This document shows, in pieces, positions 1-64,000 of a stretch of DNA of 64,000 nucleotides. A program made the translations under genes and the position numbers. Where the stretch lies: positions 1,178,001 to 1,242,000 of the forward strand of contig SPDP01000001.1 of NCBI GenBank assembly GCA_009360345.1, given 5' to 3'. This DNA comes from Alcaligenaceae bacterium SAGV5. GTDB lineage: Bacteria > Pseudomonadota > Gammaproteobacteria > Burkholderiales > Burkholderiaceae_B. The notes beneath the pieces are model-generated. The model worked only from the letters and a program-made list of their open reading frames with translations, was not told where the DNA came from and ran no database searches. The stretch's first letter is position 1. Every line of letters starts with the position of its first letter.

Positions 1-467
1 ACCAGCATGGCGGCCAGGCGTTCGCCCTCGCGGTCGCGCGCGTCCTGCATCTGGGCCAGGGCTTCGCCGGCGGCGCGCAGGGCGGCTTCGCGCCAGGTGT
101 CTTCGGATTCCTCGGCCGCCTGCACGCCGGGCCAGGACAGCAGTTCGGACAGGCGCGGAGGCTGGACGTCCTGGAGCACGGCCTGGACCTTGCGGAACAG
201 CGTGGCGGCCTGTTCCAGGGCGGCGACGTTGATGGACTCGGGGTCGGTGCTGAGGCGGCGCTGGATGGAGGCCCGCACTTCGATCTTGCCGCGCGCCACG
301 GACTTGGTCAGCAATTCGCGCAGCGGGGATTCCAGCGCGCGCAGCTCGTCCGGCATGCGGAAGTGAAGATCGAGGAAGCGGCTGTTGACGCTGCGCAGTT
401 CGATGGACACCGAACCGTGTTCGGTGTCGGCGCGGGCGGCGCCGAAGGCGGTCATGCTACGGATCAT
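1..467 (-). CDS. yicC: YicC family endoribonuclease/adaptor, C-terminus cut off by window edge
   Basis: The reverse strand reads MIRSMTAFGAARADTEHGSV, then a stretch containing ELRSVNSRFLD and a FRMPDELRALE-like segment. This matches the N-terminus of YicC, whose E. coli member also begins MIRSMTA. YicC proteins act in the cytoplasm on RNA, as a stress-linked endoribonuclease or a factor that modulates RNA turnover. I chose the ATG at 467 rather than the internal one at 455 because the MIRSMTA start is conserved. About 155 of some 290 residues are visible; the C-terminal half lies left of the window. It diverges from rph, an RNA-processing gene, which is a common arrangement. Confidence 0.85.
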   Translation of the reverse strand, partial: MIRSMTAFGAARADTEHGSVSIELRSVNSRFLDLHFRMPDELRALESPLRELLTKSVARGKIEVRASIQRRLSTDPESINVAALEQAATLFRKVQAVLQDVQPPRLSELLSWPGVQAAEESEDTWREAALRAAGEALAQMQDARDREGERLAAML

Positions 468-583
468 GGCGAAAGCCTGTCAGGACGTGGGCAAGGCCGA
501 CGTGCACGGCGACGGGGCCGGTGCGTTTGTCGGCATGAGCCAGCATGATAAATCGCATGGGAAGATTCGTGGGGCCTTGCCCG

Positions 584-589
584 TACAAT
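584..589 (+). promoter_or_regulatory. -10-like hexamer ahead of rph
   Basis: TACAAT lies 82 bases before the rph start, in the 203-base gap between the divergent yicC and rph genes. I see no convincing -35 hexamer at the usual spacing, so this is only a candidate. Confidence 0.25.
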
Positions 590-670
590 GTCCGTATCCG
601 GCCGCCGCGGCGCGGCCCATGCGTCCTGGGCGCCGGCGCGCCGGTCCGTCCGCCGATCTGGAGTTTTTTC

Positions 671-1426
671 ATGAGCATTGCCCCTTCCGCCTTTGCCCGG
701 CCGTCCGGCCGCGGCCTCGATTCGCTGCGTCCCGTTTCCCTGCAGCGCGGCTACACCCGCTATGCCGAAGGGTCGGTGCTGGTGAGCTTCGGCGACACGC
801 AGGTGATCTGTACCGCCAGCGTCGAGGACAAGGTCCCGCCTTTCCTGAAGGGCATGGGGCAGGGCTGGGTCACGGCCGAATACGGGATGCTGCCGCGCGC
901 CACGCATACACGCGGCGGCCGCGAGGCGGCCAAGGGCAAGCAGACCGGCCGGACGCAGGAGATCCAGCGGCTGATCGGCCGCAGCCTGCGTGCCGTGTTC
1001 GACCTGGAAAAACTGGGCGAGCGCACCCTGCATCTGGATTGCGACGTGATCCAGGCCGACGGTGGCACCCGCACGGCCAGCATCACCGGAGCCTTCGTGG
1101 CGGCCAGCGACGCCATCGCGCTGCTGATGGCGCGCGGCGCCCTGGCCGCCTCGCCCATCCGCGACCACGTGGCCGCGGTGTCGGTGGGCATCTACCAGGG
1201 GCAGCCGGTCCTGGACCTGGACTATGCCGAGGACTCGCAGTGCGAGACCGACATGAATGTCGTCATGACGGGCAGCGGCGCGTATGTCGAAGTCCAGGGC
1301 ACGGCCGAGGGCGTGCCGTTCTCGCGCCAGGAGATGGATGCGCTGCTGGGCCTGGCCGAGACCGGCATCGCCGATCTCGTGCGCCTGCAGCGCGAGGCGC
1401 TGGCCCAGCCGTATCCGGGCCGCTGA
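671..1426 (+). CDS. rph: Ribonuclease PH
   Basis: This is a phosphate-dependent 3'-5' exoribonuclease that trims the 3' ends of tRNA precursors in the cytoplasm. The 251-residue product starts [21 protein letters not shown] and carries the family segments [30 protein letters not shown] and [20 protein letters not shown]. The last contains the acidic catalytic residues, and the phosphate-binding arginine region [15 protein letters not shown] is also present. Length agrees with the family (about 240). I chose the ATG at 671; the frame is open further upstream to 545, but that extension does not resemble the family. The TGA overlaps an ATG in the next gene's frame, so rph and rdgB are probably co-transcribed. 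Confidence 0.95.
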
Positions 1427-1449
1427 TGCCCGCGAGACCGGAGCGAACG

Positions 1450-2049
1450 ATGGCAAGAAAACTGGTCCTGGCTTCCAACAACGCGGGCAAGCTGCGCGAA
1501 TTTTCGTCGCTGCTGGCGCCGCGCGGCTTCGAGCTCGTGCCCCAGGGCAGCCTGGGCGTGCCCGAGGCCGAGGAACCCCACGCCACGTTCATCGAGAACG
1601 CCCTGGCCAAGGCCAGGCACGCCAGCCAGCTGACCGGCCTGCCCGCGCTGGCCGATGATTCCGGCGTATGCGTCACGGCGCTGGGCGGCGAGCCCGGCGT
1701 CTATTCGGCGCGCTACGCGGCGCGCAACGGCGGCGAAAAATCCGACGCCGCCAACAATGCGCTGGTGGTCGAGCGCCTGCGGGGCGCGCAAGACCGCCGG
1801 GCCTATTACTACGCCGCGCTGGTGCTGGTGCGTTCGGCGCACGACCCCCAGCCCTTGATCGGCGAAGGGCTCTGGTGGGGCGAGATCGTCGAGCAGCCGC
1901 GCGGCGAAGGTGGATTCGGCTACGACCCGCATTTCCTGCTGCCCGGCCTGGGCCGCACGGCGGCCGAGCTGTCCGCCGACGAGAAGAACCGCATCAGCCA
2001 TCGCGCCCAGGCGCTGGCGGTGCTGATGAGCAAGCTGGATACGTTCTGA
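1450..2049 (+). CDS. rdgB: RdgB/HAM1 family non-canonical purine NTP pyrophosphatase (XTP/dITP diphosphatase)
   Basis: The enzyme hydrolyses dITP, XTP and ITP to monophosphates and so keeps deaminated purines out of DNA and RNA. The 199-residue protein starts MARKLVLASNNAGKLREF, the signature nucleotide-binding start of the family. It continues with LADDSGVCV, GGEPGVYSARYA, GEGGFGYDPHF and a C-terminal KNRISHRAQAL, all hallmark segments. I chose the ATG at 1450, preceded by a GGAG-like ribosome site. An ATG at 1426 that overlaps the rph stop would add eight residues. The stop codon overlaps the hemW start (TGATG), indicating translational coupling. Confidence 0.95.
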   Translation: MARKLVLASNNAGKLREFSSLLAPRGFELVPQGSLGVPEAEEPHATFIENALAKARHASQLTGLPALADDSGVCVTALGGEPGVYSARYAARNGGEKSDAANNALVVERLRGAQDRRAYYYAALVLVRSAHDPQPLIGEGLWWGEIVEQPRGEGGFGYDPHFLLPGLGRTAAELSADEKNRISHRAQALAVLMSKLDTF

Positions 2050-3284
2050 TGGCCCGATCGATCCCGATCCGGCCGGCGGGGCAGGGGGCTCCCGTGGCGC
2101 GCGCGGCCATGCCGTTCGCGCCCGGCCCGAGCCTGCTGACCAGCCTGCCGCCCCTGTCGGTGTACGTGCATGTGCCCTGGTGCGTGCGCAAGTGCCCCTA
2201 TTGCGATTTCAATTCGCATGCGGCGCCCGACGAGCTGCCGGAGGATCGCTATCTGCAGGCGCTGACCGAGGATCTCGACCAGAGCCTGCCACAGGTATGG
2301 GGGCGCAAGGTGGTGTCGGTCTTCATTGGCGGCGGCACGCCCAGTCTCCTGTCGGCCGCCACGATGGACGCCATGCTGGCGCTGCTGCGCTCGCGGCTGC
2401 CGCTCCTGCCCGACGCGGAAATCACGATGGAGGCCAATCCCGGCACGGTCGAGGCCGCGCGCTTCGCCGACTTCGCGGCCAGCGGGATCAACCGCATTTC
2501 GCTGGGCATACAGAGCTTCGACGACGACCGCCTGCGGGCGCTGGGCCGTATCCACGACGGCCGCGCCGCGCGCGAGGCGATCGCCATCGCGCAGCGCCAC
2601 GTGGAACGGATCAACCTGGATCTGATGTTCGCGCTGCCGGGGCAAACGCTGGATGGCTGCTTGGACGATGTCGAGACGGCGCTGTCCTTCGGGACGGAAC
2701 ATCTGTCCCTGTACCACCTGACGCTGGAGCCGAACACGGTCTTCGCCAAGTACCCGCCGGAACTGCCCGACGACGATACGGCTTTCGAGATGCAGGACCG
2801 CATCGAGGCGCGGCTGGCCGGGGCGGGATACGACCACTATGAGATTTCGGCCTACGCCCGGCCCGGCGCCCGCTGCCGCCACAACCTGAACTACTGGGAG
2901 TTCGGCGACTACCTGGGCATCGGTCCGGGCGCGCACGGCAAGCTGTCGTTCCACGACCGTATCCTGCGCGAGGCGCGGGTGCGCAATCCCCAGTCGTGGA
3001 TGGACGCGCTGCTGGACCCCGCGGCCGCTGCCACGCATCTCGCGGAATCACGACTGGTGGAGGCGAAGGAACTGCCTTTCGAGTTCATGCTGAATGCGCT
3101 GCGGCTGGCCGACGGCGTGCCGGCGGCGAGCTTCGCCGAGCGTACCGGCCTGAACCTGGCCACGATTGCCCGGCCGCTTGCCCGCGCCGTCGAACGGGGG
3201 CTGCTGGACGAGGATCCGACCCGCATCCGGGCGACGCCGCTGGGGCGGCGTTTCCTGAACGATCTCCAGGGCCTGTTTCTGTGA
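2049..3284 (+). CDS. hemW: Radical SAM family heme chaperone HemW
   Basis: HemW is a cytoplasmic radical-SAM protein related to oxygen-independent coproporphyrinogen oxidase. It binds heme and is thought to insert it into respiratory proteins. The CX3CX2C iron-sulfur motif is at residues 45-52 (WCVRKCPYCDF). The HemW-like form, rather than true HemN, is supported by the short N-terminus and the segments FIGGGTPSLL, EANPGT, GIQSFDDDRLRALGR and HYEISAYARPG. The product is 411 residues from the ATG at 2049. The in-frame ATG at 2109 (MPFAPGPS) would give a length nearer the family norm and is a plausible alternative start. The gene is coupled to rdgB by a TGATG overlap. Confidence 0.93.
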   Translation: MARSIPIRPAGQGAPVARAAMPFAPGPSLLTSLPPLSVYVHVPWCVRKCPYCDFNSHAAPDELPEDRYLQALTEDLDQSLPQVWGRKVVSVFIGGGTPSLLSAATMDAMLALLRSRLPLLPDAEITMEANPGTVEAARFADFAASGINRISLGIQSFDDDRLRALGRIHDGRAAREAIAIAQRHVERINLDLMFALPGQTLDGCLDDVETALSFGTEHLSLYHLTLEPNTVFAKYPPELPDDDTAFEMQDRIEARLAGAGYDHYEISAYARPGARCRHNLNYWEFGDYLGIGPGAHGKLSFHDRILREARVRNPQSWMDALLDPAAAATHLAESRLVEAKELPFEFMLNALRLADGVPAASFAERTGLNLATIARPLARAVERGLLDEDPTRIRATPLGRRFLNDLQGLFL

Positions 3285-3338
3285 GTGGCGGGAAACGGCG
3301 CCCGCAAATGTGCATGCCGCGCCATCGCGCGGCACGTC

Positions 3339-3355
3339 TGCACTTTTTTGGTGCA
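3339..3355 (+). promoter_or_regulatory. NtrC-binding site 1 upstream of glnA
   Basis: TGCACTTTTTTGGTGCA is an inverted repeat that matches the enterobacterial NtrC enhancer pattern (TGCAC-N7-GTGCA). It lies about 160-190 bases upstream of the sigma-54 promoter of glnA, a normal enhancer distance. The NtrC gene itself is downstream in this window. Confidence 0.8.
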
Positions 3356-3377
3356 AAATAGGCCTTATTCCCCTTTG

Positions 3378-3394
3378 TGCACCAATATTGGGAA
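3378..3394 (+). promoter_or_regulatory. NtrC-binding site 2 (weaker) upstream of glnA
   Basis: TGCACCAATATTGGGAA keeps one perfect half site (TGCACCA) and a degraded second half. It is centred 39 bases downstream of site 1. Paired strong and weak NtrC sites are typical of glnA enhancers. Confidence 0.55.
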
Positions 3395-3511
3395 TTCTCT
3401 GCCGGGATTTGCTTCATGGTGGTGCGAGGCCTGACATCTTCCCGGCGTGCCGATATGCGAGAATGCCGCGCCGCCCTGCACAAGCGGGTCGGCAAACCGT
3501 GGAAGCCATCG

Positions 3512-3530
3512 CTGGCACGGAAACTGCTTA
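3512..3530 (+). promoter_or_regulatory. Sigma-54 (-24/-12) promoter of glnA
   Basis: CTGGCACGGAAACTGCTTA has the invariant GG and GC dinucleotides exactly 10 bases apart and matches the YTGGCACG-N4-TTGCW consensus except for one T-to-C change. Transcription would start near 3539, about 100 bases before the glnA ATG. The rest of the 356-base gap between hemW and glnA shows nothing else I can name. Confidence 0.8.
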
Positions 3531-3640
3531 ATTTGATGCGCAACTGTTCAGCCTGACACTTCCGGTCGCGCTGTGTGCACTATCGAGAACGCTTGAGCCT
3601 CCGGGAGCCGGAGGCGGTTACGAGACTATCAGGAGCCCTA

Positions 3641-5053
3641 ATGGCAACGCCCAAAGACGTCCTCAAGATGATTGCGGACAACGAGGTCAAGTTCGTTGAC
3701 TACCGTTTCACCGATACGCGTGGCAAGGAACAGCACGTGTCGGTGCCGTCCCACACCGTGGACGAAGACAAGTTCGAAACGGGCCACGCTTTCGACGGCT
3801 CCTCGATTGCCGGCTGGAAGGGTATCGAAGCTTCGGACATGCTGCTGATCCCCGAGCCCTCGACCGCCCGCATGGACCCGTTCCGCGAGGAATCGACCCT
3901 GATCATGACCTGCGACGTGGTCGAGCCTTCCGACATGAAGGGCTATGACCGCGATCCTCGTTCGCTGGCCAAGCGCGCCGAAGCCTATCTGAAGTCCTCG
4001 GGCCTGGGCGACACCGCCTACTTCGGTCCCGAGCCCGAGTTCTTCGTGTTCGACGGCGTGACCTGGAACGTCGACATGTCGGGCTGCTTCGTCAAGATCA
4101 AGTCCGAAGAAGCCTCGTGGTCCACCGGCATCGACTATGACGGCGGCAACCTGGCCCACCGTCCGTCGGTCAAGGGTGGCTATTTCCCCGTGCCTCCGAC
4201 CGATTCCTTCCAGGACCTGCGTTCAGAAATGTGCCTGTTGCTCGAGCAGCAGGGCGTCGAGGTCGAAGTGCACCACCACGAAGTGGCGGGCCCGGGCCAA
4301 CTGGAAATCGGCACCAAGTTCGGCACGCTGGTGCAGCGCGCCGACTGGAACCAGATCATGAAGTACACGATCTGGAACGTCGCCGCCGCCTACGGCAAGA
4401 CCGCCACCTTCATGCCCAAGCCCGTCGTCGGCGACAACGGCTCCGGCATGCACGTCCACCAGTCGATCTGGAAGGACGGCCAGAACCTGTTCGCGGGCAA
4501 CGGCTACGCCGGCCTGTCCGAGTTCGCGCTGTACTACATCGGCGGCATCATCAAGCACGCCCGCGCGCTGAACGCCATCACCAACCCCGGCACGAACTCG
4601 TACAAGCGCCTGGTCCCGCATTTCGAAGCTCCGGTCAAGCTGGCCTACTCGGCCCGCAACCGCTCGGCCTCGATCCGCATCCCTTACGTCGCCAACCCGA
4701 AGGGCCGCCGTATCGAGACGCGCTTCCCGGATCCCCTGGCCAACCCGTACCTGGCGTTCTCGGCCCTGATGATGGCCGGCCTGGACGGCGTGATGAACAA
4801 GATCCACCCCGGCGACCCGGCCGACAAGAACCTGTACGACCTGCCGCCCGAGGAAGACGCGAAGATCCCGACGGTGTGCTCGTCGCTCGACCAGGCCCTG
4901 GAAGCGCTCGACAAGGACCGCGAGTTCCTGACCCGCGGCGGCGTGTTCAGCAACGCCATGATCGACGCCTACATCACCCTGAAGATGGAAGAAGTGACGC
5001 GTTTCCGCGCCACCACCCATCCGATCGAGTTCGACATGTACTACGGCCTCTGA
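3641..5053 (+). CDS. glnA: Type I glutamine synthetase (GlnA)
   Basis: GlnA condenses glutamate and ammonia with ATP to glutamine and is the main nitrogen-assimilating enzyme, a cytoplasmic dodecamer. The 470-residue product has the family segments [49 protein letters not shown] and [10 protein letters not shown]. Tyr399 lies in [10 protein letters not shown], the adenylylation site recognised by GlnE, so covalent regulation is expected. The ATG at 3641 follows AGGAG at good spacing; the frame is open upstream to 3575, but that is not needed. The sigma-54 promoter and NtrC sites upstream, together with glnL-glnG downstream, show the usual nitrogen-limitation control loop. Confidence 0.97.
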
Positions 5054-5079
5054 TCCGGACAGGACCAGTCGTCAGCAAG

Positions 5080-5113
5080 AACGAAAACGGGGCGGGAACG
5101 CCCCGTTTTCGTT
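5080..5113 (+). terminator. Hairpin terminator after glnA
   Basis: A perfect 15-base-pair stem (AACGAAAACGGGGCG and its complement) closes on a GGAA tetraloop, 26 bases after the glnA stop. The U-tract is short because the A/T-rich bases are inside the stem. It probably ends most glnA transcripts ahead of glnL. Confidence 0.8.
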
Positions 5114-5237
5114 GGTGTGAGGCTCTCCCCCGCGCGCTGGCGCGGGTGGGCCGGCAACGCCGGAGCCACCGCATCCTGGGTCCGGGGCGAGTCCTTTCAT
5201 GTGTCGCGGGTGGCGCGTTGCGCCATGGAAAACTGAT

Positions 5238-6326
5238 ATGAATCCTGCGCCTTTCGATCCACCGTTCCACGATGCCGACGCGTTCGCCGCGTTCGAGCTG
5301 TTGTCCAGCGCCATTCTCGTCATCGACGATGATGGACTGATCCGCTATGCCAACGCGCCGGCCGAGGATTTGTTCGAGGTCTCGGTGCGGCAGTTGTACG
5401 CGGTCAAGGCCATCGACCTGTTCCGCGATGGCGAGCAGTTGCGCCAGTCGCTGGTGGAGGCCCGGCAGCACCTGTTCGCCGACAAGCGGCAGATACTGGA
5501 AATCGACCGCCTGGGGCGCGAGGCTACGCAGGTGTCGGCGACCGTGGTCGCGCTGGACGGCCAGCCATGGCCGGCGCTGATCGAACTGCGCGAGATCGAG
5601 CAGCAGTTGAAGGTGGATCGCGAGGAGCGCCTGCTGGAGCAGGCGCAGGCCAATCGCGAGCTGTTGCGCAACCTCGCGCACGAGATCAAGAATCCGCTGG
5701 GCGGGCTGCGTGGCGCGGCGCAATTGCTGGAAGCCGAGTTGTCCGACCCCGCGCTGATCGAATACACCCAGGTCATCATCCAGGAGGCCGACCGCCTGCA
5801 AACCCTGGTGGATCGGCTGCTGGTGCCGCATCGCGCGCCGCGCATCGTCGGCGACGTCAATATCCACGAGGTCTGCGAGCGCGTGCGGTCGCTGGTATTG
5901 GCCGAATACCCGAACGGACTGCGCATCGTGCGCGACTACGACGCGGCGATTCCCGAGTTCCGGGGCGACAAGGCGCAGTTGATCCAGGCCGTGCTGAACG
6001 TGGTGCGCAATGCCGCCGAGGCCCTGTCGGCGCGCATCGCGGCCGGCGATGCCGAAATCACGCTGCGCACCCGTGTGGCGCGCCAGGTCACGCTTGCCAA
6101 GCAGCGTTTCAGGCTGGCATTGGAATTGCATGTGATGGACAACGGCCCGGGGATTCCTCCCGAATTGCTGGACCGGATCTTCCACCCGCTGGTGTCCGGA
6201 CGAGAAGGCGGCAGCGGGCTGGGATTGACCCTGGCTCAGACTTTCGTGCAGCAGCACGAGGGTGTGATCGAATGCGACAGCCGGCCCGGCCTGACCGATT
6301 TCCGCATGCTGTTGCCCTTACCTTGA
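5238..6326 (+). CDS. glnL: Nitrogen regulation sensor histidine kinase/phosphatase NtrB (GlnL)
   Basis: NtrB is the cytoplasmic kinase and phosphatase that sets the phosphorylation of NtrC in response to the PII protein. The 362-residue product has an N-terminal PAS domain (about residues 15-125, with AILVIDDDGLIRYANAPAEDLF) and no membrane segments. The phospho-accepting His148 is in LAHEIKNPLGGLRGAAQLLE, and the ATP-binding HATPase domain carries an N box (VLNVVRNAAEAL) and G boxes (DNGPGIPPE, GGSGLGLTL). I chose the ATG at 5238; an upstream in-frame start would add thirteen poorly conserved residues. glnG follows after 50 bases. Confidence 0.95.
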   Translation: MNPAPFDPPFHDADAFAAFELLSSAILVIDDDGLIRYANAPAEDLFEVSVRQLYAVKAIDLFRDGEQLRQSLVEARQHLFADKRQILEIDRLGREATQVSATVVALDGQPWPALIELREIEQQLKVDREERLLEQAQANRELLRNLAHEIKNPLGGLRGAAQLLEAELSDPALIEYTQVIIQEADRLQTLVDRLLVPHRAPRIVGDVNIHEVCERVRSLVLAEYPNGLRIVRDYDAAIPEFRGDKAQLIQAVLNVVRNAAEALSARIAAGDAEITLRTRVARQVTLAKQRFRLALELHVMDNGPGIPPELLDRIFHPLVSGREGGSGLGLTLAQTFVQQHEGVIECDSRPGLTDFRMLLPLP

Positions 6327-6376
6327 TCGAAGAATTGGATGGATTTTTTTTCCCCAGCGTACCTAGGAAGCCGGCG

Positions 6377-7894
6377 ATGAAACCGATCTGGATCGTAGAT
6401 GATGACCGTTCGATCCGCTGGGTGCTCGAAAAAGCCTTGGCCCGCGAGGACCTGCCCAGCCGGAGCTTCGGCACGGCGCGCGAAGCCCTGGACGCCCTGA
6501 ACGATGACGTGCCCCAGGTGCTGGTGACCGACATCAGGATGCCCGGCGCGGGCGGCATTGAATTGCTGCAAGCGGTCAAGCGGCGCTTTCCGGCGTTGCC
6601 CGTCATCGTCATGACGGCGTATTCGGACCTGGAGAGCGCGGTGTCGGCCTTCCAGGGCGGCGCCTTCGAGTACCTGCCCAAGCCCTTCGATGTGGACACC
6701 GCGACCGAGCTGATACGGCGCGCCGTCGAGGAAAGCCTGCGCGAGGAGGCTTCGGCCGACGAGACCCTGGTCGGCACGCCCGAGATCCTGGGCCAGGCGC
6801 CGGCCATGCAGGAAGTGTTCCGCGCCATCGGGCGCCTGTCGCAGTCGCAGGTCACGGTCATGATCACCGGCGAATCGGGCAGCGGCAAGGAGCTGGTGGC
6901 GCGCGCGCTGCATCGGCATAGTGCCCGGGCCTCCGGCCCCTTCGTGGCGATCAACACCGCGGCGATTCCGCGCGACCTGCTGGAGTCCGAGCTGTTCGGC
7001 CACGAGCGCGGCGCCTTCACCGGCGCGCAGAGCATGCGCCGGGGCCGCTTCGAGCAGGCCGACGGCGGCACATTGTTCCTGGATGAGATCGGCGACATGC
7101 CGGCCGAATTGCAGACGCGGTTGCTGCGGGTCTTGTCGGACGGCAGTTTCTATCGCGTGGGCGGACACAGTCCCGTACATGCCAATGTGCGCGTGATCGC
7201 GGCCACGCACCAGCCGCTGGAAGAGCGGGTCAAGCAGGGTTTGTTCCGCGAGGATCTGTTCCACCGGCTCAATGTGATCCGCCTGCGGCTGCCGCCGCTG
7301 CGCGAACGGGCCGAGGACATTCCGCTCCTGGCCCGCCATTTCCTGGCGCGCAGCGCGCGCGACCTGGGTGTCGAGCCCAAGCGCTTCACGCCCGCCGCGC
7401 TGGCTGCTTTGTCGCGCTTTCCGTTTCCCGGCAACGTGCGCCAGCTCGAGAACGTCTGCCATTGGTTGACGGTGATGGCGCCGGCGCAGACGGTGGATGT
7501 GCAGGATCTGCCACCCGAACTCCTGGAAAAGATGCCGGCCGATGGCCACATCGCGCCGGTGCCGGGCGCGGCCGCCACCATGATGCAAGCCCTGGCGCCG
7601 GAGCGCGGCGGCCTGGCCGCGCCGGGTGCCGAAGCGGCGGGGCGTGCTGCCGGCGCCGCGGTGGCCGACCGTTCGAATCCGTGGCTGGGAGGCCTGCAAA
7701 GCGACGTCGAACAACGGCTGCAGCGGGGCGAGCCCGACATCATGCAGACCCTGACCCGCCAGTTCGAAAGCATGCTGATTTCGACCGCGCTGCGTGTCAC
7801 CCGGGGCCGGCGGATCGAGGCGGCGCTCAAGCTGGGCATCGGGCGCAATACCATCACGCGCAAGATCCAGGATCTCGGCCTGGACGACGATTGA
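6377..7894 (+). CDS. glnG: Nitrogen regulation response regulator NtrC (sigma-54 activator)
   Basis: NtrC activates sigma-54 promoters such as the one ahead of glnA. The 505-residue product has a receiver domain (phospho-acceptor Asp52 in LVTDIRMPG), then an AAA+ sigma-54 interaction domain from about residue 140. That domain carries Walker A GESGSGKELVA, the sigma-54 contact loop GAFTGA and Walker B GGTLFLDEIGDM. A Fis-type DNA-binding helix-turn-helix is at the C-terminus (RIEAALKLGIGRNTITRKIQDLGL). An alanine/glycine-rich linker of about 70 residues before the Fis domain is longer than in E. coli. The gene ends convergently, 29 bases from the ZIP transporter. Confidence 0.96.
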   Translation: MKPIWIVDDDRSIRWVLEKALAREDLPSRSFGTAREALDALNDDVPQVLVTDIRMPGAGGIELLQAVKRRFPALPVIVMTAYSDLESAVSAFQGGAFEYLPKPFDVDTATELIRRAVEESLREEASADETLVGTPEILGQAPAMQEVFRAIGRLSQSQVTVMITGESGSGKELVARALHRHSARASGPFVAINTAAIPRDLLESELFGHERGAFTGAQSMRRGRFEQADGGTLFLDEIGDMPAELQTRLLRVLSDGSFYRVGGHSPVHANVRVIAATHQPLEERVKQGLFREDLFHRLNVIRLRLPPLRERAEDIPLLARHFLARSARDLGVEPKRFTPAALAALSRFPFPGNVRQLENVCHWLTVMAPAQTVDVQDLPPELLEKMPADGHIAPVPGAAATMMQALAPERGGLAAPGAEAAGRAAGAAVADRSNPWLGGLQSDVEQRLQRGEPDIMQTLTRQFESMLISTALRVTRGRRIEAALKLGIGRNTITRKIQDLGLDDD

Positions 7895-7923
7895 TGCCGG
7901 CGGCGCGGGCGGCGGCCTGGCCG

Positions 7924-8820
7924 TCAGCCCAGCGCCGTGTCCAGCAGCATCATGATGACGAAGCCCACCATCAGGCCGCAGGTGGCATGGACTTCGTGCC
8001 CTTTGCGGTGCGACTCGGGAATGATCTCGTGGCTGATCACGAACAGCATCGCTCCGGCGGCGAAACCCAGCCCCCATGGCAGCAGCATCGCGGAGTAGGA
8101 AATGACCGAGGCGCCGATGACGGCGGCGATCGGCTCGACCAGCCCCGTCAGCGCGCCCAGCAAGAACGCGAAGCCCTTGCTGTAGCCGATGCCCAGCAGC
8201 GCGACGGCGACCACCAGTCCTTCGGGCACGTCCTGGATCGAAATGCCGGTGGTGAGCGCGGAGGCGCGCAGCGGATCGGTCCCGGCGAAGGCCACGCCTA
8301 TGGCCAGGCCTTCGGGAAGGTTGTGCAGCGCGATGGCGAACACGAACATCCACGTGCGCCGGATGGCGAGGCTGGTGTGCTTGCCCTCCACGCCCTTGAT
8401 GAAGTGCTCGTGGGGCAGATAGCGTTCCATCGCCAGCAGCAGGGCGGCTCCCAGCAGGATGGCCGCGCCCATCACCATGCCCGCTCCCCAGGCGCCGGCG
8501 CCCTGCAGCTTCGCCGCCTCGATGCCTGGCACGACCAGGGAAAAGGCGCTGGCCGCCAGCATGACGCCGGCGCCGAAGCCGAACAGACTGTCCCGCACGC
8601 GATTGGACAGGCGCTGGGAGAACAGCACGGGCACCGCTCCCAGCGCCGTCGCGCCGGCGGCCATCATGCCGCCTGTCAAGGCCTCCAGCACCACCGGATC
8701 GCCGGCCATCCGTTCCCACAGGTGACGCGCGAGCAGAGCCAGGCCCAGCAGCACGATCGCGCCGCCCAGGGCCTTGCGCAGGACCTGTCCCGGAGAGGCG
8801 GGGCGGCTGGCCGTCGTCAT
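7924..8820 (-). CDS. ZIP family divalent metal transporter
   Basis: ZIP permeases import zinc, and often iron or manganese, across the inner membrane. The 298-residue protein has about eight hydrophobic helices and the two ZIP signatures: HNLPEGLAIGVAF in the fourth helix and SIQDVPEGLVVAVAL in the fifth, whose His/Asp and Glu residues line the metal path. Histidines are few in the cytoplasmic loop, as in GufA/ZupT-like bacterial members. I chose the ATG at 8820 (MTTASRPASPG), leaving out fifteen residues of a possible upstream extension. A Fur-box-like site lies upstream, so metal-dependent repression is plausible. Substrate cannot be read from the sequence. Confidence 0.88.
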   Translation of the reverse strand: MTTASRPASPGQVLRKALGGAIVLLGLALLARHLWERMAGDPVVLEALTGGMMAAGATALGAVPVLFSQRLSNRVRDSLFGFGAGVMLAASAFSLVVPGIEAAKLQGAGAWGAGMVMGAAILLGAALLLAMERYLPHEHFIKGVEGKHTSLAIRRTWMFVFAIALHNLPEGLAIGVAFAGTDPLRASALTTGISIQDVPEGLVVAVALLGIGYSKGFAFLLGALTGLVEPIAAVIGASVISYSAMLLPWGLGFAAGAMLFVISHEIIPESHRKGHEVHATCGLMVGFVIMMLLDTALG

Positions 8821-8996
8821 GGGAGCCTCAGCCCGCCATGAGCGGCGGGTGTCCCGGCTCGGCATTCGGATTGTCGATGCGGGCAGGGTGGTGCCGGAGG
8901 GCGTGGATCTCCACGGCCCGCGTGTCGATGCGGGGTTCGAGAGCCTCGCCGGCGCAGGGCGGAGGGGGCATGGAGCACTCCATCATTGTCATCGGT

Positions 8997-9015
8997 GTTA
9001 ATGATAATGATTTTT
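8997..9015 (-). promoter_or_regulatory. Fur/Zur-box-like site upstream of the ZIP transporter
   Basis: GTTAATGATAATGATTTTT matches the 19-base Fur consensus at 15 positions and sits in an A/T-rich island that contrasts with the GC-rich surroundings. An overlapping inverted repeat, TTTTATTT-AA-AAATAAAA, runs from 9012 to 9029. The nearest gene it could control is the leftward ZIP transporter (start 8820), about 180 bases away. Whether Fur or Zur binds cannot be decided by eye. The remainder of the 8821-9068 gap shows nothing recognisable. Confidence 0.5.
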
Positions 9016-9068
9016 ATTTAAAAATAAAACCAGGGAGGCCATGAAGCGGAAATCCGTGGGCGACTTCG

Positions 9069-10349
9069 CTACCCGGGGGCGGGCATGCCCCGCACGACAT
9101 GCGCCACCGCGGAGACCAGGAAATCCAGGTCGGCCGGATCGATGGTGAAGGCCGGCGTCAGGTAGACAATGTTGCCGAAGGGGCGCACCCACACGCCGGC
9201 TTCGACCAGCCTGGCCCGCAACGCGTCGCGGTCGAACGGCCCGTCCAGTTCGATCGCGCCGATAGCGCCCAGCACGCGGACGTCGCGCACCCACGGCAGG
9301 TCGCGGCAGGGGGCCAGGCCGGTTTCCAGGGCGCGGGACAGCGCCGCCACCTGGGCCAGGCGAGGTTCCCGCTCGAACAGGTCCAGTGACGCGTTGGCGG
9401 CGGCGCAGGCCAGGGCGTTGCCCATGAACGTGGGGCCGTGCATGAGGGCGTGGCCGGGATCGTCGGACCAGAAGCCATCGAACACCCGCTGGCTGGCCAC
9501 GGTGGCGGCGAGCGGCAGGGTGCCGCCGGTCAGGGCCTTGGACAGGGTGACGATGTCGGGCCGGGCATCGGCCTGTTCGAACGCGAACATCGTGCCGGTG
9601 CGGCCGAAGCCGGTGAAGATTTCGTCGTAGATCAGCAGCAGGCCGTGTCGGTCCGCCAGCCGGCGCAGGCGGGCCAGAACGGCGGGCGGATGCATCAGCA
9701 TGCCGCCGGCGCCCTGGACCAGGGGCTCGACCAGGATCCCGGCAAGCTCGTGGGCGCGCCGGCGCAGCAGGGCATCGAGCTCGGCTTCGGATTCGTCGTC
9801 GCGCGGCAGCGGCGCGATCACGTGCGGGGTCAGGAGGCCGTGGAACAGGCTGTGCATGCCGTCCTCCGGATCGCAGACCGCCATCGTTCCGAATGTATCG
9901 CCGTGGTAGCCGCCGCGGAAGGCCAGGAAGCGCGAGCGCTGGCGTTCGCCGCGGTTGAGCCAGAACTGCACGGCCATCTTCATCGCCACCTCGACCGCCA
10001 CCGAGCCCGAATCGGTGTAGAACACGCGGTCGAAGCCGGGGCCGAGCAGGGCGCACAGGCGCTGCGCGAGCCGCGCGGCGGGTTCGTGCGTCAGCCCGCC
10101 GAACATGACGTGGGGCACCGTGTCCAGTTGCTCGCGCAGGGCCTGGGCGATGACGGGATGGTTGTAGCCGTGGCAGGCTGTCCACCACGAGGCCACGCCG
10201 TCCACCAGGCTGCGGCCATCGGCCAATTCGATGCGGCTGCCGTGGGTGCGCACCACGGGCAGCGGCGGCGCGGCGGTCTTCATCTGCGCATAGGGCAGCC
10301 AGACGTGGCGGGCGCCGTCGGCGACCCAGGCGGGAGGGGATGTATTCAT
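9069..10349 (-). CDS. bioA: Adenosylmethionine-8-amino-7-oxononanoate aminotransferase
   Basis: BioA is the PLP enzyme that transfers the amino group of S-adenosylmethionine to KAPA, giving DAPA, the third step from pimeloyl thioester to biotin. The 426-residue product has the class III aminotransferase layout: GVASWWTACHGYNHP near residue 50, FYTDSGSVAVEVAMKMA (cofactor phosphate region), YDEIFTGFGRTG (PLP-ring Asp) and the Schiff-base lysine in VTLSKALTGGTLPLAAT. Biotin specificity rests on the substrate-pocket sequence ASWWTACHGY and on the neighbours. It diverges from the bioF operon across a 99-base gap, which suggests shared control. Confidence 0.95.
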   Translation of the reverse strand: MNTSPPAWVADGARHVWLPYAQMKTAAPPLPVVRTHGSRIELADGRSLVDGVASWWTACHGYNHPVIAQALREQLDTVPHVMFGGLTHEPAARLAQRLCALLGPGFDRVFYTDSGSVAVEVAMKMAVQFWLNRGERQRSRFLAFRGGYHGDTFGTMAVCDPEDGMHSLFHGLLTPHVIAPLPRDDESEAELDALLRRRAHELAGILVEPLVQGAGGMLMHPPAVLARLRRLADRHGLLLIYDEIFTGFGRTGTMFAFEQADARPDIVTLSKALTGGTLPLAATVASQRVFDGFWSDDPGHALMHGPTFMGNALACAAANASLDLFEREPRLAQVAALSRALETGLAPCRDLPWVRDVRVLGAIGAIELDGPFDRDALRARLVEAGVWVRPFGNIVYLTPAFTIDPADLDFLVSAVAHVVRGMPAPG

Positions 10350-10396
10350 GATCGTCCTGCGCCGGCCCGGGCGCGAAGCCGGGCCGGTCGTTCCTC

Positions 10397-10402
10397 TACA
10401 AT
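10397..10402 (+). promoter_or_regulatory. -10-like hexamer between bioA and bioF
   Basis: TACAAT occurs in the divergent gap, 46 bases upstream of the bioF start. No clear -35 box or BirA operator is visible, so it is offered only as a candidate. Confidence 0.3.
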
Positions 10403-10448
10403 GACACGCATTCTACGGTGCGGGCGTCTTCGGGCGCATCGCCGGGCC

Positions 10449-11651
10449 ATGTCCATATTCGATTCCCTGTTTGCCCAAGAGCTCGATCGCGCCGCGCGGC
10501 GCCAGACGCGGCGCCGCCTGCGCACCGCCGCCACGGCGCGCGGCGGGCACGTGATGTTCGAAGGGCGCGAAGCCCTCGATTTCTCCAGCAACGATTATCT
10601 CGGCCTGGCCGGCCATCCCGCGCTGGCCGAACGCGTGTCCGACTGGACCGCCCGCCATGGCGCGGGGGCGCGCGCCTCGCGCCTGGTGTCGGGCAACCTG
10701 GACCTGCACGAGGCGGTCGAGGCCAAGCTCGCCCGCTTCAAGGGGACCGAGGCGGCGCTGTTGTTCGCCTCGGGTTGGCAGGCCAATGCCGCCGTGCTGC
10801 CGGCTTTGCTGCGCGTGGCGGGCCAGGGCGAGCCCCTGGTGTTCTGCGACCGGCTGAACCATGCCAGCCTGCACCACGGCTGCCAGGCAGCCGGCGTGCG
10901 CCAGATACGCTTCCGGCACAACGACCTGGACCATCTCGACGCGCTGCTGGCCGAGCGCGCCGGCCAACCGGGCGTGCGCCTGATCGCGACCGAGAGCGTG
11001 TTCAGCATGGACGGCGACCGCGCCGACGTGGCCGCGCTGTGCCAGGTGGCCGAACGCCATGGCGCCTTCGTCTACCTGGACGAGGCCCATGCGACCGGCG
11101 TGCTGGGGCCGCGCGGCGCCGGGCTGGCCAGCCTGGGCGGGGGCCGGGTGGACCTGGCCATGGGCACCTTCAGCAAGGCCATGGGCAGCTTCGGCGCCTA
11201 CGTGGCGGGTTCGCGGCAATTGTGCGACTACCTCGTGAATACCTGCTCGGGGTTCATCTACACCACGGCCTTGCCGCCGCCGGTACTGGCGGCCATCGAC
11301 GCCGCGCTCGATCTCGTCCCCGGCATGGACGACGAGCGACGGCGGCTGGCGGGGCTGGGCGACGGGCTGCGGCGGGCGCTGGCGGACCAGGGACTGGAGA
11401 CGGGGGCGTCGTCGACGCAGATCGTGCCCGCCATCGTGGGCGAGGCCGGCGCCGCGCTGGCCTTGAGCGACGGACTGCGCGAGCGCGGCCTGCTGGCGGT
11501 GGCGATCCGTCCACCCACGGTGCCGGCGGGCACCAGCCGGTTGCGGATCGCGCTCAGCGCCGCGCATGGCGAAGAGGACGTGGCCCGGCTGGCCGATGCC
11601 ATAGCCGGGCTGCGTGGACAGGCCGCGGGCGAAGCAAGAGGCCGCGCATGA
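10449..11651 (+). CDS. bioF: 8-amino-7-oxononanoate synthase (KAPA synthase)
   Basis: BioF condenses pimeloyl thioester with alanine in a PLP-dependent decarboxylation to form KAPA. The 400-residue product shows LDFSSNDYLGLAGHP near the start, the glycine-rich substrate loop SRLVSGNLDLHEAVEAKLA, the PLP-stacking region FCDRLNHASLHHG, and Asp/His in YLDEAHATGVLG. The Schiff-base lysine is in GTFSKAMGSFGAYV. These are diagnostic of the alpha-oxoamine synthases, and the context fixes it as BioF. I chose the ATG at 10449 (MSIFDSLFAQEL). The stop overlaps the next ATG by ATGA, so translation of the downstream esterase is coupled. Confidence 0.95.
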   Translation: MSIFDSLFAQELDRAARRQTRRRLRTAATARGGHVMFEGREALDFSSNDYLGLAGHPALAERVSDWTARHGAGARASRLVSGNLDLHEAVEAKLARFKGTEAALLFASGWQANAAVLPALLRVAGQGEPLVFCDRLNHASLHHGCQAAGVRQIRFRHNDLDHLDALLAERAGQPGVRLIATESVFSMDGDRADVAALCQVAERHGAFVYLDEAHATGVLGPRGAGLASLGGGRVDLAMGTFSKAMGSFGAYVAGSRQLCDYLVNTCSGFIYTTALPPPVLAAIDAALDLVPGMDDERRRLAGLGDGLRRALADQGLETGASSTQIVPAIVGEAGAALALSDGLRERGLLAVAIRPPTVPAGTSRLRIALSAAHGEEDVARLADAIAGLRGQAAGEARGRA

Positions 11652-12313
11652 CGGACGGCGCGCGCCTGCCGCTGGTACTGCTGCATGGCTGGGGATTCGA
11701 TGCCTCGACCTGGGAGCCCATGCGCGCGCGCCTGGACGGCTGGGAGATCCACGCCGCCGATGCCGGCTATTTCGGCCGTGCGGTGGTGCCGGAGCGTCCC
11801 GCCGCTTATGTGGCGGTAGGGCATTCGCTGGGCGCCATGCGCTGCCTGGACGAGGGAGGCGGTTGCCGCGGCCTCGTCCTGATCAATGGGTTTGCCCGCT
11901 TCTCGGCCGCCGATGATTTCCCCGCGGGTGTGCCGGCCCGGGTCCTGGACCGCATGCTGGCCCGTCTGGCGGCCGATCCCGCCGCCGTGGTGAGCGAGTT
12001 CCGCCGGCGTTGCGGGGCCGATGACCCCATGGCCGCGGGTTCGCCGGACGGCCCGGCCCTGGTCGGTGGTTTGCGCGACCTGCGCGAAGGCGACGCGCGC
12101 CCGGCCTGGCGCGGACGGCGCGTGCCGGCCCGTATCCTGGCCGGAGAGGCCGATCCGGTCGTCACGCCGGCCCTCACTGTTTCCTCGTTCGGCGAGGAGG
12201 TCGCCTGGTGCGCCGGTGGCGGACACCTGTTGCCCTTGACGCATCCCGAGTGGTGCGCCGGCCAGATCCGGGCATTCGTGCGCGAACTGGCCGCGTCGCC
12301 GGGGCGGGCATGA
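11648..12313 (+). CDS. Small alpha/beta hydrolase, probable pimeloyl-ACP methyl ester esterase (BioH-like)
   Basis: The 221-residue protein has an alpha/beta-hydrolase fold: LVLLHGWGFDASTWE with the oxyanion-hole HGWG, nucleophile Ser60 in VGHSLGAM, Asp169 in AGEADPVV and His193 in GGGHLLPLTHPEW. In biotin synthesis such an esterase removes the methyl group that BioC adds, releasing pimeloyl-ACP for BioF. The position between bioF and bioC with 4-base ATGA overlaps on both sides strongly supports that role. At 221 residues it is shorter than E. coli BioH (256), with a reduced cap region, so it may be a distinct subfamily. Function is inferred from fold and context. Confidence 0.8.
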   Translation: MTDGARLPLVLLHGWGFDASTWEPMRARLDGWEIHAADAGYFGRAVVPERPAAYVAVGHSLGAMRCLDEGGGCRGLVLINGFARFSAADDFPAGVPARVLDRMLARLAADPAAVVSEFRRRCGADDPMAAGSPDGPALVGGLRDLREGDARPAWRGRRVPARILAGEADPVVTPALTVSSFGEEVAWCAGGGHLLPLTHPEWCAGQIRAFVRELAASPGRA

Positions 12314-13734
12314 CGGAGCAGGTTCATGGGCGGCCCGTGGCCCGCCGATTCGGAGATGCGGCGGGACGCTACGAGCGCCAGGCGGGCTTGCAGCGGGACG
12401 TGGCCGAGGAGCTTGCCGTCCGCATCGCCCGGCTGCCCCTGCCGGCCCGCCCGCGCATCCTGGAGATAGGCTGCGGCACGGGATTCCTGGCCGAGGCCCT
12501 GGCGCGCCGGCTGGGGCCGGCATGCTGGACGCTGACCGACATCTCGCCCGCCATGCTGGAGACCGCGCGGCGACGGTTGGCGCTGCCCGGCACATGCCGT
12601 TTCCTGGCCATGGATGGCGAGCATCCCGACGCGGAGCTGGGCGAGTTCGACCTGATCTGTTCCAGCATGGCCGTGCAATGGTTCGGCGATCTGGATGCCG
12701 GACTGGCGCGGCTGGGCGGACTGCTGGCCGAAGGCGGCTGGATGGCCGTGGCCACGCTGGCCGACGGCACCTTCGCCGAGTGGCGGGCCGCGCATGCGCG
12801 ACATGGCGTGGATGCCGCGGTCCGCCACTATCCCCGTCCCGGGGACATCGGCGCCGCGCTACCCGGCCTGCGCCGCATCATGCAGGCCGAGCGGCGGGTG
12901 GCGCCGCACCACGACGGCATGGCGTTCCTGCGCGGACTCAAGGCGATAGGCGCGGACGCGCCGGCGCCCGGCCGCCGGCCGCTGCCGGCCGCCATGCTCA
13001 AGCGGATACTGCGCAGTTTCGATACACAGGGGGCAAGCGTGACCTACCATCTGGCCTACGGCACCTGGAACAAGGGCGAGGCGCCGCGCGGCGTATTCGT
13101 GACGGGCACCGATACCGGCATCGGCAAGACGCTGGTGTCGGCCGTGCTGGCGTGCGCCTGGCAGGCCGACTACTGGAAGCCACTGCAAACCGGCGTGGCG
13201 ACCGAACCCGACGACACGGGCACGGTGGCGCGTCTGGCCAACCTGCCGCCCGGACGCATCCATGCGCCCCACGCGGTGCTGCAGGCGCCATTGTCGCCCT
13301 GGGCGGCCGCGCGGGCGGAAGGGGCGAGGCTGGACGCGTCAGACATCGCGCTTCCCGCCACCCGTTCGCCGCTGGTGGTCGAGGGCGCCGGCGGGCTGCT
13401 GGTCCCCATCGACGACCGGGCGACCATGATCGACCTGATCGCTTGCCTGGGGCTGCCCGTGGTGCTGGTGGCGCGCAGCACATTGGGCACCCTCAATCAC
13501 ACCCTGCTGTCGCTGGAGGCGCTGCGCGCGCGCGGCATTCCGGTGGCGGGCGTGGTGATGAGCGGCGAGCCCTCGGCGGGCAACCGGCTGGGCATCGAGC
13601 ACTTCGGCAAGGTCCGCGTGCTGGCCGAGATCCCGCAGTTGCCGGACGTGGACGCCGATGCGGTGGCGGAGCTGGCACGAGGGATCGAACCCCTGGACCG
13701 GATACTGGCGGCGGTGCGCCCCGGGCGTGCGTGA
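12310..13734 (+). CDS. bioC-bioD: Fused malonyl-ACP O-methyltransferase (BioC) and dethiobiotin synthetase (BioD)
   Basis: One 474-residue frame carries two biotin enzymes. Residues 1 to about 258 are a SAM methyltransferase with motif I ILEIGCGTGFLAEAL, the BioC-like start VARRFGDAAGRYERQAGLQ and a complete BioC-like end VTYHLAYGTWNKGE. From about residue 260 a BioD domain begins with FVTGTDTGIGKTLVSAVL (P-loop), followed by WKPLQTG and the Mg/ATP loop VEGAGGLLVPID. BioC methylates malonyl-ACP to disguise it for fatty-acid synthesis; BioD closes the ureido ring. No stop and no plausible internal start lies between the domains, and the linker is only a few residues. It overlaps the esterase gene by ATGA. 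Confidence 0.88.
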   Translation: MTEQVHGRPVARRFGDAAGRYERQAGLQRDVAEELAVRIARLPLPARPRILEIGCGTGFLAEALARRLGPACWTLTDISPAMLETARRRLALPGTCRFLAMDGEHPDAELGEFDLICSSMAVQWFGDLDAGLARLGGLLAEGGWMAVATLADGTFAEWRAAHARHGVDAAVRHYPRPGDIGAALPGLRRIMQAERRVAPHHDGMAFLRGLKAIGADAPAPGRRPLPAAMLKRILRSFDTQGASVTYHLAYGTWNKGEAPRGVFVTGTDTGIGKTLVSAVLACAWQADYWKPLQTGVATEPDDTGTVARLANLPPGRIHAPHAVLQAPLSPWAAARAEGARLDASDIALPATRSPLVVEGAGGLLVPIDDRATMIDLIACLGLPVVLVARSTLGTLNHTLLSLEALRARGIPVAGVVMSGEPSAGNRLGIEHFGKVRVLAEIPQLPDVDADAVAELARGIEPLDRILAAVRPGRA

Positions 13735-13743
13735 GGCCGGGGG

Positions 13744-14658
13744 TCAACGCCTGTCGGCATCCTGGCCGTACAGGCCGCGCACGTGCTTGCGCATGTGCTG
13801 CAGGTAGGCGCTGACCGCCTGCGGCAGGCGCCGGCGGCCCAGCACGCAGACGTCCACGCAGGTCTTGCCCAGGATGGGATGCGATAGCGGGATGCTGACC
13901 AGATCGCCCGAGTCCAGTTCATGATGGATGGACATGTGCGACAGGATGGTGATGCCGCCCTGGTTGCGCGCGTAGTTCCTCATCGCGGCGATGGAGTTGG
14001 TCACCATCGCGGGCGCCACCCGCATGCGCTCGCCCGCGCAGATGGAGTCGATCAGCCGGCGTATGCCGAAATCCGAGGCCGGCAGCGCGGTCCGGTGGTT
14101 CAACATCTCGCGCAGCGATATCGATTTGCGGCGCGCCAGTTCATGCGTGGGCGCCATCACGGCTTCCAGCGGCGCGGAAATGCGCAGCGCGCATTCGATG
14201 GCGTCGTGCGGCGTGGGGGTGAACGCGAGGCCGAGGTCGGCGTCGCCGCTGGTGACCGCGGCCAGCGTGGTCTCGGTGCCGGCCACGACGATTTCGAAGG
14301 TCACGCCGGGATAGCGCTGCTGGAATCCGGCCACGGTCTGGGTGACGAATTCGATCTGGCCTTCGGTGGAATACAGCTTCACGTGGCCGTTGCGCAGTCC
14401 CTTGAGCGCTTCGAGTTCGGCCAGCATGCGCCGCTGGCCGTGCAACACTTCTTCGGCGTAGTGCAGGCAGACCTCGCCCGCGGGCGTCAGCACGACGCCG
14501 CGGCTGGACCGGTCCAGCAGCTTGATGCCCAGCTCTCCTTCCAGGCGCTTGATGTGCTTGCTCAAGGCCGAAGGAGCGATGTCGAGCCGTTCCGATGCAC
14601 GGCGTATGCCTTTGCATACCGCGACTTCGTAGAAGCTGGCCAGGTCAGCCGGGTTCAT
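13744..14658 (-). CDS. LysR family transcriptional regulator, divergent from the Mo-hydroxylase operon
   Basis: The 304-residue protein has the LysR winged helix-turn-helix at residues 1-60 (FYEVAVCKGIRRASERLDIAPSALSKHIKRLE, quoted only as the typical helix region up to position 38) and a periplasmic-binding-protein-like effector domain (from about residue 90). It reads leftward and ends 9 bases from the end of bioC-bioD. Its start faces the rightward operon that begins with a RidA gene, the usual layout for a LysR activator of a catabolic operon; the inducer is probably the pathway substrate or an intermediate. It is less likely to control biotin genes, with which it is only convergent. Confidence 0.85.
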   Translation of the reverse strand: MNPADLASFYEVAVCKGIRRASERLDIAPSALSKHIKRLEGELGIKLLDRSSRGVVLTPAGEVCLHYAEEVLHGQRRMLAELEALKGLRNGHVKLYSTEGQIEFVTQTVAGFQQRYPGVTFEIVVAGTETTLAAVTSGDADLGLAFTPTPHDAIECALRISAPLEAVMAPTHELARRKSISLREMLNHRTALPASDFGIRRLIDSICAGERMRVAPAMVTNSIAAMRNYARNQGGITILSHMSIHHELDSGDLVSIPLSHPILGKTCVDVCVLGRRRLPQAVSAYLQHMRKHVRGLYGQDADRR

Positions 14659-14745
14659 GCTTGTTCCCCATGTCGGTGCCGCGCACCGGCCTCGTGCGAT
14701 CGATGTCCAAGGATGTAGCGTCGCATGCCCTGGTGGCGTGCGGGT

Positions 14746-14762
14746 GTTCTCGGATCGAGAAC
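14746..14762. promoter_or_regulatory. Perfect 17-base palindrome, candidate LysR operator
   Basis: GTTCTCG-GAT-CGAGAAC is a perfect inverted repeat with 7-base arms, 84 bases from the LysR start and 214 bases from the RidA start. LysR proteins bind dyads of this size in divergent promoters, so it is the best operator candidate in the gap. It has no T-tract and is not a terminator. Confidence 0.45.
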
Positions 14763-14844
14763 ATGGTGTGCGTGCCCCTTGTCTTGTTGGGGGGGAGGGA
14801 TCTCCCGATAATTTTCTTGCCGCCTAGCCGCCTCAAGGCAAGAA

Positions 14845-14887
14845 CGCCCCCTCGGGGGCAGCGAAGCCGAAGGCGTAGCGTGGGGCA
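14845..14887. repeat. REP-like dyad element
   Basis: A segment beginning CGCCCCCTCGGGGGCAGCG and ending GCGTAGCGTGGGGCA forms a GC-rich hairpin (CCCCCT/CGGGGG core). From memory, very similar intergenic elements recur in Bordetella, Achromobacter and other Burkholderiales genomes. I see only this copy in the window. Confidence 0.45.
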
Positions 14888-14975
14888 TTTTTCTACTACC
14901 CGGCAAGGCTGATGCCCAGGCGGTACAGCAGCCGGCGGTTCAAGCGTTTCCCGCCAGTCATTATCGAGGTCCCTC

Positions 14976-15356
14976 ATGTCCACAAGCAAGATTTTCATGT
15001 CCGACGCCGTCGCCAAACCCAAGGCGCCGCTTTCGCACGCGGTCGTCGCCGGAGACTTCGTATTCGTCTCGGGCACCACGCCCTTCGATGCCAATCGCGA
15101 GCTGGCGCCGAGCTTCTCCGAGCAGATGCACCAGGTGATGAAGAACCTCAAGCAGATCCTGGGCGAATGCGGCAGCTCGCTCGACAAGGTCGTCAAGTCC
15201 AACGTGATCCTGACCGATATCAGCCGTTTCAACGAAATGAACGAGATCTATCGAGGCTATTTCGAAGAAGGCAAGTTTCCCGCCCGCACCACGATCGAGG
15301 CGCCCCTGGCCATTGCCGGGATGATGCTGGAGATCGAAGTGGTCGCGACCCGCTAG
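14976..15356 (+). CDS. RidA family protein (enamine/imine deaminase type)
   Basis: The 126-residue protein is a typical RidA/YjgF/Rid member: DFVFVSGTTPFD near residue 30, a middle section with QMHQVMKNLKQILGECG, and the conserved arginine segment FPARTTIEAPLA, whose Arg contacts the carboxylate of enamine or imine substrates. Rid proteins hydrolyse reactive 2-aminoacrylate-like intermediates. Relatives in ring-cleavage operons act as 2-aminomuconate deaminase. As the first gene of an operon with a ring-hydroxylating system and an extradiol dioxygenase, a catabolic deaminase role is more likely than general housekeeping, though this is inferred. Confidence 0.85.
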   Translation: MSTSKIFMSDAVAKPKAPLSHAVVAGDFVFVSGTTPFDANRELAPSFSEQMHQVMKNLKQILGECGSSLDKVVKSNVILTDISRFNEMNEIYRGYFEEGKFPARTTIEAPLAIAGMMLEIEVVATR

Positions 15357-15428
15357 GCAGGCGGGCGGCGCGCGGACGTCGCGCGCCGCCTGGTGCTTTT
15401 TCCCCATTTTTCGCTCAAGGTATCGAAC

Positions 15429-16436
15429 ATGAAGATGTCGTTGAGTTCGTCGTTTTTCGCACGACGCGCCACCGGTGCCGTGCTTGTCTGCGCCGCCGTG
15501 GCCTGTGCGGCCACCGCCACGGCGGCCGACACGTATCCCAGCCGTCCCATCAAGATCATCGTGCCCTTCGCCGCGGGCGGCGGCAGCGACGTGACGGCGC
15601 GGCTGATCGGCAGGAAGCTGCAGGAAGCCTATGGCCAGGCCGTGGTGGTCGAGAACCAGCCTGGCGCCAGCACCCAGATCGCGACCCGCAACGTGATACG
15701 GGCCGCGCCCGATGGCTACACGCTGCTGCTGGCGACCACGTCGGTCGTCAACAACGCCCATCTGTACCCCAAGCTCGACTACGACGCCATGAAAGAACTG
15801 GTGCCGGTGGTGGGCATCGTCGACGTGCCGCCTTTCCTGGCCGTGGGCCCGGGCATCAAGGCGACCAACGTGAAGGACTTCATCGCCGAGATCAAGGCCA
15901 AGGCCGCCACCGACAAGGGCGTGACCTTCGGTTCGGCGGGGCCCGGCAGCACGCTGCACCTGGCTTCCGAGTGGCTGGTCAAGCAGCTCGGCATCAAGGC
16001 CGTGCACTCGCCCTACAAGGGCAGCGGCCCGGCGTCGGTGGCGCTGGCCCAGGGCGATATCGATTTCAGCTTCGACAACATCCCGCCCCTGCGGCCCATG
16101 GTGGATGCCGGCAAGGTGCGCCTGCTGATGGTGGGCGCGCGCAACCGCTTCCCGAGCACGCCGGCGCTGCCGACCCTGAAGGAATCGGGGCTGCCCGACG
16201 AGGAACTGTCGAGCTGGTTCATCCTGATGGCGCCGGCGCAGACCCCGCCCGCCGTGGTTGCGTCCATCAACAGCGAAGTGAACAAGATCCTGAAGAAATC
16301 CGACGTGCGCAGCTCGCTGATCGACCTGGGGCTTGCGCCCATGGACACCTCGGTGGACGATCTGAAAAAGCGCATGAGCAATGACTTCAACATGTGGGGC
16401 GGCATCATCAAGGATGCCAAGGTGACGCTGGAGTGA
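15429..16436 (+). CDS. Bug/TctC family tripartite tricarboxylate transporter substrate-binding protein
   Basis: Bug proteins are periplasmic receptors that capture small carboxylates or aromatic acids. The 335-residue protein has a signal peptide (MKMSLSSSFFARRATGAVLV onward, cleaved after ATATAADT-like residues), then the Bug signatures YPSRPIKIIVPFAAGGGSDV, VVVENQPGAS and APDGYTLLLATTS. I chose the ATG at 15429; an upstream in-frame start would push the signal peptide inward. No TctA or TctB membrane partner is encoded nearby, as usual for orphan Bugs. Its place in the operon suggests that it binds the pathway substrate. Confidence 0.92.
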   Translation: MKMSLSSSFFARRATGAVLVCAAVACAATATAADTYPSRPIKIIVPFAAGGGSDVTARLIGRKLQEAYGQAVVVENQPGASTQIATRNVIRAAPDGYTLLLATTSVVNNAHLYPKLDYDAMKELVPVVGIVDVPPFLAVGPGIKATNVKDFIAEIKAKAATDKGVTFGSAGPGSTLHLASEWLVKQLGIKAVHSPYKGSGPASVALAQGDIDFSFDNIPPLRPMVDAGKVRLLMVGARNRFPSTPALPTLKESGLPDEELSSWFILMAPAQTPPAVVASINSEVNKILKKSDVRSSLIDLGLAPMDTSVDDLKKRMSNDFNMWGGIIKDAKVTLE

Positions 16437-16438
16437 GC

Positions 16439-18811
16439 ATGGGGGAAAGCAAGGTCGACGGTGGCTATGCCCATATCGGGCGGCCGCTGGCCCGGGTGGA
16501 GGATGCCCGCCACCTGGCGGGCGGGGGCGCCTTCGTGGCGGACATCCAGATGTCCGGATGCCTGGAAGTGGCGTTCTGCCGCAGCCCGGTGGCCCACGGC
16601 CGCCTGCGGGGCGTGACGCTGCCGCCGGAGTTTCCGGCGGGCACGTTCTGGAGCGCGGCCGACATCGCCGGCCTGGCCTTGCCCATTTATTGCGCGCTGC
16701 TGCGCCCGGAGTTCAACGGCGCGCCGTATCCGCTGCTGGCCGACGGCAAGGTGCGCTTCGCCGGCGAACCCGTGGTGCTGGCGCTGGGCGCGACCCGCGC
16801 CGAGGCCGAGGAACGCGCCGAGCAGGTGCAACTGGACATCGAGCCGCTGGCCGCGGTGGTCGATGCCTGGGACGAGATCGATCATCCGGGCGTGCCGCTG
16901 CACGATCACCTGGCGTCCAATCTGGTCATGCGCATCGGCCGAGCGCTGGGCGATGCGCAGGCCATCATCGACGATCCCGCCGCGCGCGGCCTGCGGCAGG
17001 TCACGCGCCGCCTGTCCATGGGCCGGGTGCTGGCCAGCCCGCTCGAATGCCGGGGCTGCCTGGCCTATCCCGATCCGGCCGGCGGCGTGATCGTGCACGT
17101 GTCCAGCCAGCGTCCCCACCTGATCCGCACCTTCCTGGCCGAGCAGATTCCCGGCCTGGCCGAGGCGGACATCCGCGTGGTCGTGCCGGACGTGGGCGGG
17201 GGCTTCGGCTCCAAGAGCAATCTCTACCCCGAGGAAGTGCTGGTGACCGCGCTGGCGTGGAAGCTGCGGCGGCCGGTGCGCTGGATCGAGGACCGCTACG
17301 AGCACTTCGTCGCCAGCAACCACAGCCGCCAGCATGAGCAGCGCATCACCGCCTATTTCGACGACACGGGCAGGATCCACGCGCTGGACGCGCTGGTGGT
17401 GGTGGATGCCGGGGCCTATTCGGCCAAGACCTCCACCGGGGCCATCGAGGCCAACATGGCCACCAACGTCATGCTGGGGCCCTACGACATCCGCAACTAT
17501 CGCTTCGAGGCGGTCAGCATCCACACCAACAAGAGCCCGCTGGGGCCTTACCGGGGCGTGGGCCGGCCCGGCGGCTGTTTCGCGATGGAGCGCATCATCG
17601 AGGAAGTCGCCCGCGAACTGGGCGCCGACCCGCTGGACGTGCGCCGGGCCAACCTGATCGCGCCGGCGCAGATGCCCTACGTGTCGGCCACCGGCCTGGC
17701 CTACGACTCGGGCAACTATCGCGAGATCGTCGATGCCGCCGGGCGCTTCGTGGCCGAGAACTGGCCCGCCGCGCGGCAGGCCGATGATGGCGGCCGGGTG
17801 GGCGTGGGCTACGCGATGCTGGTCGAGCAGGCCGCGCACGGCGCCGAGGAATGGCGCCGCCGCGGCTCGCCGCTGATCTACGGCCACGAATCGGCGCGCG
17901 CCACGCTGAACATGGACGGCACGCTGGTCATCGAGGTCGGCACGCTGTCGCACGGACAGGGGCATTTCACCAGCCTGGCGCAGATCGCCGCCGAGATCAC
18001 CACGCTGCCGATCTCGGCGATACGGATACGCCAGGGCGATACCTCGGCGGCGCCCTACGGCCTGGGCTCGGTCGCCTCGCGTTCCATCGTGATGGCGGGC
18101 GGGGCGGTGGCCATGGCCTGCCGCGACATCGTCGGCAAGGCGCGCGCCATCCACGCCGTGCTGCACGAGACGGACGAGGCGCGGGTCGAGGTGCGTGACG
18201 GCGCCTGCGTCTCGCCGCAAGGCACGACGTCCTTCGGCGACCTGGCCCGCGTCGCCTACGTGGGCGTGAGCAAGCTGCCGCGATCCATTTCTCCCGGTTT
18301 CTCGTTCCAGGCCGACTACCGGCCCAGCGTCGAGACCGGGACGTTCTCCTACACGCTGCATGCCGCGCGCGTGAGCGTGGATCCGGACACCGGCTTCGTC
18401 AGGATCCTGGACTACCTGGTGGTGGAAGACTGCGGCACCGTGGTCAATCCCCTGATCCTGGATGGCCAGATACGCGGCGGCGTCGCCCAAGGCATCGGCC
18501 AGGCCCTGTATGAAGAAATGATCTACGACAGCAACGGCCAGCCGCAGACCGTGACCTTCGGCGACTATGCCGTGCCCAGCGCGGTCGAGGTGCCGCCGAT
18601 TTCCATCCTGCACTTCAGCACGCCGTCGCCCCATTCCGAATTCGGCATGAAGGGCATGGGGGAGGGAGGCGCCGTGGCCCCACCCGCGGCCATCGCCAAT
18701 GCCGTGCGCGACGCGCTGGCGGACCTGGGCGTGGACGTGTGCCGCACGCCCATCACGCCCGACTACCTGCTGCGCCAGTTGCACGAAGCCGGGCAAGGAG
18801 GCGCGCGATGA
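16439..18811 (+). CDS. Xanthine dehydrogenase family molybdopterin-binding large subunit
   Basis: This is the catalytic subunit of a CoxL/XDH-type molybdenum hydroxylase, which inserts a water-derived hydroxyl into a ring or aldehyde carbon. The 790-residue product has the start YAHIGRPLARVEDARHLAGG, the molybdopterin-contacting PDVGGGFGSKSNLYPEE and the substrate-pocket GPYRGVGRPGG. The catalytic Glu742 is in GMKGMGEGGAVAPP. The pocket loop is not the cysteine/selenium-type loop of CO dehydrogenase (VAYRCSFR), so CO is not the substrate. With the FAD and 2Fe-2S subunits encoded next, coupled by ATGA overlaps, it forms an LMS heterotrimer. An N-heteroaromatic acid is a reasonable guess. Confidence 0.92.
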   Translation: MGESKVDGGYAHIGRPLARVEDARHLAGGGAFVADIQMSGCLEVAFCRSPVAHGRLRGVTLPPEFPAGTFWSAADIAGLALPIYCALLRPEFNGAPYPLLADGKVRFAGEPVVLALGATRAEAEERAEQVQLDIEPLAAVVDAWDEIDHPGVPLHDHLASNLVMRIGRALGDAQAIIDDPAARGLRQVTRRLSMGRVLASPLECRGCLAYPDPAGGVIVHVSSQRPHLIRTFLAEQIPGLAEADIRVVVPDVGGGFGSKSNLYPEEVLVTALAWKLRRPVRWIEDRYEHFVASNHSRQHEQRITAYFDDTGRIHALDALVVVDAGAYSAKTSTGAIEANMATNVMLGPYDIRNYRFEAVSIHTNKSPLGPYRGVGRPGGCFAMERIIEEVARELGADPLDVRRANLIAPAQMPYVSATGLAYDSGNYREIVDAAGRFVAENWPAARQADDGGRVGVGYAMLVEQAAHGAEEWRRRGSPLIYGHESARATLNMDGTLVIEVGTLSHGQGHFTSLAQIAAEITTLPISAIRIRQGDTSAAPYGLGSVASRSIVMAGGAVAMACRDIVGKARAIHAVLHETDEARVEVRDGACVSPQGTTSFGDLARVAYVGVSKLPRSISPGFSFQADYRPSVETGTFSYTLHAARVSVDPDTGFVRILDYLVVEDCGTVVNPLILDGQIRGGVAQGIGQALYEEMIYDSNGQPQTVTFGDYAVPSAVEVPPISILHFSTPSPHSEFGMKGMGEGGAVAPPAAIANAVRDALADLGVDVCRTPITPDYLLRQLHEAGQGGAR

Positions 18812-19656
18812 AGCTGCCACCTTTCGCGCTGCACGTGCCGCGCACGCTGGACGAGGCGCTGGCGCTGCGCGCCGCCCTGGGCAGCGATGCCAAGGTCCTG
18901 GCCGGGGGGCAGAGCCTGCTGCCCATGATGCGCTATCGCATGCTGCGTCCCTATGCGCTGATCGACATCACCCGGGTGGCGTCGCTGGCGCGCCTGGATA
19001 CCACGCCCGCCGTGCGCATGGGCGCGGCCGTCACCCATGCCGACATTGAACGGTGCGCGCAGGCCGGCGCGCTGTTCGACCTGCTGCGGGCGCATGCGGC
19101 GGAAATCGCCTTCCTGCCGGTGCGCGGCCGGGGCACCGTGGTCGGCAGCCTGGTCCACGCCGATCCGGCGGGCGACTGGCCGTTGCTGCTGACCGCGCTC
19201 GACGCCACGGTGGAGCTGGCCAGCCTGCGCGGGCGACGTGCCGTTGCCTTGCGCGATTTCATCCGCGGCGCCATGGACAGCGACGTGCAGGTGGACGAGA
19301 TCGCGCTGGCGGTCACATTGCCCGAGGGGGCATCCGGCCTCGCCCGATGGGGCCGGTGCAAGCTCATGCACCGGGCCGGCGAATTCGCCTCGGCCAGCGC
19401 ATTGGCGCTGCAAGGAGCGGACGGCCGGTGGGCATGCTGGCTGGGCGCGATCGACCCCGGACCGCTGGCGCTGCCGGCCACGGCGGGGAGGCTGGCCGCC
19501 GCCGGGGGCCAGCCTCCCGCCAGGCGCGACATCGCGGCCGCGGCCCTGGACGAGATCCTGGCCACCCGGCCGCACATCGATCCGCTGGCGGCATCCCGCC
19601 ACGCGCAGGCGATGGCCCGGGCGGTCGAACAGGCATGGCAAGGAGCTTCTGCATGA
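18808..19656 (+). CDS. FAD-binding medium subunit of the molybdenum hydroxylase
   Basis: The 282-residue protein matches the CoxM/XdhB FAD subunit that passes electrons from the 2Fe-2S centres to an acceptor. FAD-binding segments are visible: LAGGQSLLPMMRYRMLRP near residue 31 and RGRGTVVGSLVHADPAGDWP near residue 105, followed by a CO-dehydrogenase flavoprotein C-terminal domain. The second motif differs slightly from the usual GTIGGNLAHADPA. It overlaps the large-subunit gene and the 2Fe-2S gene by 4 bases each, which fits equimolar synthesis. Subunit order here is L-M-S. Confidence 0.9.
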   Translation: MKLPPFALHVPRTLDEALALRAALGSDAKVLAGGQSLLPMMRYRMLRPYALIDITRVASLARLDTTPAVRMGAAVTHADIERCAQAGALFDLLRAHAAEIAFLPVRGRGTVVGSLVHADPAGDWPLLLTALDATVELASLRGRRAVALRDFIRGAMDSDVQVDEIALAVTLPEGASGLARWGRCKLMHRAGEFASASALALQGADGRWACWLGAIDPGPLALPATAGRLAAAGGQPPARRDIAAAALDEILATRPHIDPLAASRHAQAMARAVEQAWQGASA

Positions 19657-20132
19657 ACATCACATTGACCGTGAACGACCGCGAGACCGGACTCGAGGTC
19701 GAACCTTCCGCGGTACTGGCCGACGTCCTGCGCGAGCAGTGCCGGCAGACCTCCGTGCACCTGGGCTGCGAGCATGGCGTGTGCGGCGCCTGCAACGTCA
19801 TCGTCGACGGCAAGGTGGTGCGTGCCTGCCTGACCCTGGCGGGCTCGGTGGACGGCTGCGCGGTGACGACGCTGGAAGGGCTGTGCGACGCCACGGCCGA
19901 CCGGCTGCGCCGGGCCTTCAGCGAACACCACGCCCTGCAATGCGGCTTCTGCACGCCGGGCATGGTCGTGAGCGGATACGACATCGTGCGCCGCGGCCAG
20001 TTGCGCGACGAGACGTCGATCCGCCAGTGCCTGTCGGGCAACATCTGCCGTTGCACGGGCTATCACGGCATCGTCGCGGCCGTCGTCGAAGTCGCCAACG
20101 AAGAACGACCCATCATCGAGGTGCAAGCGTGA
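19653..20132 (+). CDS. 2Fe-2S small subunit of the molybdenum hydroxylase
   Basis: The 159-residue protein carries two iron-sulfur clusters. The plant-ferredoxin-type cluster uses the cysteines in LGCEHGVCGACNVIVDG plus a later Cys (VRACLTLAGS). The helical-bundle cluster uses QCGFCTPGMVVSGYD and CLSGNICRCTGYHGI. All eight expected cysteines are present. It is the electron-transfer subunit linking the molybdenum site to FAD. The start ATG overlaps the FAD-subunit stop, and its own stop overlaps the GTG start of the dioxygenase gene, tying oxidation and ring cleavage into one translational unit. Confidence 0.94.
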   Translation: MNITLTVNDRETGLEVEPSAVLADVLREQCRQTSVHLGCEHGVCGACNVIVDGKVVRACLTLAGSVDGCAVTTLEGLCDATADRLRRAFSEHHALQCGFCTPGMVVSGYDIVRRGQLRDETSIRQCLSGNICRCTGYHGIVAAVVEVANEERPIIEVQA

Positions 20133-21223
20133 AATCCTCCAATCCCTACGGCATCGTCGGCGCGGCCATCGTGCCGCACGCGCCGCAGTTCCTGTCCCTG
20201 CCCGAAAGCGAGGACCTCGAACAGGTCGCCCGCGTGCGCCGGTCCCTGGAAGCAATCGGCGAACGGCTGCGGGCGCTCGAACCCGATTGCATCGTCATGG
20301 TGTCCAACGACCATGGCGATCACTTCGTCACCCACGGCGTGCCGCCGTTCTGCGTGCACGTGGCCGACGAGGCCGACGGCATGCACAAACACCGGGGCAT
20401 GTGGGCCATCGACGGCGAGACCGGCTATGCCCTGGTCCCGGAAATGGAGCGGGCCGGCTTCGACCTGGCGTTCACGATGAACGCCAAGCTGCAGACGGCC
20501 TTCACCATTCCCTACGAGTTCATGGGCTTCGGGCGCGACGTGCCGCTGGTGGCCTTGTTCGTCAACGCCTATGTGCCGCCCCAGCCCGGCGGGCGCCGTT
20601 GCTACGCCTTCGGGGCCGCCTTGCAGACCGCCCTGCAGCGGCTGGGCAAGCGCGCGCTGCTGATCGCCAGCGGCGGCCTGTCCCACTACCCGGGCACGGT
20701 GCACTATCCGCACCCCGACCTGGAGACCGACCAGCGCATCTTCGCCGAAATCCAGGCCGGACATCTGACGCACCTGCTCAGCTACGACGACTGGGAGCTG
20801 GACCGCACCGGCAACGTCGAACTGCGCGCGCCGCTGATCCTGGCCGGGGCGCTGGGCGAGAACCGGCCGCCGTTCACGGCGCTGCTGGAGCCGTCCTGGC
20901 ACCACATCTATGCCTCGGCCGGGTGGGACCTGACCGAGCCCGCGCCGGCGCGCGACCCGTTGCGCTATCCGGCCATGCCGCCGGAGAGGGCCCGGCTGGC
21001 CGAAGCGGTCCTGACCCTGCGCACGCGGGCCGAGGCGGCGGAACGTTTCCTGGACGACCCCGCCGCCTTCTGCCAGCCGTTTCTCCTGGCCGAGGACGAA
21101 AGCGAGGCGCTGCGCGCCATGCAATGGGAAGTCCTGCGCGACCGCTTTGGCATCCATGCCTTGCTGACCTCGGGCGCGGCCATGCAGATCGGCCTGGCCG
21201 CCAGGCGCCGCCAGGCCGGATAG
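20129..21223 (+). CDS. Class III extradiol dioxygenase, LigB-LigA type fusion
   Basis: The 364-residue protein starts at a GTG (20129) that overlaps the upstream stop by GTGA. Residues 1 to about 275 form a LigB-type catalytic domain with metal-ligand candidates His17 (IVPHAPQF) and His62/His65 (SNDHGDHF), a conserved GGLSHYPG and a later Glu in NVELRAPL. The C-terminal part (PPERARLAEAV to HALLTSGA) resembles the small LigA subunit of protocatechuate 4,5-dioxygenase. Such fusions are known in gallate dioxygenases. The enzyme would open a dihydroxylated ring using Fe(II) and O2. The true substrate is unknown; the adjacent hydroxylases point to a hydroxylated aromatic or pyridine ring. Confidence 0.8.
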   Translation: MKSSNPYGIVGAAIVPHAPQFLSLPESEDLEQVARVRRSLEAIGERLRALEPDCIVMVSNDHGDHFVTHGVPPFCVHVADEADGMHKHRGMWAIDGETGYALVPEMERAGFDLAFTMNAKLQTAFTIPYEFMGFGRDVPLVALFVNAYVPPQPGGRRCYAFGAALQTALQRLGKRALLIASGGLSHYPGTVHYPHPDLETDQRIFAEIQAGHLTHLLSYDDWELDRTGNVELRAPLILAGALGENRPPFTALLEPSWHHIYASAGWDLTEPAPARDPLRYPAMPPERARLAEAVLTLRTRAEAAERFLDDPAAFCQPFLLAEDESEALRAMQWEVLRDRFGIHALLTSGAAMQIGLAARRRQAG

Positions 21224-21260
21224 AGATTCTTCGCTCCAACATTTTCTTCGGGTATCGGGT

Positions 21261-22412
21261 ATGAAACGCAAAGTAGAAATCGCCGGGGGCGGCATCGCCG
21301 GCCTGAGCGCCGGCGCGCTGTTCGCGCGCCGCGGCTGGGAAGTCAACGTCCACGAGCAGGGATCCGAGATCCGCGAAGTGGGCGCGGGCATCTACATCAA
21401 GAACAACAGCCTGGAAGTGCTGGAGAAGCTGGGCGTGCTGGACCGCATCCGCGGCCAGGGCACGGTGCTCGAACGCGCCCAGATCCAGTTCGCCGACGGC
21501 ACGGTCAAGCAGGAGCGGCCGCTGCGGGACAAGTCCCGCGTCCACACCTTCGCCCGGCAGGTGCTGATCGAGGGGCTGCGCGACGCGGCGCTGGAGGCCG
21601 GCGTGAACATCGTGACCGGCTCGCGAGTGACCGGCGCGCTGCCCGGCAAGGGCCTCCTGACCGCCGACGGCGGGCTGCATGAGGCCGATCTGGTCATCGC
21701 GGCCGACGGTGTGCATTCGGCGGTCCGCAATTCGCTGAAGATGGGGGGCGGTTTCACCGAGCTGCCAACCATCATCAACCGCTATCTGGTCGAAGGCCGC
21801 GCCTTCACGTCCCAGCCCAAGACGGTGGAGCACTGGTCCGGCAACCGGCGCATAGGCGTGACGCCCTCGGGGCCCGACCACACCTACGTCTACATGGTCG
21901 CCCCGGCCTGGGACGCCAAGGCGGCGCGCTTTCCCATCGACGCCGAGGACTGGAGCCGGCGCTTTCCCAAGATCGCGGACCTGATGGCGGTGCTGCATCG
22001 TGCGGAAGGCACGCAATACCACTACGGCCTGGTCAAGTGCCCGAAGTGGAGCGTCGGCAACATCGCCATCCTGGGCGATGCCGCCCATGGCCTGCCGCCG
22101 ACCCTGGGGCAGGGCGCGGGCCTGACCCTGATGAACGCCTACGCGCTGGCGCACCTGGTGGCAGACGCCGACGATGTCGCCGCCGCGGTGGCGGCCTGGG
22201 AACAGCGCGTGCGCTTCATCAGCGACCGCACGCAGGCCTGGGCCGTGCGCTACGACTGGTTCACGCGCCAGTGGCCGACGTCGCTGGATTTCGCCCGGCC
22301 GCTGGTGGCCTGGAGCTTCGGCCAGTTCAAGTGCCTGAACGAGCGCATGCGCGTGGCCGACCGAGGCCTGGCGCAGGCGGGCATAGACATGATGGGAGAG
22401 GCACGGCCATGA
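21261..22412 (+). CDS. FAD-dependent aromatic-ring monooxygenase (6-hydroxynicotinate/salicylate hydroxylase-like)
   Basis: This is a 383-residue single-component flavoprotein hydroxylase. The Rossmann FAD motif is GGGIAGLSAGALFARRGW, the DG motif VIAADGVHSAVRNSL, and the GD motif ILGDAAHGLPPTLGQGAGLT. The family uses NAD(P)H and O2 to hydroxylate, and sometimes decarboxylate, hydroxy-aromatic or hydroxypyridine acids. In this operon it would act after the molybdenum hydroxylase to make the diol that the LigB-type dioxygenase cleaves. It starts 37 bases after the dioxygenase stop and overlaps the next gene by ATGA. Assignment to a named enzyme is not justified. Confidence 0.85.
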   Translation: MKRKVEIAGGGIAGLSAGALFARRGWEVNVHEQGSEIREVGAGIYIKNNSLEVLEKLGVLDRIRGQGTVLERAQIQFADGTVKQERPLRDKSRVHTFARQVLIEGLRDAALEAGVNIVTGSRVTGALPGKGLLTADGGLHEADLVIAADGVHSAVRNSLKMGGGFTELPTIINRYLVEGRAFTSQPKTVEHWSGNRRIGVTPSGPDHTYVYMVAPAWDAKAARFPIDAEDWSRRFPKIADLMAVLHRAEGTQYHYGLVKCPKWSVGNIAILGDAAHGLPPTLGQGAGLTLMNAYALAHLVADADDVAAAVAAWEQRVRFISDRTQAWAVRYDWFTRQWPTSLDFARPLVAWSFGQFKCLNERMRVADRGLAQAGIDMMGEARP

Positions 22413-23026
22413 TCATAGACGGCACCAAGACGCTGGCGGCGCCGCGCGCCCGGGTCTGGGAGGCGCTGGACGACCTGGATTTCCTGCGCCGCACGATTCC
22501 CGATTGCCGTGCCATCAGCCGCACCGACGACGGCGGCTACCGGGCCACCATCTCGGCGGGCGTGGGGCCCATCCGCGCCAATTTCGACGTGGCCTTCGCC
22601 CGCGCGGTGCAGGCGCAGCAGGAGCGCTTCACGTTGACGGGCCAGGGCTCGGCCGGCGTGGCCGGCGCTGCCACCGGCAGCGTGGCGGTGACGCTGGAGG
22701 ACATCGCCGGCGGCACCCTGCTGGGCTATCGCGCCGAGACGGAGGTGACCGGCAAGGTCGCCCAACTGGGGGCGCGGATGATAGACGGCGCGGCGCGCAA
22801 GTTCTCGGAACAGTTCTTCGCCAACGTGCAGCGCGAACTGTCGGGGGGCGGGGCGGTCGCCGCCGCGTCCGTATCCGGGCTCGCGGCCCAGGGCCAGGCC
22901 GTCTGCGCGCCGGCGACAGCGCCGTCCGGCGCCCAGGCGGCGGGCCGCTGGCAAGGCTGGTGGCTGCCCATAGCCTGTGGGGTGGGCTGCTTCGTGGGAA
23001 CCTTCTGCGCCAACCTGCTGCGATGA
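22409..23026 (+). CDS. CoxG-like SRPBCC family protein with C-terminal membrane anchor
   Basis: The 205-residue protein has a CoxG/SRPBCC domain (residues 1-150: MIIDGTKTLAAPRARVWEAL, then LRRTIPDCRAI). A Pro/Ala-rich linker follows, and the protein ends in one hydrophobic helix (WLPIACGVGCFVGTFCANLL). CoxG in carboxydotrophs anchors CO dehydrogenase to the cytoplasmic membrane, and homologues accompany many molybdenum hydroxylases. Here it probably tethers or matures the Mo-hydroxylase encoded upstream so that electrons reach the respiratory chain. It overlaps both neighbours by ATGA. Confidence 0.85.
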   Translation: MIIDGTKTLAAPRARVWEALDDLDFLRRTIPDCRAISRTDDGGYRATISAGVGPIRANFDVAFARAVQAQQERFTLTGQGSAGVAGAATGSVAVTLEDIAGGTLLGYRAETEVTGKVAQLGARMIDGAARKFSEQFFANVQRELSGGGAVAAASVSGLAAQGQAVCAPATAPSGAQAAGRWQGWWLPIACGVGCFVGTFCANLLR

Positions 23027-24576
23027 CCGGCATGTCCAGGCCCGTTCCTCGCGCGGCGGTGTTCGGCCGGCGCCGCGCCGTCGTCACCGGCCATCACCTG
23101 GCGAGCCAGAGCGCGCTGCACACCTTGCGGGCGGGCGGCTCGCTGGCCGATGCCATGATTTCGGCATCGGCCGTCCTGACCGTCGCGCTGCCGCATGCGA
23201 CCTCGCTGGGCGGTTGCGGCATGATGCTGTACTACGATGCGGCCGCCGGTACGGTCCAGGCGTTGAACGGCACGGGCCGCGCCCCCGGGTTGGCCGGCCC
23301 CGGTGCTTTCGGCGACGGCGGCATCGGCCCGCGCGGACCGTCGACCTGGGTGGTGCCCGGACTCGTGCGCCTGTGGGAGCAGGCGCACCGGCGCCATGGG
23401 CGCCTGCCCTGGGCCTCGCTGCTGGAGGACGCCGTGCGCCACGCGGCGGACGGCCTGGCTTGTTCCAGCGAGATCCACCGGAACCTCAAGAGCGCCAGGC
23501 CGGCGGTGGTCCGCCAGCCCGGCTTCGACACCTTGTTCGCACCCGGGGGCCAGCCGTTGTCGGCGGGGGATCTCCTGCGCCAGCCTGCCCTGGCCGATAC
23601 CCTGCGGCGCATCGCGCGCGACGGCGCCGATGCTTTCTACGGCGGCTCCATCGCCCGCAGCCTGGACGCCTTTTCGCGCACGCAGGGCGGCCTGCTGCGT
23701 CTGGATGACATGCTGGCCCAGCGCGCCGACTGGGCATTGCCTGTCAGTCTGTCCGTGCGCGACAGGCACATCCACGTCATGCCGCCGAACTCGCTGGGCG
23801 TGCTGATGCTGGCCCAGCTCGACGCGCTGGCGCCGTACCTGGACGAGGCCGCCGGCCCGCGCGCGATCGCGCAGATACAGATCGCCCGGCTATGCCTGGA
23901 AACCTTCCAGCGCAAGGTGGCCGATCCGGCCGCGCCGTGGCCCGCGACCCTGGAGCCGGAGCAGGTCGCGCGGCGCCTGGCCAGCGTGGCGGATCCCGCG
24001 CCCTCGGGCGCGCGGGATCCCGGCGACACCGCCGGCATCGTGCTGGCGGATGACCAGGGCAACGCGCTGGCCATGCTGCAAAGCGTGTTCCAGCCTTTCG
24101 GCAGCGGCTGCGTGGATCCGGAAACCGGCATCCTGATGAACAACCGCCTGATCGAGTTCGACCTCGATCCGGCCAGTCCCAACGTACTGGGCCCGGGCAA
24201 GCGGCCCGTCCATACCCTGAATCCCTATATCGTGATGGAAGGCGGCCGGCCGGTCATGCTGGGTGTGTCGCCGGGCGGCGTGAGCCAGACCACGACGGGG
24301 GTGCAGGTCATCACCCATGCCTGCTTCGAGGGCCTGCCGCTGGCCGAGGCCATCGATGCGCCGCGCTGGAGCATCACGCGCGGCGGCGACATCCTGCTCG
24401 AACCCGGTTTCGCGGCAGGGGTGGCGCGGCGGCTGCGCGAAGCCGGCGTGCCGGTGGAGGAAGATTCCCTGCACGAGTTCTACTTCGGCTCGGCCAAGGC
24501 CATCCGCGTGCGTCCGGACGGCACGCTGGAAGCGGCGGCCGATCTGCGCCGACAGGCCTGCGCGCTGGCGGACTGA
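23023..24576 (+). CDS. Gamma-glutamyltranspeptidase family Ntn-hydrolase, possible catabolic amidohydrolase
   Basis: The 517-residue product has the GGT fold: VVTGHHLASQSALHTLRAGGS near the start and LGGCGMMLYYD. The self-processing nucleophile is Thr336 in DPGDTAGIVLADDQGNALA, and the C-terminal half includes GILMNNRLIEFD and GVSPGGVSQTTTGVQ. Unlike periplasmic GGT it has no signal peptide, so it should act in the cytoplasm. Oxamate amidohydrolase (HpxW) is a cytoplasmic catabolic relative in this family. As the last gene of a ring-cleavage operon, coupled by ATGA, it is more likely to hydrolyse an amide or lactam ring-cleavage product than glutathione. That role is inferred. Confidence 0.8.
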   Translation: MTGMSRPVPRAAVFGRRRAVVTGHHLASQSALHTLRAGGSLADAMISASAVLTVALPHATSLGGCGMMLYYDAAAGTVQALNGTGRAPGLAGPGAFGDGGIGPRGPSTWVVPGLVRLWEQAHRRHGRLPWASLLEDAVRHAADGLACSSEIHRNLKSARPAVVRQPGFDTLFAPGGQPLSAGDLLRQPALADTLRRIARDGADAFYGGSIARSLDAFSRTQGGLLRLDDMLAQRADWALPVSLSVRDRHIHVMPPNSLGVLMLAQLDALAPYLDEAAGPRAIAQIQIARLCLETFQRKVADPAAPWPATLEPEQVARRLASVADPAPSGARDPGDTAGIVLADDQGNALAMLQSVFQPFGSGCVDPETGILMNNRLIEFDLDPASPNVLGPGKRPVHTLNPYIVMEGGRPVMLGVSPGGVSQTTTGVQVITHACFEGLPLAEAIDAPRWSITRGGDILLEPGFAAGVARRLREAGVPVEEDSLHEFYFGSAKAIRVRPDGTLEAAADLRRQACALAD

Positions 24577-24582
24577 TCCGCC
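24567..24582. terminator. Possible short bidirectional terminator hairpin
   Basis: GGCGGA-CTGA-TCCGCC forms a 6-base-pair stem with a 4-base loop spanning the stop codon of the upstream gene, in the 6-base gap before the convergent xthA. There is no T-tract, so the call is weak. Confidence 0.3.
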
Positions 24583-25362
24583 CTAGATGTCCAGCGTCGC
24601 GACCACCGGCGCGTGGTCCGATGGCTGCTCGTTCTTGCGGATCTCGCGCTCGATCACGCACTCGCTGCACACGGCCTTCAGCGTGTCGGACAGCAGGATG
24701 TGATCGATGCGCAGGCCGGCGTTGCGGCGGAACCCCAATTGCCGGTAGTCCCACCAACTGAAGGACTTGGGCGGCTGCTCGAACAGCCGGAAGGCGTCGT
24801 GCAGGCCCACGTCCAGCAGCGAGCGGAACGCGGCCCGCTCGGGCTCGGACACCAGCACGTTGCCTTCCCACTTGGCCGGGTCGTGCACGTCGCGATCGTC
24901 GGGCGCGACGTTATAGTCGCCCAGCACCGCCAGGCGCGGATGGCGGTCCAGTTCCTCTTGCAGGTTGTCGCGGAAGGCGGCGAACCACTTCAGCTTGTAG
25001 TCGTACTTGTCGCTGTCCACCGATTGCCCGTTGGGGCAATAGGCGCTGATCACGCGCACGTCGCCCGCGGGCGTATCCAGCGTGGCCGCGATCACACGCT
25101 GCTGGGGGTCTTCGAAGCCGTCGATGTTCTTGGCCACGTCCCGGACCGGCTGGCGGGTCAGGATGGCCACGCCGTTATAGGTCTTCTGGCCGGTGAACGC
25201 CGCGTGATAGCCGATTTCCTCGAAGGCGCCGACGGGGAACTTGTCGTCGGTCAGCTTGAGTTCCTGCAGGCACAGCGCGTCGACCGGCGTGGACTGCAGG
25301 TAGGCGATGACCTGGGGCAGGCGCACGTTCAGGGAGTTGATGTTCCAGGTGGCGAATTTCAT
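24583..25362 (-). CDS. xthA: Exodeoxyribonuclease III / AP endonuclease
   Basis: XthA cuts DNA at abasic sites and removes 3' blocking groups in base-excision repair. The 259-residue product has the endonuclease/exonuclease/phosphatase fold signatures: [17 protein letters not shown] (Asn ligand), [14 protein letters not shown] (metal-binding Glu), [38 protein letters not shown] and the C-terminal [13 protein letters not shown] with catalytic Asp-His. Length equals the family norm. It is a single gene that ends convergently with the preceding catabolic operon, and the toxin-antitoxin pair lies upstream on the same strand. Confidence 0.96.
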
Positions 25363-25398
25363 GGTACGGGGGGACTCTTTTTATCTGTTTCCAGTGAG

Positions 25399-25710
25399 TC
25401 AGGCAGGGTGAACGGCCTGGACGACAAGGCGCACGCCCAGTGCCTTGCACACTTTGGCTATGGTATCGAAACGCGGGCTGGCGTCAGCACGCAGGGCTTT
25501 GTAAAGGGATTCCCGGCCAATGCCGGCGGCCTCGGCGATTTGTGCCATGCCACGCGCGCGCGCCGCGACACCCAGCGCCTGTGCAAGTTCGCCGGCGTCG
25601 CCGTCCTCGATCACTTGCGTAAGATAGGCAGCGATGTCCTCGTCGTCGCGCAGGTAGCGAGCGGGGTCGAAGGTAGGCAGTTCGGAAACCTGAATCGTCT
25701 TCTTGCTCAT
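25399..25710 (-). CDS. Type II antitoxin, HigA/Xre-like addiction module antidote
   Basis: The 103-residue protein begins MSKKTIQVSELPTFDPARYL and ends with a helix-turn-helix region (MAQIAEAAGIGRESLYKAL, then PRFDTIAKVCKALGVRL), the pattern of the 'probable addiction module antidote' group. It should neutralise the toxin encoded immediately upstream and repress their common promoter. Its start overlaps the toxin stop by 4 bases. Toxin-first order is typical of higBA-like modules. Confidence 0.85.
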   Translation of the reverse strand: MSKKTIQVSELPTFDPARYLRDDEDIAAYLTQVIEDGDAGELAQALGVAARARGMAQIAEAAGIGRESLYKALRADASPRFDTIAKVCKALGVRLVVQAVHPA

Positions 25711-26021
25711 GACTGGTTTTCCTCGTTGTTTCTTAGGGCGCGCGCCAACTCCTTGGCGCGTTTGATGTCGCGGCTTTGCGTGGCCTTGGAGCCTCCGCCC
25801 AGCATGACGATCAGCACGTCGCCCTGCTCGATGTAGTACATGCGCCAGCCGGGGCCGAAGAACTCGCGCATTTCGTTCACCCCTTCGCCAACCGGCTCAA
25901 CGTCGCCCAGCAGGCCCCGCGCAGCTTTCTCAAGCCTGCGGATGAGGCGGGCGCGAGTGGCTGGGTCCTTCAGGTTGTCGAACCAGGCGTCGAACTCCGG
26001 CAGGGGCTTAATCGTGTACAT
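25707..26021 (-). CDS. Type II toxin, RelE/ParE superfamily (HigB-like killer protein)
   Basis: The 104-residue protein has the compact RelE/ParE layout: PLPEFDAWFDNLKDP, ARLIRRLEKAARG, EGVNEMREFFGPGWRMYYIE and VLIVMLGGGSKATQSRDIKRA, matching the 'probable addiction module killer protein' group. Members are mostly mRNA interferases acting at the ribosome. Together with the antitoxin it forms a small module between xthA and the azurin operon, and by eye it looks less GC-rich than its neighbours, which fits acquisition by transfer. The palindrome just upstream of its start is the likely operator. Confidence 0.87.
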   Translation of the reverse strand: MYTIKPLPEFDAWFDNLKDPATRARLIRRLEKAARGLLGDVEPVGEGVNEMREFFGPGWRMYYIEQGDVLIVMLGGGSKATQSRDIKRAKELARALRNNEENQS

Positions 26022-26029
26022 GGGGTATT

Positions 26030-26045
26030 GTATTCGATCGAATAC
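26030..26045 (-). promoter_or_regulatory. Palindromic operator/promoter of the toxin-antitoxin module
   Basis: GTATTCGATCGAATAC is a perfect 16-base palindrome 9 bases ahead of the toxin start. Read on the reverse strand, its edge forms ATACAAT, a good -10 hexamer. Antitoxin binding here would block the module's own promoter. Confidence 0.6.
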
Positions 26046-26107
26046 TTCCCATCAAGAGCGAGGTTTCCGGTCCGTTGCTGACGGAGTTTCCGACTGCGCT
26101 TCGTGGC

Positions 26108-26563
26108 TTATTTCGTCACCGTCACCGTTCCCTTCATCAGCGCCGCATGCCCCGGGAACGAGCAGAAGAACGCGTAGTTTTCCCCCGCCTTGAGCTTGCC
26201 CGTGTCGAAGGTGACGGAGTCGGTTTCGCCGCCGCCTATCACCTTGGTGTGCGCGATCACGCGCGGATCGTCCGGCTTGAGGTAGTTCTTGTCCAGCCCC
26301 GCGGAAATGCCGTCGGCCGCGATGCCCTGCACGTCCGCGGCTTTGCTCAGCACCCAGTTGTGGCCCATGACGTTCTTGGCGAGCTTGCCGGGGTGCGTGA
26401 GCTTGACCGTGAACTGCTTGCAGCTTTGCGGAACGTCGATGCTGGTCTTGTCGAATTTCATGGCATCGTTGCCCGCGATCTCCACGTTGCAGGTCGCGGC
26501 GAAGGCGGGGCTGGCCAGGGTGGCGGCCAGCAGCAGCGCCGGGGTGGTATGCAGGATCTTCAT
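26108..26563 (-). CDS. azu: Azurin (type 1 blue copper protein)
   Basis: Azurin is a periplasmic one-electron carrier linked to denitrification and nitrite/NO metabolism. The 151-residue precursor has a signal peptide ([20 protein letters not shown], cut near AFA). The mature part carries the type 1 copper ligands: His in VMGHNWVLS, and Cys, His and Met in [14 protein letters not shown]. The start at 26563 is preferred over an upstream in-frame one (26626) because it puts the signal peptide at the N-terminus. Azurin lies 11 bases downstream of nnrS on the same strand and is almost certainly co-transcribed with it. Confidence 0.95.
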
Positions 26564-26574
26564 CAGGTTCTCCT

Positions 26575-27771
26575 TCAGGAATGTCGGTCGAAACGAGGAC
26601 GGATCAGCAGCGGGAAGAAGCGCCACAGGTACAGCGCGAACCCCAGGGTCCAGGCCGCCGCCGATGCGTGCAGGGCGCCCATGGTCCAGGGCGTGGGCAG
26701 CAGCGCGGCCAGGCGCAGCGCCGCCGCCGCGATCACCAGCGCGTAGGCGGCCACGATGCTACGGTCGGTGCGCAGCGGCCGCCCTAGGTGGCCCAGCGCC
26801 GTGCGCGTCACCATGCCGATGATCAGCACGGCAAAGCCCGCCGCGCCAATGACGTGCGCCGGCCAGGCCTGGCGCGCGATCCAGCCCGCCGCGTGCGCCG
26901 CGGCTACCAGCAAGCCCGTGCCCAGCGCGGCGTAGCCCACGTACAGGATCCACAGCAGTGGCACGCGCCGGACCGCCCAGGGGCGCCACGTCAGCAGTTG
27001 CCAGCAGGTCAGCGCGCCCGTGGCGGCAAGCGCCAGGCCCGCCCACGGCATCCAGCCGGCCAGCAGGAACGCGATCGCCAGCACGCCGGCGCCGAGTTGC
27101 CACTGGCCGCTGCGGGTGTGCATGGGGATGTCCAGGCCGGGCACGGCGCGCATCGCGAAGAAGGGGATCACGCGCCGCGCCACCAGCAGCGCGATCACCG
27201 CCATGCACAGCAGTCCGAGATTGAAGCGCGCCAGCAGCAGGGCGTAGTCGCCTTGCAGGACCGTATGGAGATAAAGGACGTTCGCGATGCCCAGGCCGAG
27301 GACGAGTACCGGCACTCCGTAGTTGCGCCGGCTGCGCGCCGGGTAGATGGACCGTCCCAGGGCCACGGCGGCACCGGCGAAGAACAGCGTCTCGCTGCAC
27401 GCGGCCAGCCAGAATCCGGTGCGGTCCGGCACCAGATAGCCGGCCCGTGCCAGCAGCCAGAGCATCGTCATCGCGCCCAGGGCCTTGCCCCGCAGCGGAT
27501 TGATGCCGGTCCAGTTGGCGCCGGCGGTGAATAGAAAGCCCACCGCGATGGTGGCGATGAAGCCCCATAGCATTTCATGGGCATGCCAGGCGACGCCGCC
27601 GAGCGGTCCGGTCAGCGCCCGCGGCGCATATACCCAGAGCAGGACGGAGACAGCGGCCCACAGGCAGCCCGCCAGGTACAGGGGCCGGAAACCCAGTTCC
27701 AGGAACGCGTGCCATTGTGGCGGCGGTGGGGCGGCGGGCACGGGTTCTTCGACTTTCAGCAGCATGGGCAT
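26575..27771 (-). CDS. nnrS: NnrS family membrane protein (nitric oxide stress response)
   Basis: The 398-residue protein has about twelve hydrophobic segments and the NnrS start [17 protein letters not shown], with the conserved [21 protein letters not shown] and [13 protein letters not shown] regions. NnrS proteins are heme- and copper-containing inner membrane proteins that protect against nitrosative stress by limiting formation of iron-nitrosyl complexes. Two features tie it to NO here: an NsrR-like operator 36 bases upstream of the ATG, and the azurin gene directly downstream in the same operon. Confidence 0.92.
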
Positions 27772-27806
27772 GGGCCGGCTCCGTGAGGACGTGCATGTCT
27801 GGCTTT

Positions 27807-27829
27807 AAGGTATATATTAAATGAATCTT
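27807..27829 (-). promoter_or_regulatory. NsrR-like operator upstream of nnrS-azurin
   Basis: The 23-base site reads AAGGTATAT at one end and AAATGAATCTT at the other and agrees with the NsrR consensus (AAGATGYATTT-N-AAATRCATCTT) at about 18 of 22 positions. NsrR is an NO-sensing iron-sulfur repressor, so loss of binding would turn on nnrS and azurin. No NsrR gene is in this window. Confidence 0.65.
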
Positions 27830-27869
27830 TATGGGGGAATTCCAATACCGCTGACGGCGCCGGGGATTT

Positions 27870-28904
27870 TCAACGGCGATCTGGTGAGCGAAGGCGGGCC
27901 GAGGAAGCGGGAACGGGGCTGGTCCACGTCCGGTGGTGCCAGTCGGAGGGCAGCAGGCCGAAGCGCAGCCGGAACAACTTGCTGAAGGCCGATTGGTCCG
28001 CGAAGCCGCAGCGCCACGACAGCGAGCCGACGTGCAGCCTGGGGCTGCGCTCGATCAAGGCCTTGGCGCGTTGCAGGCGGATTTCGCGCAGCATGCCCAT
28101 CACGGTTTCCCCCCGGGATGCGAAAGCCGCGTAAAGACGGGTGCGCGAGCAGCCGGCGCCGCGGGCGATCGCCGCGGCGTCCAGGTCGTGGCGGTGGGCT
28201 TCGCGCTCCATGAAGCGCAGCGCCGCGGCATGGCGGCCCGCGTTCAGGTCGTCTTCCAGATCGGACAGGCCCGCGCGCGATCCCTGGCGTCCGTAGTTGC
28301 GCAGCATCAGCAGCGCGAGCGAGCGCGTTCCTTCCAGGAGGCTGGCGTATTCCACGTCGTCCAGTTTCTGGGGTTGGCGTGCCAGCAGGGCCAGATGGTT
28401 CAACTGGCTGGCCAGGGCGGGGGCCAGCGTGCAGTGTTCCAGTGGAATGGGCGCGTTGCCCGGTTCGCGCCCCAGCGCCGCGCGGACCTCGCCGCGCGGC
28501 AGGGCCAGGAAGACCTCGCGCGATCCCTGGCTCCAGCGGTAGTTCCCGATGCGCCACGGATCGTACAGGCCCATGGTGCCCGGGCCGACGCGCTGGAGTT
28601 CGCCCGGGGCGGCGTCGCGCACCAGCTCGCCCGACTGGATCAGCGTGACCACCACCATGTCGGGCGCGTGGGCCAGGCGGCGGGAGGCGGCGCGCATTTC
28701 ATAGGCCGACGAGCGCATGGTGCCGAAGATGCAGGCACTGTTGCGCAGCGTGAGCAGTTCCGCATCCAGTTCGACCCCGGGCGGCGGGGGCAGCATTTCC
28801 ACCCACTGGTGCGCGCGCTCGCGCCAGGCATCGAAACGCAGCGCCGGTTCCACATCGTGGGAAGACAGATGCTCCGCTACGCAAGGGGGTGGGGAGGTCG
28901 GCAT
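27870..28904 (-). CDS. AraC family transcriptional regulator (AraC-binding-like N-terminus)
   Basis: The 344-residue protein has an N-terminal cupin-like AraC-binding domain (segments VVVTLIQSGELVRDA and GLYDPWRIGNYRW, as in FeaR-type regulators). A C-terminal AraC DNA-binding domain with two helix-turn-helices follows (DAAAIARGAGCSRTRLYAAF and LSWRCGFADQSAFSKLFR). I chose the ATG at 28904 (MPTSPPPCVAEHL); the frame is open to 28997, but that extension looks non-coding. It diverges from the large lipoprotein gene, so it may regulate that gene or itself; no effector can be inferred. Confidence 0.85.
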   Translation of the reverse strand: MPTSPPPCVAEHLSSHDVEPALRFDAWRERAHQWVEMLPPPPGVELDAELLTLRNSACIFGTMRSSAYEMRAASRRLAHAPDMVVVTLIQSGELVRDAAPGELQRVGPGTMGLYDPWRIGNYRWSQGSREVFLALPRGEVRAALGREPGNAPIPLEHCTLAPALASQLNHLALLARQPQKLDDVEYASLLEGTRSLALLMLRNYGRQGSRAGLSDLEDDLNAGRHAAALRFMEREAHRHDLDAAAIARGAGCSRTRLYAAFASRGETVMGMLREIRLQRAKALIERSPRLHVGSLSWRCGFADQSAFSKLFRLRFGLLPSDWHHRTWTSPVPASSARLRSPDRR

Positions 28905-29110
28905 GACACAAAATGATACACCCGTCGCGCGTTTTGCCACACCCGGGACGAATTCCCGGTATTCGGGACGCTTGACCCAAACATGCCTTACCCGCAAGAG
29001 AGGCCTTTCTCTAACATTTGTTCATCCTTTCCATGCGATTAACGCGGTGCCGTGAATATCCGGACGCCGGGTCGTCCGCGAGACATGGCCGATTTCTCAG
29101 GAGCGGCAGT

Positions 29111-31141
29111 ATGAAAACGAAAACAAGACGATTTCTCATGTCGGCGCTGGCATTGGCCTCGGGTGCGATGCTGGCCGGCTGCGGGGGGGACGGCGCCAAG
29201 AGCGAAGCCGGCTCCGGCGGCGCCTACTCGTCCCGCATCTATATGCTGGTGGCCGGGTCGGGGCAACTGTCGGCCGGCGCGGGTGGGGCGGTCCGGACCC
29301 TGACCTTGAAGAACGTCGAGCCCGACGTGCTGTGGTATGCCGGTGGCCAGGGCGTGGAGGTGGGAAAGTCCGCGGCCAAGGAGTACGCGGGCAACATCTG
29401 GCGGGACGCCTATGACGGTATCGATCCCAACGCGACGGTCCAGTTCCAGTTGTCGGGGGGAGGTGGGCTGGAAGGCGTGTATGTGGTGCTTTCCAGACCT
29501 GCCTACGATGAAAAGACCCGGACCATGACTTTCCAGGCGCAGTTGCAGAATGACACCCTGGACCAGGATGTCGATGCCGCCCTGGATTTCGACAATGTCA
29601 CCGTCAGGGTGCTCAACAATCTGGTGGATGACAAAGAGGTGGCGGAATACACGCAATACGCCTCGAAGGCGGCCTTGCAGCCCACGGCCACGGCCGGCCA
29701 GTACAAGGTGGTGCTGAGCCAGGCGGGCGAGGACATGTTCCTGGTGGACAATGCGCCGGGCACGTATTCCGAGGCCCGGCCGGTTTCCTATTTCCTGCCG
29801 CAGTGGTCCTACGCCTACGGCGAGACGGCGCCGGCAGCCACCTTGTTCGGCACCACGGCCAAGGGGGATCCCAAGCTGTACGCCATGACGCTGTCCAATC
29901 CCGCCTATGACGCCGATACCGACGAGATCAGCTACACGGCGACGCTGCGGGGTTCGAACGCGGGCGCGCCGGAAGCCCTGGGCGATGCCGTGCTGAGCGT
30001 CGCCGCGGGCCGCTTCACGCGCTTTCCCATCCCCGGCAAGGGCACCGCCTACCAGGCCTTCGGGCAAGGCTACAACCCGTCCACGGCGAACACCAGCTAC
30101 ATCTATTTCGGCAGCGACATCGCCCGCAAGCAGGCCGGATCGTTGTGGGGCAAGCAGTCCTATCTGTCGCAAAGCTGCGGAACCGACTGCCGCAACGACC
30201 TGAAGACGATCAAGGACATGGGCATCAACCTGATCCGGCTGTACGACTGGGATACCCGCAACGACCACAGCCAGTTCCTGGACTATGCGAACAGCCTGAA
30301 CATCAAGGTCGTCGTGCCGCTCAGCAACTGGATCTCGACGCAGGGCGATCCGCTCTGGAACACGGCGCTGGCCGCGTATTTCTCGAACCGGAACTTCGGC
30401 AACAAGGCCGGGACCGACTGGCATCCCGCGATCGCCGGGGTGATCATTTCCAACGAGCTGGATGCCGAAGGCTATCCCGGCAACTACAACACGGCCATCG
30501 GCCTGGTCGCGCGCTTCATCGAAGAGGCCGACAAGCGCAAGTTCAGCAAGAGTGTGCCGGTGGGCATGCCGATCACCTTCGTGCCGCGCGGCGAGCCCTA
30601 TCTGTCCGGCAAGAACATGCCGGGCTGGAACCAGTTCAACCGCCTGCTGACCGACTCGCGGACCGCGAAATACAAGGACCGCCTCATGCTGGCCCCGCAG
30701 ACCTACAACGACGAGACCTATCTGCTCAAGAACGCGGAAAGCACGGGCCAGGGCTGGATTCCCGCCACCTACAAGCAGTTCGGCGTTCCCATCCTGTTCA
30801 CGGAAATCGGCTATAGCCGGGCGAAACCCGACTACACCCCGAACTACGTCAACCGGCAGTTGAAAGGTGTGCTGGACTACCAGAAGAGCAATCCGGGCCA
30901 GATACTCGGCATCGCCCACTTCCAGTTCGACGACAAGGTCTGGAAGCAGACCGAGCACGATACCGACACCGAAGGGGCGTTCGGGGCGTTCCACCACGGC
31001 GACATCGTCAAGCAGATCCAGACCGTGAAGGCCGACTACGACTTCTACGATGACCAGGCCAAGACCAACTATGGCGTGCTGACCATCGATCAACTGGTCA
31101 AGACCAGCCTGCATGACGCGGTGGTCGACGCCTACAAGTAG
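29111..31141 (+). CDS. Large lipoprotein with C-terminal TIM-barrel glycoside hydrolase-like domain
   Basis: The 676-residue product has a lipoprotein signal (LASGAMLAGC, lipid-modified Cys24). Residues 25 to about 300 form an unrecognised beta-rich region. From about residue 306 a TIM-barrel-like domain follows: DLKTIKDMGINLIRLYDWD, then Glu449 in VIISNELDAEGYPG and Glu565 in PILFTEIGYSRAKPDY. Paired glutamates after strands 4 and 7 are the acid/base and nucleophile of clan GH-A enzymes. The IRLYDWD segment recalls beta-1,3-glucanases and glucanosyltransferases of the GH17/GH72 kind. It may act on a surface or extracellular glucan. I chose the ATG at 29111 because it gives a proper signal sequence. 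Confidence 0.7.
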   Translation: MKTKTRRFLMSALALASGAMLAGCGGDGAKSEAGSGGAYSSRIYMLVAGSGQLSAGAGGAVRTLTLKNVEPDVLWYAGGQGVEVGKSAAKEYAGNIWRDAYDGIDPNATVQFQLSGGGGLEGVYVVLSRPAYDEKTRTMTFQAQLQNDTLDQDVDAALDFDNVTVRVLNNLVDDKEVAEYTQYASKAALQPTATAGQYKVVLSQAGEDMFLVDNAPGTYSEARPVSYFLPQWSYAYGETAPAATLFGTTAKGDPKLYAMTLSNPAYDADTDEISYTATLRGSNAGAPEALGDAVLSVAAGRFTRFPIPGKGTAYQAFGQGYNPSTANTSYIYFGSDIARKQAGSLWGKQSYLSQSCGTDCRNDLKTIKDMGINLIRLYDWDTRNDHSQFLDYANSLNIKVVVPLSNWISTQGDPLWNTALAAYFSNRNFGNKAGTDWHPAIAGVIISNELDAEGYPGNYNTAIGLVARFIEEADKRKFSKSVPVGMPITFVPRGEPYLSGKNMPGWNQFNRLLTDSRTAKYKDRLMLAPQTYNDETYLLKNAESTGQGWIPATYKQFGVPILFTEIGYSRAKPDYTPNYVNRQLKGVLDYQKSNPGQILGIAHFQFDDKVWKQTEHDTDTEGAFGAFHHGDIVKQIQTVKADYDFYDDQAKTNYGVLTIDQLVKTSLHDAVVDAYK

Positions 31142-31274
31142 GATCGGGCGCAGGGCCGGCCGGCGGCGCCGCATCATGCGGTCGCCGCCGGACTGGCGTA
31201 TAAAGACAGGTGCGAAGCAAGGCAACGCGCTCGGCCTGGAAACTGGAGCGCCCACAGGTTCAGTCGGTGCGATC

Positions 31275-31628
31275 ATGGCCCTCAGACACGCAAGTCCCCT
31301 GGAAGCGATCGACCTGCATGCCAGCGACGAACAGCGGGGAACCCATGCCAGCAGCAGCCTGCTCCGCACGGACGGCCTGCAGCTCATGCAACTGGTGCTC
31401 CCCGCCGGGCACGAACTGCCGCAGCACCATGTGCCCGGCGAATTGACCATCCAGTGCCTGGCCGGCGAAGCCGTCGTCACCACGCCGCATGGCACCTGCG
31501 GACTGCGTTCCGGCCAACTGGTCGCGCTGCTCGGCCAGGAGCCGCACGCGGTGCGGGCGCTGGCCGACACGACGCTGCTGGTCACGCTGGTTCGCAAGCC
31601 GGGCGATGCCGGCCCCGGCGCTGCCTGA
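31275..31628 (+). CDS. Small cupin-domain protein
   Basis: The 117-residue protein has a single cupin fold: LQLMQLVLPAGHELPQHHVP with the metal-binding His cluster, GELTIQCLAGEAVV, and a second motif GQLVALLGQEPHAVRALADT. Single-domain cupins of this size bind a metal or small ligand and are often sensors or isomerases; I cannot name the function. It is followed after 20 bases by a small helical protein gene in the same direction, suggesting an operon with that gene and the glycosyltransferase. Confidence 0.75.
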   Translation: MALRHASPLEAIDLHASDEQRGTHASSSLLRTDGLQLMQLVLPAGHELPQHHVPGELTIQCLAGEAVVTTPHGTCGLRSGQLVALLGQEPHAVRALADTTLLVTLVRKPGDAGPGAA

Positions 31629-31648
31629 CCCGTCATCCTGGAGAAATC

Positions 31649-32140
31649 ATGCAGCCCGAATCCGATCGCGCATCGCCGGTGTGCTATGCCGAGCAGGCCG
31701 ATGCCGCCTACATGGGCCAGCTTCCGCGCGGGGAACTGCTGGCGGCGCTGGACGAACTGCTGGAGGCCGAGCGGGCGGGGGCCCGCGTGGCCGAGGAAAC
31801 CGTGGCGCAATTGCAGGACCCCGCCGAGCGCGCGCTGATGGAGGCCATCCGGCAGGACGAAGTGAAATGGTGCGGCGTGCTGATCGCCGCCATCAAGTCG
31901 CTGGACGCCAAGCCCGGTTCGCGCACGGGCGCCTTCCACGGCAAGGCCATGGCCATCGCCGACCTGCCCGCGCGGATGGCTTTCCTGAATCGCGGACAGG
32001 CCTGGGTGGTCAGGAAACTCGAAGTCCTGGTGCCCAAGGTCAAGGAGGCTGGCATCCAGGACGATCTGCTGGCGATGCTGGTCGCGCATCGCGAGAACAT
32101 CGATCGTGTCGAGATCCAACTGGCGGCGGGCAAGCCCTGA
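31649..32140 (+). CDS. Ferritin-like helical protein (DUF6306-like)
   Basis: The 163-residue protein is almost all helical, with Glu-rich segments ELLAALDELLEAERAGARVA and ALMEAIRQDEVKWCGVLIAA that resemble the ferritin-like or DUF2383/DUF6306 four-helix bundles. Glu and Asp spacing in these helices would allow a di-metal site, but I cannot confirm ligands. I chose the ATG at 31649 with a GGAG-like site upstream. Its stop codon TGA overlaps the apparent CTG start of the next gene. Function unknown. Confidence 0.6.
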   Translation: MQPESDRASPVCYAEQADAAYMGQLPRGELLAALDELLEAERAGARVAEETVAQLQDPAERALMEAIRQDEVKWCGVLIAAIKSLDAKPGSRTGAFHGKAMAIADLPARMAFLNRGQAWVVRKLEVLVPKVKEAGIQDDLLAMLVAHRENIDRVEIQLAAGKP

Positions 32141-33333
32141 AAATCGCCGTCTACGCCATCTGCCGCGACGAAGCCGGGTTCGCCGGACGCTTCATGGCGT
32201 CCTGCGCGGGCGCCGACGTGGTGGTGGTCGCGGACACCGGGTCGGCCGACGGCAGCATCGGACATCTGCAAGCGCTGGGGGCGGCCGTGCATCGCGTGTC
32301 CATCGAGCCCTGGCGCTTCGACGATGCCCGCAACGCCGCGCTGGCGCTGGTGCCTGGGGAGGTGGACGTGTGCGTGTCGCTGGACCTGGACGAGATCCTT
32401 TGCCCGGGGTGGCGGCCGGCCCTGGAAGCTGCCTGGGTGCCCGGCACCACGCGGGCGCACTACGACTTCGTGTCCGCTTTCCATGAGGATGGCAGGCCGG
32501 CGATACGTTTCCTGAACAACCGCATCCATGCCCGCCATGGCTACCGGTGGCGCCACGCCTGCCATGAAGGCATCTATCCCGATCGCATCGCCGAACAGGG
32601 CGTGCTCGCGCCCGGCGTGCGCGTGGAGCACCATCCCGACCGCGCCAGGCCGCGCGCCGCCTACCTGCCGCTGCTGGCCGCGGCGGCGGCCGAGGAACCC
32701 CACGATCCGCGCATGGCGCACTACCATGCGCGCGAATTGTTCCATGCCGGACGCTACGATGATGCCGCGCGCGAGTTCGAACGCTACCTGGCCCTGCCGG
32801 GCAACGCCTTCCGGCCCGAGCGGTCGGCCGGCATGCTGTACCTGGCCAAGTGCGAGATGGCGCGGGGGCGCGACGGCCTGGACTGGGCGCTGCGCGCCGC
32901 GGCCGAGTGTCCGGAGCGGCGCGAACCCTGGGTCACGCTGGCCGATATCCGGTACCGGCGCGGGGAGTGGGCCGAGTGCCGCGCGGCGGCGATCAGGGGG
33001 GTGTCGCTGTCCGGCGAACCCGACGGCTACATGAGCGACCCGGTGTGCCATGGTGCGCTGCCGCACGATCTCGCCGCTATCGCCAACTGGCAACTGGGGC
33101 GCGGCGGCGAGGCGCTGGCCCATGCCGAAGAGGCCTTGCGGATGGCCCCCGGCGACGAGCGGCTGCGCGACAACGTGGCCTGGATCCGCCAGGCCCTGCG
33201 GGCGAAGCGCGTCAGCGCCAGTACAGCCGGTCGGGATTGTCCGCCAGGACCGCCTGCCGCAACCCGGGAGTCGGCAGCCATTGCGCCAGATCGTCCAGCA
33301 ACTGGCGCGCGCCGATCTGACGATAGGGACTGA
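32137..33333 (+). CDS. Family 2-like glycosyltransferase with TPR-like C-terminus, apparent CTG start
   Basis: From 32137 the frame encodes LKIAVYAICRDEAGFAGRF, the first strand of a GT-A domain. It continues with VVVVADTGSADGS and the nucleotide-sugar motif VSLDLDEIL (DxD-like). Residues from about 190 contain helical repeats (AHYHARELFHAGRYDDAAREF, ALAHAEEALRMAPGDERL) like TPRs. No ATG, GTG or TTG lies at the domain start; the only candidate is CTG at 32137, overlapping the upstream stop as CTGA. The first ATG (32194) would delete the first strand. The last 122 bases overlap the convergent amidohydrolase gene. Product length is 398 residues; donor and acceptor are unknown. Confidence 0.72.
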   Translation: MKIAVYAICRDEAGFAGRFMASCAGADVVVVADTGSADGSIGHLQALGAAVHRVSIEPWRFDDARNAALALVPGEVDVCVSLDLDEILCPGWRPALEAAWVPGTTRAHYDFVSAFHEDGRPAIRFLNNRIHARHGYRWRHACHEGIYPDRIAEQGVLAPGVRVEHHPDRARPRAAYLPLLAAAAAEEPHDPRMAHYHARELFHAGRYDDAAREFERYLALPGNAFRPERSAGMLYLAKCEMARGRDGLDWALRAAAECPERREPWVTLADIRYRRGEWAECRAAAIRGVSLSGEPDGYMSDPVCHGALPHDLAAIANWQLGRGGEALAHAEEALRMAPGDERLRDNVAWIRQALRAKRVSASTAGRDCPPGPPAATRESAAIAPDRPATGARRSDDRD

Positions 33334-34069
33334 CCTCGTGCGCCGCCTTGCCGGCCGCGCGGGCGGTGTGCGGCCAGTCGCTGCCCCATAGCAGCGCGGA
33401 CGGGACCTCCTGGCACAGCGCCTGGGCCCACCGGGCGGCATCCTGCCGGTCCGCCAGCCGATAGGGCGCCGACAGTTTCAGATGGACGCATCCCGAGCGC
33501 AGCAGGCCGGTGATGGCCGCGGCGGCCTCGGGCGACCAGGGAGCCATGGCGAAGTGGTCCAGGACCACGGGGCAGGGTAGCGCGGCCAGCCGTGGCGCCA
33601 GCGCCGCGATCACCCCATGGGCGGCATAGAGCTGCACATGCCAGCCCAGGCCGGCCACCTGTGCGCCGACGGCGGCGAGCTCCTGTTCCGCTGCGCCGAT
33701 GTCCTGCAGGCCGGCGCTTTCCAGGTTGACGCGCACGCCGCGCACGCCGCCGTCGTGCAGCATCTGCAACTGCCGGGGCGTGAAACCCGCATCGATCACC
33801 GCGATGCCTCGCGCCCGCCCGCCCATCTCCGCCAGCGCGTCGAGCAGGCAGCGGTTGTCGGTGCCGTAGACGCTGGGCTGCACGATGACCACGCGCGTCA
33901 TGCCGGCCTGTTCGAGGTGGCGGCGCAACTGGGCGGCCGAGGCCGGACCAGGTGTGTAGTGGCGCTCCGCCACCATGGGATAGGCCGAGGCGTCGCCGAT
34001 CACATGGGTATGGCAATCGCACGCCAGGGCCGGCAGGTCGGCCTGGATGTCGGCTGCGGCCCGGGACAT
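33212..34069 (-). CDS. Amidohydrolase, 2-pyrone-4,6-dicarboxylate lactonase (LigI)-like
   Basis: The 285-residue product has the amidohydrolase start ACDCHTHVIGDASAYPMV (metal HxH motif). It also has RVVIVQPSVYGTDNRCLLDAL, RGIAVIDAGFTP, VVLDHFAMAPW and the C-terminal LLWGSDWPHTAR with the catalytic Asp, ending DNPDRLYW. Order and wording closely follow LigI, which hydrolyses the lactone PDC in protocatechuate 4,5-cleavage. It is the last gene of a leftward operon with an isopropylmalate-type dehydrogenase and two Bug receptors, so its substrate may be a related lactone or a decarboxylation substrate. The tail overlaps the glycosyltransferase gene by 122 bases. Confidence 0.85.
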   Translation of the reverse strand: MSRAAADIQADLPALACDCHTHVIGDASAYPMVAERHYTPGPASAAQLRRHLEQAGMTRVVIVQPSVYGTDNRCLLDALAEMGGRARGIAVIDAGFTPRQLQMLHDGGVRGVRVNLESAGLQDIGAAEQELAAVGAQVAGLGWHVQLYAAHGVIAALAPRLAALPCPVVLDHFAMAPWSPEAAAAITGLLRSGCVHLKLSAPYRLADRQDAARWAQALCQEVPSALLWGSDWPHTARAAGKAAHEVSPYRQIGARQLLDDLAQWLPTPGLRQAVLADNPDRLYWR

Positions 34070-34071
34070 GC

Positions 34072-35133
34072 CTAGGCCTCCAGCAGCCGTTGGGCGAAGG
34101 CGCGCCCGGTCGCGGCGGTGCCGAGGTTGCCGCCCACGTCGCGCGTGGATTCCCCTGCCTCGACCACGATGGCGGCGGTGCGCGCGATGGCATCGGCCGC
34201 GGCGACATAGGCGGGCTGGTTCGTGCGCCGGCCGTGCCAGTCCAGCAACTGGCCGGCGGACAGGATCAGCGAGAACGGATTGGCGATGTCCTGGCCGGCG
34301 ATATCCGGCGCCGAGCCGTGCGCGGCCTGGCCCATCGCGTAGCGCGCGCCCATGTTGAGCGAGCCGCCCAGCCCCAGGCTGCCGGACAGTTCGGCGGTCA
34401 GGTCGGACAGGATGTCGCCGAACATGTTGGTCGTGACGATGACGTCGAAACGCTGCGGGGCACGGACCACGTGCGCCATCATCGCGTCGACGATGAAGTC
34501 GTCGACGGTCACGTCGGGGAAGTCCCGCGCGACCTTGTGGCATTCGTCGATGAACATGCCGTCGCCGATCTTGAGCACGTTGGCCTTGTGGACGATGCTG
34601 ACATGCTTGCGCCGGGCGCTCGCCAGCTCGAAGGCGGCGCGGGCGATGCGCGCGCAGCACAGGCGGGTGATGCGGCGCAGGGACACCACCACGTCCTCGG
34701 TGATCAGCATCTCGCTGCCGCCCGAGGCGATGTTGCGGTCGGCGTAGAACCCCTCGGTGTTCTCGCGCACGACCACGAGGTCGAAGGCGTCGACCTTGTG
34801 CGGCACGCCCTGCCAGGTCCGCGACGGGCGGATGTTGGCGTACAGGTCGAGCTCCTTGCGGAAGAACATGGAGGGGTTGATCTCGCCTTTGCTTTCGTCC
34901 TTGAAATCGAAGGTCGCCATCGGGCCGAGCATCAGGCCATCGGCGGCGCGGACCTTGTCCAGCAGCGCCGGGGTGACCGTGGCGCCGTGGCGCCGCAGGC
35001 TGTCGTGGCCCGCGATGTCGTGTTCCAGGGCAAGCTCGAAACCGAAGCGCTGCGACGCCGCGCGCAGCACTTCGACCGTGGCGGCCATGGTCTCGGGGCC
35101 GATGCCGTCGCCGGGAAGTACGATGATTTTCAT
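34072..35133 (-). CDS. Isocitrate/isopropylmalate/tartrate dehydrogenase family protein
   Basis: This NAD-dependent beta-decarboxylating dehydrogenase of 353 residues starts KIIVLPGDGIGPETMAATVEV. It has the substrate arginine in YANIRPSRTWQG, VVVRENTEGFYADRN, the catalytic lysine in SIVHKANVLKIGDGMF, metal aspartates in TTNMFGDILSDLTAEL, and the adenosine segment GSAPDIAGQDIANP. It is not clearly LeuB or Icd; the sequence is closer to the broad tartrate/malate-type dehydrogenases. It ends 2 bases before the LigI-like gene, so the two enzymes are encoded together and should act on one hydroxy-dicarboxylate pathway. Confidence 0.87.
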   Translation of the reverse strand: MKIIVLPGDGIGPETMAATVEVLRAASQRFGFELALEHDIAGHDSLRRHGATVTPALLDKVRAADGLMLGPMATFDFKDESKGEINPSMFFRKELDLYANIRPSRTWQGVPHKVDAFDLVVVRENTEGFYADRNIASGGSEMLITEDVVVSLRRITRLCCARIARAAFELASARRKHVSIVHKANVLKIGDGMFIDECHKVARDFPDVTVDDFIVDAMMAHVVRAPQRFDVIVTTNMFGDILSDLTAELSGSLGLGGSLNMGARYAMGQAAHGSAPDIAGQDIANPFSLILSAGQLLDWHGRRTNQPAYVAAADAIARTAAIVVEAGESTRDVGGNLGTAATGRAFAQRLLEA

Positions 35134-35184
35134 GATGTTCCAGCCAGAAGGTAAGGGGGTACAGGCCGCTGGGCCTGGAAAGCG

Positions 35185-36177
35185 TTAATCGATGTGCGCC
35201 TGGGTATTCTTGACCAGGGCCGCGTATTTATCCATTTCCGCGCGCACGAACTTGCCGAAGCGCTCGGGCGTCATCGGGGCGACGGCGCTGCCTTCGGCTT
35301 CGAAGCGGCTGCGCAGCTCGGGTTTCTGGGTGATGCGGTTGATGTGGCCGGCCAGCAGCTCGACGATCGCGGGCGGGGTGGCGGCCGGCGCGAAGTAACC
35401 GCCCCACAGGCTGAACTCGAAGCCGGGCAGGGTCTGGGCGACGGTCGGCACGCCGGCCAGCGCCGCGACCGGCTCGAGGGACGAGACGGCCAGCGCGCGC
35501 ACGCGTCCGCCCTGGATGTGGGGCATGATCGACGAGGCGCTGGCAAAGAAGCACTGCACCTGTCCGCCGATGAGGTCGGAGATCGCTTGTCCCGCTCCCT
35601 TGTAGGGAATGTGGGTCATGTCGGTCTTCGAGCGGACCGCCATCGCCGCGGCCGCCAGGTGGCCGGGCGTCGCCGTGCCCGATGAGGCGTAGGCGACGCT
35701 GCCGGGCTTGTCCCGCGCGGCCTGCAGCAGCGCCTCGACGCTGCGGTAGGGCGAGTTCTGCGGGACGGCCAGCACCAGCGGCGCGTTGCCGACCAGGGCG
35801 ATCGCGCGCAGGTCCTTCTGGGCGTCGTAGCCCGGGTTCTTCATGGCGAAGCCGTTGATGGCGATCTCGCCGGTCTGGCCCAGCAGCAGCGTGTGGCCGT
35901 CGGGGTCGGCGCGCACGACCTGGCGGGTGCCGAGCGCGCCGCTGGCGCCGGGACGGTTCTCGACGATGACGGATTGCCCCAGGGCGTGTCCGAGGTCCTG
36001 GGACAGCAGCCGCGCGAACACGTCGCCCTGGCCGCCGGGAGCGTAGGGAACGATGACCGTGACGGGCTTGGTCGGATAGTTGCCGGCGGCGCGGCCGGCG
36101 CCGCCGGCAGCCAGCATGGCGGTGGCCGTGCCGAGCCGGACGAAGTCGCGTCGTGACAAGGAAGAGAAGGTGGTCAT
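35185..36177 (-). CDS. Bug family receptor with Tat-type signal
   Basis: The 330-residue Bug/TctC solute-binding protein is unusual for its twin-arginine-like signal SLSRRDFVRLGTATAMLAAGG, rather than the Sec type of the others here. The mature protein shows YPTKPVTVIVPYAPGGQGDV, VIVENRPGASGALG and MTHIPYKGAGQAISDL. I chose the ATG at 36177. It lies between the dehydrogenase gene and a second Bug gene in one leftward operon. Two adjacent Bug receptors suggest two related ligands or a binding and signalling pair. Confidence 0.9.
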   Translation of the reverse strand: MTTFSSLSRRDFVRLGTATAMLAAGGAGRAAGNYPTKPVTVIVPYAPGGQGDVFARLLSQDLGHALGQSVIVENRPGASGALGTRQVVRADPDGHTLLLGQTGEIAINGFAMKNPGYDAQKDLRAIALVGNAPLVLAVPQNSPYRSVEALLQAARDKPGSVAYASSGTATPGHLAAAAMAVRSKTDMTHIPYKGAGQAISDLIGGQVQCFFASASSIMPHIQGGRVRALAVSSLEPVAALAGVPTVAQTLPGFEFSLWGGYFAPAATPPAIVELLAGHINRITQKPELRSRFEAEGSAVAPMTPERFGKFVRAEMDKYAALVKNTQAHID

Positions 36178-36212
36178 GGGGAGTCTCGCGATGGTTTTCT
36201 TGGTCGGGCCGG

Positions 36213-37184
36213 TCATTGCAGTTGAATGCCGGGCTTGGCGACGACGCCGCGCCACAGCGCCAGTTCCTTGCGCAGTTCCTGGCCGAACGCGGCGGGACTG
36301 AGCGACAGCGGCGTCGCGCCTTCGTGCCGCAGCCGCTCCTGCACGGGCGCGGCCGAGGCGGCGGCGATCACCGCCTTGTTCAGGGCCTGCACCACGGCGG
36401 GGGGCGTGGCGGCGGGGGCCAGCACGCCCCACCAGGTGGTCACGTCATAGCCTTTTACACCCGTCTCGGCCAGGGTGGGGACCTCGGGAAACAAGGCCGA
36501 GCGCTTGTCGCTGGTCACGGCCAGCAGGTTCAGCTTGTTTTCCTTGATGTGAGGCAGGATGGTCGGCACGGTCGCGAAGAACACGTCCACGCGTCCGGCC
36601 AGCAGTTCCATGCTGGCCGGGGCGCTGCCCTTGAACGGCACGTGGGTCATGGCCAGCCCCGTCTGCTGCCGGAACAGTTCGCCGGCCAGGTGGTTGATGC
36701 TGCCGGGACCGGCCGAGCAGAAGTTCAGGCCTTCGGCGCGGGCGCGCGCGGTGGCCAGCAGTTGCGGCACCGTCGCCGCGCCGAGCTGCTTGCTGGTCAC
36801 CAACAGCAGGGGGCCGCGGCCGATCATGGCGACCGGGGCGAAGTCGCGTTCCGGATCGTAGGGCAGCTTGGGCTCGAACGCGGCGTTGGTGGCGAAGGTC
36901 GAGGTCGCGAACAGCACGGTGTAGCCGTCCGGCCGCGCCTTGGCGACCGCATTGGCGCCCATGGAACCGCCGCCGCCGCCGCGGTTTTCCACGACCACGG
37001 GCTGGCGCAACTGGTCGCTCATCTGCTTGGCGATGTCGCGGGCGATGCTGTCGGTGCCGCCGCCCGCGGCGAAGGGGACCACGAGCGTGACCGGCCGCTG
37101 GGGCCAGGCATCGTCGGCCCGGGCCCAGGGGGATGCCAGCGTGCCGGCCGTCACGGCGGCCAGGAGAATGAAGCGTCGCTTCAT
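36213..37184 (-). CDS. Bug family tripartite tricarboxylate transporter receptor
   Basis: The 323-residue protein has a Sec signal (MKRRFILLAAVTAGTLASPW), then WPQRPVTLVVPFAAGGGTDS, VVVENRGGGGGSMGANAVA, ARPDGYTVLFATS and MTHVPFKGSAPAS, which are all Bug hallmarks. I chose the ATG at 37184. It is the promoter-proximal gene of the leftward operon, with the LysR gene divergent 114 bases away, so it is probably induced with its ligand. No membrane partners are encoded nearby. Confidence 0.9.
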   Translation of the reverse strand: MKRRFILLAAVTAGTLASPWARADDAWPQRPVTLVVPFAAGGGTDSIARDIAKQMSDQLRQPVVVENRGGGGGSMGANAVAKARPDGYTVLFATSTFATNAAFEPKLPYDPERDFAPVAMIGRGPLLLVTSKQLGAATVPQLLATARARAEGLNFCSAGPGSINHLAGELFRQQTGLAMTHVPFKGSAPASMELLAGRVDVFFATVPTILPHIKENKLNLLAVTSDKRSALFPEVPTLAETGVKGYDVTTWWGVLAPAATPPAVVQALNKAVIAAASAAPVQERLRHEGATPLSLSPAAFGQELRKELALWRGVVAKPGIQLQ

Positions 37185-37285
37185 GGAAGTGCCTCCGAAA
37201 ATGTTCTGGAAGGCACTCATCGGTGCCTTGCCAGCATCGTCATGCATTCTGTTCCTGCTGTAAATTGCAAAAATACTTTCAATTG

Positions 37286-37300
37286 ATACGCTTATCGTAT
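37286..37300. promoter_or_regulatory. LysR-type operator (T-N11-A dyad) overlapping the LysR start
   Basis: ATACG-CTTAT-CGTAT is a perfect dyad with the T-N11-A pattern of LysR sites. It overlaps the ATG of the LysR gene, which suggests autorepression as well as control of the divergent Bug-dehydrogenase-amidohydrolase operon. The gap 37185-37298 is A/T-rich next to it. Confidence 0.6.
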
Positions 37301-38252
37301 GAATTTCGACCTGTCCGATCTCCGGGCCTTCGTGACGGTGGCGCAACTGGCCAGCTTCCGCGCCGCGGCGCAGGCCCTGCACGTATCCCAGCCGGCGCTG
37401 TCGCGCCGGGTCGACAAGCTGGAGCAGGCGCTCGGCATGCGGCTGTTCGAGCGCAGCACGCGGAAAGTCGAGCTCAATGCCATGGGCCGTTCGTTCCTGC
37501 CCCGCGCCCAGCACGTGCTGTCGGAACTGGAAGGGGCGCTGCTGGGCATGACCGAGCTGTCCGAGCGCATACGCGGGCTGGTCACGGTGGCGTGCATCCC
37601 GTCCGCCGTGGACAACTTCGTGGCCCGGGCCGCCAGTCTTTTTCACGCCCGTTTCCCGCGCATCCGGCTGCGGGTGCTGGACCAGCCGGCGCCCGACGTG
37701 CTGCTGTCGGTCTCGCGTTCGGACGCCGATTTCGGCATCAGTTACCTGGGCACGCGCGAACCCGATCTGGAGTTCGAGGAGTTGGCCCGCGAGCCCTTCG
37801 TCCTGGCCTGCCGGCCGGATCATCCGCTGGCCCGCCGGCGGCGTGTGCGCTGGGAGGAACTGGCCGGCGTGGAGTGCATCGGCCTGGCCGCCGGCGGTGG
37901 CAACCGCCTGCTGATCGACCAGGGATTGGCGCATCTGGCCGCGCGTCCCAATTGGATAGGCGAGGTGCTGCACGTGCCGGCGCTGCTCAGCCTGATCCAG
38001 GCGGGCGTGGGCGTGGGCGCCGTGCCCAGGCACGCGCTGTCCGGATCGGCGGGCCAGGGATTGGCGAGCGTGGAGCTGGTCGAGCCCGTGCTGGGCCGGC
38101 AGGTGGGCTTCATCTGGCGCCGCGGCCAGCCGGCCGCGCCCGCGGTGCAGGCCTTCCGGGATGTCATCGTCGCCGAAGCACGGGCACGGCGAGAGGATCG
38201 TACCGGAGTATGCTTGGCGGCAGCCGACCGACACACGGGGAAGACGCCATGA
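37299..38252 (+). CDS. LysR family regulator overlapping ftsH
   Basis: The 317-residue protein has the LysR winged helix at residues 1-60 (LRAFVTVAQLASFRAAAQAL, then VSQPALSRRVDKLEQ) and a CbnR/CynR-like effector domain (GLVTVACIPSAVDNF, FVLACRPDHPLARR). It diverges from the two-Bug operon and probably activates it. Its stop codon overlaps the ATG of the second ftsH gene (ATGA), which is unusual because a catabolic regulator and a membrane protease would then be co-translated. It is not clear whether that has meaning or reflects gene packing. Confidence 0.88.
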   Translation: MNFDLSDLRAFVTVAQLASFRAAAQALHVSQPALSRRVDKLEQALGMRLFERSTRKVELNAMGRSFLPRAQHVLSELEGALLGMTELSERIRGLVTVACIPSAVDNFVARAASLFHARFPRIRLRVLDQPAPDVLLSVSRSDADFGISYLGTREPDLEFEELAREPFVLACRPDHPLARRRRVRWEELAGVECIGLAAGGGNRLLIDQGLAHLAARPNWIGEVLHVPALLSLIQAGVGVGAVPRHALSGSAGQGLASVELVEPVLGRQVGFIWRRGQPAAPAVQAFRDVIVAEARARREDRTGVCLAAADRHTGKTP

Positions 38253-40288
38253 AGTGGCCCAGCCAGCAAGAGCCGAAAAAACCTGCGAATACCGCGGGAG
38301 GCAAGGGCGGACTGCCCGACGGCCGCAACGCGGGCAGTCCGATGTCCATGCCGCCGCGCCGCATGTGGCTGATTTTCCTGGCGGTATTGCTGGTCAACTA
38401 CTTCCTGGCCCGCTACCTGTCGGGCGGCGGCGCCGACGCGCCCATCACCGTGCCGTACACGGTCTTCAAGGAAGAAGTCGCCAAGGGCAACGTCACGGCG
38501 ATCTACAGCCAGGGCGAGCGCATCGAGGGCCGCTTCGTCAAGGCCGTCACCTGGCCGACGGCAACGACCGAGGCGCCCGCCAAGGCCGGCGCGCAGGCCC
38601 AGCCGCCGCGCACGTCCACGACCTTCGAAAGCACGCTGCCGGTGTTCGTGGGGCCGGGCTTCGAACAGTTCCTGATCGACCACAAGGTCGAGATCAGCGC
38701 CGAGCCCATCCAGAGCGGCAATTGGCTGACCACGGTGATCTTCGGCTTCGGGCCCGCCATTTTCATCATCGCGTTCTACGTCTGGCTGTACCGGCGGGCG
38801 GCGCGGCAAGGCGGCATGGGCGGCAGCATGTTCGGGCTGGGCAAGAGCAAGGCGCGCCGCTACGACCTGGAGGGCGGCGACAAGGTCACGTTCGAGGACG
38901 TGGCCGGGATCGACGAGGCCGAGAACGAGCTGGTCGAGGTGGTCGATTTCCTGAAGAATCCCGCCAAGTACACGCGCCTGGGCGGCTCCGCCCCCAAGGG
39001 CGTGCTGCTGGTGGGCGCGCCGGGCACGGGCAAGACGCTGCTCGCCAAGGCCGTGGCGGGCGAGGCCGGCGTGCCGTTCTTCTCGATGAGCGCGGCCGAG
39101 TTCGTCGAGATGATCGTGGGCGTGGGCGCGGCGCGGGTGCGCGACCTGTTCAAGCAGGCGCGCGAGCAGGCGCCGTCCATCATCTTCATCGACGAGATCG
39201 ACTCCATCGGCCGCGCGCGCGGCCAGGTGGCGCTGGGCGGATCCAGCGAGCAGGAGCAGACCCTGAACCAGATCCTGACCGAGATGGACGGGTTCTCCGG
39301 GCGCGAGGGCGTCATCGTGCTGGCGGCCACCAACCAGCCCGATGTGCTGGACAAGGCCTTGCTGCGGCCGGGCCGCTTCGACCGGCGCGTGGTGGTCAAC
39401 CTGCCCGACAAGAACGGCCGCGAGGCCATCCTGAAGGTCCACACGCGCAAGACGCCGCTGGCCGCGGACGTGGACCTGCCGGAGCTGGCCTCGACCACGC
39501 CGGGCCTGTCGGGCGCCGACTTGAAGAACCTGGTGAACGAGGCGGCCCTGCTGGCGGCCCGCCGGGACCAGGACCAGGTGCACCAGAAGGATTTCAACGA
39601 CGCGCTGGAGAAAATCGTGCTGGGCCCCGAGCGCCCGCTGATCCTGAGCCATGCCGACCGTGAGCGGATCGCCTATCACGAGGGCGGCCACGCCATCCTG
39701 GGGCTGCTGGTGCCGGGCGCCGACCCGGTGCACCGCGTCACCATCGTGCCGCGCGGCCAGGCCCTGGGCGTGACCTACCAGCGCCCGCAGACCGATCGCT
39801 ACAACTATCCCGAGGCCTATCTGCTGGCGCGCATCGTCGGCATGCTGGGCGGCCGGGCGGCCGAGGAGGTGGTCTACGGCACGCGTACCACCGGCGCGGA
39901 GAGCGATATCGAGCAGGCGACCAACCTGGCGCGCAACATGGTCATGCGCTGGGGCATGAGCGACCGGCTGGGCATGGTCCAGCTCGCGCCGCGCCAGAAT
40001 CCCTATCTGGGAGGCGGGGGCGGCAGCCTGCCGTACAGCGAGGAAACGGCCCGGGCGGTGGACGACGAGGTGCAGAAGCTCATCCATGGCTGCCACGATC
40101 GCGCGCTCGGCCTGCTGCGCGAACATCGTGCCCAGCTCGACGCGCTGGTGCGCGCGTTGCTGGAGCGGGAAACCCTGGACGAGAAAGAAATCCTCGCGGC
40201 GACGGGACTGCCGCCCGCGCCGCGTCTCAACGAACTGCCCGAAGGCAGCCGGCGGCGGGACGACGAAGGCAAGCTGCCGCTGCTGTGA
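38249..40288 (+). CDS. ftsH: Second FtsH-type ATP-dependent zinc metalloprotease
   Basis: FtsH is a hexameric inner-membrane AAA+ protease for damaged or regulatory proteins. The 679-residue product has transmembrane helices near residues 33-53 ([19 protein letters not shown]) and 155-180, and Walker A GAPGTGKT. It also has Walker [16 protein letters not shown], the second region of homology [11 protein letters not shown], and the zinc site His477-Glu478-Gly-Gly-His481 (HEGGH in place of the common HEAGH). Its periplasmic loop carries a Pro/Ala-rich insert ([15 protein letters not shown]). It lacks the usual neighbours (rlmE, folP, glmM), so it is probably a paralogue, encoded with a LysR gene. 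Confidence 0.92.
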
Positions 40289-40318
40289 TGCGGCGGCCCG
40301 TGCCGGCGCGCGCCCGCG

Positions 40319-41287
40319 TCACTCCTTCTGGATGCCCGCCTTGGCGATGATCTGTGCCCACTTCTGCGATTCGGCTGCCTGGAAGCGGCGCAGCTCATCG
40401 GGCGTGCTGGTCACCAGTTCGGTGCCGGTCGGCCCGTAGAATTTCGCCGCCGTCGGAGACTTGGCCGCGGTGACCAGGAGTTGGTTGAGACGAGTGACGA
40501 TCGCGTCGGAGGTGCCGGCGGGCACGTAGGCCGCGAACCAGTAGGTCGATTCATAGCCGGGAACGCCGGACTCCGAGATGGTCGGCACGTCGGGCGCGAG
40601 CGGGCTGCGGGTGGAGGTCGTGACGCCGAGCGCTTTCAGGTTGCCGCTCTTGGCCTGGGGCAGGCCGGTCGTCATGTCGGTCCACATGACCTGGATCTGG
40701 CCGCCGAGCAGGTCGGTGACGCCCATGGGATTGCTGCGGTAGGGCACCGGCACGATTTCCGTCCCCGTCGATTGCTTGAACAGTTCTCCGGCCACCCGGC
40801 TGGACGAGCTTCCGTATCCGAACGACAGCTTGCCGGCCTGGGCCTTCGCGAGGGCGATGAACTCCTTCACGTTGCTGACCGGCAGGCTGGGCGGCACGAC
40901 CATGATCTGGCCGCCTTTGCCGAGCAGCGTCACCGGTTCGAAATCCTTGACGGGGTCGTAGGGCAGTTTCTTGAACAAGTGCTCGTTGGCGGCATGGGTG
41001 GTGTTGGTCGTGATGAGCACCGTGTAGCCGTCATTCTTGGCGCGGGCCACGGTCTGGGCGCCGATGAAGGAGTTGGCGCCCGGTTTGTTCTCGATCACCA
41101 CGGGTTGCCCGGTCGCTTCCGAGACGGCCTGGCCGAGCGCCCGCGCGATCTGGTCGGTGGCGCTGGCGGCGGCGAAGGGCACGACGAAGGTGATGGGTTT
41201 GTCGGGAAACGTCTGGGCGCTGGCGGCCGAAGCGCCCAGCAAGGCGAGGCTGAGCACGGCAAGCTGCCGGCGGCGATGGGTGTTCAT
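40319..41287 (-). CDS. Bug family receptor linked to AtuA
   Basis: The 322-residue Bug protein has a Sec signal (RRQLAVLSLALLGASAASAQ), then FPDKPITFVVPFAAASATDQ (the common glycine run is replaced by AAASAT), VIENKPGANSFIGA and NDGYTVLITTNTT. Its start overlaps the stop of the small AtuA-like gene by 4 bases. Export of a ligand-binding receptor with AtuA-type enzymes suggests that the operon handles a branched or terpenoid acid. Confidence 0.9.
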   Translation of the reverse strand: MNTHRRRQLAVLSLALLGASAASAQTFPDKPITFVVPFAAASATDQIARALGQAVSEATGQPVVIENKPGANSFIGAQTVARAKNDGYTVLITTNTTHAANEHLFKKLPYDPVKDFEPVTLLGKGGQIMVVPPSLPVSNVKEFIALAKAQAGKLSFGYGSSSSRVAGELFKQSTGTEIVPVPYRSNPMGVTDLLGGQIQVMWTDMTTGLPQAKSGNLKALGVTTSTRSPLAPDVPTISESGVPGYESTYWFAAYVPAGTSDAIVTRLNQLLVTAAKSPTAAKFYGPTGTELVTSTPDELRRFQAAESQKWAQIIAKAGIQKE

Positions 41288-41637
41288 GATGTCTCCTCCT
41301 TATTGTCGATGGAAATGGGAAGCGTCAGTAGCAAGCTGGAAAGCGTCTTCCCGTGCGTGTCGAGGTTCAGCGAGTCGTTGACGCCGCCGTCGAGCACATC
41401 GTCCAGCACGAAATTCATGGCCGCCAGGCGCGGCAGCAGGTAGCGCCTGACCTGGGTCGGCGAGCGCGAAGAAAAAAGGCGGGCCACGCTGGCTTCGGTG
41501 ACCTGCTCGACCAGCAGCGGCCAGTCGGCGGGGTCGTAGGCAATGACGCTGATGGATGCGCGATTGCCCTTGTCGCCGGTGCGGGCGTGAGCCAGGTGGT
41601 GCAGGGGAACGGTACGGGGAGGCGTCGTCTTGTTCAT
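41284..41637 (-). CDS. AtuA C-terminal-like domain protein
   Basis: The 117-residue product corresponds to the C-terminal ferredoxin-fold part of AtuA, with VPLHHLAHARTGDKGNRASI near its start (a conserved 'ARSGDKG' type segment) and NFVLDDVLDGGVNDSLNLD near the end. In many bacteria this is fused to the larger AtuA domain; here it is a separate gene whose ATG overlaps the preceding stop by 4 bases. Function is likely within the acyclic terpene utilisation or related acyl-CoA pathway, but it is undefined biochemically. Confidence 0.82.
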   Translation of the reverse strand: MNKTTPPRTVPLHHLAHARTGDKGNRASISVIAYDPADWPLLVEQVTEASVARLFSSRSPTQVRRYLLPRLAAMNFVLDDVLDGGVNDSLNLDTHGKTLSSLLLTLPISIDNKEETS

Positions 41638-43019
41638 GCGGCGAACTCCCAGGTCGGCGCCAGCCAGTCGCGCGGCACCAGGCATGAGCCGCTGCCCAGC
41701 CGCGGCGTGACGGCCGTGCGCACCCCGCCGCCGCCGGCCGGCCCGCAGGTATACAGGGCCAGCACTTCGCGCGCCACCCGCTCGGCATCCTGGCGGGACG
41801 CGGCCGCCGCGGCGATGCGCAGCCGCAGGTCTTGCACCGGCGAGGCCGGCACATCGGCCGAGGCCGCCCAGTGCCCATTGTCGTCGCCGAACACGCTGGT
41901 GACGCCGATGAAATCGGCGCGCATCTTCAGGTTTCCCAGGCCGAGCGCGTCCAGCCGCCTGCGCACGACGTCGGCTGCCAGCGCCGCGCGCGCCGCCGCA
42001 TTGGGGCCGGCATAGGAGATTTCCCCTTCCGCCAGCCACGGGCCTTCGTAGCAAAGCGTGGCCTTGAGCGTGGCCGGCCGTGGATGGCCGCGCACGCCGG
42101 TGATCTCCACCCGGTCGCCGCCGATCTGGCGGACCTCGGCCTCGGTGATGTCGGCCACCACGTCGGGTGTCAGGTAGGCGCCGGGGTCGTGTATCTCGTA
42201 CAGCAACTGCTCGATGACGGTCCGGCGATCCACGCAGCCGCCGGTGTGCTCGGCCTTGGTCACGACGAAGCGTCCGTCCTCGTGCATTTCGATGATGGGA
42301 AAGCCCAGGTCGGCGAGATCGGGGACGTCCTTGAAGCCCGGGTCGGCGAAATAGCCGCCGCATACCTGTCCGCCGCATTCAAGAATGTGTCCGGCCATCG
42401 TGCCCGCCGCCAGTCGATCCCAGTCGTCGTCGGGCCAGTCGAAATGGGCAAGCATGGGGCCGAGCGCCAACGCGGGATCGGCCACCCGGCCGGTGACCAC
42501 GACCTGCGCGCCGGCCCGCAGCGCCGCGGCGATTTCGCGCGCTCCCAGGTAGGCGTTCGCGCTGACCAGGGGCCGTTCGATCGACGATTGTTCGAGCAGC
42601 GCGCGCATCTGCCCGGCGGTGAGCGCCGTCAGCAGGTCGTCGCCGTTGACGATGGCCACGCGCAGCGCGGGCAGGCCGAGGGAGGCGGCCAGCCGCTGCA
42701 GTTGCCGCGCCGCGCCGCGCGGGTTGGCCGCGCCGAAGTTGCCGACGATCGGAATGCCACCGAGCACGCAGTCGGACAGGACGGGGGCGACGAAGCGCTC
42801 CAGGGAGGGCTCCCAGCCCGAGTCCGGATTCAGCTTGCGCTGCAACTGCGCCAGCGCCAGGGTGCGTTCGGCCAGGGTCTCGAAGATCAGGGCGCGCGGC
42901 CCGTCGTGCGCCAGCAGGGTCCGGACCACGGGGACGGCCGCGTCCCAGCGGTCCCCGGAAAAGCCTGCGCCGGAGCCGATGCGCAGGCGCGGTACAGAGG
43001 ACGAAGAAGAGGAAGGCAT
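41634..43019 (-). CDS. AtuA family protein (acyclic terpene utilisation, large domain)
   Basis: The 461-residue protein matches the AtuA large domain: LRIGSGAGFSGDRWDAAVPV at the start, LIFETLAERTLALAQ, PIVGNFGAANPRGAARQLQ, VVVTGRVADPALALGPM, GHILECGGQVCGGYFADPG and RVEITGVRGHPRPATLK. AtuA proteins occur in citronellol/geraniol breakdown and in many uncharacterised acyl-CoA operons. The start ATG at 43019 sits ahead of a Ser-rich tract (PSSSSSSVP). None of the other atu genes (carboxylase, citronellyl-CoA dehydrogenase) is nearby, so the substrate may not be a terpene. Confidence 0.85.
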   Translation of the reverse strand: MPSSSSSSVPRLRIGSGAGFSGDRWDAAVPVVRTLLAHDGPRALIFETLAERTLALAQLQRKLNPDSGWEPSLERFVAPVLSDCVLGGIPIVGNFGAANPRGAARQLQRLAASLGLPALRVAIVNGDDLLTALTAGQMRALLEQSSIERPLVSANAYLGAREIAAALRAGAQVVVTGRVADPALALGPMLAHFDWPDDDWDRLAAGTMAGHILECGGQVCGGYFADPGFKDVPDLADLGFPIIEMHEDGRFVVTKAEHTGGCVDRRTVIEQLLYEIHDPGAYLTPDVVADITEAEVRQIGGDRVEITGVRGHPRPATLKATLCYEGPWLAEGEISYAGPNAAARAALAADVVRRRLDALGLGNLKMRADFIGVTSVFGDDNGHWAASADVPASPVQDLRLRIAAAAASRQDAERVAREVLALYTCGPAGGGGVRTAVTPRLGSGSCLVPRDWLAPTWEFAA

Positions 43020-43141
43020 GCACACCCGGTCGTGGTCGTGGAAGCGGGTCCGGATCGGGACCTGCGGATGAGCGAGACGATAGGGGGGCGGGGAGTATTC
43101 CGGGAAATGGATTATTTGGGATAACTGATTTGAAAAACCGA

Positions 43142-44098
43142 TTACCGGCGGCGGGTGGGCGATGGCCCGGCCTTGGGCCGGGCTCCGCGTTTTTCCCCCG
43201 GCTGCGGCCGGCGCTGCATCATGAAGGCGAGCAGCGCCTGGGCGCCGATGGACAGGCTGCGATCCCGGCGCCGGACGACGAATACCTCCCGGGTCAGCCC
43301 CGGTGTCTCGACCGGCAGCGCCGTCAGGTCCGGGCCGTCGAAGTGGAACAGCGTCAGCGCCGGCACGACGGTGATACCCAGGCCGGCCCGCACCATGCCG
43401 GCCACGGTACTCAACTGGTCCAGCTCCATCATGCCGTTCATCTTGGCCGGATGGATGGCCGCCTCGATGTGCTGGCGCACGCTGCTGTCCTGGGCGAGGT
43501 GGATGAACGGTTCGCCGCTGAGCGCCGCGAGCGTGAGCCGGCGCCGGCGCGACAGCGGATGGTCCTTGCGGCAGACCAGATAGAAGCCGTCGCGGCAGAA
43601 CGGTTCGGCCTGCAGGTCCGGCCCGACCGAGCGCATCGAGGCCAGCGCGAAGTCGGCCCGGCCGCTGCGCACGAACTCGATGCAGCTCTCGGACAGGACG
43701 TCCGCGACGTCCACCTGGATGCCCGGGTATTCCTGATGGAACGCCGCCAGCACGCCGGGCATCCAGCCGGCCGCGAGCGAGGGCAGCGCGGCGACGCCGG
43801 CACGGCCGCGCCGGCCGGCGGAGTGCTCGCCCAGGTCTTCCAGCGCGTCGCGCAGGCTGGCCAGCACACGCGTCGCGCCCCCGAGGAACAAGCGGCCTTC
43901 GGGCGTCAACTCGACGCGGCGGGTATCGCGGTCGAACAAGCGGATGCCGAGCGTGTCCTCCAGCGTCCTGATCAGGCTGCTGAACGCCGATTGCGACAAA
44001 TGGCATTGTTCGGCGGCGCGCGTGAAGTTCCTGTGCTCGGCCAGCGCCGTGAAGGCCCGGACCTGGCGCGTGGAGAGATTCAGATCGGTTATCTGCAT
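43142..44098 (-). CDS. LysR family regulator upstream of the AtuA operon
   Basis: The 318-residue protein has the LysR helix-turn-helix at residues 10-65 (RAFTALAEHRNFTRAAEQCH, then LSQSAFSSLIRTLE) and an effector-binding domain with RAGVAALPSLAAGWMPGVLA and FYLVCRKDHPLSRRRRL. It ends in a basic tail (residues 295-318). It lies on the same strand as and upstream of atuA (122-base gap), and its start faces the DUF6351 gene across 107 bases, so it could control either. Confidence 0.87.
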   Translation of the reverse strand: MQITDLNLSTRQVRAFTALAEHRNFTRAAEQCHLSQSAFSSLIRTLEDTLGIRLFDRDTRRVELTPEGRLFLGGATRVLASLRDALEDLGEHSAGRRGRAGVAALPSLAAGWMPGVLAAFHQEYPGIQVDVADVLSESCIEFVRSGRADFALASMRSVGPDLQAEPFCRDGFYLVCRKDHPLSRRRRLTLAALSGEPFIHLAQDSSVRQHIEAAIHPAKMNGMMELDQLSTVAGMVRAGLGITVVPALTLFHFDGPDLTALPVETPGLTREVFVVRRRDRSLSIGAQALLAFMMQRRPQPGEKRGARPKAGPSPTRRR

Positions 44099-44205
44099 AT
44101 TCGATCACTCCATCAAAAAAAAGCGATGCCCTCGATGATTGGCAAATCTTACTATCCGGTCGCTGTGGGTGGCACGACAACGCTAACGATGATGAGGAGA
44201 CTTCA

Positions 44206-46479
44206 ATGAAAAAGGCATCACTCGCGCTGACCGGCATGTCGCTGGCAGTGGCGCTGGCGGGTTGCGGCGGAGGGGACGGGGGAACGTCGGATGGCGGCGG
44301 CCCCCCGGCGCCGGGCGCGCCGAGCCTGCGGATTTCGGTGCTGGGGAATCGCGCCGATCTCGTATCCGGCGGGCAGGCGCTGGTCGAAGTCAAGGTTCCC
44401 GAGGGTTCCTCCACGCGCTTCGAGCAGATCCGCATGCTGCTCAACGGCAAGGACGTGACGAGCGCGTTCGCCGTGCGCGGGAACGGCCGCTACATGGGCC
44501 GGGTGGAAGGGCTCGCCGACGGCGACAATGCGCTGGTGGCGCGGACGGACGACGGCGCGACCGCGCATCTGGCGATCAAGAACCATCCGAACGGCGGCCC
44601 CGTCATTTCCGGGGCCCAGGTCGGTTATTGGGAATGCGCGACCAAGGTCGCGGCGCCCACGCCGACCAATCCTGATCTGGGCGACGCGCTCGACGGCCAG
44701 TGCAATATCGCCGCGCCGGTATTCCGCTACCAGTACCGGACCACGGATGGCCGGTTCGCGGTCTATGACCCGGCCAACCCGCCTGCGGCGGCGCAGATCG
44801 CCAGCGCGACGACCGACGAAGGCAAGACCGTGCCCTACATCGTCCGCATCGAACGCGGCGTGGTCAACCGTGGCAAATACGACATCGCCTACCTGGCCAA
44901 CCCGGCCGATCCGACCAAGGGATGGACGCCGTATGCCCGCCCCGCTTCCTGGAACGGCAAGCTGCACTGGAAGTTCGGGTCGGGCTGCGAATACAGCCGC
45001 GCCCAGGGGAATCCGGGCAGCGTGCTGGACGATGTGGCCCTGAGCCGTGGCTTCATGGTGGCATCGTCCGAGATGACGCAATACGGCACGCATTGCAACG
45101 ACACGACGTCGGCCGAGACGGTGATCATGCTCAAGGAGCACATCACCGAAAACTACGGCGAGATCCGCTACACCATGGCCGACGGCAGCTCCGGCGGCGC
45201 GCACCAGCAACACCTGCACGCCTCGAACTATCCGGGCCTGCTGCAGGGGTTGATGCCTTCGGACGGGTGGCAGGATACCTGGACCACCGGCCGGGAGTTC
45301 GCCGATTGCGGGCTGCTCAAGCGGTTCTATGACGCGCGCAGGACCGCCGGGTCGCCGTTCTCCATCATGGAGAAGGCCCATATCAACGGCCATGTCTACG
45401 ACCAGGTGTGCGAAGGACCGGCGAGTACCAACATGGCCTCGCGCACGCCGTTCTACCTCGACCCCACGGTGGGCGGCGCGGGCTGCGGAACGCATTGGAA
45501 CGTCTGGTCGGCGGGGAACACCACGGGCATCCGCTGCACGCTGCAGGATTTCAACATCGCGGTGTTCGGGCCGCGGGACGCGACCGGCTATGCCAAGACG
45601 CCGATCGACAATATCGGCATCCTCTACGGCTTCAAGGCGGTCAACACCGGCAAGATCTCGCCCGAGCAGTTCGTGATGGTGAATGAACAGGTGGGCGGCT
45701 ACGACATCAACGGCCAGTGGCAGCCGGCGCGGATGGCGGCCGATCCCGGCGCGGCGGAAATCGCGCACCAGTCCGGGCGCGTGGCGCACGGCCGGTTCCT
45801 GGGCGACGTGGCCATCATCCAGTCCATCAGCTTCAACGTGCGGGAAGAGCACTACGACTTCCGCGGTTACGTGATCCGCAACCGCATCCTGCGCGAGCAC
45901 GGGGACTACGCGAACCACGTCATCTGGCGCTACAAGTCCACGCCGCCGGACTACACCGCGCGCCGGTTCGACGCGATGAACGAATGGCTGGGCAAGGTCG
46001 AGGCCGACACCTCCGGCAAGACGCTGCGGGAAAAGATCGTCGCCAACAAGCCGGCCGTCGCGGCGGACGCGTGCTGGCGCGCCGATGCGGCGGCCTGGAG
46101 CACGGATGCCGACTACTGCAATACCGGCGCCGACCCGACCTCGGCATCGACCGTGGCCGGATCGGGGGCGGCGGCGGTCTATAGCCCCGGGGTGGACGAA
46201 TGGCCGGTCTTCCGGGATACCCGCGTCGCGGCGGGCGAAGGCCTGGCCAGCGATATCATGAAGTGTGCCCTGAAGCCGCTGGCGCGGGCGGATTTCGCGG
46301 TGGCCTTCAGCGGTCAGCAATGGACGCGCCTGCAGGCGGTGTTCCCGAACGGCGTGTGCGACTACGGCAAGCCCGGCGCCGGCCAGGCCGCGCCCGAACC
46401 CTGGCAGAGCTTCATGGCCGGGCCTGGCGGCAAGCCGCTGGGCGCCGCGCCGGTGTCGGAGGCGGGCGAGGGGGCCTGA
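44206..46479 (+). CDS. DUF6351-like lipoprotein, probable serine esterase/hydrolase
   Basis: The 757-residue product has a lipoprotein signal (LAVALAGC, Cys20) and a Gly/Pro-rich spacer. A large domain of the DUF6351 kind follows: VGYWECATKV, a Cys-rich middle (GSGCEYSRAQG, CRYS-like spacing) and nucleophile-elbow-like GSSGGAHQQHLHASNYPG with Ser329 in a GxSxG arrangement. The overall plan of a secreted or outer-membrane alpha/beta hydrolase is likely, possibly acting on esters, polymers or phenolic conjugates. It diverges from the LysR gene, which may be its regulator. Substrate is unknown. Confidence 0.72.
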   Translation: MKKASLALTGMSLAVALAGCGGGDGGTSDGGGPPAPGAPSLRISVLGNRADLVSGGQALVEVKVPEGSSTRFEQIRMLLNGKDVTSAFAVRGNGRYMGRVEGLADGDNALVARTDDGATAHLAIKNHPNGGPVISGAQVGYWECATKVAAPTPTNPDLGDALDGQCNIAAPVFRYQYRTTDGRFAVYDPANPPAAAQIASATTDEGKTVPYIVRIERGVVNRGKYDIAYLANPADPTKGWTPYARPASWNGKLHWKFGSGCEYSRAQGNPGSVLDDVALSRGFMVASSEMTQYGTHCNDTTSAETVIMLKEHITENYGEIRYTMADGSSGGAHQQHLHASNYPGLLQGLMPSDGWQDTWTTGREFADCGLLKRFYDARRTAGSPFSIMEKAHINGHVYDQVCEGPASTNMASRTPFYLDPTVGGAGCGTHWNVWSAGNTTGIRCTLQDFNIAVFGPRDATGYAKTPIDNIGILYGFKAVNTGKISPEQFVMVNEQVGGYDINGQWQPARMAADPGAAEIAHQSGRVAHGRFLGDVAIIQSISFNVREEHYDFRGYVIRNRILREHGDYANHVIWRYKSTPPDYTARRFDAMNEWLGKVEADTSGKTLREKIVANKPAVAADACWRADAAAWSTDADYCNTGADPTSASTVAGSGAAAVYSPGVDEWPVFRDTRVAAGEGLASDIMKCALKPLARADFAVAFSGQQWTRLQAVFPNGVCDYGKPGAGQAAPEPWQSFMAGPGGKPLGAAPVSEAGEGA

Positions 46480-46512
46480 CCCCCCGGGCGGGGCCGGCCC
46501 CGGATCCGGCGC

Positions 46513-46543
46513 TTGACTTTCCCATCATGGGAAGCTTGATACT
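46513..46543 (+). promoter_or_regulatory. CueR-type copper-inducible promoter
   Basis: -35 TTGACT and -10 GATACT are separated by 19 bases, the over-long spacing that MerR-family activators correct. The spacer holds the perfect dyad TTCCCAT-C-ATGGGAA (46519-46533), close to known CueR sites. It lies 33 bases upstream of the copper ATPase start. The CueR gene is not in the window. Confidence 0.82.
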
Positions 46544-46576
46544 GTGAAGCATCACTCCCAGTATCGCGAGGAAACC

Positions 46577-48997
46577 ATGAATGGACAGTCAACGCCGGCG
46601 GCGGCCGGCCCGGGCAATTCGCCCGTGAGCTGGACCTTGCCCATCGAGGGCATGACCTGCGCCTCCTGCGTCGGCCGGGTCGAGCGTGCCCTGGCGCGCG
46701 TGCCCGGCGTTCGGCGGGCGAGCGTCAACCTGGCCACCGAAACGGCCGAGATCGAGGCCGATGCTCCGGTGGAAGCCGCGACGCTGCGCGCGGCGGTCGA
46801 GCAGGCCGGCTACGAGGTGCCCGCCGAATCGGTGGACCTGAGCATAGGCGGCATGACTTGCGCCTCGTGCGTGGCGCGGGTGGAGAAGGCCCTGGCCCGG
46901 GTGCCCGGCGTGGCCGGCGCCGAAGTCAACCTTGCCACCGAGACGGCGCGTGTCTCGCTCGTGTCCAGGGTCGATCCGGCCACGCTGATCGCCGCGGTGG
47001 AAAAGGCGGGGTACGAGGCGCGCCTGCCCGCGCAATCCACTCCGGCCGCCGCCGCGGTTTCCGCTGGCCTGCCGTCGTGGTGGCCGATCGCCCTGGCGAC
47101 GGTGCTTTCCCTGCCGCTGGTCGTGCCCATGCTGCTGATGCCCTTCGGCGTTCACTGGATGCCCAATGGCTGGGTGCAGTGGGCGCTGGCGACGCCGGTG
47201 CAGTTCTGGCTGGGCGCGCGCTTCTATCGCGGTGCCTGGAAGGCCTTGAAGGCGCGTACCGGCAACATGGATCTATTGGTGGCGCTCGGCACCAGCGCCG
47301 CCTACGGCCTGAGCGTCTACCAACTGCTGCGCCATGGCGCCCACGGGGCCACGCATCTGTACTTCGAAGCCTCGGCGGTGGTGATTACGCTGGTCCTGTT
47401 GGGCAAGTGGCTGGAGACCCGCGCCAAGCGGCAGACCACCGAGGCGATCCGCGCGCTGAACGCCTTGCGGCCCGAGGTGGCGCGCGTCCGGCGCGAAGGC
47501 GGCGAGATCGAGATGCCGGTCGCGTCGGTGCATCCTGGCGACCTCGTCGTTGTGCGCCCGGGCGAGCGCGTGCCGGTGGACGGCGAAGTGGTCGAGGGGG
47601 CCAGCCAGGTCGACGAGTCGCTCATCACCGGCGAGAGCCTGCCGGTGGACAAGCAGCACGGCGATCGCGTCACCGGCGGCTCGGTCAATGCAGAAGGCCT
47701 GCTGGTGGTCCGCACCACCGCCGTCGGCGCCGAGTCAGTGCTGGCCCGCATCGTGCGGCTGGTCGAGTCGGCACAGGCCAAGAAGGCGCCGATCCAGCGG
47801 CTGGTGGACCGGGTGAGCGAAGTGTTCGTGCCCGTGATCGTCGTCATCGCCATCGTGACCCTGCTGGCCTGGGGCGGGGCGACCGGCGATTGGGAACTGG
47901 CCATCCTCAATGCGGTGGCGGTCCTGGTCATTGCCTGCCCGTGCGCGCTGGGGCTGGCCACGCCCACGGCCATCATGGCCGGGACCGGCGTGGCGGCGCG
48001 CCACGGCATCCTGATCAAGGATGCCGAAGCGCTGGAAGTGGCGCACAACGTCAAGGTCGTCGCGTTCGACAAGACCGGAACGCTGACCGAAGGCAAGCCT
48101 GAACTGATCGCCGCCGAGCCGGCGCAGGGCGAGCGTCGCGACCTGCTGGCCGCCAGCGCCGCCTTGCAGGCGGGCAGCGAACACCCGCTGGCGCGCGCCG
48201 TCATGGCCGAGGCGCGGCGCGAGGGGATCGCGGTGCCGGCCGCCACCCAGGCGCGGGCGGTGGCCGGGCGCGGCATGGCGGCGTCGGTGGAAGGCCGCGA
48301 GCTGCGCCTGGGCAGCGGCCGCTACATGCAGGAGCTGGGTGTCGAGATCGCGCCGCTGGCGCAGCGGGCCGCGGCGCTGCAGGCCGAGGGGCGCACCGTG
48401 TCCTGGGTCGCCAGCGTGAGCGGACAACCGGTGCTGCTGGGCCTGCTGGCCTTCGGCGATACGCTCAAGCCGACTTCGGAGGCGGCAGTGGCCTCGCTGC
48501 GTGCGCAAGGCATACGCAGCGTGCTGCTGACCGGCGACAACGCCGGCGCCGCGCGCGCCATCGGCCAGGCGCTGGGCGTGGACGACGTGCGCGCGGAGGT
48601 GCTGCCCGAGCACAAGGCCGAAGCCATCGCCGCGCTGCGCGCCGAAGGCCATGTGGTGGCGATGGTGGGCGACGGCATCAACGATGCGCCGGCGCTGGCG
48701 GCCGCGGACGTGGGCATCGCCATGTCGACCGGCACCGACGTGGCCATGCATGCCGCGGGCGTCACGCTCATGCGCGGCGATCCCGCGCTGGTCGGGGACG
48801 CGATCGACATCTCCCGGCGCACCTACGCCAAGATCCGCCAGAACCTGTTCTGGGCCTTCATCTACAACGTGGTCGGCGTGCCGCTGGCGGCCCTGGGCCT
48901 GCTCAGTCCGGTCCTGGCCGGCGCGGCGATGGCGCTGAGCAGTGTCAGCGTGGTCTCCAACGCCTTGCTGCTGCGGCGGTGGAAGGGCCGGGCCTGA
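46577..48997 (+). CDS. cueA: Cu(I)-exporting P1B-type ATPase (CopA/CueA type)
   Basis: The pump moves Cu(I) from cytoplasm to periplasm using ATP. The 806-residue product has two N-terminal heavy-metal-associated domains, each with GMTCASC, and eight transmembrane helices with the Cu-binding CPC (Cys454-Pro455-Cys456) in [15 protein letters not shown]. It also has the actuator segment TGESLPV, phosphorylated Asp498 in [10 protein letters not shown], and the P-domain hinge [18 protein letters not shown] chose the ATG at 46577 with an AGGAAA ribosome site. A GTG at 46544 touches the -10 box and cannot be the start. It is driven by the CueR-type promoter and heads the copper island. Confidence 0.96.
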
Positions 48998-49012
48998 CGG
49001 CGCGGGTTCAAC

Positions 49013-49028
49013 ATTACACAAACGTAAT
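49013..49028 (+). promoter_or_regulatory. CopR-box-like inverted repeat upstream of copABCD
   Basis: ATTAC-ACAAAC-GTAAT is an inverted repeat resembling the pco/cop boxes bound by PcoR/CopR response regulators. It lies 70 bases upstream of the multicopper oxidase start and 15 bases past the ATPase stop. CopR is encoded at the end of the same operon. Confidence 0.6.
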
Positions 49029-49097
49029 CTTCGGGTCAGGCTGGGGTGGGAGGCCGCTGGCTAGAGTGGCGGCCTGACCGGATTCATCGGATATCGC

Positions 49098-50837
49098 ATG
49101 CACACCAAGACCTCAAGGCGGACGTTCGTCACCGCCCTGGCCGCCGGCGGCGCGCTGGGCGCGCTGGGACTCTGGCGCAAGCCCGTCTGGGCGGCCATCG
49201 GGCCGGGCGCCCCCCACGTGCTGGCCGGCACCGAGTTCGACCTGCAGATCGGCGAGACGCCAGTGAATTTCACCGGCAGCCCGCGCACCGCGATGACCGT
49301 GAACGGCGGCATACCGGGGCCGCTCCTGCGCTGGCGCGAAGGCGACACTGTCACCTTGCGCGTGCGCAACAAGCTGCGGGAGTCCACGTCCATCCATTGG
49401 CACGGCATCCTGCTGCCCGCCAACATGGACGGCGTGCCCGGGCTGAGCTTCGAAGGCATCGCGCCCGACGGCATGTACGTCTACACCTTCAAGGTGCGCC
49501 AGAACGGCACCTACTGGTACCACAGCCATTCGGGATTCCAGGAGCAGGCGGGCGTCTACGGGCCGCTGATCATCGACGCCAGGGAGCCGGAACCGTTCGC
49601 CTACGACCGCGAATACGTCGTGATGCTGTCGGACTGGACCGACGAGGATCCGGCGCGGCTGATGCGCACGTTGAAGAAAAAGTCCGACTACTACAACTTC
49701 CACAAGCGCACCGTCGGCGACTTTTTCCGGGATGTCCGGGAGAAGGGCTGGTCGGCCACGATCGCGGACCGGAAGATGTGGGCCGAGATGCGGATGAACC
49801 CGACCGACATCGCCGACGTCGGCGGGTACACCTATACCTATCTGCTGAACGGACAGGCACCGGACGGCGGCTGGACGGGCCTGTTCAAGCCGGGTGAACG
49901 CCTGCGCCTGCGCTTCATCAACGGGTCGGCCATGACGTATTTCGACGTCCGCATCCCCGGCTTGAAGATGACGGTGGTGGCGGCCGACGGACAGCACGTC
50001 AAGCCCGTCGCGGTCGACGAATTCCGCATCGCGGTGGCCGAGACCTACGACGTGATCGTCGAGCCTTCCAGGGACGAGGCCTATACCATCTTCGCCCAGT
50101 CCATGGACCGCACGGGGTATGCGCGCGGCACCCTGGCCGTGCGCGAGGGCCTGCATGCGCCGGTGCCCGACATGGATCCGCGGCCGATCCTGGCCATGGA
50201 GGACATGGGCATGGATCACGGCAGCATGGCCGGCATGGATCATGGTGGCATGGCCGGGATGGACCACGGCCAGATGCAAGGCATGGACCATGGGCAGGGG
50301 GCCTCGGGCGGCATGCAGTCCCATCCCGCGTCGGAGAAGAACAATCCCCTGGTCGACATGCAGACGATGAGCCCCGCGCCCAAGCTGGACGACCCCGGCA
50401 TGGGCCTGCGGAACAACGGCCGCCGCGTGCTGGCCTACGCCGACCTGCGCAGCACCTTCGAGGATCCCGACGGACGCGCGCCAGGCCGGACCATAGAGCT
50501 GCACCTGACCGGCCACATGGAGAAATTCGCCTGGTCGTTCGACGGCATCAAGTTCTCGGACGCCAGGCCGGTGCTGCTGAAGTACGGCGAGCGGGTCAGG
50601 ATCGTGCTCGTGAACGACACCATGATGACCCATCCCATCCACCTGCATGGACTATGGAGCGACCTGGAGGACGAGAACGGCAATTTCATGGTGCGCAAGC
50701 ACACCATCGATATGCCGCCGGGGTCGCGGCGCAGCTACCGGGTGACCGCCGACGCGCTCGGGCGTTGGGCCTATCACTGCCACCTCCTGTATCACATGGA
50801 AGCCGGCATGTTCCGCGAAGTCCGGGTGCAAGAGTAA
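49098..50837 (+). CDS. copA: Copper-resistance multicopper oxidase CopA (PcoA type)
   Basis: This periplasmic oxidase converts Cu(I) to less toxic Cu(II) and can sequester copper. The 579-residue precursor has a Tat signal ([20 protein letters not shown]). Copper sites are intact: [20 protein letters not shown] and [12 protein letters not shown] near residues 95-140, HPIHLHG near residue 514, and [14 protein letters not shown] at the C-terminus for type 1, 2 and 3 coppers. A Met/His-rich loop (residues about 367-400, MDHG repeats) can bind extra Cu. It starts the copABCD-DUF411-copRS operon and follows the CopR-like box. Confidence 0.96.
50196..50300 (+). repeat. Met-His-rich MDHG repeat tract in the multicopper oxidase
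   Basis: Imperfect 7-8-codon repeats encode [24 protein letters not shown] and MQGMDHGQ. The tract gives surface Cu-binding residues and, being repetitive, may vary in copy number. Confidence 0.8.
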
Positions 50838-50847
50838 AGGGGGGGCC

Positions 50848-51819
50848 ATGATTTTTTCAATTCACCGCACCGCGCCGGCGCTGTCCGCCGCGTTCGTCGG
50901 CCTGGCGCTGGCCTCGTCGACGGCCCATGCCCAGATGCAGGGGATGGATCATTCGCAGATGCAGGGCATGGACCATTCGCAGATGCAAGGGATGGACCAT
51001 TCGCACATGCAAGGGATGGATCACGGCAAGATGCCGGGCATGGATCACGGTCCCATGCAAAGCATGGATCACGCCCCGATGCAGACCATGGACGCCGCGC
51101 CCACGGAAAGCCGCACGCCCATTCCCAGGCTGACCGATGCCGACCGCAAGGCCGCAGCCCTGGATACGTCGGGCCATGCCGTGCACGACAAGGGCATCAA
51201 TTCCCTGTTCCTCGTGGATCGGCTGGAATGGCAGGACGCGCGTGGCGGGAACGCCTTGAGCTGGGATTTCAAGGGCTGGATCGGCGGCGACATCGACCGC
51301 CTGTGGCTCAGCTCGGAAGGCGAGCGTTCGGGCGGGAAGCTCCACGAGGCCGAGGTGCAGGCGCTGTGGGGCCGTGCCATCAGTCCCTGGTGGGATGTCG
51401 TGGGCGGGGTGCGCCACGACTTCAAGCCCGGTTCGTCGCGGACCTGGGCCGCGTTCGGCTTCCAGGGAATGGCGCTCTACAACTTCGAGGCGTCCGCCCT
51501 CGTCTTCGCCGGTGAGAACGGACAGACCGCCGCGCGCCTGAAAGGGGAGTACGACATCCTCTTTACGAACCGGCTCATCCTGCAGCCGGCCGCCGAGGTC
51601 AATTTCTTCGGCAAGAACGACCACGGGCGAGGCATCGGGTCCGGCCTGTCGAGCACGGAGCTGGGCGTGCGGCTGCGATACGAGATCCGCCGCGAATTCG
51701 CTCCCTACGTCGGCGTGACCTGGAACCGGACCTATGGGACCACCGCGGACTATGCGCGGGCGCACGGGGAACGCCGCAGCGACACCCGGTTCGTGGTCGG
51801 CGTGCGCATGTGGTTCTGA
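50848..51819 (+). CDS. copB: Outer-membrane copper-resistance protein CopB
   Basis: CopB/PcoB is an outer-membrane beta-barrel that helps copper resistance by binding or exporting copper. The 323-residue precursor has a Sec signal (residues 1-28), a Met/His-rich tract (residues 29-82) and a C-terminal barrel domain. The barrel shows [47 protein letters not shown] and a typical terminal Trp-Phe (VVGVRMWF), matching the CopB family throughout. It starts 10 bases after the CopA stop and is co-transcribed. Confidence 0.95.
50932..51093 (+). repeat. 24-base tandem repeat tract (MDHSQMQG) in copB
   Basis: About seven 24-base units encode the 8-residue repeat MDHSQMQG and variants ([32 protein letters not shown]). 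They are nearly exact in the first half and diverge toward the end, as expected for unequal crossover or slippage followed by drift. Met and His residues should bind Cu(I)/Cu(II) in the periplasm. Confidence 0.85.
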
Positions 51820-51860
51820 TCTCCCGCCATCTCTCTTTCCTACCCATCGCAAGGTGCATC

Positions 51861-52244
51861 ATGTCCAACGCTCGTACCGCCCTGAGTGCCGCCGTCCTGA
51901 CGGCCGGGCTGCTTGTCGCCGCCGCGGCCCAGGCCCATCCCGAACTCGTGTCGTCGACGCCCGAGGCCCGGGCGGAGACCGCGGCGCCGTCGAGAATCGA
52001 GCTGCGTTTTTCGGAAGCGCTCGTCACCCAGTTCTCGGGCGCCCGGCTGCTCATGACCGGCATGCCCGGCATGACCCACGCGCCCATGCCGGTGGAGGCC
52101 AAGGTCTCGGGCGATGCCGATCCCAAGACGATGGTCATCACGCCCGCCAGGCCGCTGGTGACCGGTACCTACCGCGTGGAGTGGCGGGCGGTATCGTCCG
52201 ATACGCATCCGGTGACGGGAAATTTCCCGTTCAGCGTGAAATAG
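51861..52244 (+). CDS. copC: Periplasmic copper chaperone CopC
   Basis: The 127-residue precursor has a Sec signal ending AAAAQAHP, so the mature protein begins with His. With the conserved His/Asp in SSDTHPVTGNFPF it makes the Cu(II) site. A Met-rich loop (LLMTGMPGMTHAPM) gives the Cu(I) site. Size and layout are those of CopC/YobA, which passes copper to CopD or other partners. I chose the ATG at 51861 (MSNARTALSA) and left out an upstream extension. CopD starts 3 bases after its stop. Confidence 0.95.
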   Translation: MSNARTALSAAVLTAGLLVAAAAQAHPELVSSTPEARAETAAPSRIELRFSEALVTQFSGARLLMTGMPGMTHAPMPVEAKVSGDADPKTMVITPARPLVTGTYRVEWRAVSSDTHPVTGNFPFSVK

Positions 52245-52247
52245 ACC

Positions 52248-53174
52248 ATGTCCGAGGGACTGGGCGTGGCGGTACGCTTCGCGCTCTACGTGGACCTGGC
52301 GCTGCTGGGCGGCGTGCCGCTGTTCATCCTCCACAGCTTTCGCCGTGAATGGGAGGACGGCGAGAAGAGCCTGCGATTCGGCGCCTTGCTGGTGACGGCC
52401 GCGGCCATCGGCATTCCGCTGGCCGGGCTCGGCCTGGCGCTGCTGGCCCAATCCATGAGCGGCGCGGAGCATCTCATGGATTTGCGGCCGTCCATCCTGG
52501 CCATGGTGGTCGGCGGCACCGATGCGGGACTGGCGGCCGCGATACGGATCGTGGCGCTGATGCTGGCTTTGGCCTGCGCCGTGTCGATGAAGTATCGTTG
52601 CGTGTCCGGCCTGTGGGCCGTTGCCGGATCGGCCCTGGTCGCGCTGGCCAGCCTTGCCTGGGGCGGACATGGCGCCATGGACGATGGCGCGCGGGGGTAT
52701 CTGCATCTGGCCGCCGATATCGTCCACCTGATCGCGGCGGCGGGCTGGGTGGGGGCATTGACCGTATTCGCGGCGATGCTGTGGCTGCGCCCGGATGGCG
52801 CACCCGATCGGCAGGTACGCCTGCTGAGCCGGGGGCTGACGGGGTTCGCGGGCCTCGGGACCGTCACCGTCGCGGCCTTGGCGTTCACGGGTGCCGCCAA
52901 CTATTGGTTCATCGTCGGCCCCACCGTCCAAGGCCTGCTGTCGGGGCTGTATGGCTGGCTTCTTGTCGGCAAGCTGGGGTTGTTCGTCTTGATGCTGGGC
53001 CTGGCCGCCGCGAACCGGTTCCGCCTCGGTCCCATGCTGGAGGCGTCGATCGCTGGCGGCCGTCCCGAGGCCGCCCTGGTCCTGCTGCGCAAGAGCCTGG
53101 CGCTGGAAGCCGGCGCGGCGACCGCGATTCTGTTATTGGTGGCGTGGCTGGGAACGCTCGGCCCGCCCGCCTGA
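52248..53174 (+). CDS. copD: Inner-membrane copper protein CopD
   Basis: CopD/PcoD is an inner-membrane protein thought to take copper into the cytoplasm with CopC. The 308-residue product has eight hydrophobic helices. It shows conserved YVDLALLGGVPLF at the start, and His/Met-bearing segments such as HLAADIVHLIAAAGWVGAL and FTGAANYWFIVG. The order copA-copB-copC-copD is the classical pco/cop order, which makes the call secure. The DUF411 gene follows after 17 bases. Confidence 0.93.
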   Translation: MSEGLGVAVRFALYVDLALLGGVPLFILHSFRREWEDGEKSLRFGALLVTAAAIGIPLAGLGLALLAQSMSGAEHLMDLRPSILAMVVGGTDAGLAAAIRIVALMLALACAVSMKYRCVSGLWAVAGSALVALASLAWGGHGAMDDGARGYLHLAADIVHLIAAAGWVGALTVFAAMLWLRPDGAPDRQVRLLSRGLTGFAGLGTVTVAALAFTGAANYWFIVGPTVQGLLSGLYGWLLVGKLGLFVLMLGLAAANRFRLGPMLEASIAGGRPEAALVLLRKSLALEAGAATAILLLVAWLGTLGPPA

Positions 53175-53191
53175 TTTTCAAGGAACCATGC

Positions 53192-53659
53192 ATGATGCCT
53201 AAGCACGCAAGCCTGTCACGTCGCGCGCTCCTGATCGGAGCCGCCTTGCTTCCCCTTGGCGCCCGGGCGCAGAAGGCGACGACCGTGGAAGTCTGGAAGA
53301 CGCCGACTTGCGGATGTTGCAAGGACTGGATCAAACACCTGCAGGACAACGGATTCCGCGTGATCGCCCACGATGTCGACGATACGTCCGCGGCGCGCAG
53401 CCGTCTCGGCATTCCGGACGACCATGGCTCGTGCCATTCCGCGGTGGTGGAAGGCTATGCGCTGGAGGGACACGTGCCCGCCCGGGAAGTCAGGCGGTTG
53501 CTGCGCGAACGTCCGCCGGCCATCGGCCTGGCCGTCCCGGGCATGCCCCTGGGCTCGCCGGGCATGGACGGCCCCGAGTATGGGGGCCGGAAATCCGCCT
53601 ACGATGTCGTGCTGCTCCGGGCCGGGGGGCGGTCCAGCGTCTACCAGGCATATCGTTGA
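53192..53659 (+). CDS. DUF411 family exported copper-binding protein
   Basis: The 155-residue protein has a signal ([20 protein letters not shown], possible Tat-like RR), then the DUF411 core: [19 protein letters not shown] with CGCC metal-binding cysteines, [19 protein letters not shown] and [21 protein letters not shown]411 proteins accompany copper and silver resistance operons and may be periplasmic metal chaperones; their exact role is not settled. It lies between copD and copR with gaps under 20 bases, so is part of the operon. Confidence 0.9.
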
Positions 53660-53678
53660 TGCGCGGCGAGGCTTCGCG

Positions 53679-54365
53679 ATGAAACTACTGGTCGTGGAAG
53701 ACGAAGCCAAGACCGGCGAGTATCTCAGGCAAGGGCTGACCGAGGCCGGGTTCGTGGTCGACCTGGCGGACAACGGGCTGGACGGACAGTACCGGGCGTT
53801 GAGCGAGCCCTACGATCTGATCGTGCTCGATGTGATGCTGCCCGATGTGGATGGCTGGCGCATCCTGCAAACCCTGCGGGCGGTCGAAAACAATGTTCCC
53901 GTCCTGTTCCTGACCGCGCGCGACAGCGTGGCCGACCGGGTCAAGGGCCTGGAGCTCGGCGCGGACGATTATCTGGTCAAGCCCTTTGCCTTTTCCGAAC
54001 TGCTGGCCCGTGTCCGGACCCTGCTGCGGCGGGGCAGTGGGCAGATCGCCACGGATCGCATCCAGGTCGGCGATCTGGTGCTCGATCTCGTCCGCCGCCG
54101 GGCCACGCGCGCCGGCCGGCGCATCAACCTGACGAGCAAGGAGTTCGCACTGCTCGAACTGTTCGTACGCCGGCGCGGCGAGGTGCTGCCGCGGTCGCTG
54201 ATCGCCTCCCAGGTATGGGACATGAACTTCGACAGCGACACGAACGTCATCGACGTGGCGATCCGCCGGCTGCGCGCCAAGATCGACGACGCGTTCGAGG
54301 CGAAGCTCATCCAGACCGTGCGGGGCATGGGCTACGTTTTCGAAGAACCGGAGGATCCGGCCTGA
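53679..54365 (+). CDS. copR: Copper response regulator CopR (OmpR family)
   Basis: The 228-residue protein is an OmpR-type regulator. The receiver domain has phospho-acceptor Asp51 in [14 protein letters not shown], Lys in [16 protein letters not shown], and EDE near the start. The C-terminal winged helix has [20 protein letters not shown] and [13 protein letters not shown]. It resembles CopR/CusR/IrlR, and the copper context supports CopR. It presumably binds the inverted repeat upstream of copABCD. Its stop overlaps the kinase start (TGATG). Confidence 0.94.
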
Positions 54366-55780
54366 TGCGCCCTTTTTCCCTGACGACGCGGCTGACGACT
54401 TTCTTCGCGCTGTCGTCGGCCACGGTGCTCCTTGGATTGGGGGCGCTGATCGCCTCGTCGATGGACCAGCACTTCGCCTACGAAGACTTCGCCGTGCTTC
54501 AAGAGAAGGCCAGCCTGGTCCGGAAAATCGCCCGGGAAGCGGAGGCCGCCTCGATGCCGGTGCGCCTGGGCGCTGCCCTTCAGAATCATCCCGGGCTGGT
54601 GGCGTGGATCCAGACGGGGCGGGGAGCGAGCGTGTATGCCACGGACGGCTTCGAGTTCCGGCATGCCTTGAGCGCGGCGCAGGCCTTGCCGGCGGGAAAA
54701 GAGGCATTCACCTGGAAGCAGGACGGGGCCGAGTACCGGGGGTTGCGCACCACCACGGCCACCGCGGGCGAGCCGGGAGGCGAACTGCGCGTCATCGTCG
54801 GGCTGGCGACCGGGATCCATGCGCACTTCATGCGGGGCTTCCTCCATTCGCTGGTGCTGTACGTGGCGCTGTCCGCGCTCGTGAGCGGGGTGTTCGGCTG
54901 GTGGGCGGCCCGCAGCGGGCTGGCCCCTTTGCGGACGATGGCCGCGCGGGCCCGTTCCGTCACGGCGCAGAAACTGGATGCGCGCATGCCCGTGGATGCC
55001 GTCCCGCTGGAGATGTCCGACCTGGCCTCGACCTTGAACGCCATGCTGGCCAGGCTGCAGGACGATTTTCGCCGGTTGTCGGAGTTCTCGTCCGACCTGG
55101 CCCACGAGCTTCGCACACCGCTGACGAATCTGCTGACGCAGACCCACGTCGTGCTGTCGCAGCCGCGCGAAGCGGCGAAATATCGCGAGATCCTGGCGTC
55201 GAACGAAGAGGAGCTGCAGCGCTTGTCCCGGATGGTGTCCGACATGCTGTATCTCGCCAAGATGGAGCACGGCATTACCTTGCCCGATGCCGAGCTCATC
55301 GCCGTCCAGGACGAGGTCGGCGCCCTGTTCGAGTTCTACGAGGCCCTGGCCGAGGACAAGGCGGTGGCCATGCGCCTGACGGGCCGAGGCAGGATCGTGG
55401 GCGACCGGCTGATGCTGCGGCGCGCCTTGAGCAACCTGCTCTCGAACGCCTTGCGCCATACGCCGCGGGGCGGGGCGATAGACGTCGTCGTCGCGGGCGA
55501 GGCCAAGGCCGTCACGATCGCGATCGAGAACGATGGCAAGGCAATCCCGGCGGAACTGATCCCCTCGCTGTTCGACCGTTTCTTTCGCGGCGACAAGTCC
55601 AGGGCGAGGCCCGACTCGGAAAGCTCGGGGCTGGGGCTGTCGATCACGCGCGCCATCATGGTGGCGCACGGGGGCGACATTACCGCCGGCTCCGTTTCCG
55701 GCCGGACCCGCTTCACGCTGGTCTTTCCGGCCAAGGACGCGCCGTCCGCGTCACTGGCCCCGGACGCGCGGGGGCAATGA
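54365..55780 (+). CDS. copS: Copper sensor histidine kinase CopS
   Basis: The 471-residue kinase has two transmembrane segments (about residues 12-35 and 158-182) flanking a periplasmic sensor region, and a HAMP domain. Phospho-accepting His247 is in FSSDLAHELRTPLTNLLTQT, and the ATPase domain has N box LSNLLSNALRHTP and G box SGLGLSITRAIMVAHGG. It matches CusS/CopS heavy-metal sensors. It should phosphorylate CopR when periplasmic copper rises. Its last 30 bases overlap the convergent small exported protein gene. Confidence 0.93.
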   Translation: MRPFSLTTRLTTFFALSSATVLLGLGALIASSMDQHFAYEDFAVLQEKASLVRKIAREAEAASMPVRLGAALQNHPGLVAWIQTGRGASVYATDGFEFRHALSAAQALPAGKEAFTWKQDGAEYRGLRTTTATAGEPGGELRVIVGLATGIHAHFMRGFLHSLVLYVALSALVSGVFGWWAARSGLAPLRTMAARARSVTAQKLDARMPVDAVPLEMSDLASTLNAMLARLQDDFRRLSEFSSDLAHELRTPLTNLLTQTHVVLSQPREAAKYREILASNEEELQRLSRMVSDMLYLAKMEHGITLPDAELIAVQDEVGALFEFYEALAEDKAVAMRLTGRGRIVGDRLMLRRALSNLLSNALRHTPRGGAIDVVVAGEAKAVTIAIENDGKAIPAELIPSLFDRFFRGDKSRARPDSESSGLGLSITRAIMVAHGGDITAGSVSGRTRFTLVFPAKDAPSASLAPDARGQ

Positions 55781-56113
55781 CCACTCGCCGTTCTCGAACA
55801 CCCAGCCGTCAGAGGCGATGAACTTGTCGCTCCTGGCCGAGGGGGCGTTTTGCGTCTTGGGCGTGGCCGGGCCGGCTTGCGCCGAGGCGTGGGGCAGCGT
55901 ATCGGTATGGACCCATCTGCCGTCCTTCATGGCGTAGGAATGGTCCTGGCGGACCCACTCGCCGTTGACGAAGGCCCAGCCGTCCGCGCTGGCCAGCAGC
56001 GCGGGGTTCGCGGTCCGCGGGGCGGAGCCGGATATAGCCGTATCCGTGGCGTAGGCGGGGGACGCGCCGCCCGCCAGGGCCGCGACGAGGATGAGCATCT
56101 TGCCGTTCAACAT
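55751..56113 (-). CDS. Small exported protein with two GW-x-F-x-NGEW repeats
   Basis: The 120-residue protein has a Sec signal (MLILVAALAGGASPAYAT). The mature part holds two similar units, DGWAFVNGEWVRQDH and DGWVFENGEWSLPP, separated by a Pro/Ala/Lys spacer. I do not recognise a family. The repeats resemble small beta-hairpin wall- or polymer-binding motifs. The stop region overlaps the copS 3' end by 30 bases. It may belong to the copper island, although nothing in it is clearly metal-binding. Confidence 0.6.
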   Translation of the reverse strand: MLNGKMLILVAALAGGASPAYATDTAISGSAPRTANPALLASADGWAFVNGEWVRQDHSYAMKDGRWVHTDTLPHASAQAGPATPKTQNAPSARSDKFIASDGWVFENGEWSLPPRVRGQ

Positions 56114-56238
56114 GTCGATCTCCAGAAGTGCCAGGCGCCGTTCGATGGCGTCTGGTTGGCTGTGCGTGGGCTTGCACAGGAGCCTTCACTTTAGGAGCCG
56201 GGCACCAACAGCCGGATGGCCGGGGGATTACATGTCGG

Positions 56239-57216
56239 TCATCCGGCGGCGGGCGCGCCCCGCATGATGCGGTCGATCCCGTCCAGCGCCCGCATCGCGG
56301 GCAGCACCGACGCGATGTCGCAGCGGCTGGGACGGCCTTCGCGCAGCGCCGCGATGAATTCGGTGTCCTGGGCCTCGAACGCCGGCTGCGCGCCGGGCAT
56401 CTCCACGATCTTGCCGTCGCTGTCGGTCAGTTCGTCGCGGAAGGCGCGGTAGGTGTCTTCTTCGCCGATGTAGCGATAGAAGCCGCCGAAGGGCCCCTTG
56501 TTGTTGAACGACATGGCCATGGTCAGCAGCGTGCCGCGCTTGCGCGAGCGCATGGCCACGGTGACGTCCATGGGGATGCCCAGCTCCGGATGATCGGGGC
56601 CGCGCTGGCCCCAGACGTCGAACTCCGTCTCGTCCAGCAGCCAGCAGAACAGGTCCACCGTGTGGCAGGCATGGTGCCAGAGCAGGCTGTCGACCCAGGT
56701 GCGAGGTTCGCCGAACATGTTCAGGTTGTTGCGGCGGAAGAAGTAGGTCTCGCAGACCAGGTGGTGCAGCGTGAAATCGCCGCCCTGGATGCGCTCGCGC
56801 AGCGAGGTGTGCGGCGGCGCGAAGCGGCGGCTGTGCGCGACCATCATGGCCACGCCGGTCTCGGCCTGCATGCGGACCAGGCGTTCGGTGTCGGCCAGGG
56901 TCAGCGCGGCGGGGATCTCGATCAGCATGGGTTTGCCCAGGCGGGCGGCCAGTTCGGCGTGCCCGGCATGCAGCCCCGAGGGCGTGGCCAGCACCACCGC
57001 GTCCACGTCGGGACGGGCCAGCGTGGCGGCCAGGTCGGCGCTGCAATCGGGGATGCCGTATTGCGCGGCCAGCTGGCGGCCGCGCGACATGTCGGCGGCC
57101 GCCAGGGCCACGATCTCCACGCCCGGCATGGCCGCGAAGATGCGCGCGTGCGTCGAGCCCATGGCGCCTTCGCCGGCGATGCACAGACGGATGGGGGCGG
57201 ACGAGAGGGCAGGCAT
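56239..57216 (-). CDS. Gfo/Idh/MocA family dehydrogenase, LigC-like
   Basis: The 325-residue protein has the NAD(P) Rossmann motif IAGEGAMGSTHARIF and the segments LATPSGLHAGHAELAA and LIEIPAALTLADTERLV, with Ile where most relatives have the EKP lysine. It also has ETYFFRRNNLNMFGEPRTW, LLWHHACHTVDLFCWL and HPELGIPMDVTVAMRS. As I recall it, this wording closely follows 4-carboxy-2-hydroxymuconate-6-semialdehyde dehydrogenase LigC, which also has EIP. That enzyme oxidises the hemiacetal of an extradiol cleavage product to a pyrone dicarboxylate. I chose the ATG at 57216. It is the last gene of the leftward catabolic run, 139 bases beyond the Bug gene. Confidence 0.85.
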   Translation of the reverse strand: MPALSSAPIRLCIAGEGAMGSTHARIFAAMPGVEIVALAAADMSRGRQLAAQYGIPDCSADLAATLARPDVDAVVLATPSGLHAGHAELAARLGKPMLIEIPAALTLADTERLVRMQAETGVAMMVAHSRRFAPPHTSLRERIQGGDFTLHHLVCETYFFRRNNLNMFGEPRTWVDSLLWHHACHTVDLFCWLLDETEFDVWGQRGPDHPELGIPMDVTVAMRSRKRGTLLTMAMSFNNKGPFGGFYRYIGEEDTYRAFRDELTDSDGKIVEMPGAQPAFEAQDTEFIAALREGRPSRCDIASVLPAMRALDGIDRIMRGAPAAG

Positions 57217-57355
57217 GGGTTGGAATCTCCGGGGCGAGAGGATTGCGGCAGTCGGCGGCAATCTGTTGTTCGGACGCTGCCGGACATTCTAGAGGGACAA
57301 GCACGGGCAGACCACCCCAGGAAAGCATCGCGCAGCCCGTTGCGCGATGCATGGG

Positions 57356-58330
57356 TCACTCGACCGTTGCGCCTGAGCTCCTGACCACTTTTTGCCATTT
57401 CTTCGTTTCTTCGCGTATCAGCGCGCCGAACTCCCGGGGCCCGAGGGTCGTTGCCTCGCCGCCATTTGCCGCAACCCGCTGCCGCACGCCGGGGTCTTCG
57501 GCAATGGCCAGCAGCATGGACGATAGCGATTCGGTGATGGCCTGAGGCGTCTTGCCGGGCGCGACGAAGCCGCTCCATACGGACGACTCGAAACTCGGCA
57601 GTCCCTGTTCGGCGATGGTGGGGACGTCGGGAAGCAGCGGGGACCGCTGGACCCCGCTCGTGCCCAGAACCTTCAACTGGTTGGCTTTGATCGCCGCGAG
57701 CAAGGCGCCGTCGATGGCGCGGAATGCCATGTCGATGCGGCCGGCCATCAGATCGGTCTGAACGGTACCGGCGCTCTTGTAAGGAACATGGACGATGTCG
57801 ATGCCGGCCTCGGATGCGAAGAAGGCGCCCGTGATGTGTCCGGACGTACCGGAGCCGGACGAGCCGTAGGTCAGTGTGCCGGGCTTGGTCTTCGCCAGCG
57901 CGATGAGTTCCTGGACGCTGGTGGCGGGAAATGCGGCGCGGACGACCAGCATGAAGGGCTGGGAGGTGACCATGGCGAGTGGTGCGAAGTCGCCGATCGG
58001 GTCATAGGACAGCTTGGAGAACAGCGATGGGTTGACCGCCAGTGTCGTGACGGAGGCAAAGAGCAGGGTGTAGCCGTTGGGGGCCGATCGAGCCACGGAT
58101 TCCGCGCCGATGATGGTGCTGCCGCCCGGCTTGTTCTCGATGTACACGGGTTGTCCGGCCGACAGGCTCAGCTTCTCCGCGAATATTCTGGCATTGGTGT
58201 CGCCGGGGCCGCCTGCGCCTTGCGGGACTACGATCTTGAGCGGATGGCTGGGAAACGTGTCGGCGGTGGCGGCCAAGGGAGCAAGGAGGAGTGCGGCCGC
58301 GCAGATTGCCAGTTCGGATAGTCGCTTCAT
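57356..58330 (-). CDS. Bug family receptor of the CoA-transferase cluster
   Basis: The 324-residue protein has a Sec signal (MKRLSELAICAAALLLAPLA), then FPSHPLKIVVPQGAGGPGDT (GGPGDTNAR rather than GGGxDxxAR), VYIENKPGGSTIIGAE, APNGYTLLFASVTT and IVHVPYKSAGTVQTDL. The glycine loop points to a different ligand subgroup than the other Bugs in the window. It sits downstream of the ACMSD-like amidohydrolase gene on the same strand and probably imports the pathway substrate or reports on it. Confidence 0.92.
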   Translation of the reverse strand: MKRLSELAICAAALLLAPLAATADTFPSHPLKIVVPQGAGGPGDTNARIFAEKLSLSAGQPVYIENKPGGSTIIGAESVARSAPNGYTLLFASVTTLAVNPSLFSKLSYDPIGDFAPLAMVTSQPFMLVVRAAFPATSVQELIALAKTKPGTLTYGSSGSGTSGHITGAFFASEAGIDIVHVPYKSAGTVQTDLMAGRIDMAFRAIDGALLAAIKANQLKVLGTSGVQRSPLLPDVPTIAEQGLPSFESSVWSGFVAPGKTPQAITESLSSMLLAIAEDPGVRQRVAANGGEATTLGPREFGALIREETKKWQKVVRSSGATVE

Positions 58331-58378
58331 GTGTCAACCTCTTCTAGGGTGTGTCGGCAGGGCCGCAGACAGGTTTCT

Positions 58379-59275
58379 CTACCGGCGTGCCTGATCGGGA
58401 AATCTGAACAGCTTCAATGCGTTGTCGCGCATGACCTTTTTCCTGGAGACGGGGCGCAAGCCCAGGTCGTCCATTTCCCTGACCGCGCGTCCGGGATCGA
58501 TGACCGGCCAGTCGGTGCCGAACAGGAATTTGTCCTGGCCGTACGAGTCGGCGAATTTCACGACGGATGCCGGCCAATGCTTGGGGGCGTAGGCATCCCC
58601 CGCCATGTGGATGTTCGGATGCTTCCACGCCATGGCGATCATTTCGTCTGTCCAGGGGTAGCCCAGGTGGATGCCGATGAGCTTGAGATCGGGGAAGTCG
58701 ATCGCGACGCGGTCCAGCATGATGGGCTGGGCGATCGTCGGGAGGCGACGGTCGCGCTGGTAGATCAGGCAGTTTCCCATTTGCATCATGATGGGGATGT
58801 CCAGTTCGCAGCAGCGTGCGTAGTACGGGTACATCAAGGCCGCGTCGGGGGCGATGCCGAACCAGTGGGGATAGTAGTGGGCACCGACGAAACCGTATTC
58901 CTTGACGGCCACATCCAGTTCGCGCAGCCCCTGGACGCCTCGGGTGGGATCGATGCCGGCGAGCCCCGAGAAGCGGTCCGGATGTTCGTGGCAGATTTCC
59001 CTGACCCGCTCATAGGGAATCTCGACGGATCCGCGGACGCGAAGATCTCCCATGCGGACCGCGATCAGCAGCGATCTGTCGATATGCGCGGCGTCCATTT
59101 TCCGGATGTAGTCGGGAATCTCGATGCCGCGATGGAAGGCGTCGGCCTGCCGCGTCTTGGCGCGGAAGGCATCGTCCGTCGCGATCCTGCCCTCCGCGAA
59201 TTCCCTGGGGGTGAACACATTGACGACGATATCGATCGCGCCGTATTCGGGGGCTGTCTGGCTTTGCTCGCTCAT
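58379..59275 (-). CDS. ACMSD-like amidohydrolase family 2 protein lacking the N-terminal HxH
   Basis: The 298-residue protein keeps the amidohydrolase barrel: SGLAGIDPTRGVQGLRELD, GAHYYPHWFGIAPDAALMYP, LIGIHLGYPWTDEM with a metal-type His, and FLFGTDWPVIDPG with the catalytic Asp. The N-terminal strand reads IDIVVNVFTPREF, so the metal-binding His-x-His of typical ACMSD or LigI members is absent. It may use a reduced metal site, or be a hydratase/decarboxylase variant. I chose the ATG at 59275. A Bug gene follows after 48 bases. Confidence 0.8.
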   Translation of the reverse strand: MSEQSQTAPEYGAIDIVVNVFTPREFAEGRIATDDAFRAKTRQADAFHRGIEIPDYIRKMDAAHIDRSLLIAVRMGDLRVRGSVEIPYERVREICHEHPDRFSGLAGIDPTRGVQGLRELDVAVKEYGFVGAHYYPHWFGIAPDAALMYPYYARCCELDIPIMMQMGNCLIYQRDRRLPTIAQPIMLDRVAIDFPDLKLIGIHLGYPWTDEMIAMAWKHPNIHMAGDAYAPKHWPASVVKFADSYGQDKFLFGTDWPVIDPGRAVREMDDLGLRPVSRKKVMRDNALKLFRFPDQARR

Positions 59276-59407
59276 GATTGGCCTGAAGTGGTTGCCGGAG
59301 CGCGGAGATCCGCGCGAGTGGGATGATTCTTGTGGAATCGCCAGCGCGGCACAATGCAAGAAAACTGAGCGACCCTTGAGAAAAAGTGAGGCTGGGCGCG
59401 AGAGCGC

Positions 59408-60316
59408 CTAGCCGCAGAGTTCCAGCACCGCCTCGTACGAGGCCTGACCCTCTTCCAGCAGCCATTCGAGGAACCTGGATATCGGGCTTCCGGGGTCGTA
59501 GGCAGCACCGACGATGGCGCGATATTCCGCGTCGTTCTCCGCTCGATGATGGGGAAACGGCAGACAGAGCCTTTCCGCCAACAGGTCGTCAACCAGGATG
59601 ACGGCGGGCGCGACGGCGATGCCCATCTTGTTGATGCACGCCTGTACGCCGAAATAGAGCTGATCGAAATAGAGGGCGTTGGCGGGCTGCAGGCCTTTCA
59701 GGTCCATGTCGTGCAGCAGGTTGGGCCAGGAGTGTGGGGACGTGGCCGTATGGATCAGCGTATGCCGGACCAGGCCGGCGGGTGTGATCGTGGAGATGCC
59801 AGGCAGGTCCGGACTGCCGATGGGCATCGACATGGCCGGGAACAGGGGTATCGATTGTTGCGAAGGGCCGGGCGGGGCGCGGCGTATCGCCACGTCGTAG
59901 CTGTCTCGCGAGAAGTCTGCGGGCTCCAAGGACGAACTCAGGCGTATGTAGATGTCGGGGTGCCGATGGGTGAACCGGTTGAGCCGCGGGATCAGCCAGT
60001 GCATGCTGAAGGTGGGCGTGGCGCTGACGTTGAGCGTGGATGTCTGCACGGGCCGGCGCAACAGCGTCACGGCGAGCTCCAGGCGGTCGAACGAGGCGCT
60101 GGCCTCCTTGAGAAGTTCGCGCCCTTCGGGGGTGAGGAGGGCCTGCCGCGCCCCGCGCCTGAAAAGAGGAATCCCCAGCCAGTCTTCGAGTAGAGCGATC
60201 TGCCGGCTGACGGCCCCGTGGGTCACGTGGAGCTCGGTAGCGGCGCGCGCGAAATTCTCGTAACGCGCGGCTACTTCGAAGGCTCTCATGGCATTCAGTG
60301 GCGGAAGCCTTCTCAT
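59408..60316 (-). CDS. LysR family regulator (GcvA-like) in the CoA-transferase cluster
   Basis: The 302-residue protein begins MRRLPPLNAMRAFEVAARYE, the GcvA-type N-terminus, with helix-turn-helix THGAVSRQIALLEDWLG and an effector domain containing VQTSTLNVSATPTFSMHWLI. It lies within the leftward run, 25 bases after the deacetylase gene and 132 bases before the amidohydrolase gene, rather than divergent, so it is probably co-expressed with the pathway it regulates. Confidence 0.88.
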   Translation of the reverse strand: MRRLPPLNAMRAFEVAARYENFARAATELHVTHGAVSRQIALLEDWLGIPLFRRGARQALLTPEGRELLKEASASFDRLELAVTLLRRPVQTSTLNVSATPTFSMHWLIPRLNRFTHRHPDIYIRLSSSLEPADFSRDSYDVAIRRAPPGPSQQSIPLFPAMSMPIGSPDLPGISTITPAGLVRHTLIHTATSPHSWPNLLHDMDLKGLQPANALYFDQLYFGVQACINKMGIAVAPAVILVDDLLAERLCLPFPHHRAENDAEYRAIVGAAYDPGSPISRFLEWLLEEGQASYEAVLELCG

Positions 60317-60341
60317 CGGGGCAAGGGCCGTGTCGCCTGGA

Positions 60342-61235
60342 TCAGGTTACGCTGGGCAAGGTCGACTCGGCGTGCCTGGCGATTTCCCCCGGAGTCGTGA
60401 ACCAGACTTTATCACGGTGGTCGGCGATATGCCGCAGGACCCGCCGCAGCTTTCTCAGCCTGTGCGGCTGGCCCGTCAGGAAGGTATGGAAGGACGCGGC
60501 ATAGACCAGCGGGAAGCGTTGCGCGTCTGCAAGCTGCTCGTCGAAGGCGTCGGTCAGCATGCATTCGAACTCCTCGTCGCTGGCGCCGCGGTTGATGTAC
60601 GCCGGCAGGTCGTTCAGCTCCATGGCGGGATAGGGGACGGCCAGGATCGGCCCGTTGTCGGTCTTGAACCAGACCGGCTGTTCGTCGAAATACCAGTCGA
60701 GCATATATCGGAACCCGGCTTCCTTGAGCAACTCCGGGGTCCTTGGGCTTTGCGACAGAAAGGGCCCCAGCCATCCTTCAGGCCGCTTGCCTTCCTCCTT
60801 GGTAATCCGCCCCACCACGTTGGAAAGCATGGAGCGTTCCGCCGCGGCATCCATGTCGATCTGGCGCTCGGAGTTGGTCCAGCCATGTGCCACCAGTTCG
60901 TAGCCGTTCCGGCGGCACGCCGCGAGCACCTCGGGACAGACGTCGTAGACGGACGCGTTGGCGATGATGGTCAGGGGAATGTCGAACTGCTGGAAAAGCC
61001 GGAGTATCCGCCAGACGCCCACCCGGTTGCCGAAGTCCCGGTAGGCGTAGCCGCGCTGGAAGGGCGGGGAGGGCATCGAGGTGAAGTCGTTGCCGGGGTT
61101 GCGGCCGAACTCGAACGCTTCGATGTTCAGCGCGAAGTACACGGCAAGCCGCTTGCCGCCGGGCCAGTCATAGTCCGGGCGGCTCTCGATGGGAGAGAAT
61201 GGGTATCTGTCGAGCTTGGTTTCAAAACGCTGCAT
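60342..61235 (-). CDS. Polysaccharide deacetylase/PuuE-like hydrolase, possible cyclic imide or ureide hydrolase
   Basis: The 297-residue product belongs to the NodB-homology superfamily but resembles the allantoinase PuuE and imidase branch. It has RLAVYFALNIEAFEFG (no DD of true deacetylases), SPPFQRGYAYRDFGNRVGVW, ELVAHGWTNSERQ, GWLGPFLSQSPRTPELLKEA and RFPLVYAASFHTFLTGQPHR. PuuE-type members open cyclic amides or ureides. I recall that a bacterial cyclic imide hydrolase falls in this superfamily. The ATG at 61235 is my choice; a GTG at 61262 overlaps the preceding stop by GTGA and is also plausible. It follows an isochorismatase-type amidase gene, which fits ring opening followed by amide hydrolysis. 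Confidence 0.75.
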   Translation of the reverse strand: MQRFETKLDRYPFSPIESRPDYDWPGGKRLAVYFALNIEAFEFGRNPGNDFTSMPSPPFQRGYAYRDFGNRVGVWRILRLFQQFDIPLTIIANASVYDVCPEVLAACRRNGYELVAHGWTNSERQIDMDAAAERSMLSNVVGRITKEEGKRPEGWLGPFLSQSPRTPELLKEAGFRYMLDWYFDEQPVWFKTDNGPILAVPYPAMELNDLPAYINRGASDEEFECMLTDAFDEQLADAQRFPLVYAASFHTFLTGQPHRLRKLRRVLRHIADHRDKVWFTTPGEIARHAESTLPSVT

Positions 61236-61258
61236 GGGGACGGGCCTCGTTTGTGGAA

Positions 61259-61948
61259 TCACGCGCGGGCCGGGATATCGGCCAGCCTGGTGAGCAGGTC
61301 GGCGGTCGATGCCACGTCCGCGTACTTCTGCGAAAGATCGAACAGGTTGACCGCGTGCGGCACGGTTCCCCGGTCATAGACGGCATCGTGGGGCACGACG
61401 CACCGGTAGTTGTACGAGAACGCGTCCACCGCGGTGGCGCGGATGCAGCCCGAGGTCGTGCATCCGGTGATGATCAGCGTGTCTATGCGGAGATCGATGA
61501 GGTGGCTCGCCAGCGGCGTGCCGAAGAACGCGCTGGGATGTTTCTTCGGGATGGTGAGTTCGTGCTGCCGCGGGGCGGCTTCGCGGACGAACTGATAGCC
61601 ATCTTGCGGAATCCCCATGGCCACGGGTATTTTCGCGGCCAGGCGGCCGCCGTCGTAGGGCCGTTTCGGCGCGACGTGGGGAAATATGACGGGATGGCCC
61701 AGTTGTCGACATGCCGCGATCAGCGAAGCGATGTGCGGGATGGCCCGCCAGGCCGCGTCGCCACAGGCGGTCGGGTACTCCTGGATCGCTTCCATGAGCG
61801 GCCGGGCGGCCGTGCCCGTCGTCCGGTATTGGACATCGATGACCAGGAGCGCCGGGCGCGCTCCCATGCCCGATGGATTTCCCCAGCCCGCCGCCCGATA
61901 GGCGGCCAGGTCGCTTTCGGGAATGATCCCCTGCCAGATATCTGTCAT
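61259..61948 (-). CDS. Isochorismatase family cysteine amidohydrolase (maleamate/N-carbamoylsarcosine type)
   Basis: The 229-residue protein has the family pattern: catalytic Asp in ALLVIDVQYRTTG, Lys in HELTIPKKHPSAFFGTPL, and the nucleophile Cys in IITGCTTSGCIRATAVDAFS. The sequence TTSGCxRATAVDA is that of N-carbamoylsarcosine amidohydrolase and maleamate amidohydrolase (NicF-like) rather than true isochorismatase. It should hydrolyse a half-amide or N-carbamoyl acid to the free acid and ammonia. It lies directly upstream of the PuuE-like gene, with the ends overlapping or nearly so. Confidence 0.87.
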   Translation of the reverse strand: MTDIWQGIIPESDLAAYRAAGWGNPSGMGARPALLVIDVQYRTTGTAARPLMEAIQEYPTACGDAAWRAIPHIASLIAACRQLGHPVIFPHVAPKRPYDGGRLAAKIPVAMGIPQDGYQFVREAAPRQHELTIPKKHPSAFFGTPLASHLIDLRIDTLIITGCTTSGCIRATAVDAFSYNYRCVVPHDAVYDRGTVPHAVNLFDLSQKYADVASTADLLTRLADIPARA

Positions 61949-61974
61949 TTCTTGACTCGATCGCGGCGGGCCGC

Positions 61975-62307
61975 TCAGCGGAGGCGGGCCGAGCCAACCA
62001 CGTTGATGGTCTCGCCGGCCTTGGCGACGACGTTGCCTTCGTCGTCGATGGACACGACCAGCTCCTCGTTGGGGTAGGTGGGCGCGACGAACTTCACTTC
62101 GATCTCTCCGCGACGATGCCAGGCGTCCCCGTACTTGCGCGCCGCGAGTTCGGCCGCATACCCCATGACCATGGGGCCGTGGGCGAGGGTGTCCTTGTAG
62201 CCGCGCTGCCGCGCGTAGTCGATGTCGTAGTGGATGATGTCGTTGTCGCCGTTCAGGACGCCGTACTGATCGATCATTTTCTGGGTGATGAAGATCCGCT
62301 TTTCCAT
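61975..62307 (-). CDS. MaoC-type hotdog hydratase subunit
   Basis: The 110-residue hotdog-fold protein has the (R)-hydratase motif GVLNGDNDIIHYDIDYARQRG, with catalytic Asp and His spaced as in MaoC/PhaJ, and LAHGPMVMGYAAELAARKY. It probably adds water to an enoyl-CoA. The neighbouring gene encodes a second hotdog protein without those residues, so the active enzyme may be a two-subunit hydratase. The two genes are 3 bases apart. Confidence 0.85.
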   Translation of the reverse strand: MEKRIFITQKMIDQYGVLNGDNDIIHYDIDYARQRGYKDTLAHGPMVMGYAAELAARKYGDAWHRRGEIEVKFVAPTYPNEELVVSIDDEGNVVAKAGETINVVGSARLR

Positions 62308-62310
62308 GCC

Positions 62311-62760
62311 TTACTCCGGGAAGTGGCTGACGTTGAGCGCCTGAGCGATCAGACGACCTTTCGTGTCTTTGAAATCGGCCGAGAAACTGACGTATCGCTT
62401 GCTTCGCTTGACGAACTTCTTCTCGATGCGGCCGGTGCCGATGATGTCGATGCTCTCGTCGGCCCAGATCGGTTCGAAGAAGCGGAACTGGTTGGCTCCC
62501 ATCACTCCGCCTTGCTGAGGGGGGTACTTGCTGTACAGGACGGCCATGAAATAGACCTGCAGGACCGAAGGCAGTGCCGCCTTGCGAGGCCCCACGTCGT
62601 AACCGCTGGCCGAGCCGTCGACCACGCTCGCGTACTCCTGCATGATCTCGGGCGTTACGGTGAAACGCAGCGGCGGCAAGGTGTCGCCAATGACGTAATC
62701 CTCGTAAGTGGTGCCGCGCTGCTCGTCTTCACGCGGCTTGATGTCGCTGGGTCTGGTCAC
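62311..62760 (-). CDS. Hotdog (FAS1/MaoC-like) protein lacking the hydratase Asp-His pair
   Basis: The 149-residue protein has the hotdog segments EDYVIGDTLPPLRFTVTPEI and SVLQVYFMAVLYSKYPPQQG, and RYVSFSADFKDTKGRLIAQA near the end. The motif region reads VVDGSASGYDVG and lacks the catalytic His. Such non-catalytic subunits pair with MaoC proteins in heteromeric enoyl-CoA hydratases (N-terminal FAS1-like dehydratase plus MaoC). Its first 32 bases overlap the end of the CoA-transferase gene. Confidence 0.78.
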   Translation of the reverse strand: MTRPSDIKPREDEQRGTTYEDYVIGDTLPPLRFTVTPEIMQEYASVVDGSASGYDVGPRKAALPSVLQVYFMAVLYSKYPPQQGGVMGANQFRFFEPIWADESIDIIGTGRIEKKFVKRSKRYVSFSADFKDTKGRLIAQALNVSHFPE

Positions 62761-63952
62761 TGTCTTCTCCTGTGTAAAGAACCTGGGATTGCACTAACTG
62801 ATCGATCCGCTCCGGGGTGTAGCCGCACAGATCCCGAAAGACGCGCCGGGTGGCGCTGCCCAGGGCGGGCGGGTAGTCCAGGGGCTTTTGCCGGTCGTAC
62901 TTGAACGGGTTGCCCAGGAAGTCCAGGGCATTGCCGGTTTCGGGTTTGCGCACGCTTTCGACCATGTTGCGCAGCCGCGCGAGGGGTTGGCTGACGGCTT
63001 CGGCAACGTTCAGCACCTTGCCGGCGGGCACGCGTGATTGGAAAAGCAACGCGGCCCAGTGGTCGCTGCTCTGCTTCTGAAAAACCCCGGATAGTTCGGC
63101 GATGAGCGCTTCCACGTTCGCCACGCGGCTGCCACGGTCCGCGAACCTGGGGTCGGCCGCGAGGTCGGGCCGCCCGATCACCTCGCATAGCCTGGGCCAG
63201 AAATGCTCACCGGTCGGCGAGATCGCGAGATAGCCGCCATCGCCGCACAGGAACGCCTCGCTGGGTGCGATCATGGGATTGCGGCTTCCGAGCCGTCCGG
63301 GGATATCGCCGGAGATAAAATGATTCTGGGCTTGCCAAGTCAGCAGCGCGAGCTGGCAGTCGAGCAAGGAGATCTGCGCCAGTGCTCCCTTTCCTTCGCG
63401 TGCACCTTGGTAGAGCACGCCGCAGGCGGCGAGAGCCAGGTACAGGCCTCCGGCCAGATCGGCGATCTGGTAGCCGACCCGGCAGGGTTCGCCCGATGTG
63501 GAGCCGGTGATGCTCATGACCCCTCCCAGGGCCTGGACGATCAAGTCGTAGGCAGGCGCCCTGGCATATTCCCCGGAGTCGTGCAGCCCGATGAGCTGGG
63601 CCACGCCGATGCGGGGGTTGGCCCGCCGCAGGCTGTCGAAGTCGAGGCCCAGCCGGGCGGGGACATCGGGGGCGAACCCGTAGATCACGGCGTCGCTGGT
63701 GCGGACCAGGTCATAGAAGGCTTCGCGGCCCTGGGGATGCTTCAGATCGATGCAGACACTCGACTTGCCCCGGTTGACCGAGAGAAAGAAAGAGCTGTCG
63801 CCGTCAAAGCGATAGACGGGCACGCCGCGCGAGGAGTCCCCGGCGGGGGGTTCTATCTTGATGACCTCCGCGCCGAGTTGCGCGAGCGTTTGTCCCGCGA
63901 ACGGACCGCCCAAGACCCATGTGAGGTCCAGTATTCGTGCTTGGCTTAACAA
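62729..63952 (-). CDS. CaiB/BaiF family (class III) CoA-transferase, TTG start
   Basis: The 407-residue protein moves CoA between acyl-CoA and a free carboxylic acid, activating it for hydration or oxidation. It has RILDLTWVLGGPFAGQTLAQ, GAEVIKIEPPAGD, and the catalytic aspartate at residue 136 in RAPAYDLIVQALGGVM. The start is TTG at 63952, with the ribosome site GAGGA 5 bases upstream; no ATG fits. It is the first gene of the leftward run, and its end overlaps the hotdog gene by 32 bases. Confidence 0.92.
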   Translation of the reverse strand: MLSQARILDLTWVLGGPFAGQTLAQLGAEVIKIEPPAGDSSRGVPVYRFDGDSSFFLSVNRGKSSVCIDLKHPQGREAFYDLVRTSDAVIYGFAPDVPARLGLDFDSLRRANPRIGVAQLIGLHDSGEYARAPAYDLIVQALGGVMSITGSTSGEPCRVGYQIADLAGGLYLALAACGVLYQGAREGKGALAQISLLDCQLALLTWQAQNHFISGDIPGRLGSRNPMIAPSEAFLCGDGGYLAISPTGEHFWPRLCEVIGRPDLAADPRFADRGSRVANVEALIAELSGVFQKQSSDHWAALLFQSRVPAGKVLNVAEAVSQPLARLRNMVESVRKPETGNALDFLGNPFKYDRQKPLDYPPALGSATRRVFRDLCGYTPERIDQLVQSQVLYTGEDSDQTQRHQAA

Positions 63953-63968
63953 GTTGTCCTCGCTGAAA

Positions 63969-63990
63969 TGCCACTATTCGGGTAGTGCCA
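63969..63990. promoter_or_regulatory. Imperfect dyad upstream of the CoA-transferase gene
   Basis: TGCCACTA-TTCGGG-TAGTGCCA pairs at 7 of 8 arm positions (core CACTA/TAGTG). It lies about 17 bases ahead of the TTG start, where a regulator such as the LysR protein encoded in the cluster could bind. The flanking sequence is cut by the window edge, so a promoter cannot be judged. Confidence 0.35.
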
Positions 63991-64000
63991 TTTTTGGTCA

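Follow-up and report, generated by a model that had tools for sequence, protein, structure and literature searches.

A predicted NsrR operator ahead of an nnrS-azurin operon in a Pigmentiphaga-like betaproteobacterium

We analysed a window, that is, a whole stretch of DNA of 64,000 nucleotides (G000:C8:1178001-1242000) from a 6.01-Mb genome in 16 contigs. A 23-base site within it is, with high probability, an NsrR operator that controls two genes as one operon, nnrS and the gene for azurin, a small blue copper protein; nitric oxide (NO) would lift the repression, and NnrS and azurin would be produced jointly. The sensing of NO by NsrR through an iron-sulphur cluster and the protection of the cell from NO damage by NnrS are established knowledge. 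NnrS is a conserved member of the NO regulon with a poorly understood biochemistry, and the physiological role of azurin is debated. The control of nnrS by NsrR is already known in kind, and the new part is the place of azurin, whose usual partner enzymes were not found here.

The NnrS of the window shares 89-92% identity with its counterparts in Pigmentiphaga kullae, Pigmentiphaga sp. NML030171 and MAG 67-32, and 81% with that of P. humi, so the host can be described as a Pigmentiphaga-like betaproteobacterium. By estimate, 7.6% of the assembly is contamination; nnrS, however, lies on a contig of 2.4 Mb and nsrR on one of 0.75 Mb, and each shows about 90% identity to the Pigmentiphaga version.

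The operator and the genes around it

The features discussed below are listed by descending window coordinate:

27870-28997, minus strand: gene for a regulator of the AraC type, whose best NCBIfam match, FeaR, stays under the cut-off
27807-27829, no strand assigned: predicted NsrR operator, a 23-base imperfect palindrome with 7 of 11 pairs symmetric
27772-27806, minus strand: leader of 35 bases, from the operator to the nnrS start
26575-27771, minus strand: nnrS, 398 amino acids, membrane protein of NO stress (PF05940, E 1.7e-89)
26564-26574, minus strand: gap of 11 bases between nnrS and azurin; a Shine-Dalgarno-like AAGGAG overlaps the nnrS stop codon
26108-26563, minus strand: azurin, 151 amino acids with a signal-peptide-like start (TIGR02695)
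25399-26021, minus strand: toxin-antitoxin pair of the HI1419/HI1420 type, just downstream of azurin

The operator reads AAGGTATATATTAAATGAATCTT on the plus strand and AAGATTCATTTAATATATACCTT toward nnrS. An earlier note on this DNA had described it as an NsrR-like site matching the consensus at about 18 of 22 positions and lying 36 bases ahead of nnrS. Against the consensus AAGATGYATTTNAAATRCATCTT we also count 18 of 22, but the spacer to the nnrS ATG measures 35 bases. A search of the window with the strict consensus, allowing up to three mismatches, returned no match, because the operator itself has four.

The site was scored with a matrix from other genera, for which the best consensus match ahead of globin or nnrS was taken from 65 nnrS loci outside Pigmentiphaga. 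An accepted site was present in 56 of these loci, giving 51 distinct training sites from which the window site was kept out; because each was the place near its gene that agrees best with the consensus, these sites lean toward it. The nine loci left out reach 9-13 of 22, and at least two of them are cut by a contig end. Where the operator precedes globin, the region ahead of nnrS reaches at most 14 of 22. All distinct training sites carry AG at positions 2-3 and CT at positions 21-22, and one differs at an outermost base.

On this matrix the operator scores 38.0 bits, which equals the training median of 38.0, and the next place in the window reaches 2.8. The maximum over 100 simulated 64-kb first-order Markov sequences was 8.7 bits, a null that is too kind given the heavier tail of real genomes, in which the best pattern hits away from the known operons, over 11 genomes of the genus, reach 35.9 bits for a P. 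humi site, 29.4 bits for an AT run and 23.1 bits. Across six genomes, 19 of 23 operator columns are invariant, whereas the adjoining upstream stretch has 21 of 40 and the leader 17 of 35. Compared with the other five, P. humi keeps 20-21 of the 23 operator bases, and 25-27 of 40 and 19-22 of 35 in the two flanks. In view of the matrix score and the column conservation we reject a chance AT-rich palindrome, and the site can be regarded as an ordinary, well-supported NsrR operator to which NsrR is predicted to bind.

Both gene assignments are well above their thresholds (301 bits versus a cut-off of 28 for NnrS with PF05940, and 201 versus 105 for azurin with TIGR02695). The best solved match of the azurin is azurin-I (1rkr, E 1.2e-61), and the protein has His46, Cys112, His117, Met121, Cys3 and Cys26 in mature numbering, among which are the type-1 copper ligands; these residues and the profile match mark it as an azurin.

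The gap of 11 bases claimed earlier between the two genes was confirmed by measurement. It is also 11 bases in L008, L009 and L010, and 10 in L047 of P. humi, and there too the Shine-Dalgarno sequence overlaps the stop codon of nnrS; these four loci are four of the six linked genomes treated below under G names, and each is counted once. A simple scan of the gap gave neither a terminator-like nor a promoter-like match. Within nnrS it gave two terminator-like matches that overlap each other (27539-27561), the region holding three in all versus 1.2 expected by chance. As the stop codon overlaps the Shine-Dalgarno sequence and azurin starts 11 bases on, nnrS and azurin are very probably on one transcript, and by sequence criteria (one strand, a minimal gap, and neither terminator nor promoter in it) they form an operon. 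A promoter of azurin's own was rejected in view of the 11-base gap, although one may lie inside nnrS.

The neighbours on either side differ in how they relate to this pair. Upstream, the AraC-type gene runs in the same direction, ends 40 bases before the operator with no terminator-like match between, and could therefore add expression by read-through; all five relatives compared have this gene as well, though in one of them only part of it was seen. Beyond it, at 29018-31141 on the plus strand, there is an open frame of 707 amino acids from the first start codon, with a lipoprotein-like start as judged by eye. Downstream, the toxin-antitoxin pair was rejected as an operon member, since it occurs in only two of the six sequences compared (the window and L008, some flanks being short) and has its own promoter-like match.

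The regulator and its sites in the genus

The earlier note had proposed looking for an NsrR gene and further sites in the genome; the gene is there, with its own operator, and the absence that would have spoken against the proposal was not seen. Five proteins of the Rrf2 family exceed the Pfam cut-off in the genome, three of which were typed with NCBIfam, one of these typings being uninformative. The NsrR candidate (G000:C10:247603-248043; PF02082, 119 bits) scores 122 bits on NF008240, which is below the curated cut-off of 182 and the best of eight families, with the RirA model just behind at 117.8 bits. Among solved structures it matches NsrR 5n07 best (E 8.7e-19), and its three cluster cysteines line up with the three cysteines of that chain. 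The gene overlaps a bacterial globin gene (PF01152), an NO-related neighbour, and an operator of 33.8 bits lies 14 bases ahead of the globin. We therefore name the protein NsrR by genomic context and solved match, despite its score on NF008240.

For the whole-genome and genus scans we used patterns written to fit the window site, whose zero mismatches are thus by construction. Within two mismatches, the window's genome has two operators only, ahead of nnrS-azurin and of globin-nsrR; three further matches appear at three mismatches, and the reversed control gives three in all. The loose scan of the genus, with up to three mismatches, returned 72 forward hits versus 47 in the reversed control, and hits at three mismatches consequently carry little meaning. 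At two mismatches or fewer there are 17 hits, counted without a control at that level, of which 14 lie at the two operons and three elsewhere: G001:C1:305443 (22.3 bits), G004:C1:2734310 (22.7 bits) and G003:C37:36213 (35.9 bits). An AT-rich match of 29.4 bits at G000:C11:10389, present also in G007 and G009, precedes a gene that seems to us to resemble tricarboxylate-uptake binding proteins, and is taken as chance.

The 35.9-bit hit belongs to P. humi (L185:4214-4236, equal to G003:C37:36213-36235) and would be a third operator of the NsrR type, 36 bases ahead of a membrane-protein-like frame of 146 amino acids. In the Caenimonas koreensis locus L017, a frame that by eye looks alike (4728-5174) comes after nsrR; the P. 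humi frame may therefore be a further NsrR target, and the site is perhaps a real one.

The genus comparison covers 11 genomes, including that of the window, with nsrR in eight (E 1e-15), nnrS in seven and azurin in nine. The globin gene adjoins nsrR, with a site of 28.1-42.8 bits ahead, in all eight NsrR-positive genomes. The nnrS and azurin genes are adjacent in six of the 11, the window included; all six carry the operator (34.1-43.7 bits) and are nsrR-positive, although five of them are close relatives and not independent. The proposal that site, nnrS and azurin make up one NO-response operon thus agrees with what the genus has kept together. Two genomes with nsrR (G008 and G010) lack both nnrS and azurin. 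In the three with no NsrR match at E 1e-15 (G001, G005 and G006), azurin is unlinked and 64-67% identical to that of the window, and no site above 1.3 bits was found in the 15 kb around it; G001 also has an nnrS, unlinked and without a site.

These data bear on whether the site could serve another Rrf2 regulator, IscR or an iron regulator like RirA, instead of the NO-sensing NsrR. The five Rrf2 proteins and the nearly equal RirA and NsrR scores of the candidate leave some room for this, but we consider it very improbable: a like site stands ahead of globin-nsrR here and of globin-nnrS-nsrR in other genera, the three NsrR-negative genomes, scanned in the same way, have no listed hit above 22.6 bits versus at least 28.1 at the operons, and the closest solved structure to the candidate is NsrR itself.

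Comparison with other genera

Of the 69 nnrS loci that were fetched, the 65 outside Pigmentiphaga comprise 38 with the order globin-nnrS-nsrR, eight with nnrS-nsrR, six with globin-nnrS and 13 with neither neighbour (some cut by a contig end); nsrR directly follows nnrS in 46. Pigmentiphaga shares the three genes and the type of operator with the globin-nnrS-nsrR operon of other Burkholderiales, but distributes them over two operons, globin-nsrR and nnrS-azurin, each with an operator. Relative to those genera, one unit has become two, and nnrS has gained azurin as a neighbour.

The wider literature places this arrangement within a known regulon. In Rodionov et al. 2005 (PMC1274295), nnrS is a well-conserved predicted member of the NsrR regulon that in some cases shares an operon with nsrR or hmp, and a cyanoglobin operon is predicted as the sole NsrR target in Legionella. 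The beta- and gammaproteobacterial regulon of that account resembles ours in having an operator ahead of nnrS and a nsrR clustered with a flavohaemoglobin gene; it differs in that here azurin is in the operon, nnrS is separated from nsrR, and the genome has two strong operators. The paper also names another copper protein under NsrR, the NirK of Nitrosomonas europaea, but that one is a nitrite reductase, and no NirK over cut-off was found here. PMC6769254 lists NnrS and azurin as separate copper proteins. Among the matches listed from the open-access literature, no title or abstract opening describes an NsrR-nnrS-azurin operon; as far as that search shows, azurin as a member of an NsrR operon is new.

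The link to azurin appears confined to one lineage, since a tblastn search at E 1e-4 placed nnrS, nsrR or globin near none of 63 azurin loci from outside Pigmentiphaga, within flanks of up to 1.5-2.5 kb. These loci were the best matches, together with one to three from each further genus that gave a match. Except for L162, none of them has a site above 17.3 bits. Six further, wider azurin loci from other families likewise have no nnrS nearby. In L162, a 27.1-bit NsrR-like site (2939-2961) lies between two tandem azurin genes, 180 bases ahead of azurin, in a relative (G178) that is AT-rich, with 43% GC.

In four of the 69 nnrS loci (L012, L015, L017 and L040, from Hydrogenophaga, Caenimonas and two MAGs), azurin is found on the other strand, 1.4-3.0 kb past nnrS, and scans of L012, L015 and L017 over their whole length gave no second site. 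Quick trees of azurin, NnrS and globin-NsrR, built without bootstrap, group the six linked azurins together (95) and put the azurins of these four loci among the closest to them, with a modest SH-aLRT of 82 and one long-branch row. Pigmentiphaga NnrS groups with that of Comamonadaceae (98). We do not make a firm claim of horizontal origin, as the globin-NsrR tree also fits a position of Pigmentiphaga beside other Alcaligenaceae.

The linkage, seen in one genus only, and the three members of that genus with an unlinked azurin speak for a rival reading, in which the operator controls nnrS and azurin is a mere bystander downstream, with no part in NO defence. We regard this as the less likely reading, though one with appreciable weight. 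Against it, P. humi and the others share the 10-11-base gap and the overlapping Shine-Dalgarno sequence although their azurins are only 75% identical, and in the eight NsrR-positive genomes nnrS and azurin are either both present (six) or both absent (two).

A role for azurin in the response to NO

The view of azurin as an electron carrier of denitrification, which the earlier note gave as its usual role, finds little to rest on in this genome. The sole TIGR02376 (NirK) match is below cut-off and is part of a copper-resistance oxidase of the CopA type; no PF02239 match (NirS, cytochrome cd1) and no PF03150 match (cytochrome c peroxidase) was found. The three haem-copper oxidases (PF00115) type as aa3, bo3 and cbb3, so that this typing revealed no NO reductase. 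With neither a nitrite reductase nor, by PF00115 typing, an NO reductase found in the genome, the pair does not qualify as a denitrification electron-transfer operon.

The operon could nevertheless be a leftover of denitrification, with azurin serving a nitrite or NO reductase that was lost or escaped detection. Azurin-I-type proteins are known from denitrifiers, and among solved proteins the azurin studied here is closest to one of that type; the genome is moreover a draft, in 16 contigs and estimated to be 98.7% complete and 7.6% contaminated. We hold this to be improbable, given the sub-threshold TIGR02376 match within a CopA-type oxidase, the lack of a PF02239 match and the types of the PF00115 proteins.

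PMC6277709 concludes that azurin is not the donor to the nitrite reductase AniA of N. gonorrhoeae, cites the same for N. meningitidis and P. aeruginosa, and states that Laz donates to cytochrome c peroxidase. Our azurin would resemble the Neisseria Laz described there in being tied to stress resistance and not to nitrite reduction, but differs in that a PF03150 peroxidase match is missing from the genome. Azurin in this organism is probably a stress-response redox protein; since NirK, NirS, the peroxidase and an NO reductase were not found, its partner is most likely an oxidase or NnrS.

For the NsrR-controlled operon that we favour, the following course may be proposed. NsrR with an intact iron-sulphur cluster would sit on the operator and repress transcription. 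NO would damage the cluster and release NsrR, whereupon both NnrS and azurin would be produced. Because globin-nsrR, the regulon's other operon, has an operator of this kind too and its globin probably removes NO, the system would reset itself as repression returns. NnrS would protect against NO damage, and azurin, as a periplasmic copper redox carrier, most likely feeds the cbb3 or aa3 oxidase, or NnrS itself, and would keep electrons moving while NO interferes with haem cytochromes.

The occurrence of azurin and nnrS under one predicted NO switch, in a genome for which these searches gave neither a nitrite reductase nor an NO reductase nor a cytochrome c peroxidase, makes the role of azurin testable. 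More tentatively, and in our estimate rather unlikely, NnrS and azurin may form a dedicated NO-defence pair in which azurin gives electrons or copper to the periplasmic side of NnrS. If that were true, the pair would give NnrS, a haem-copper membrane protein, a physiological redox partner.
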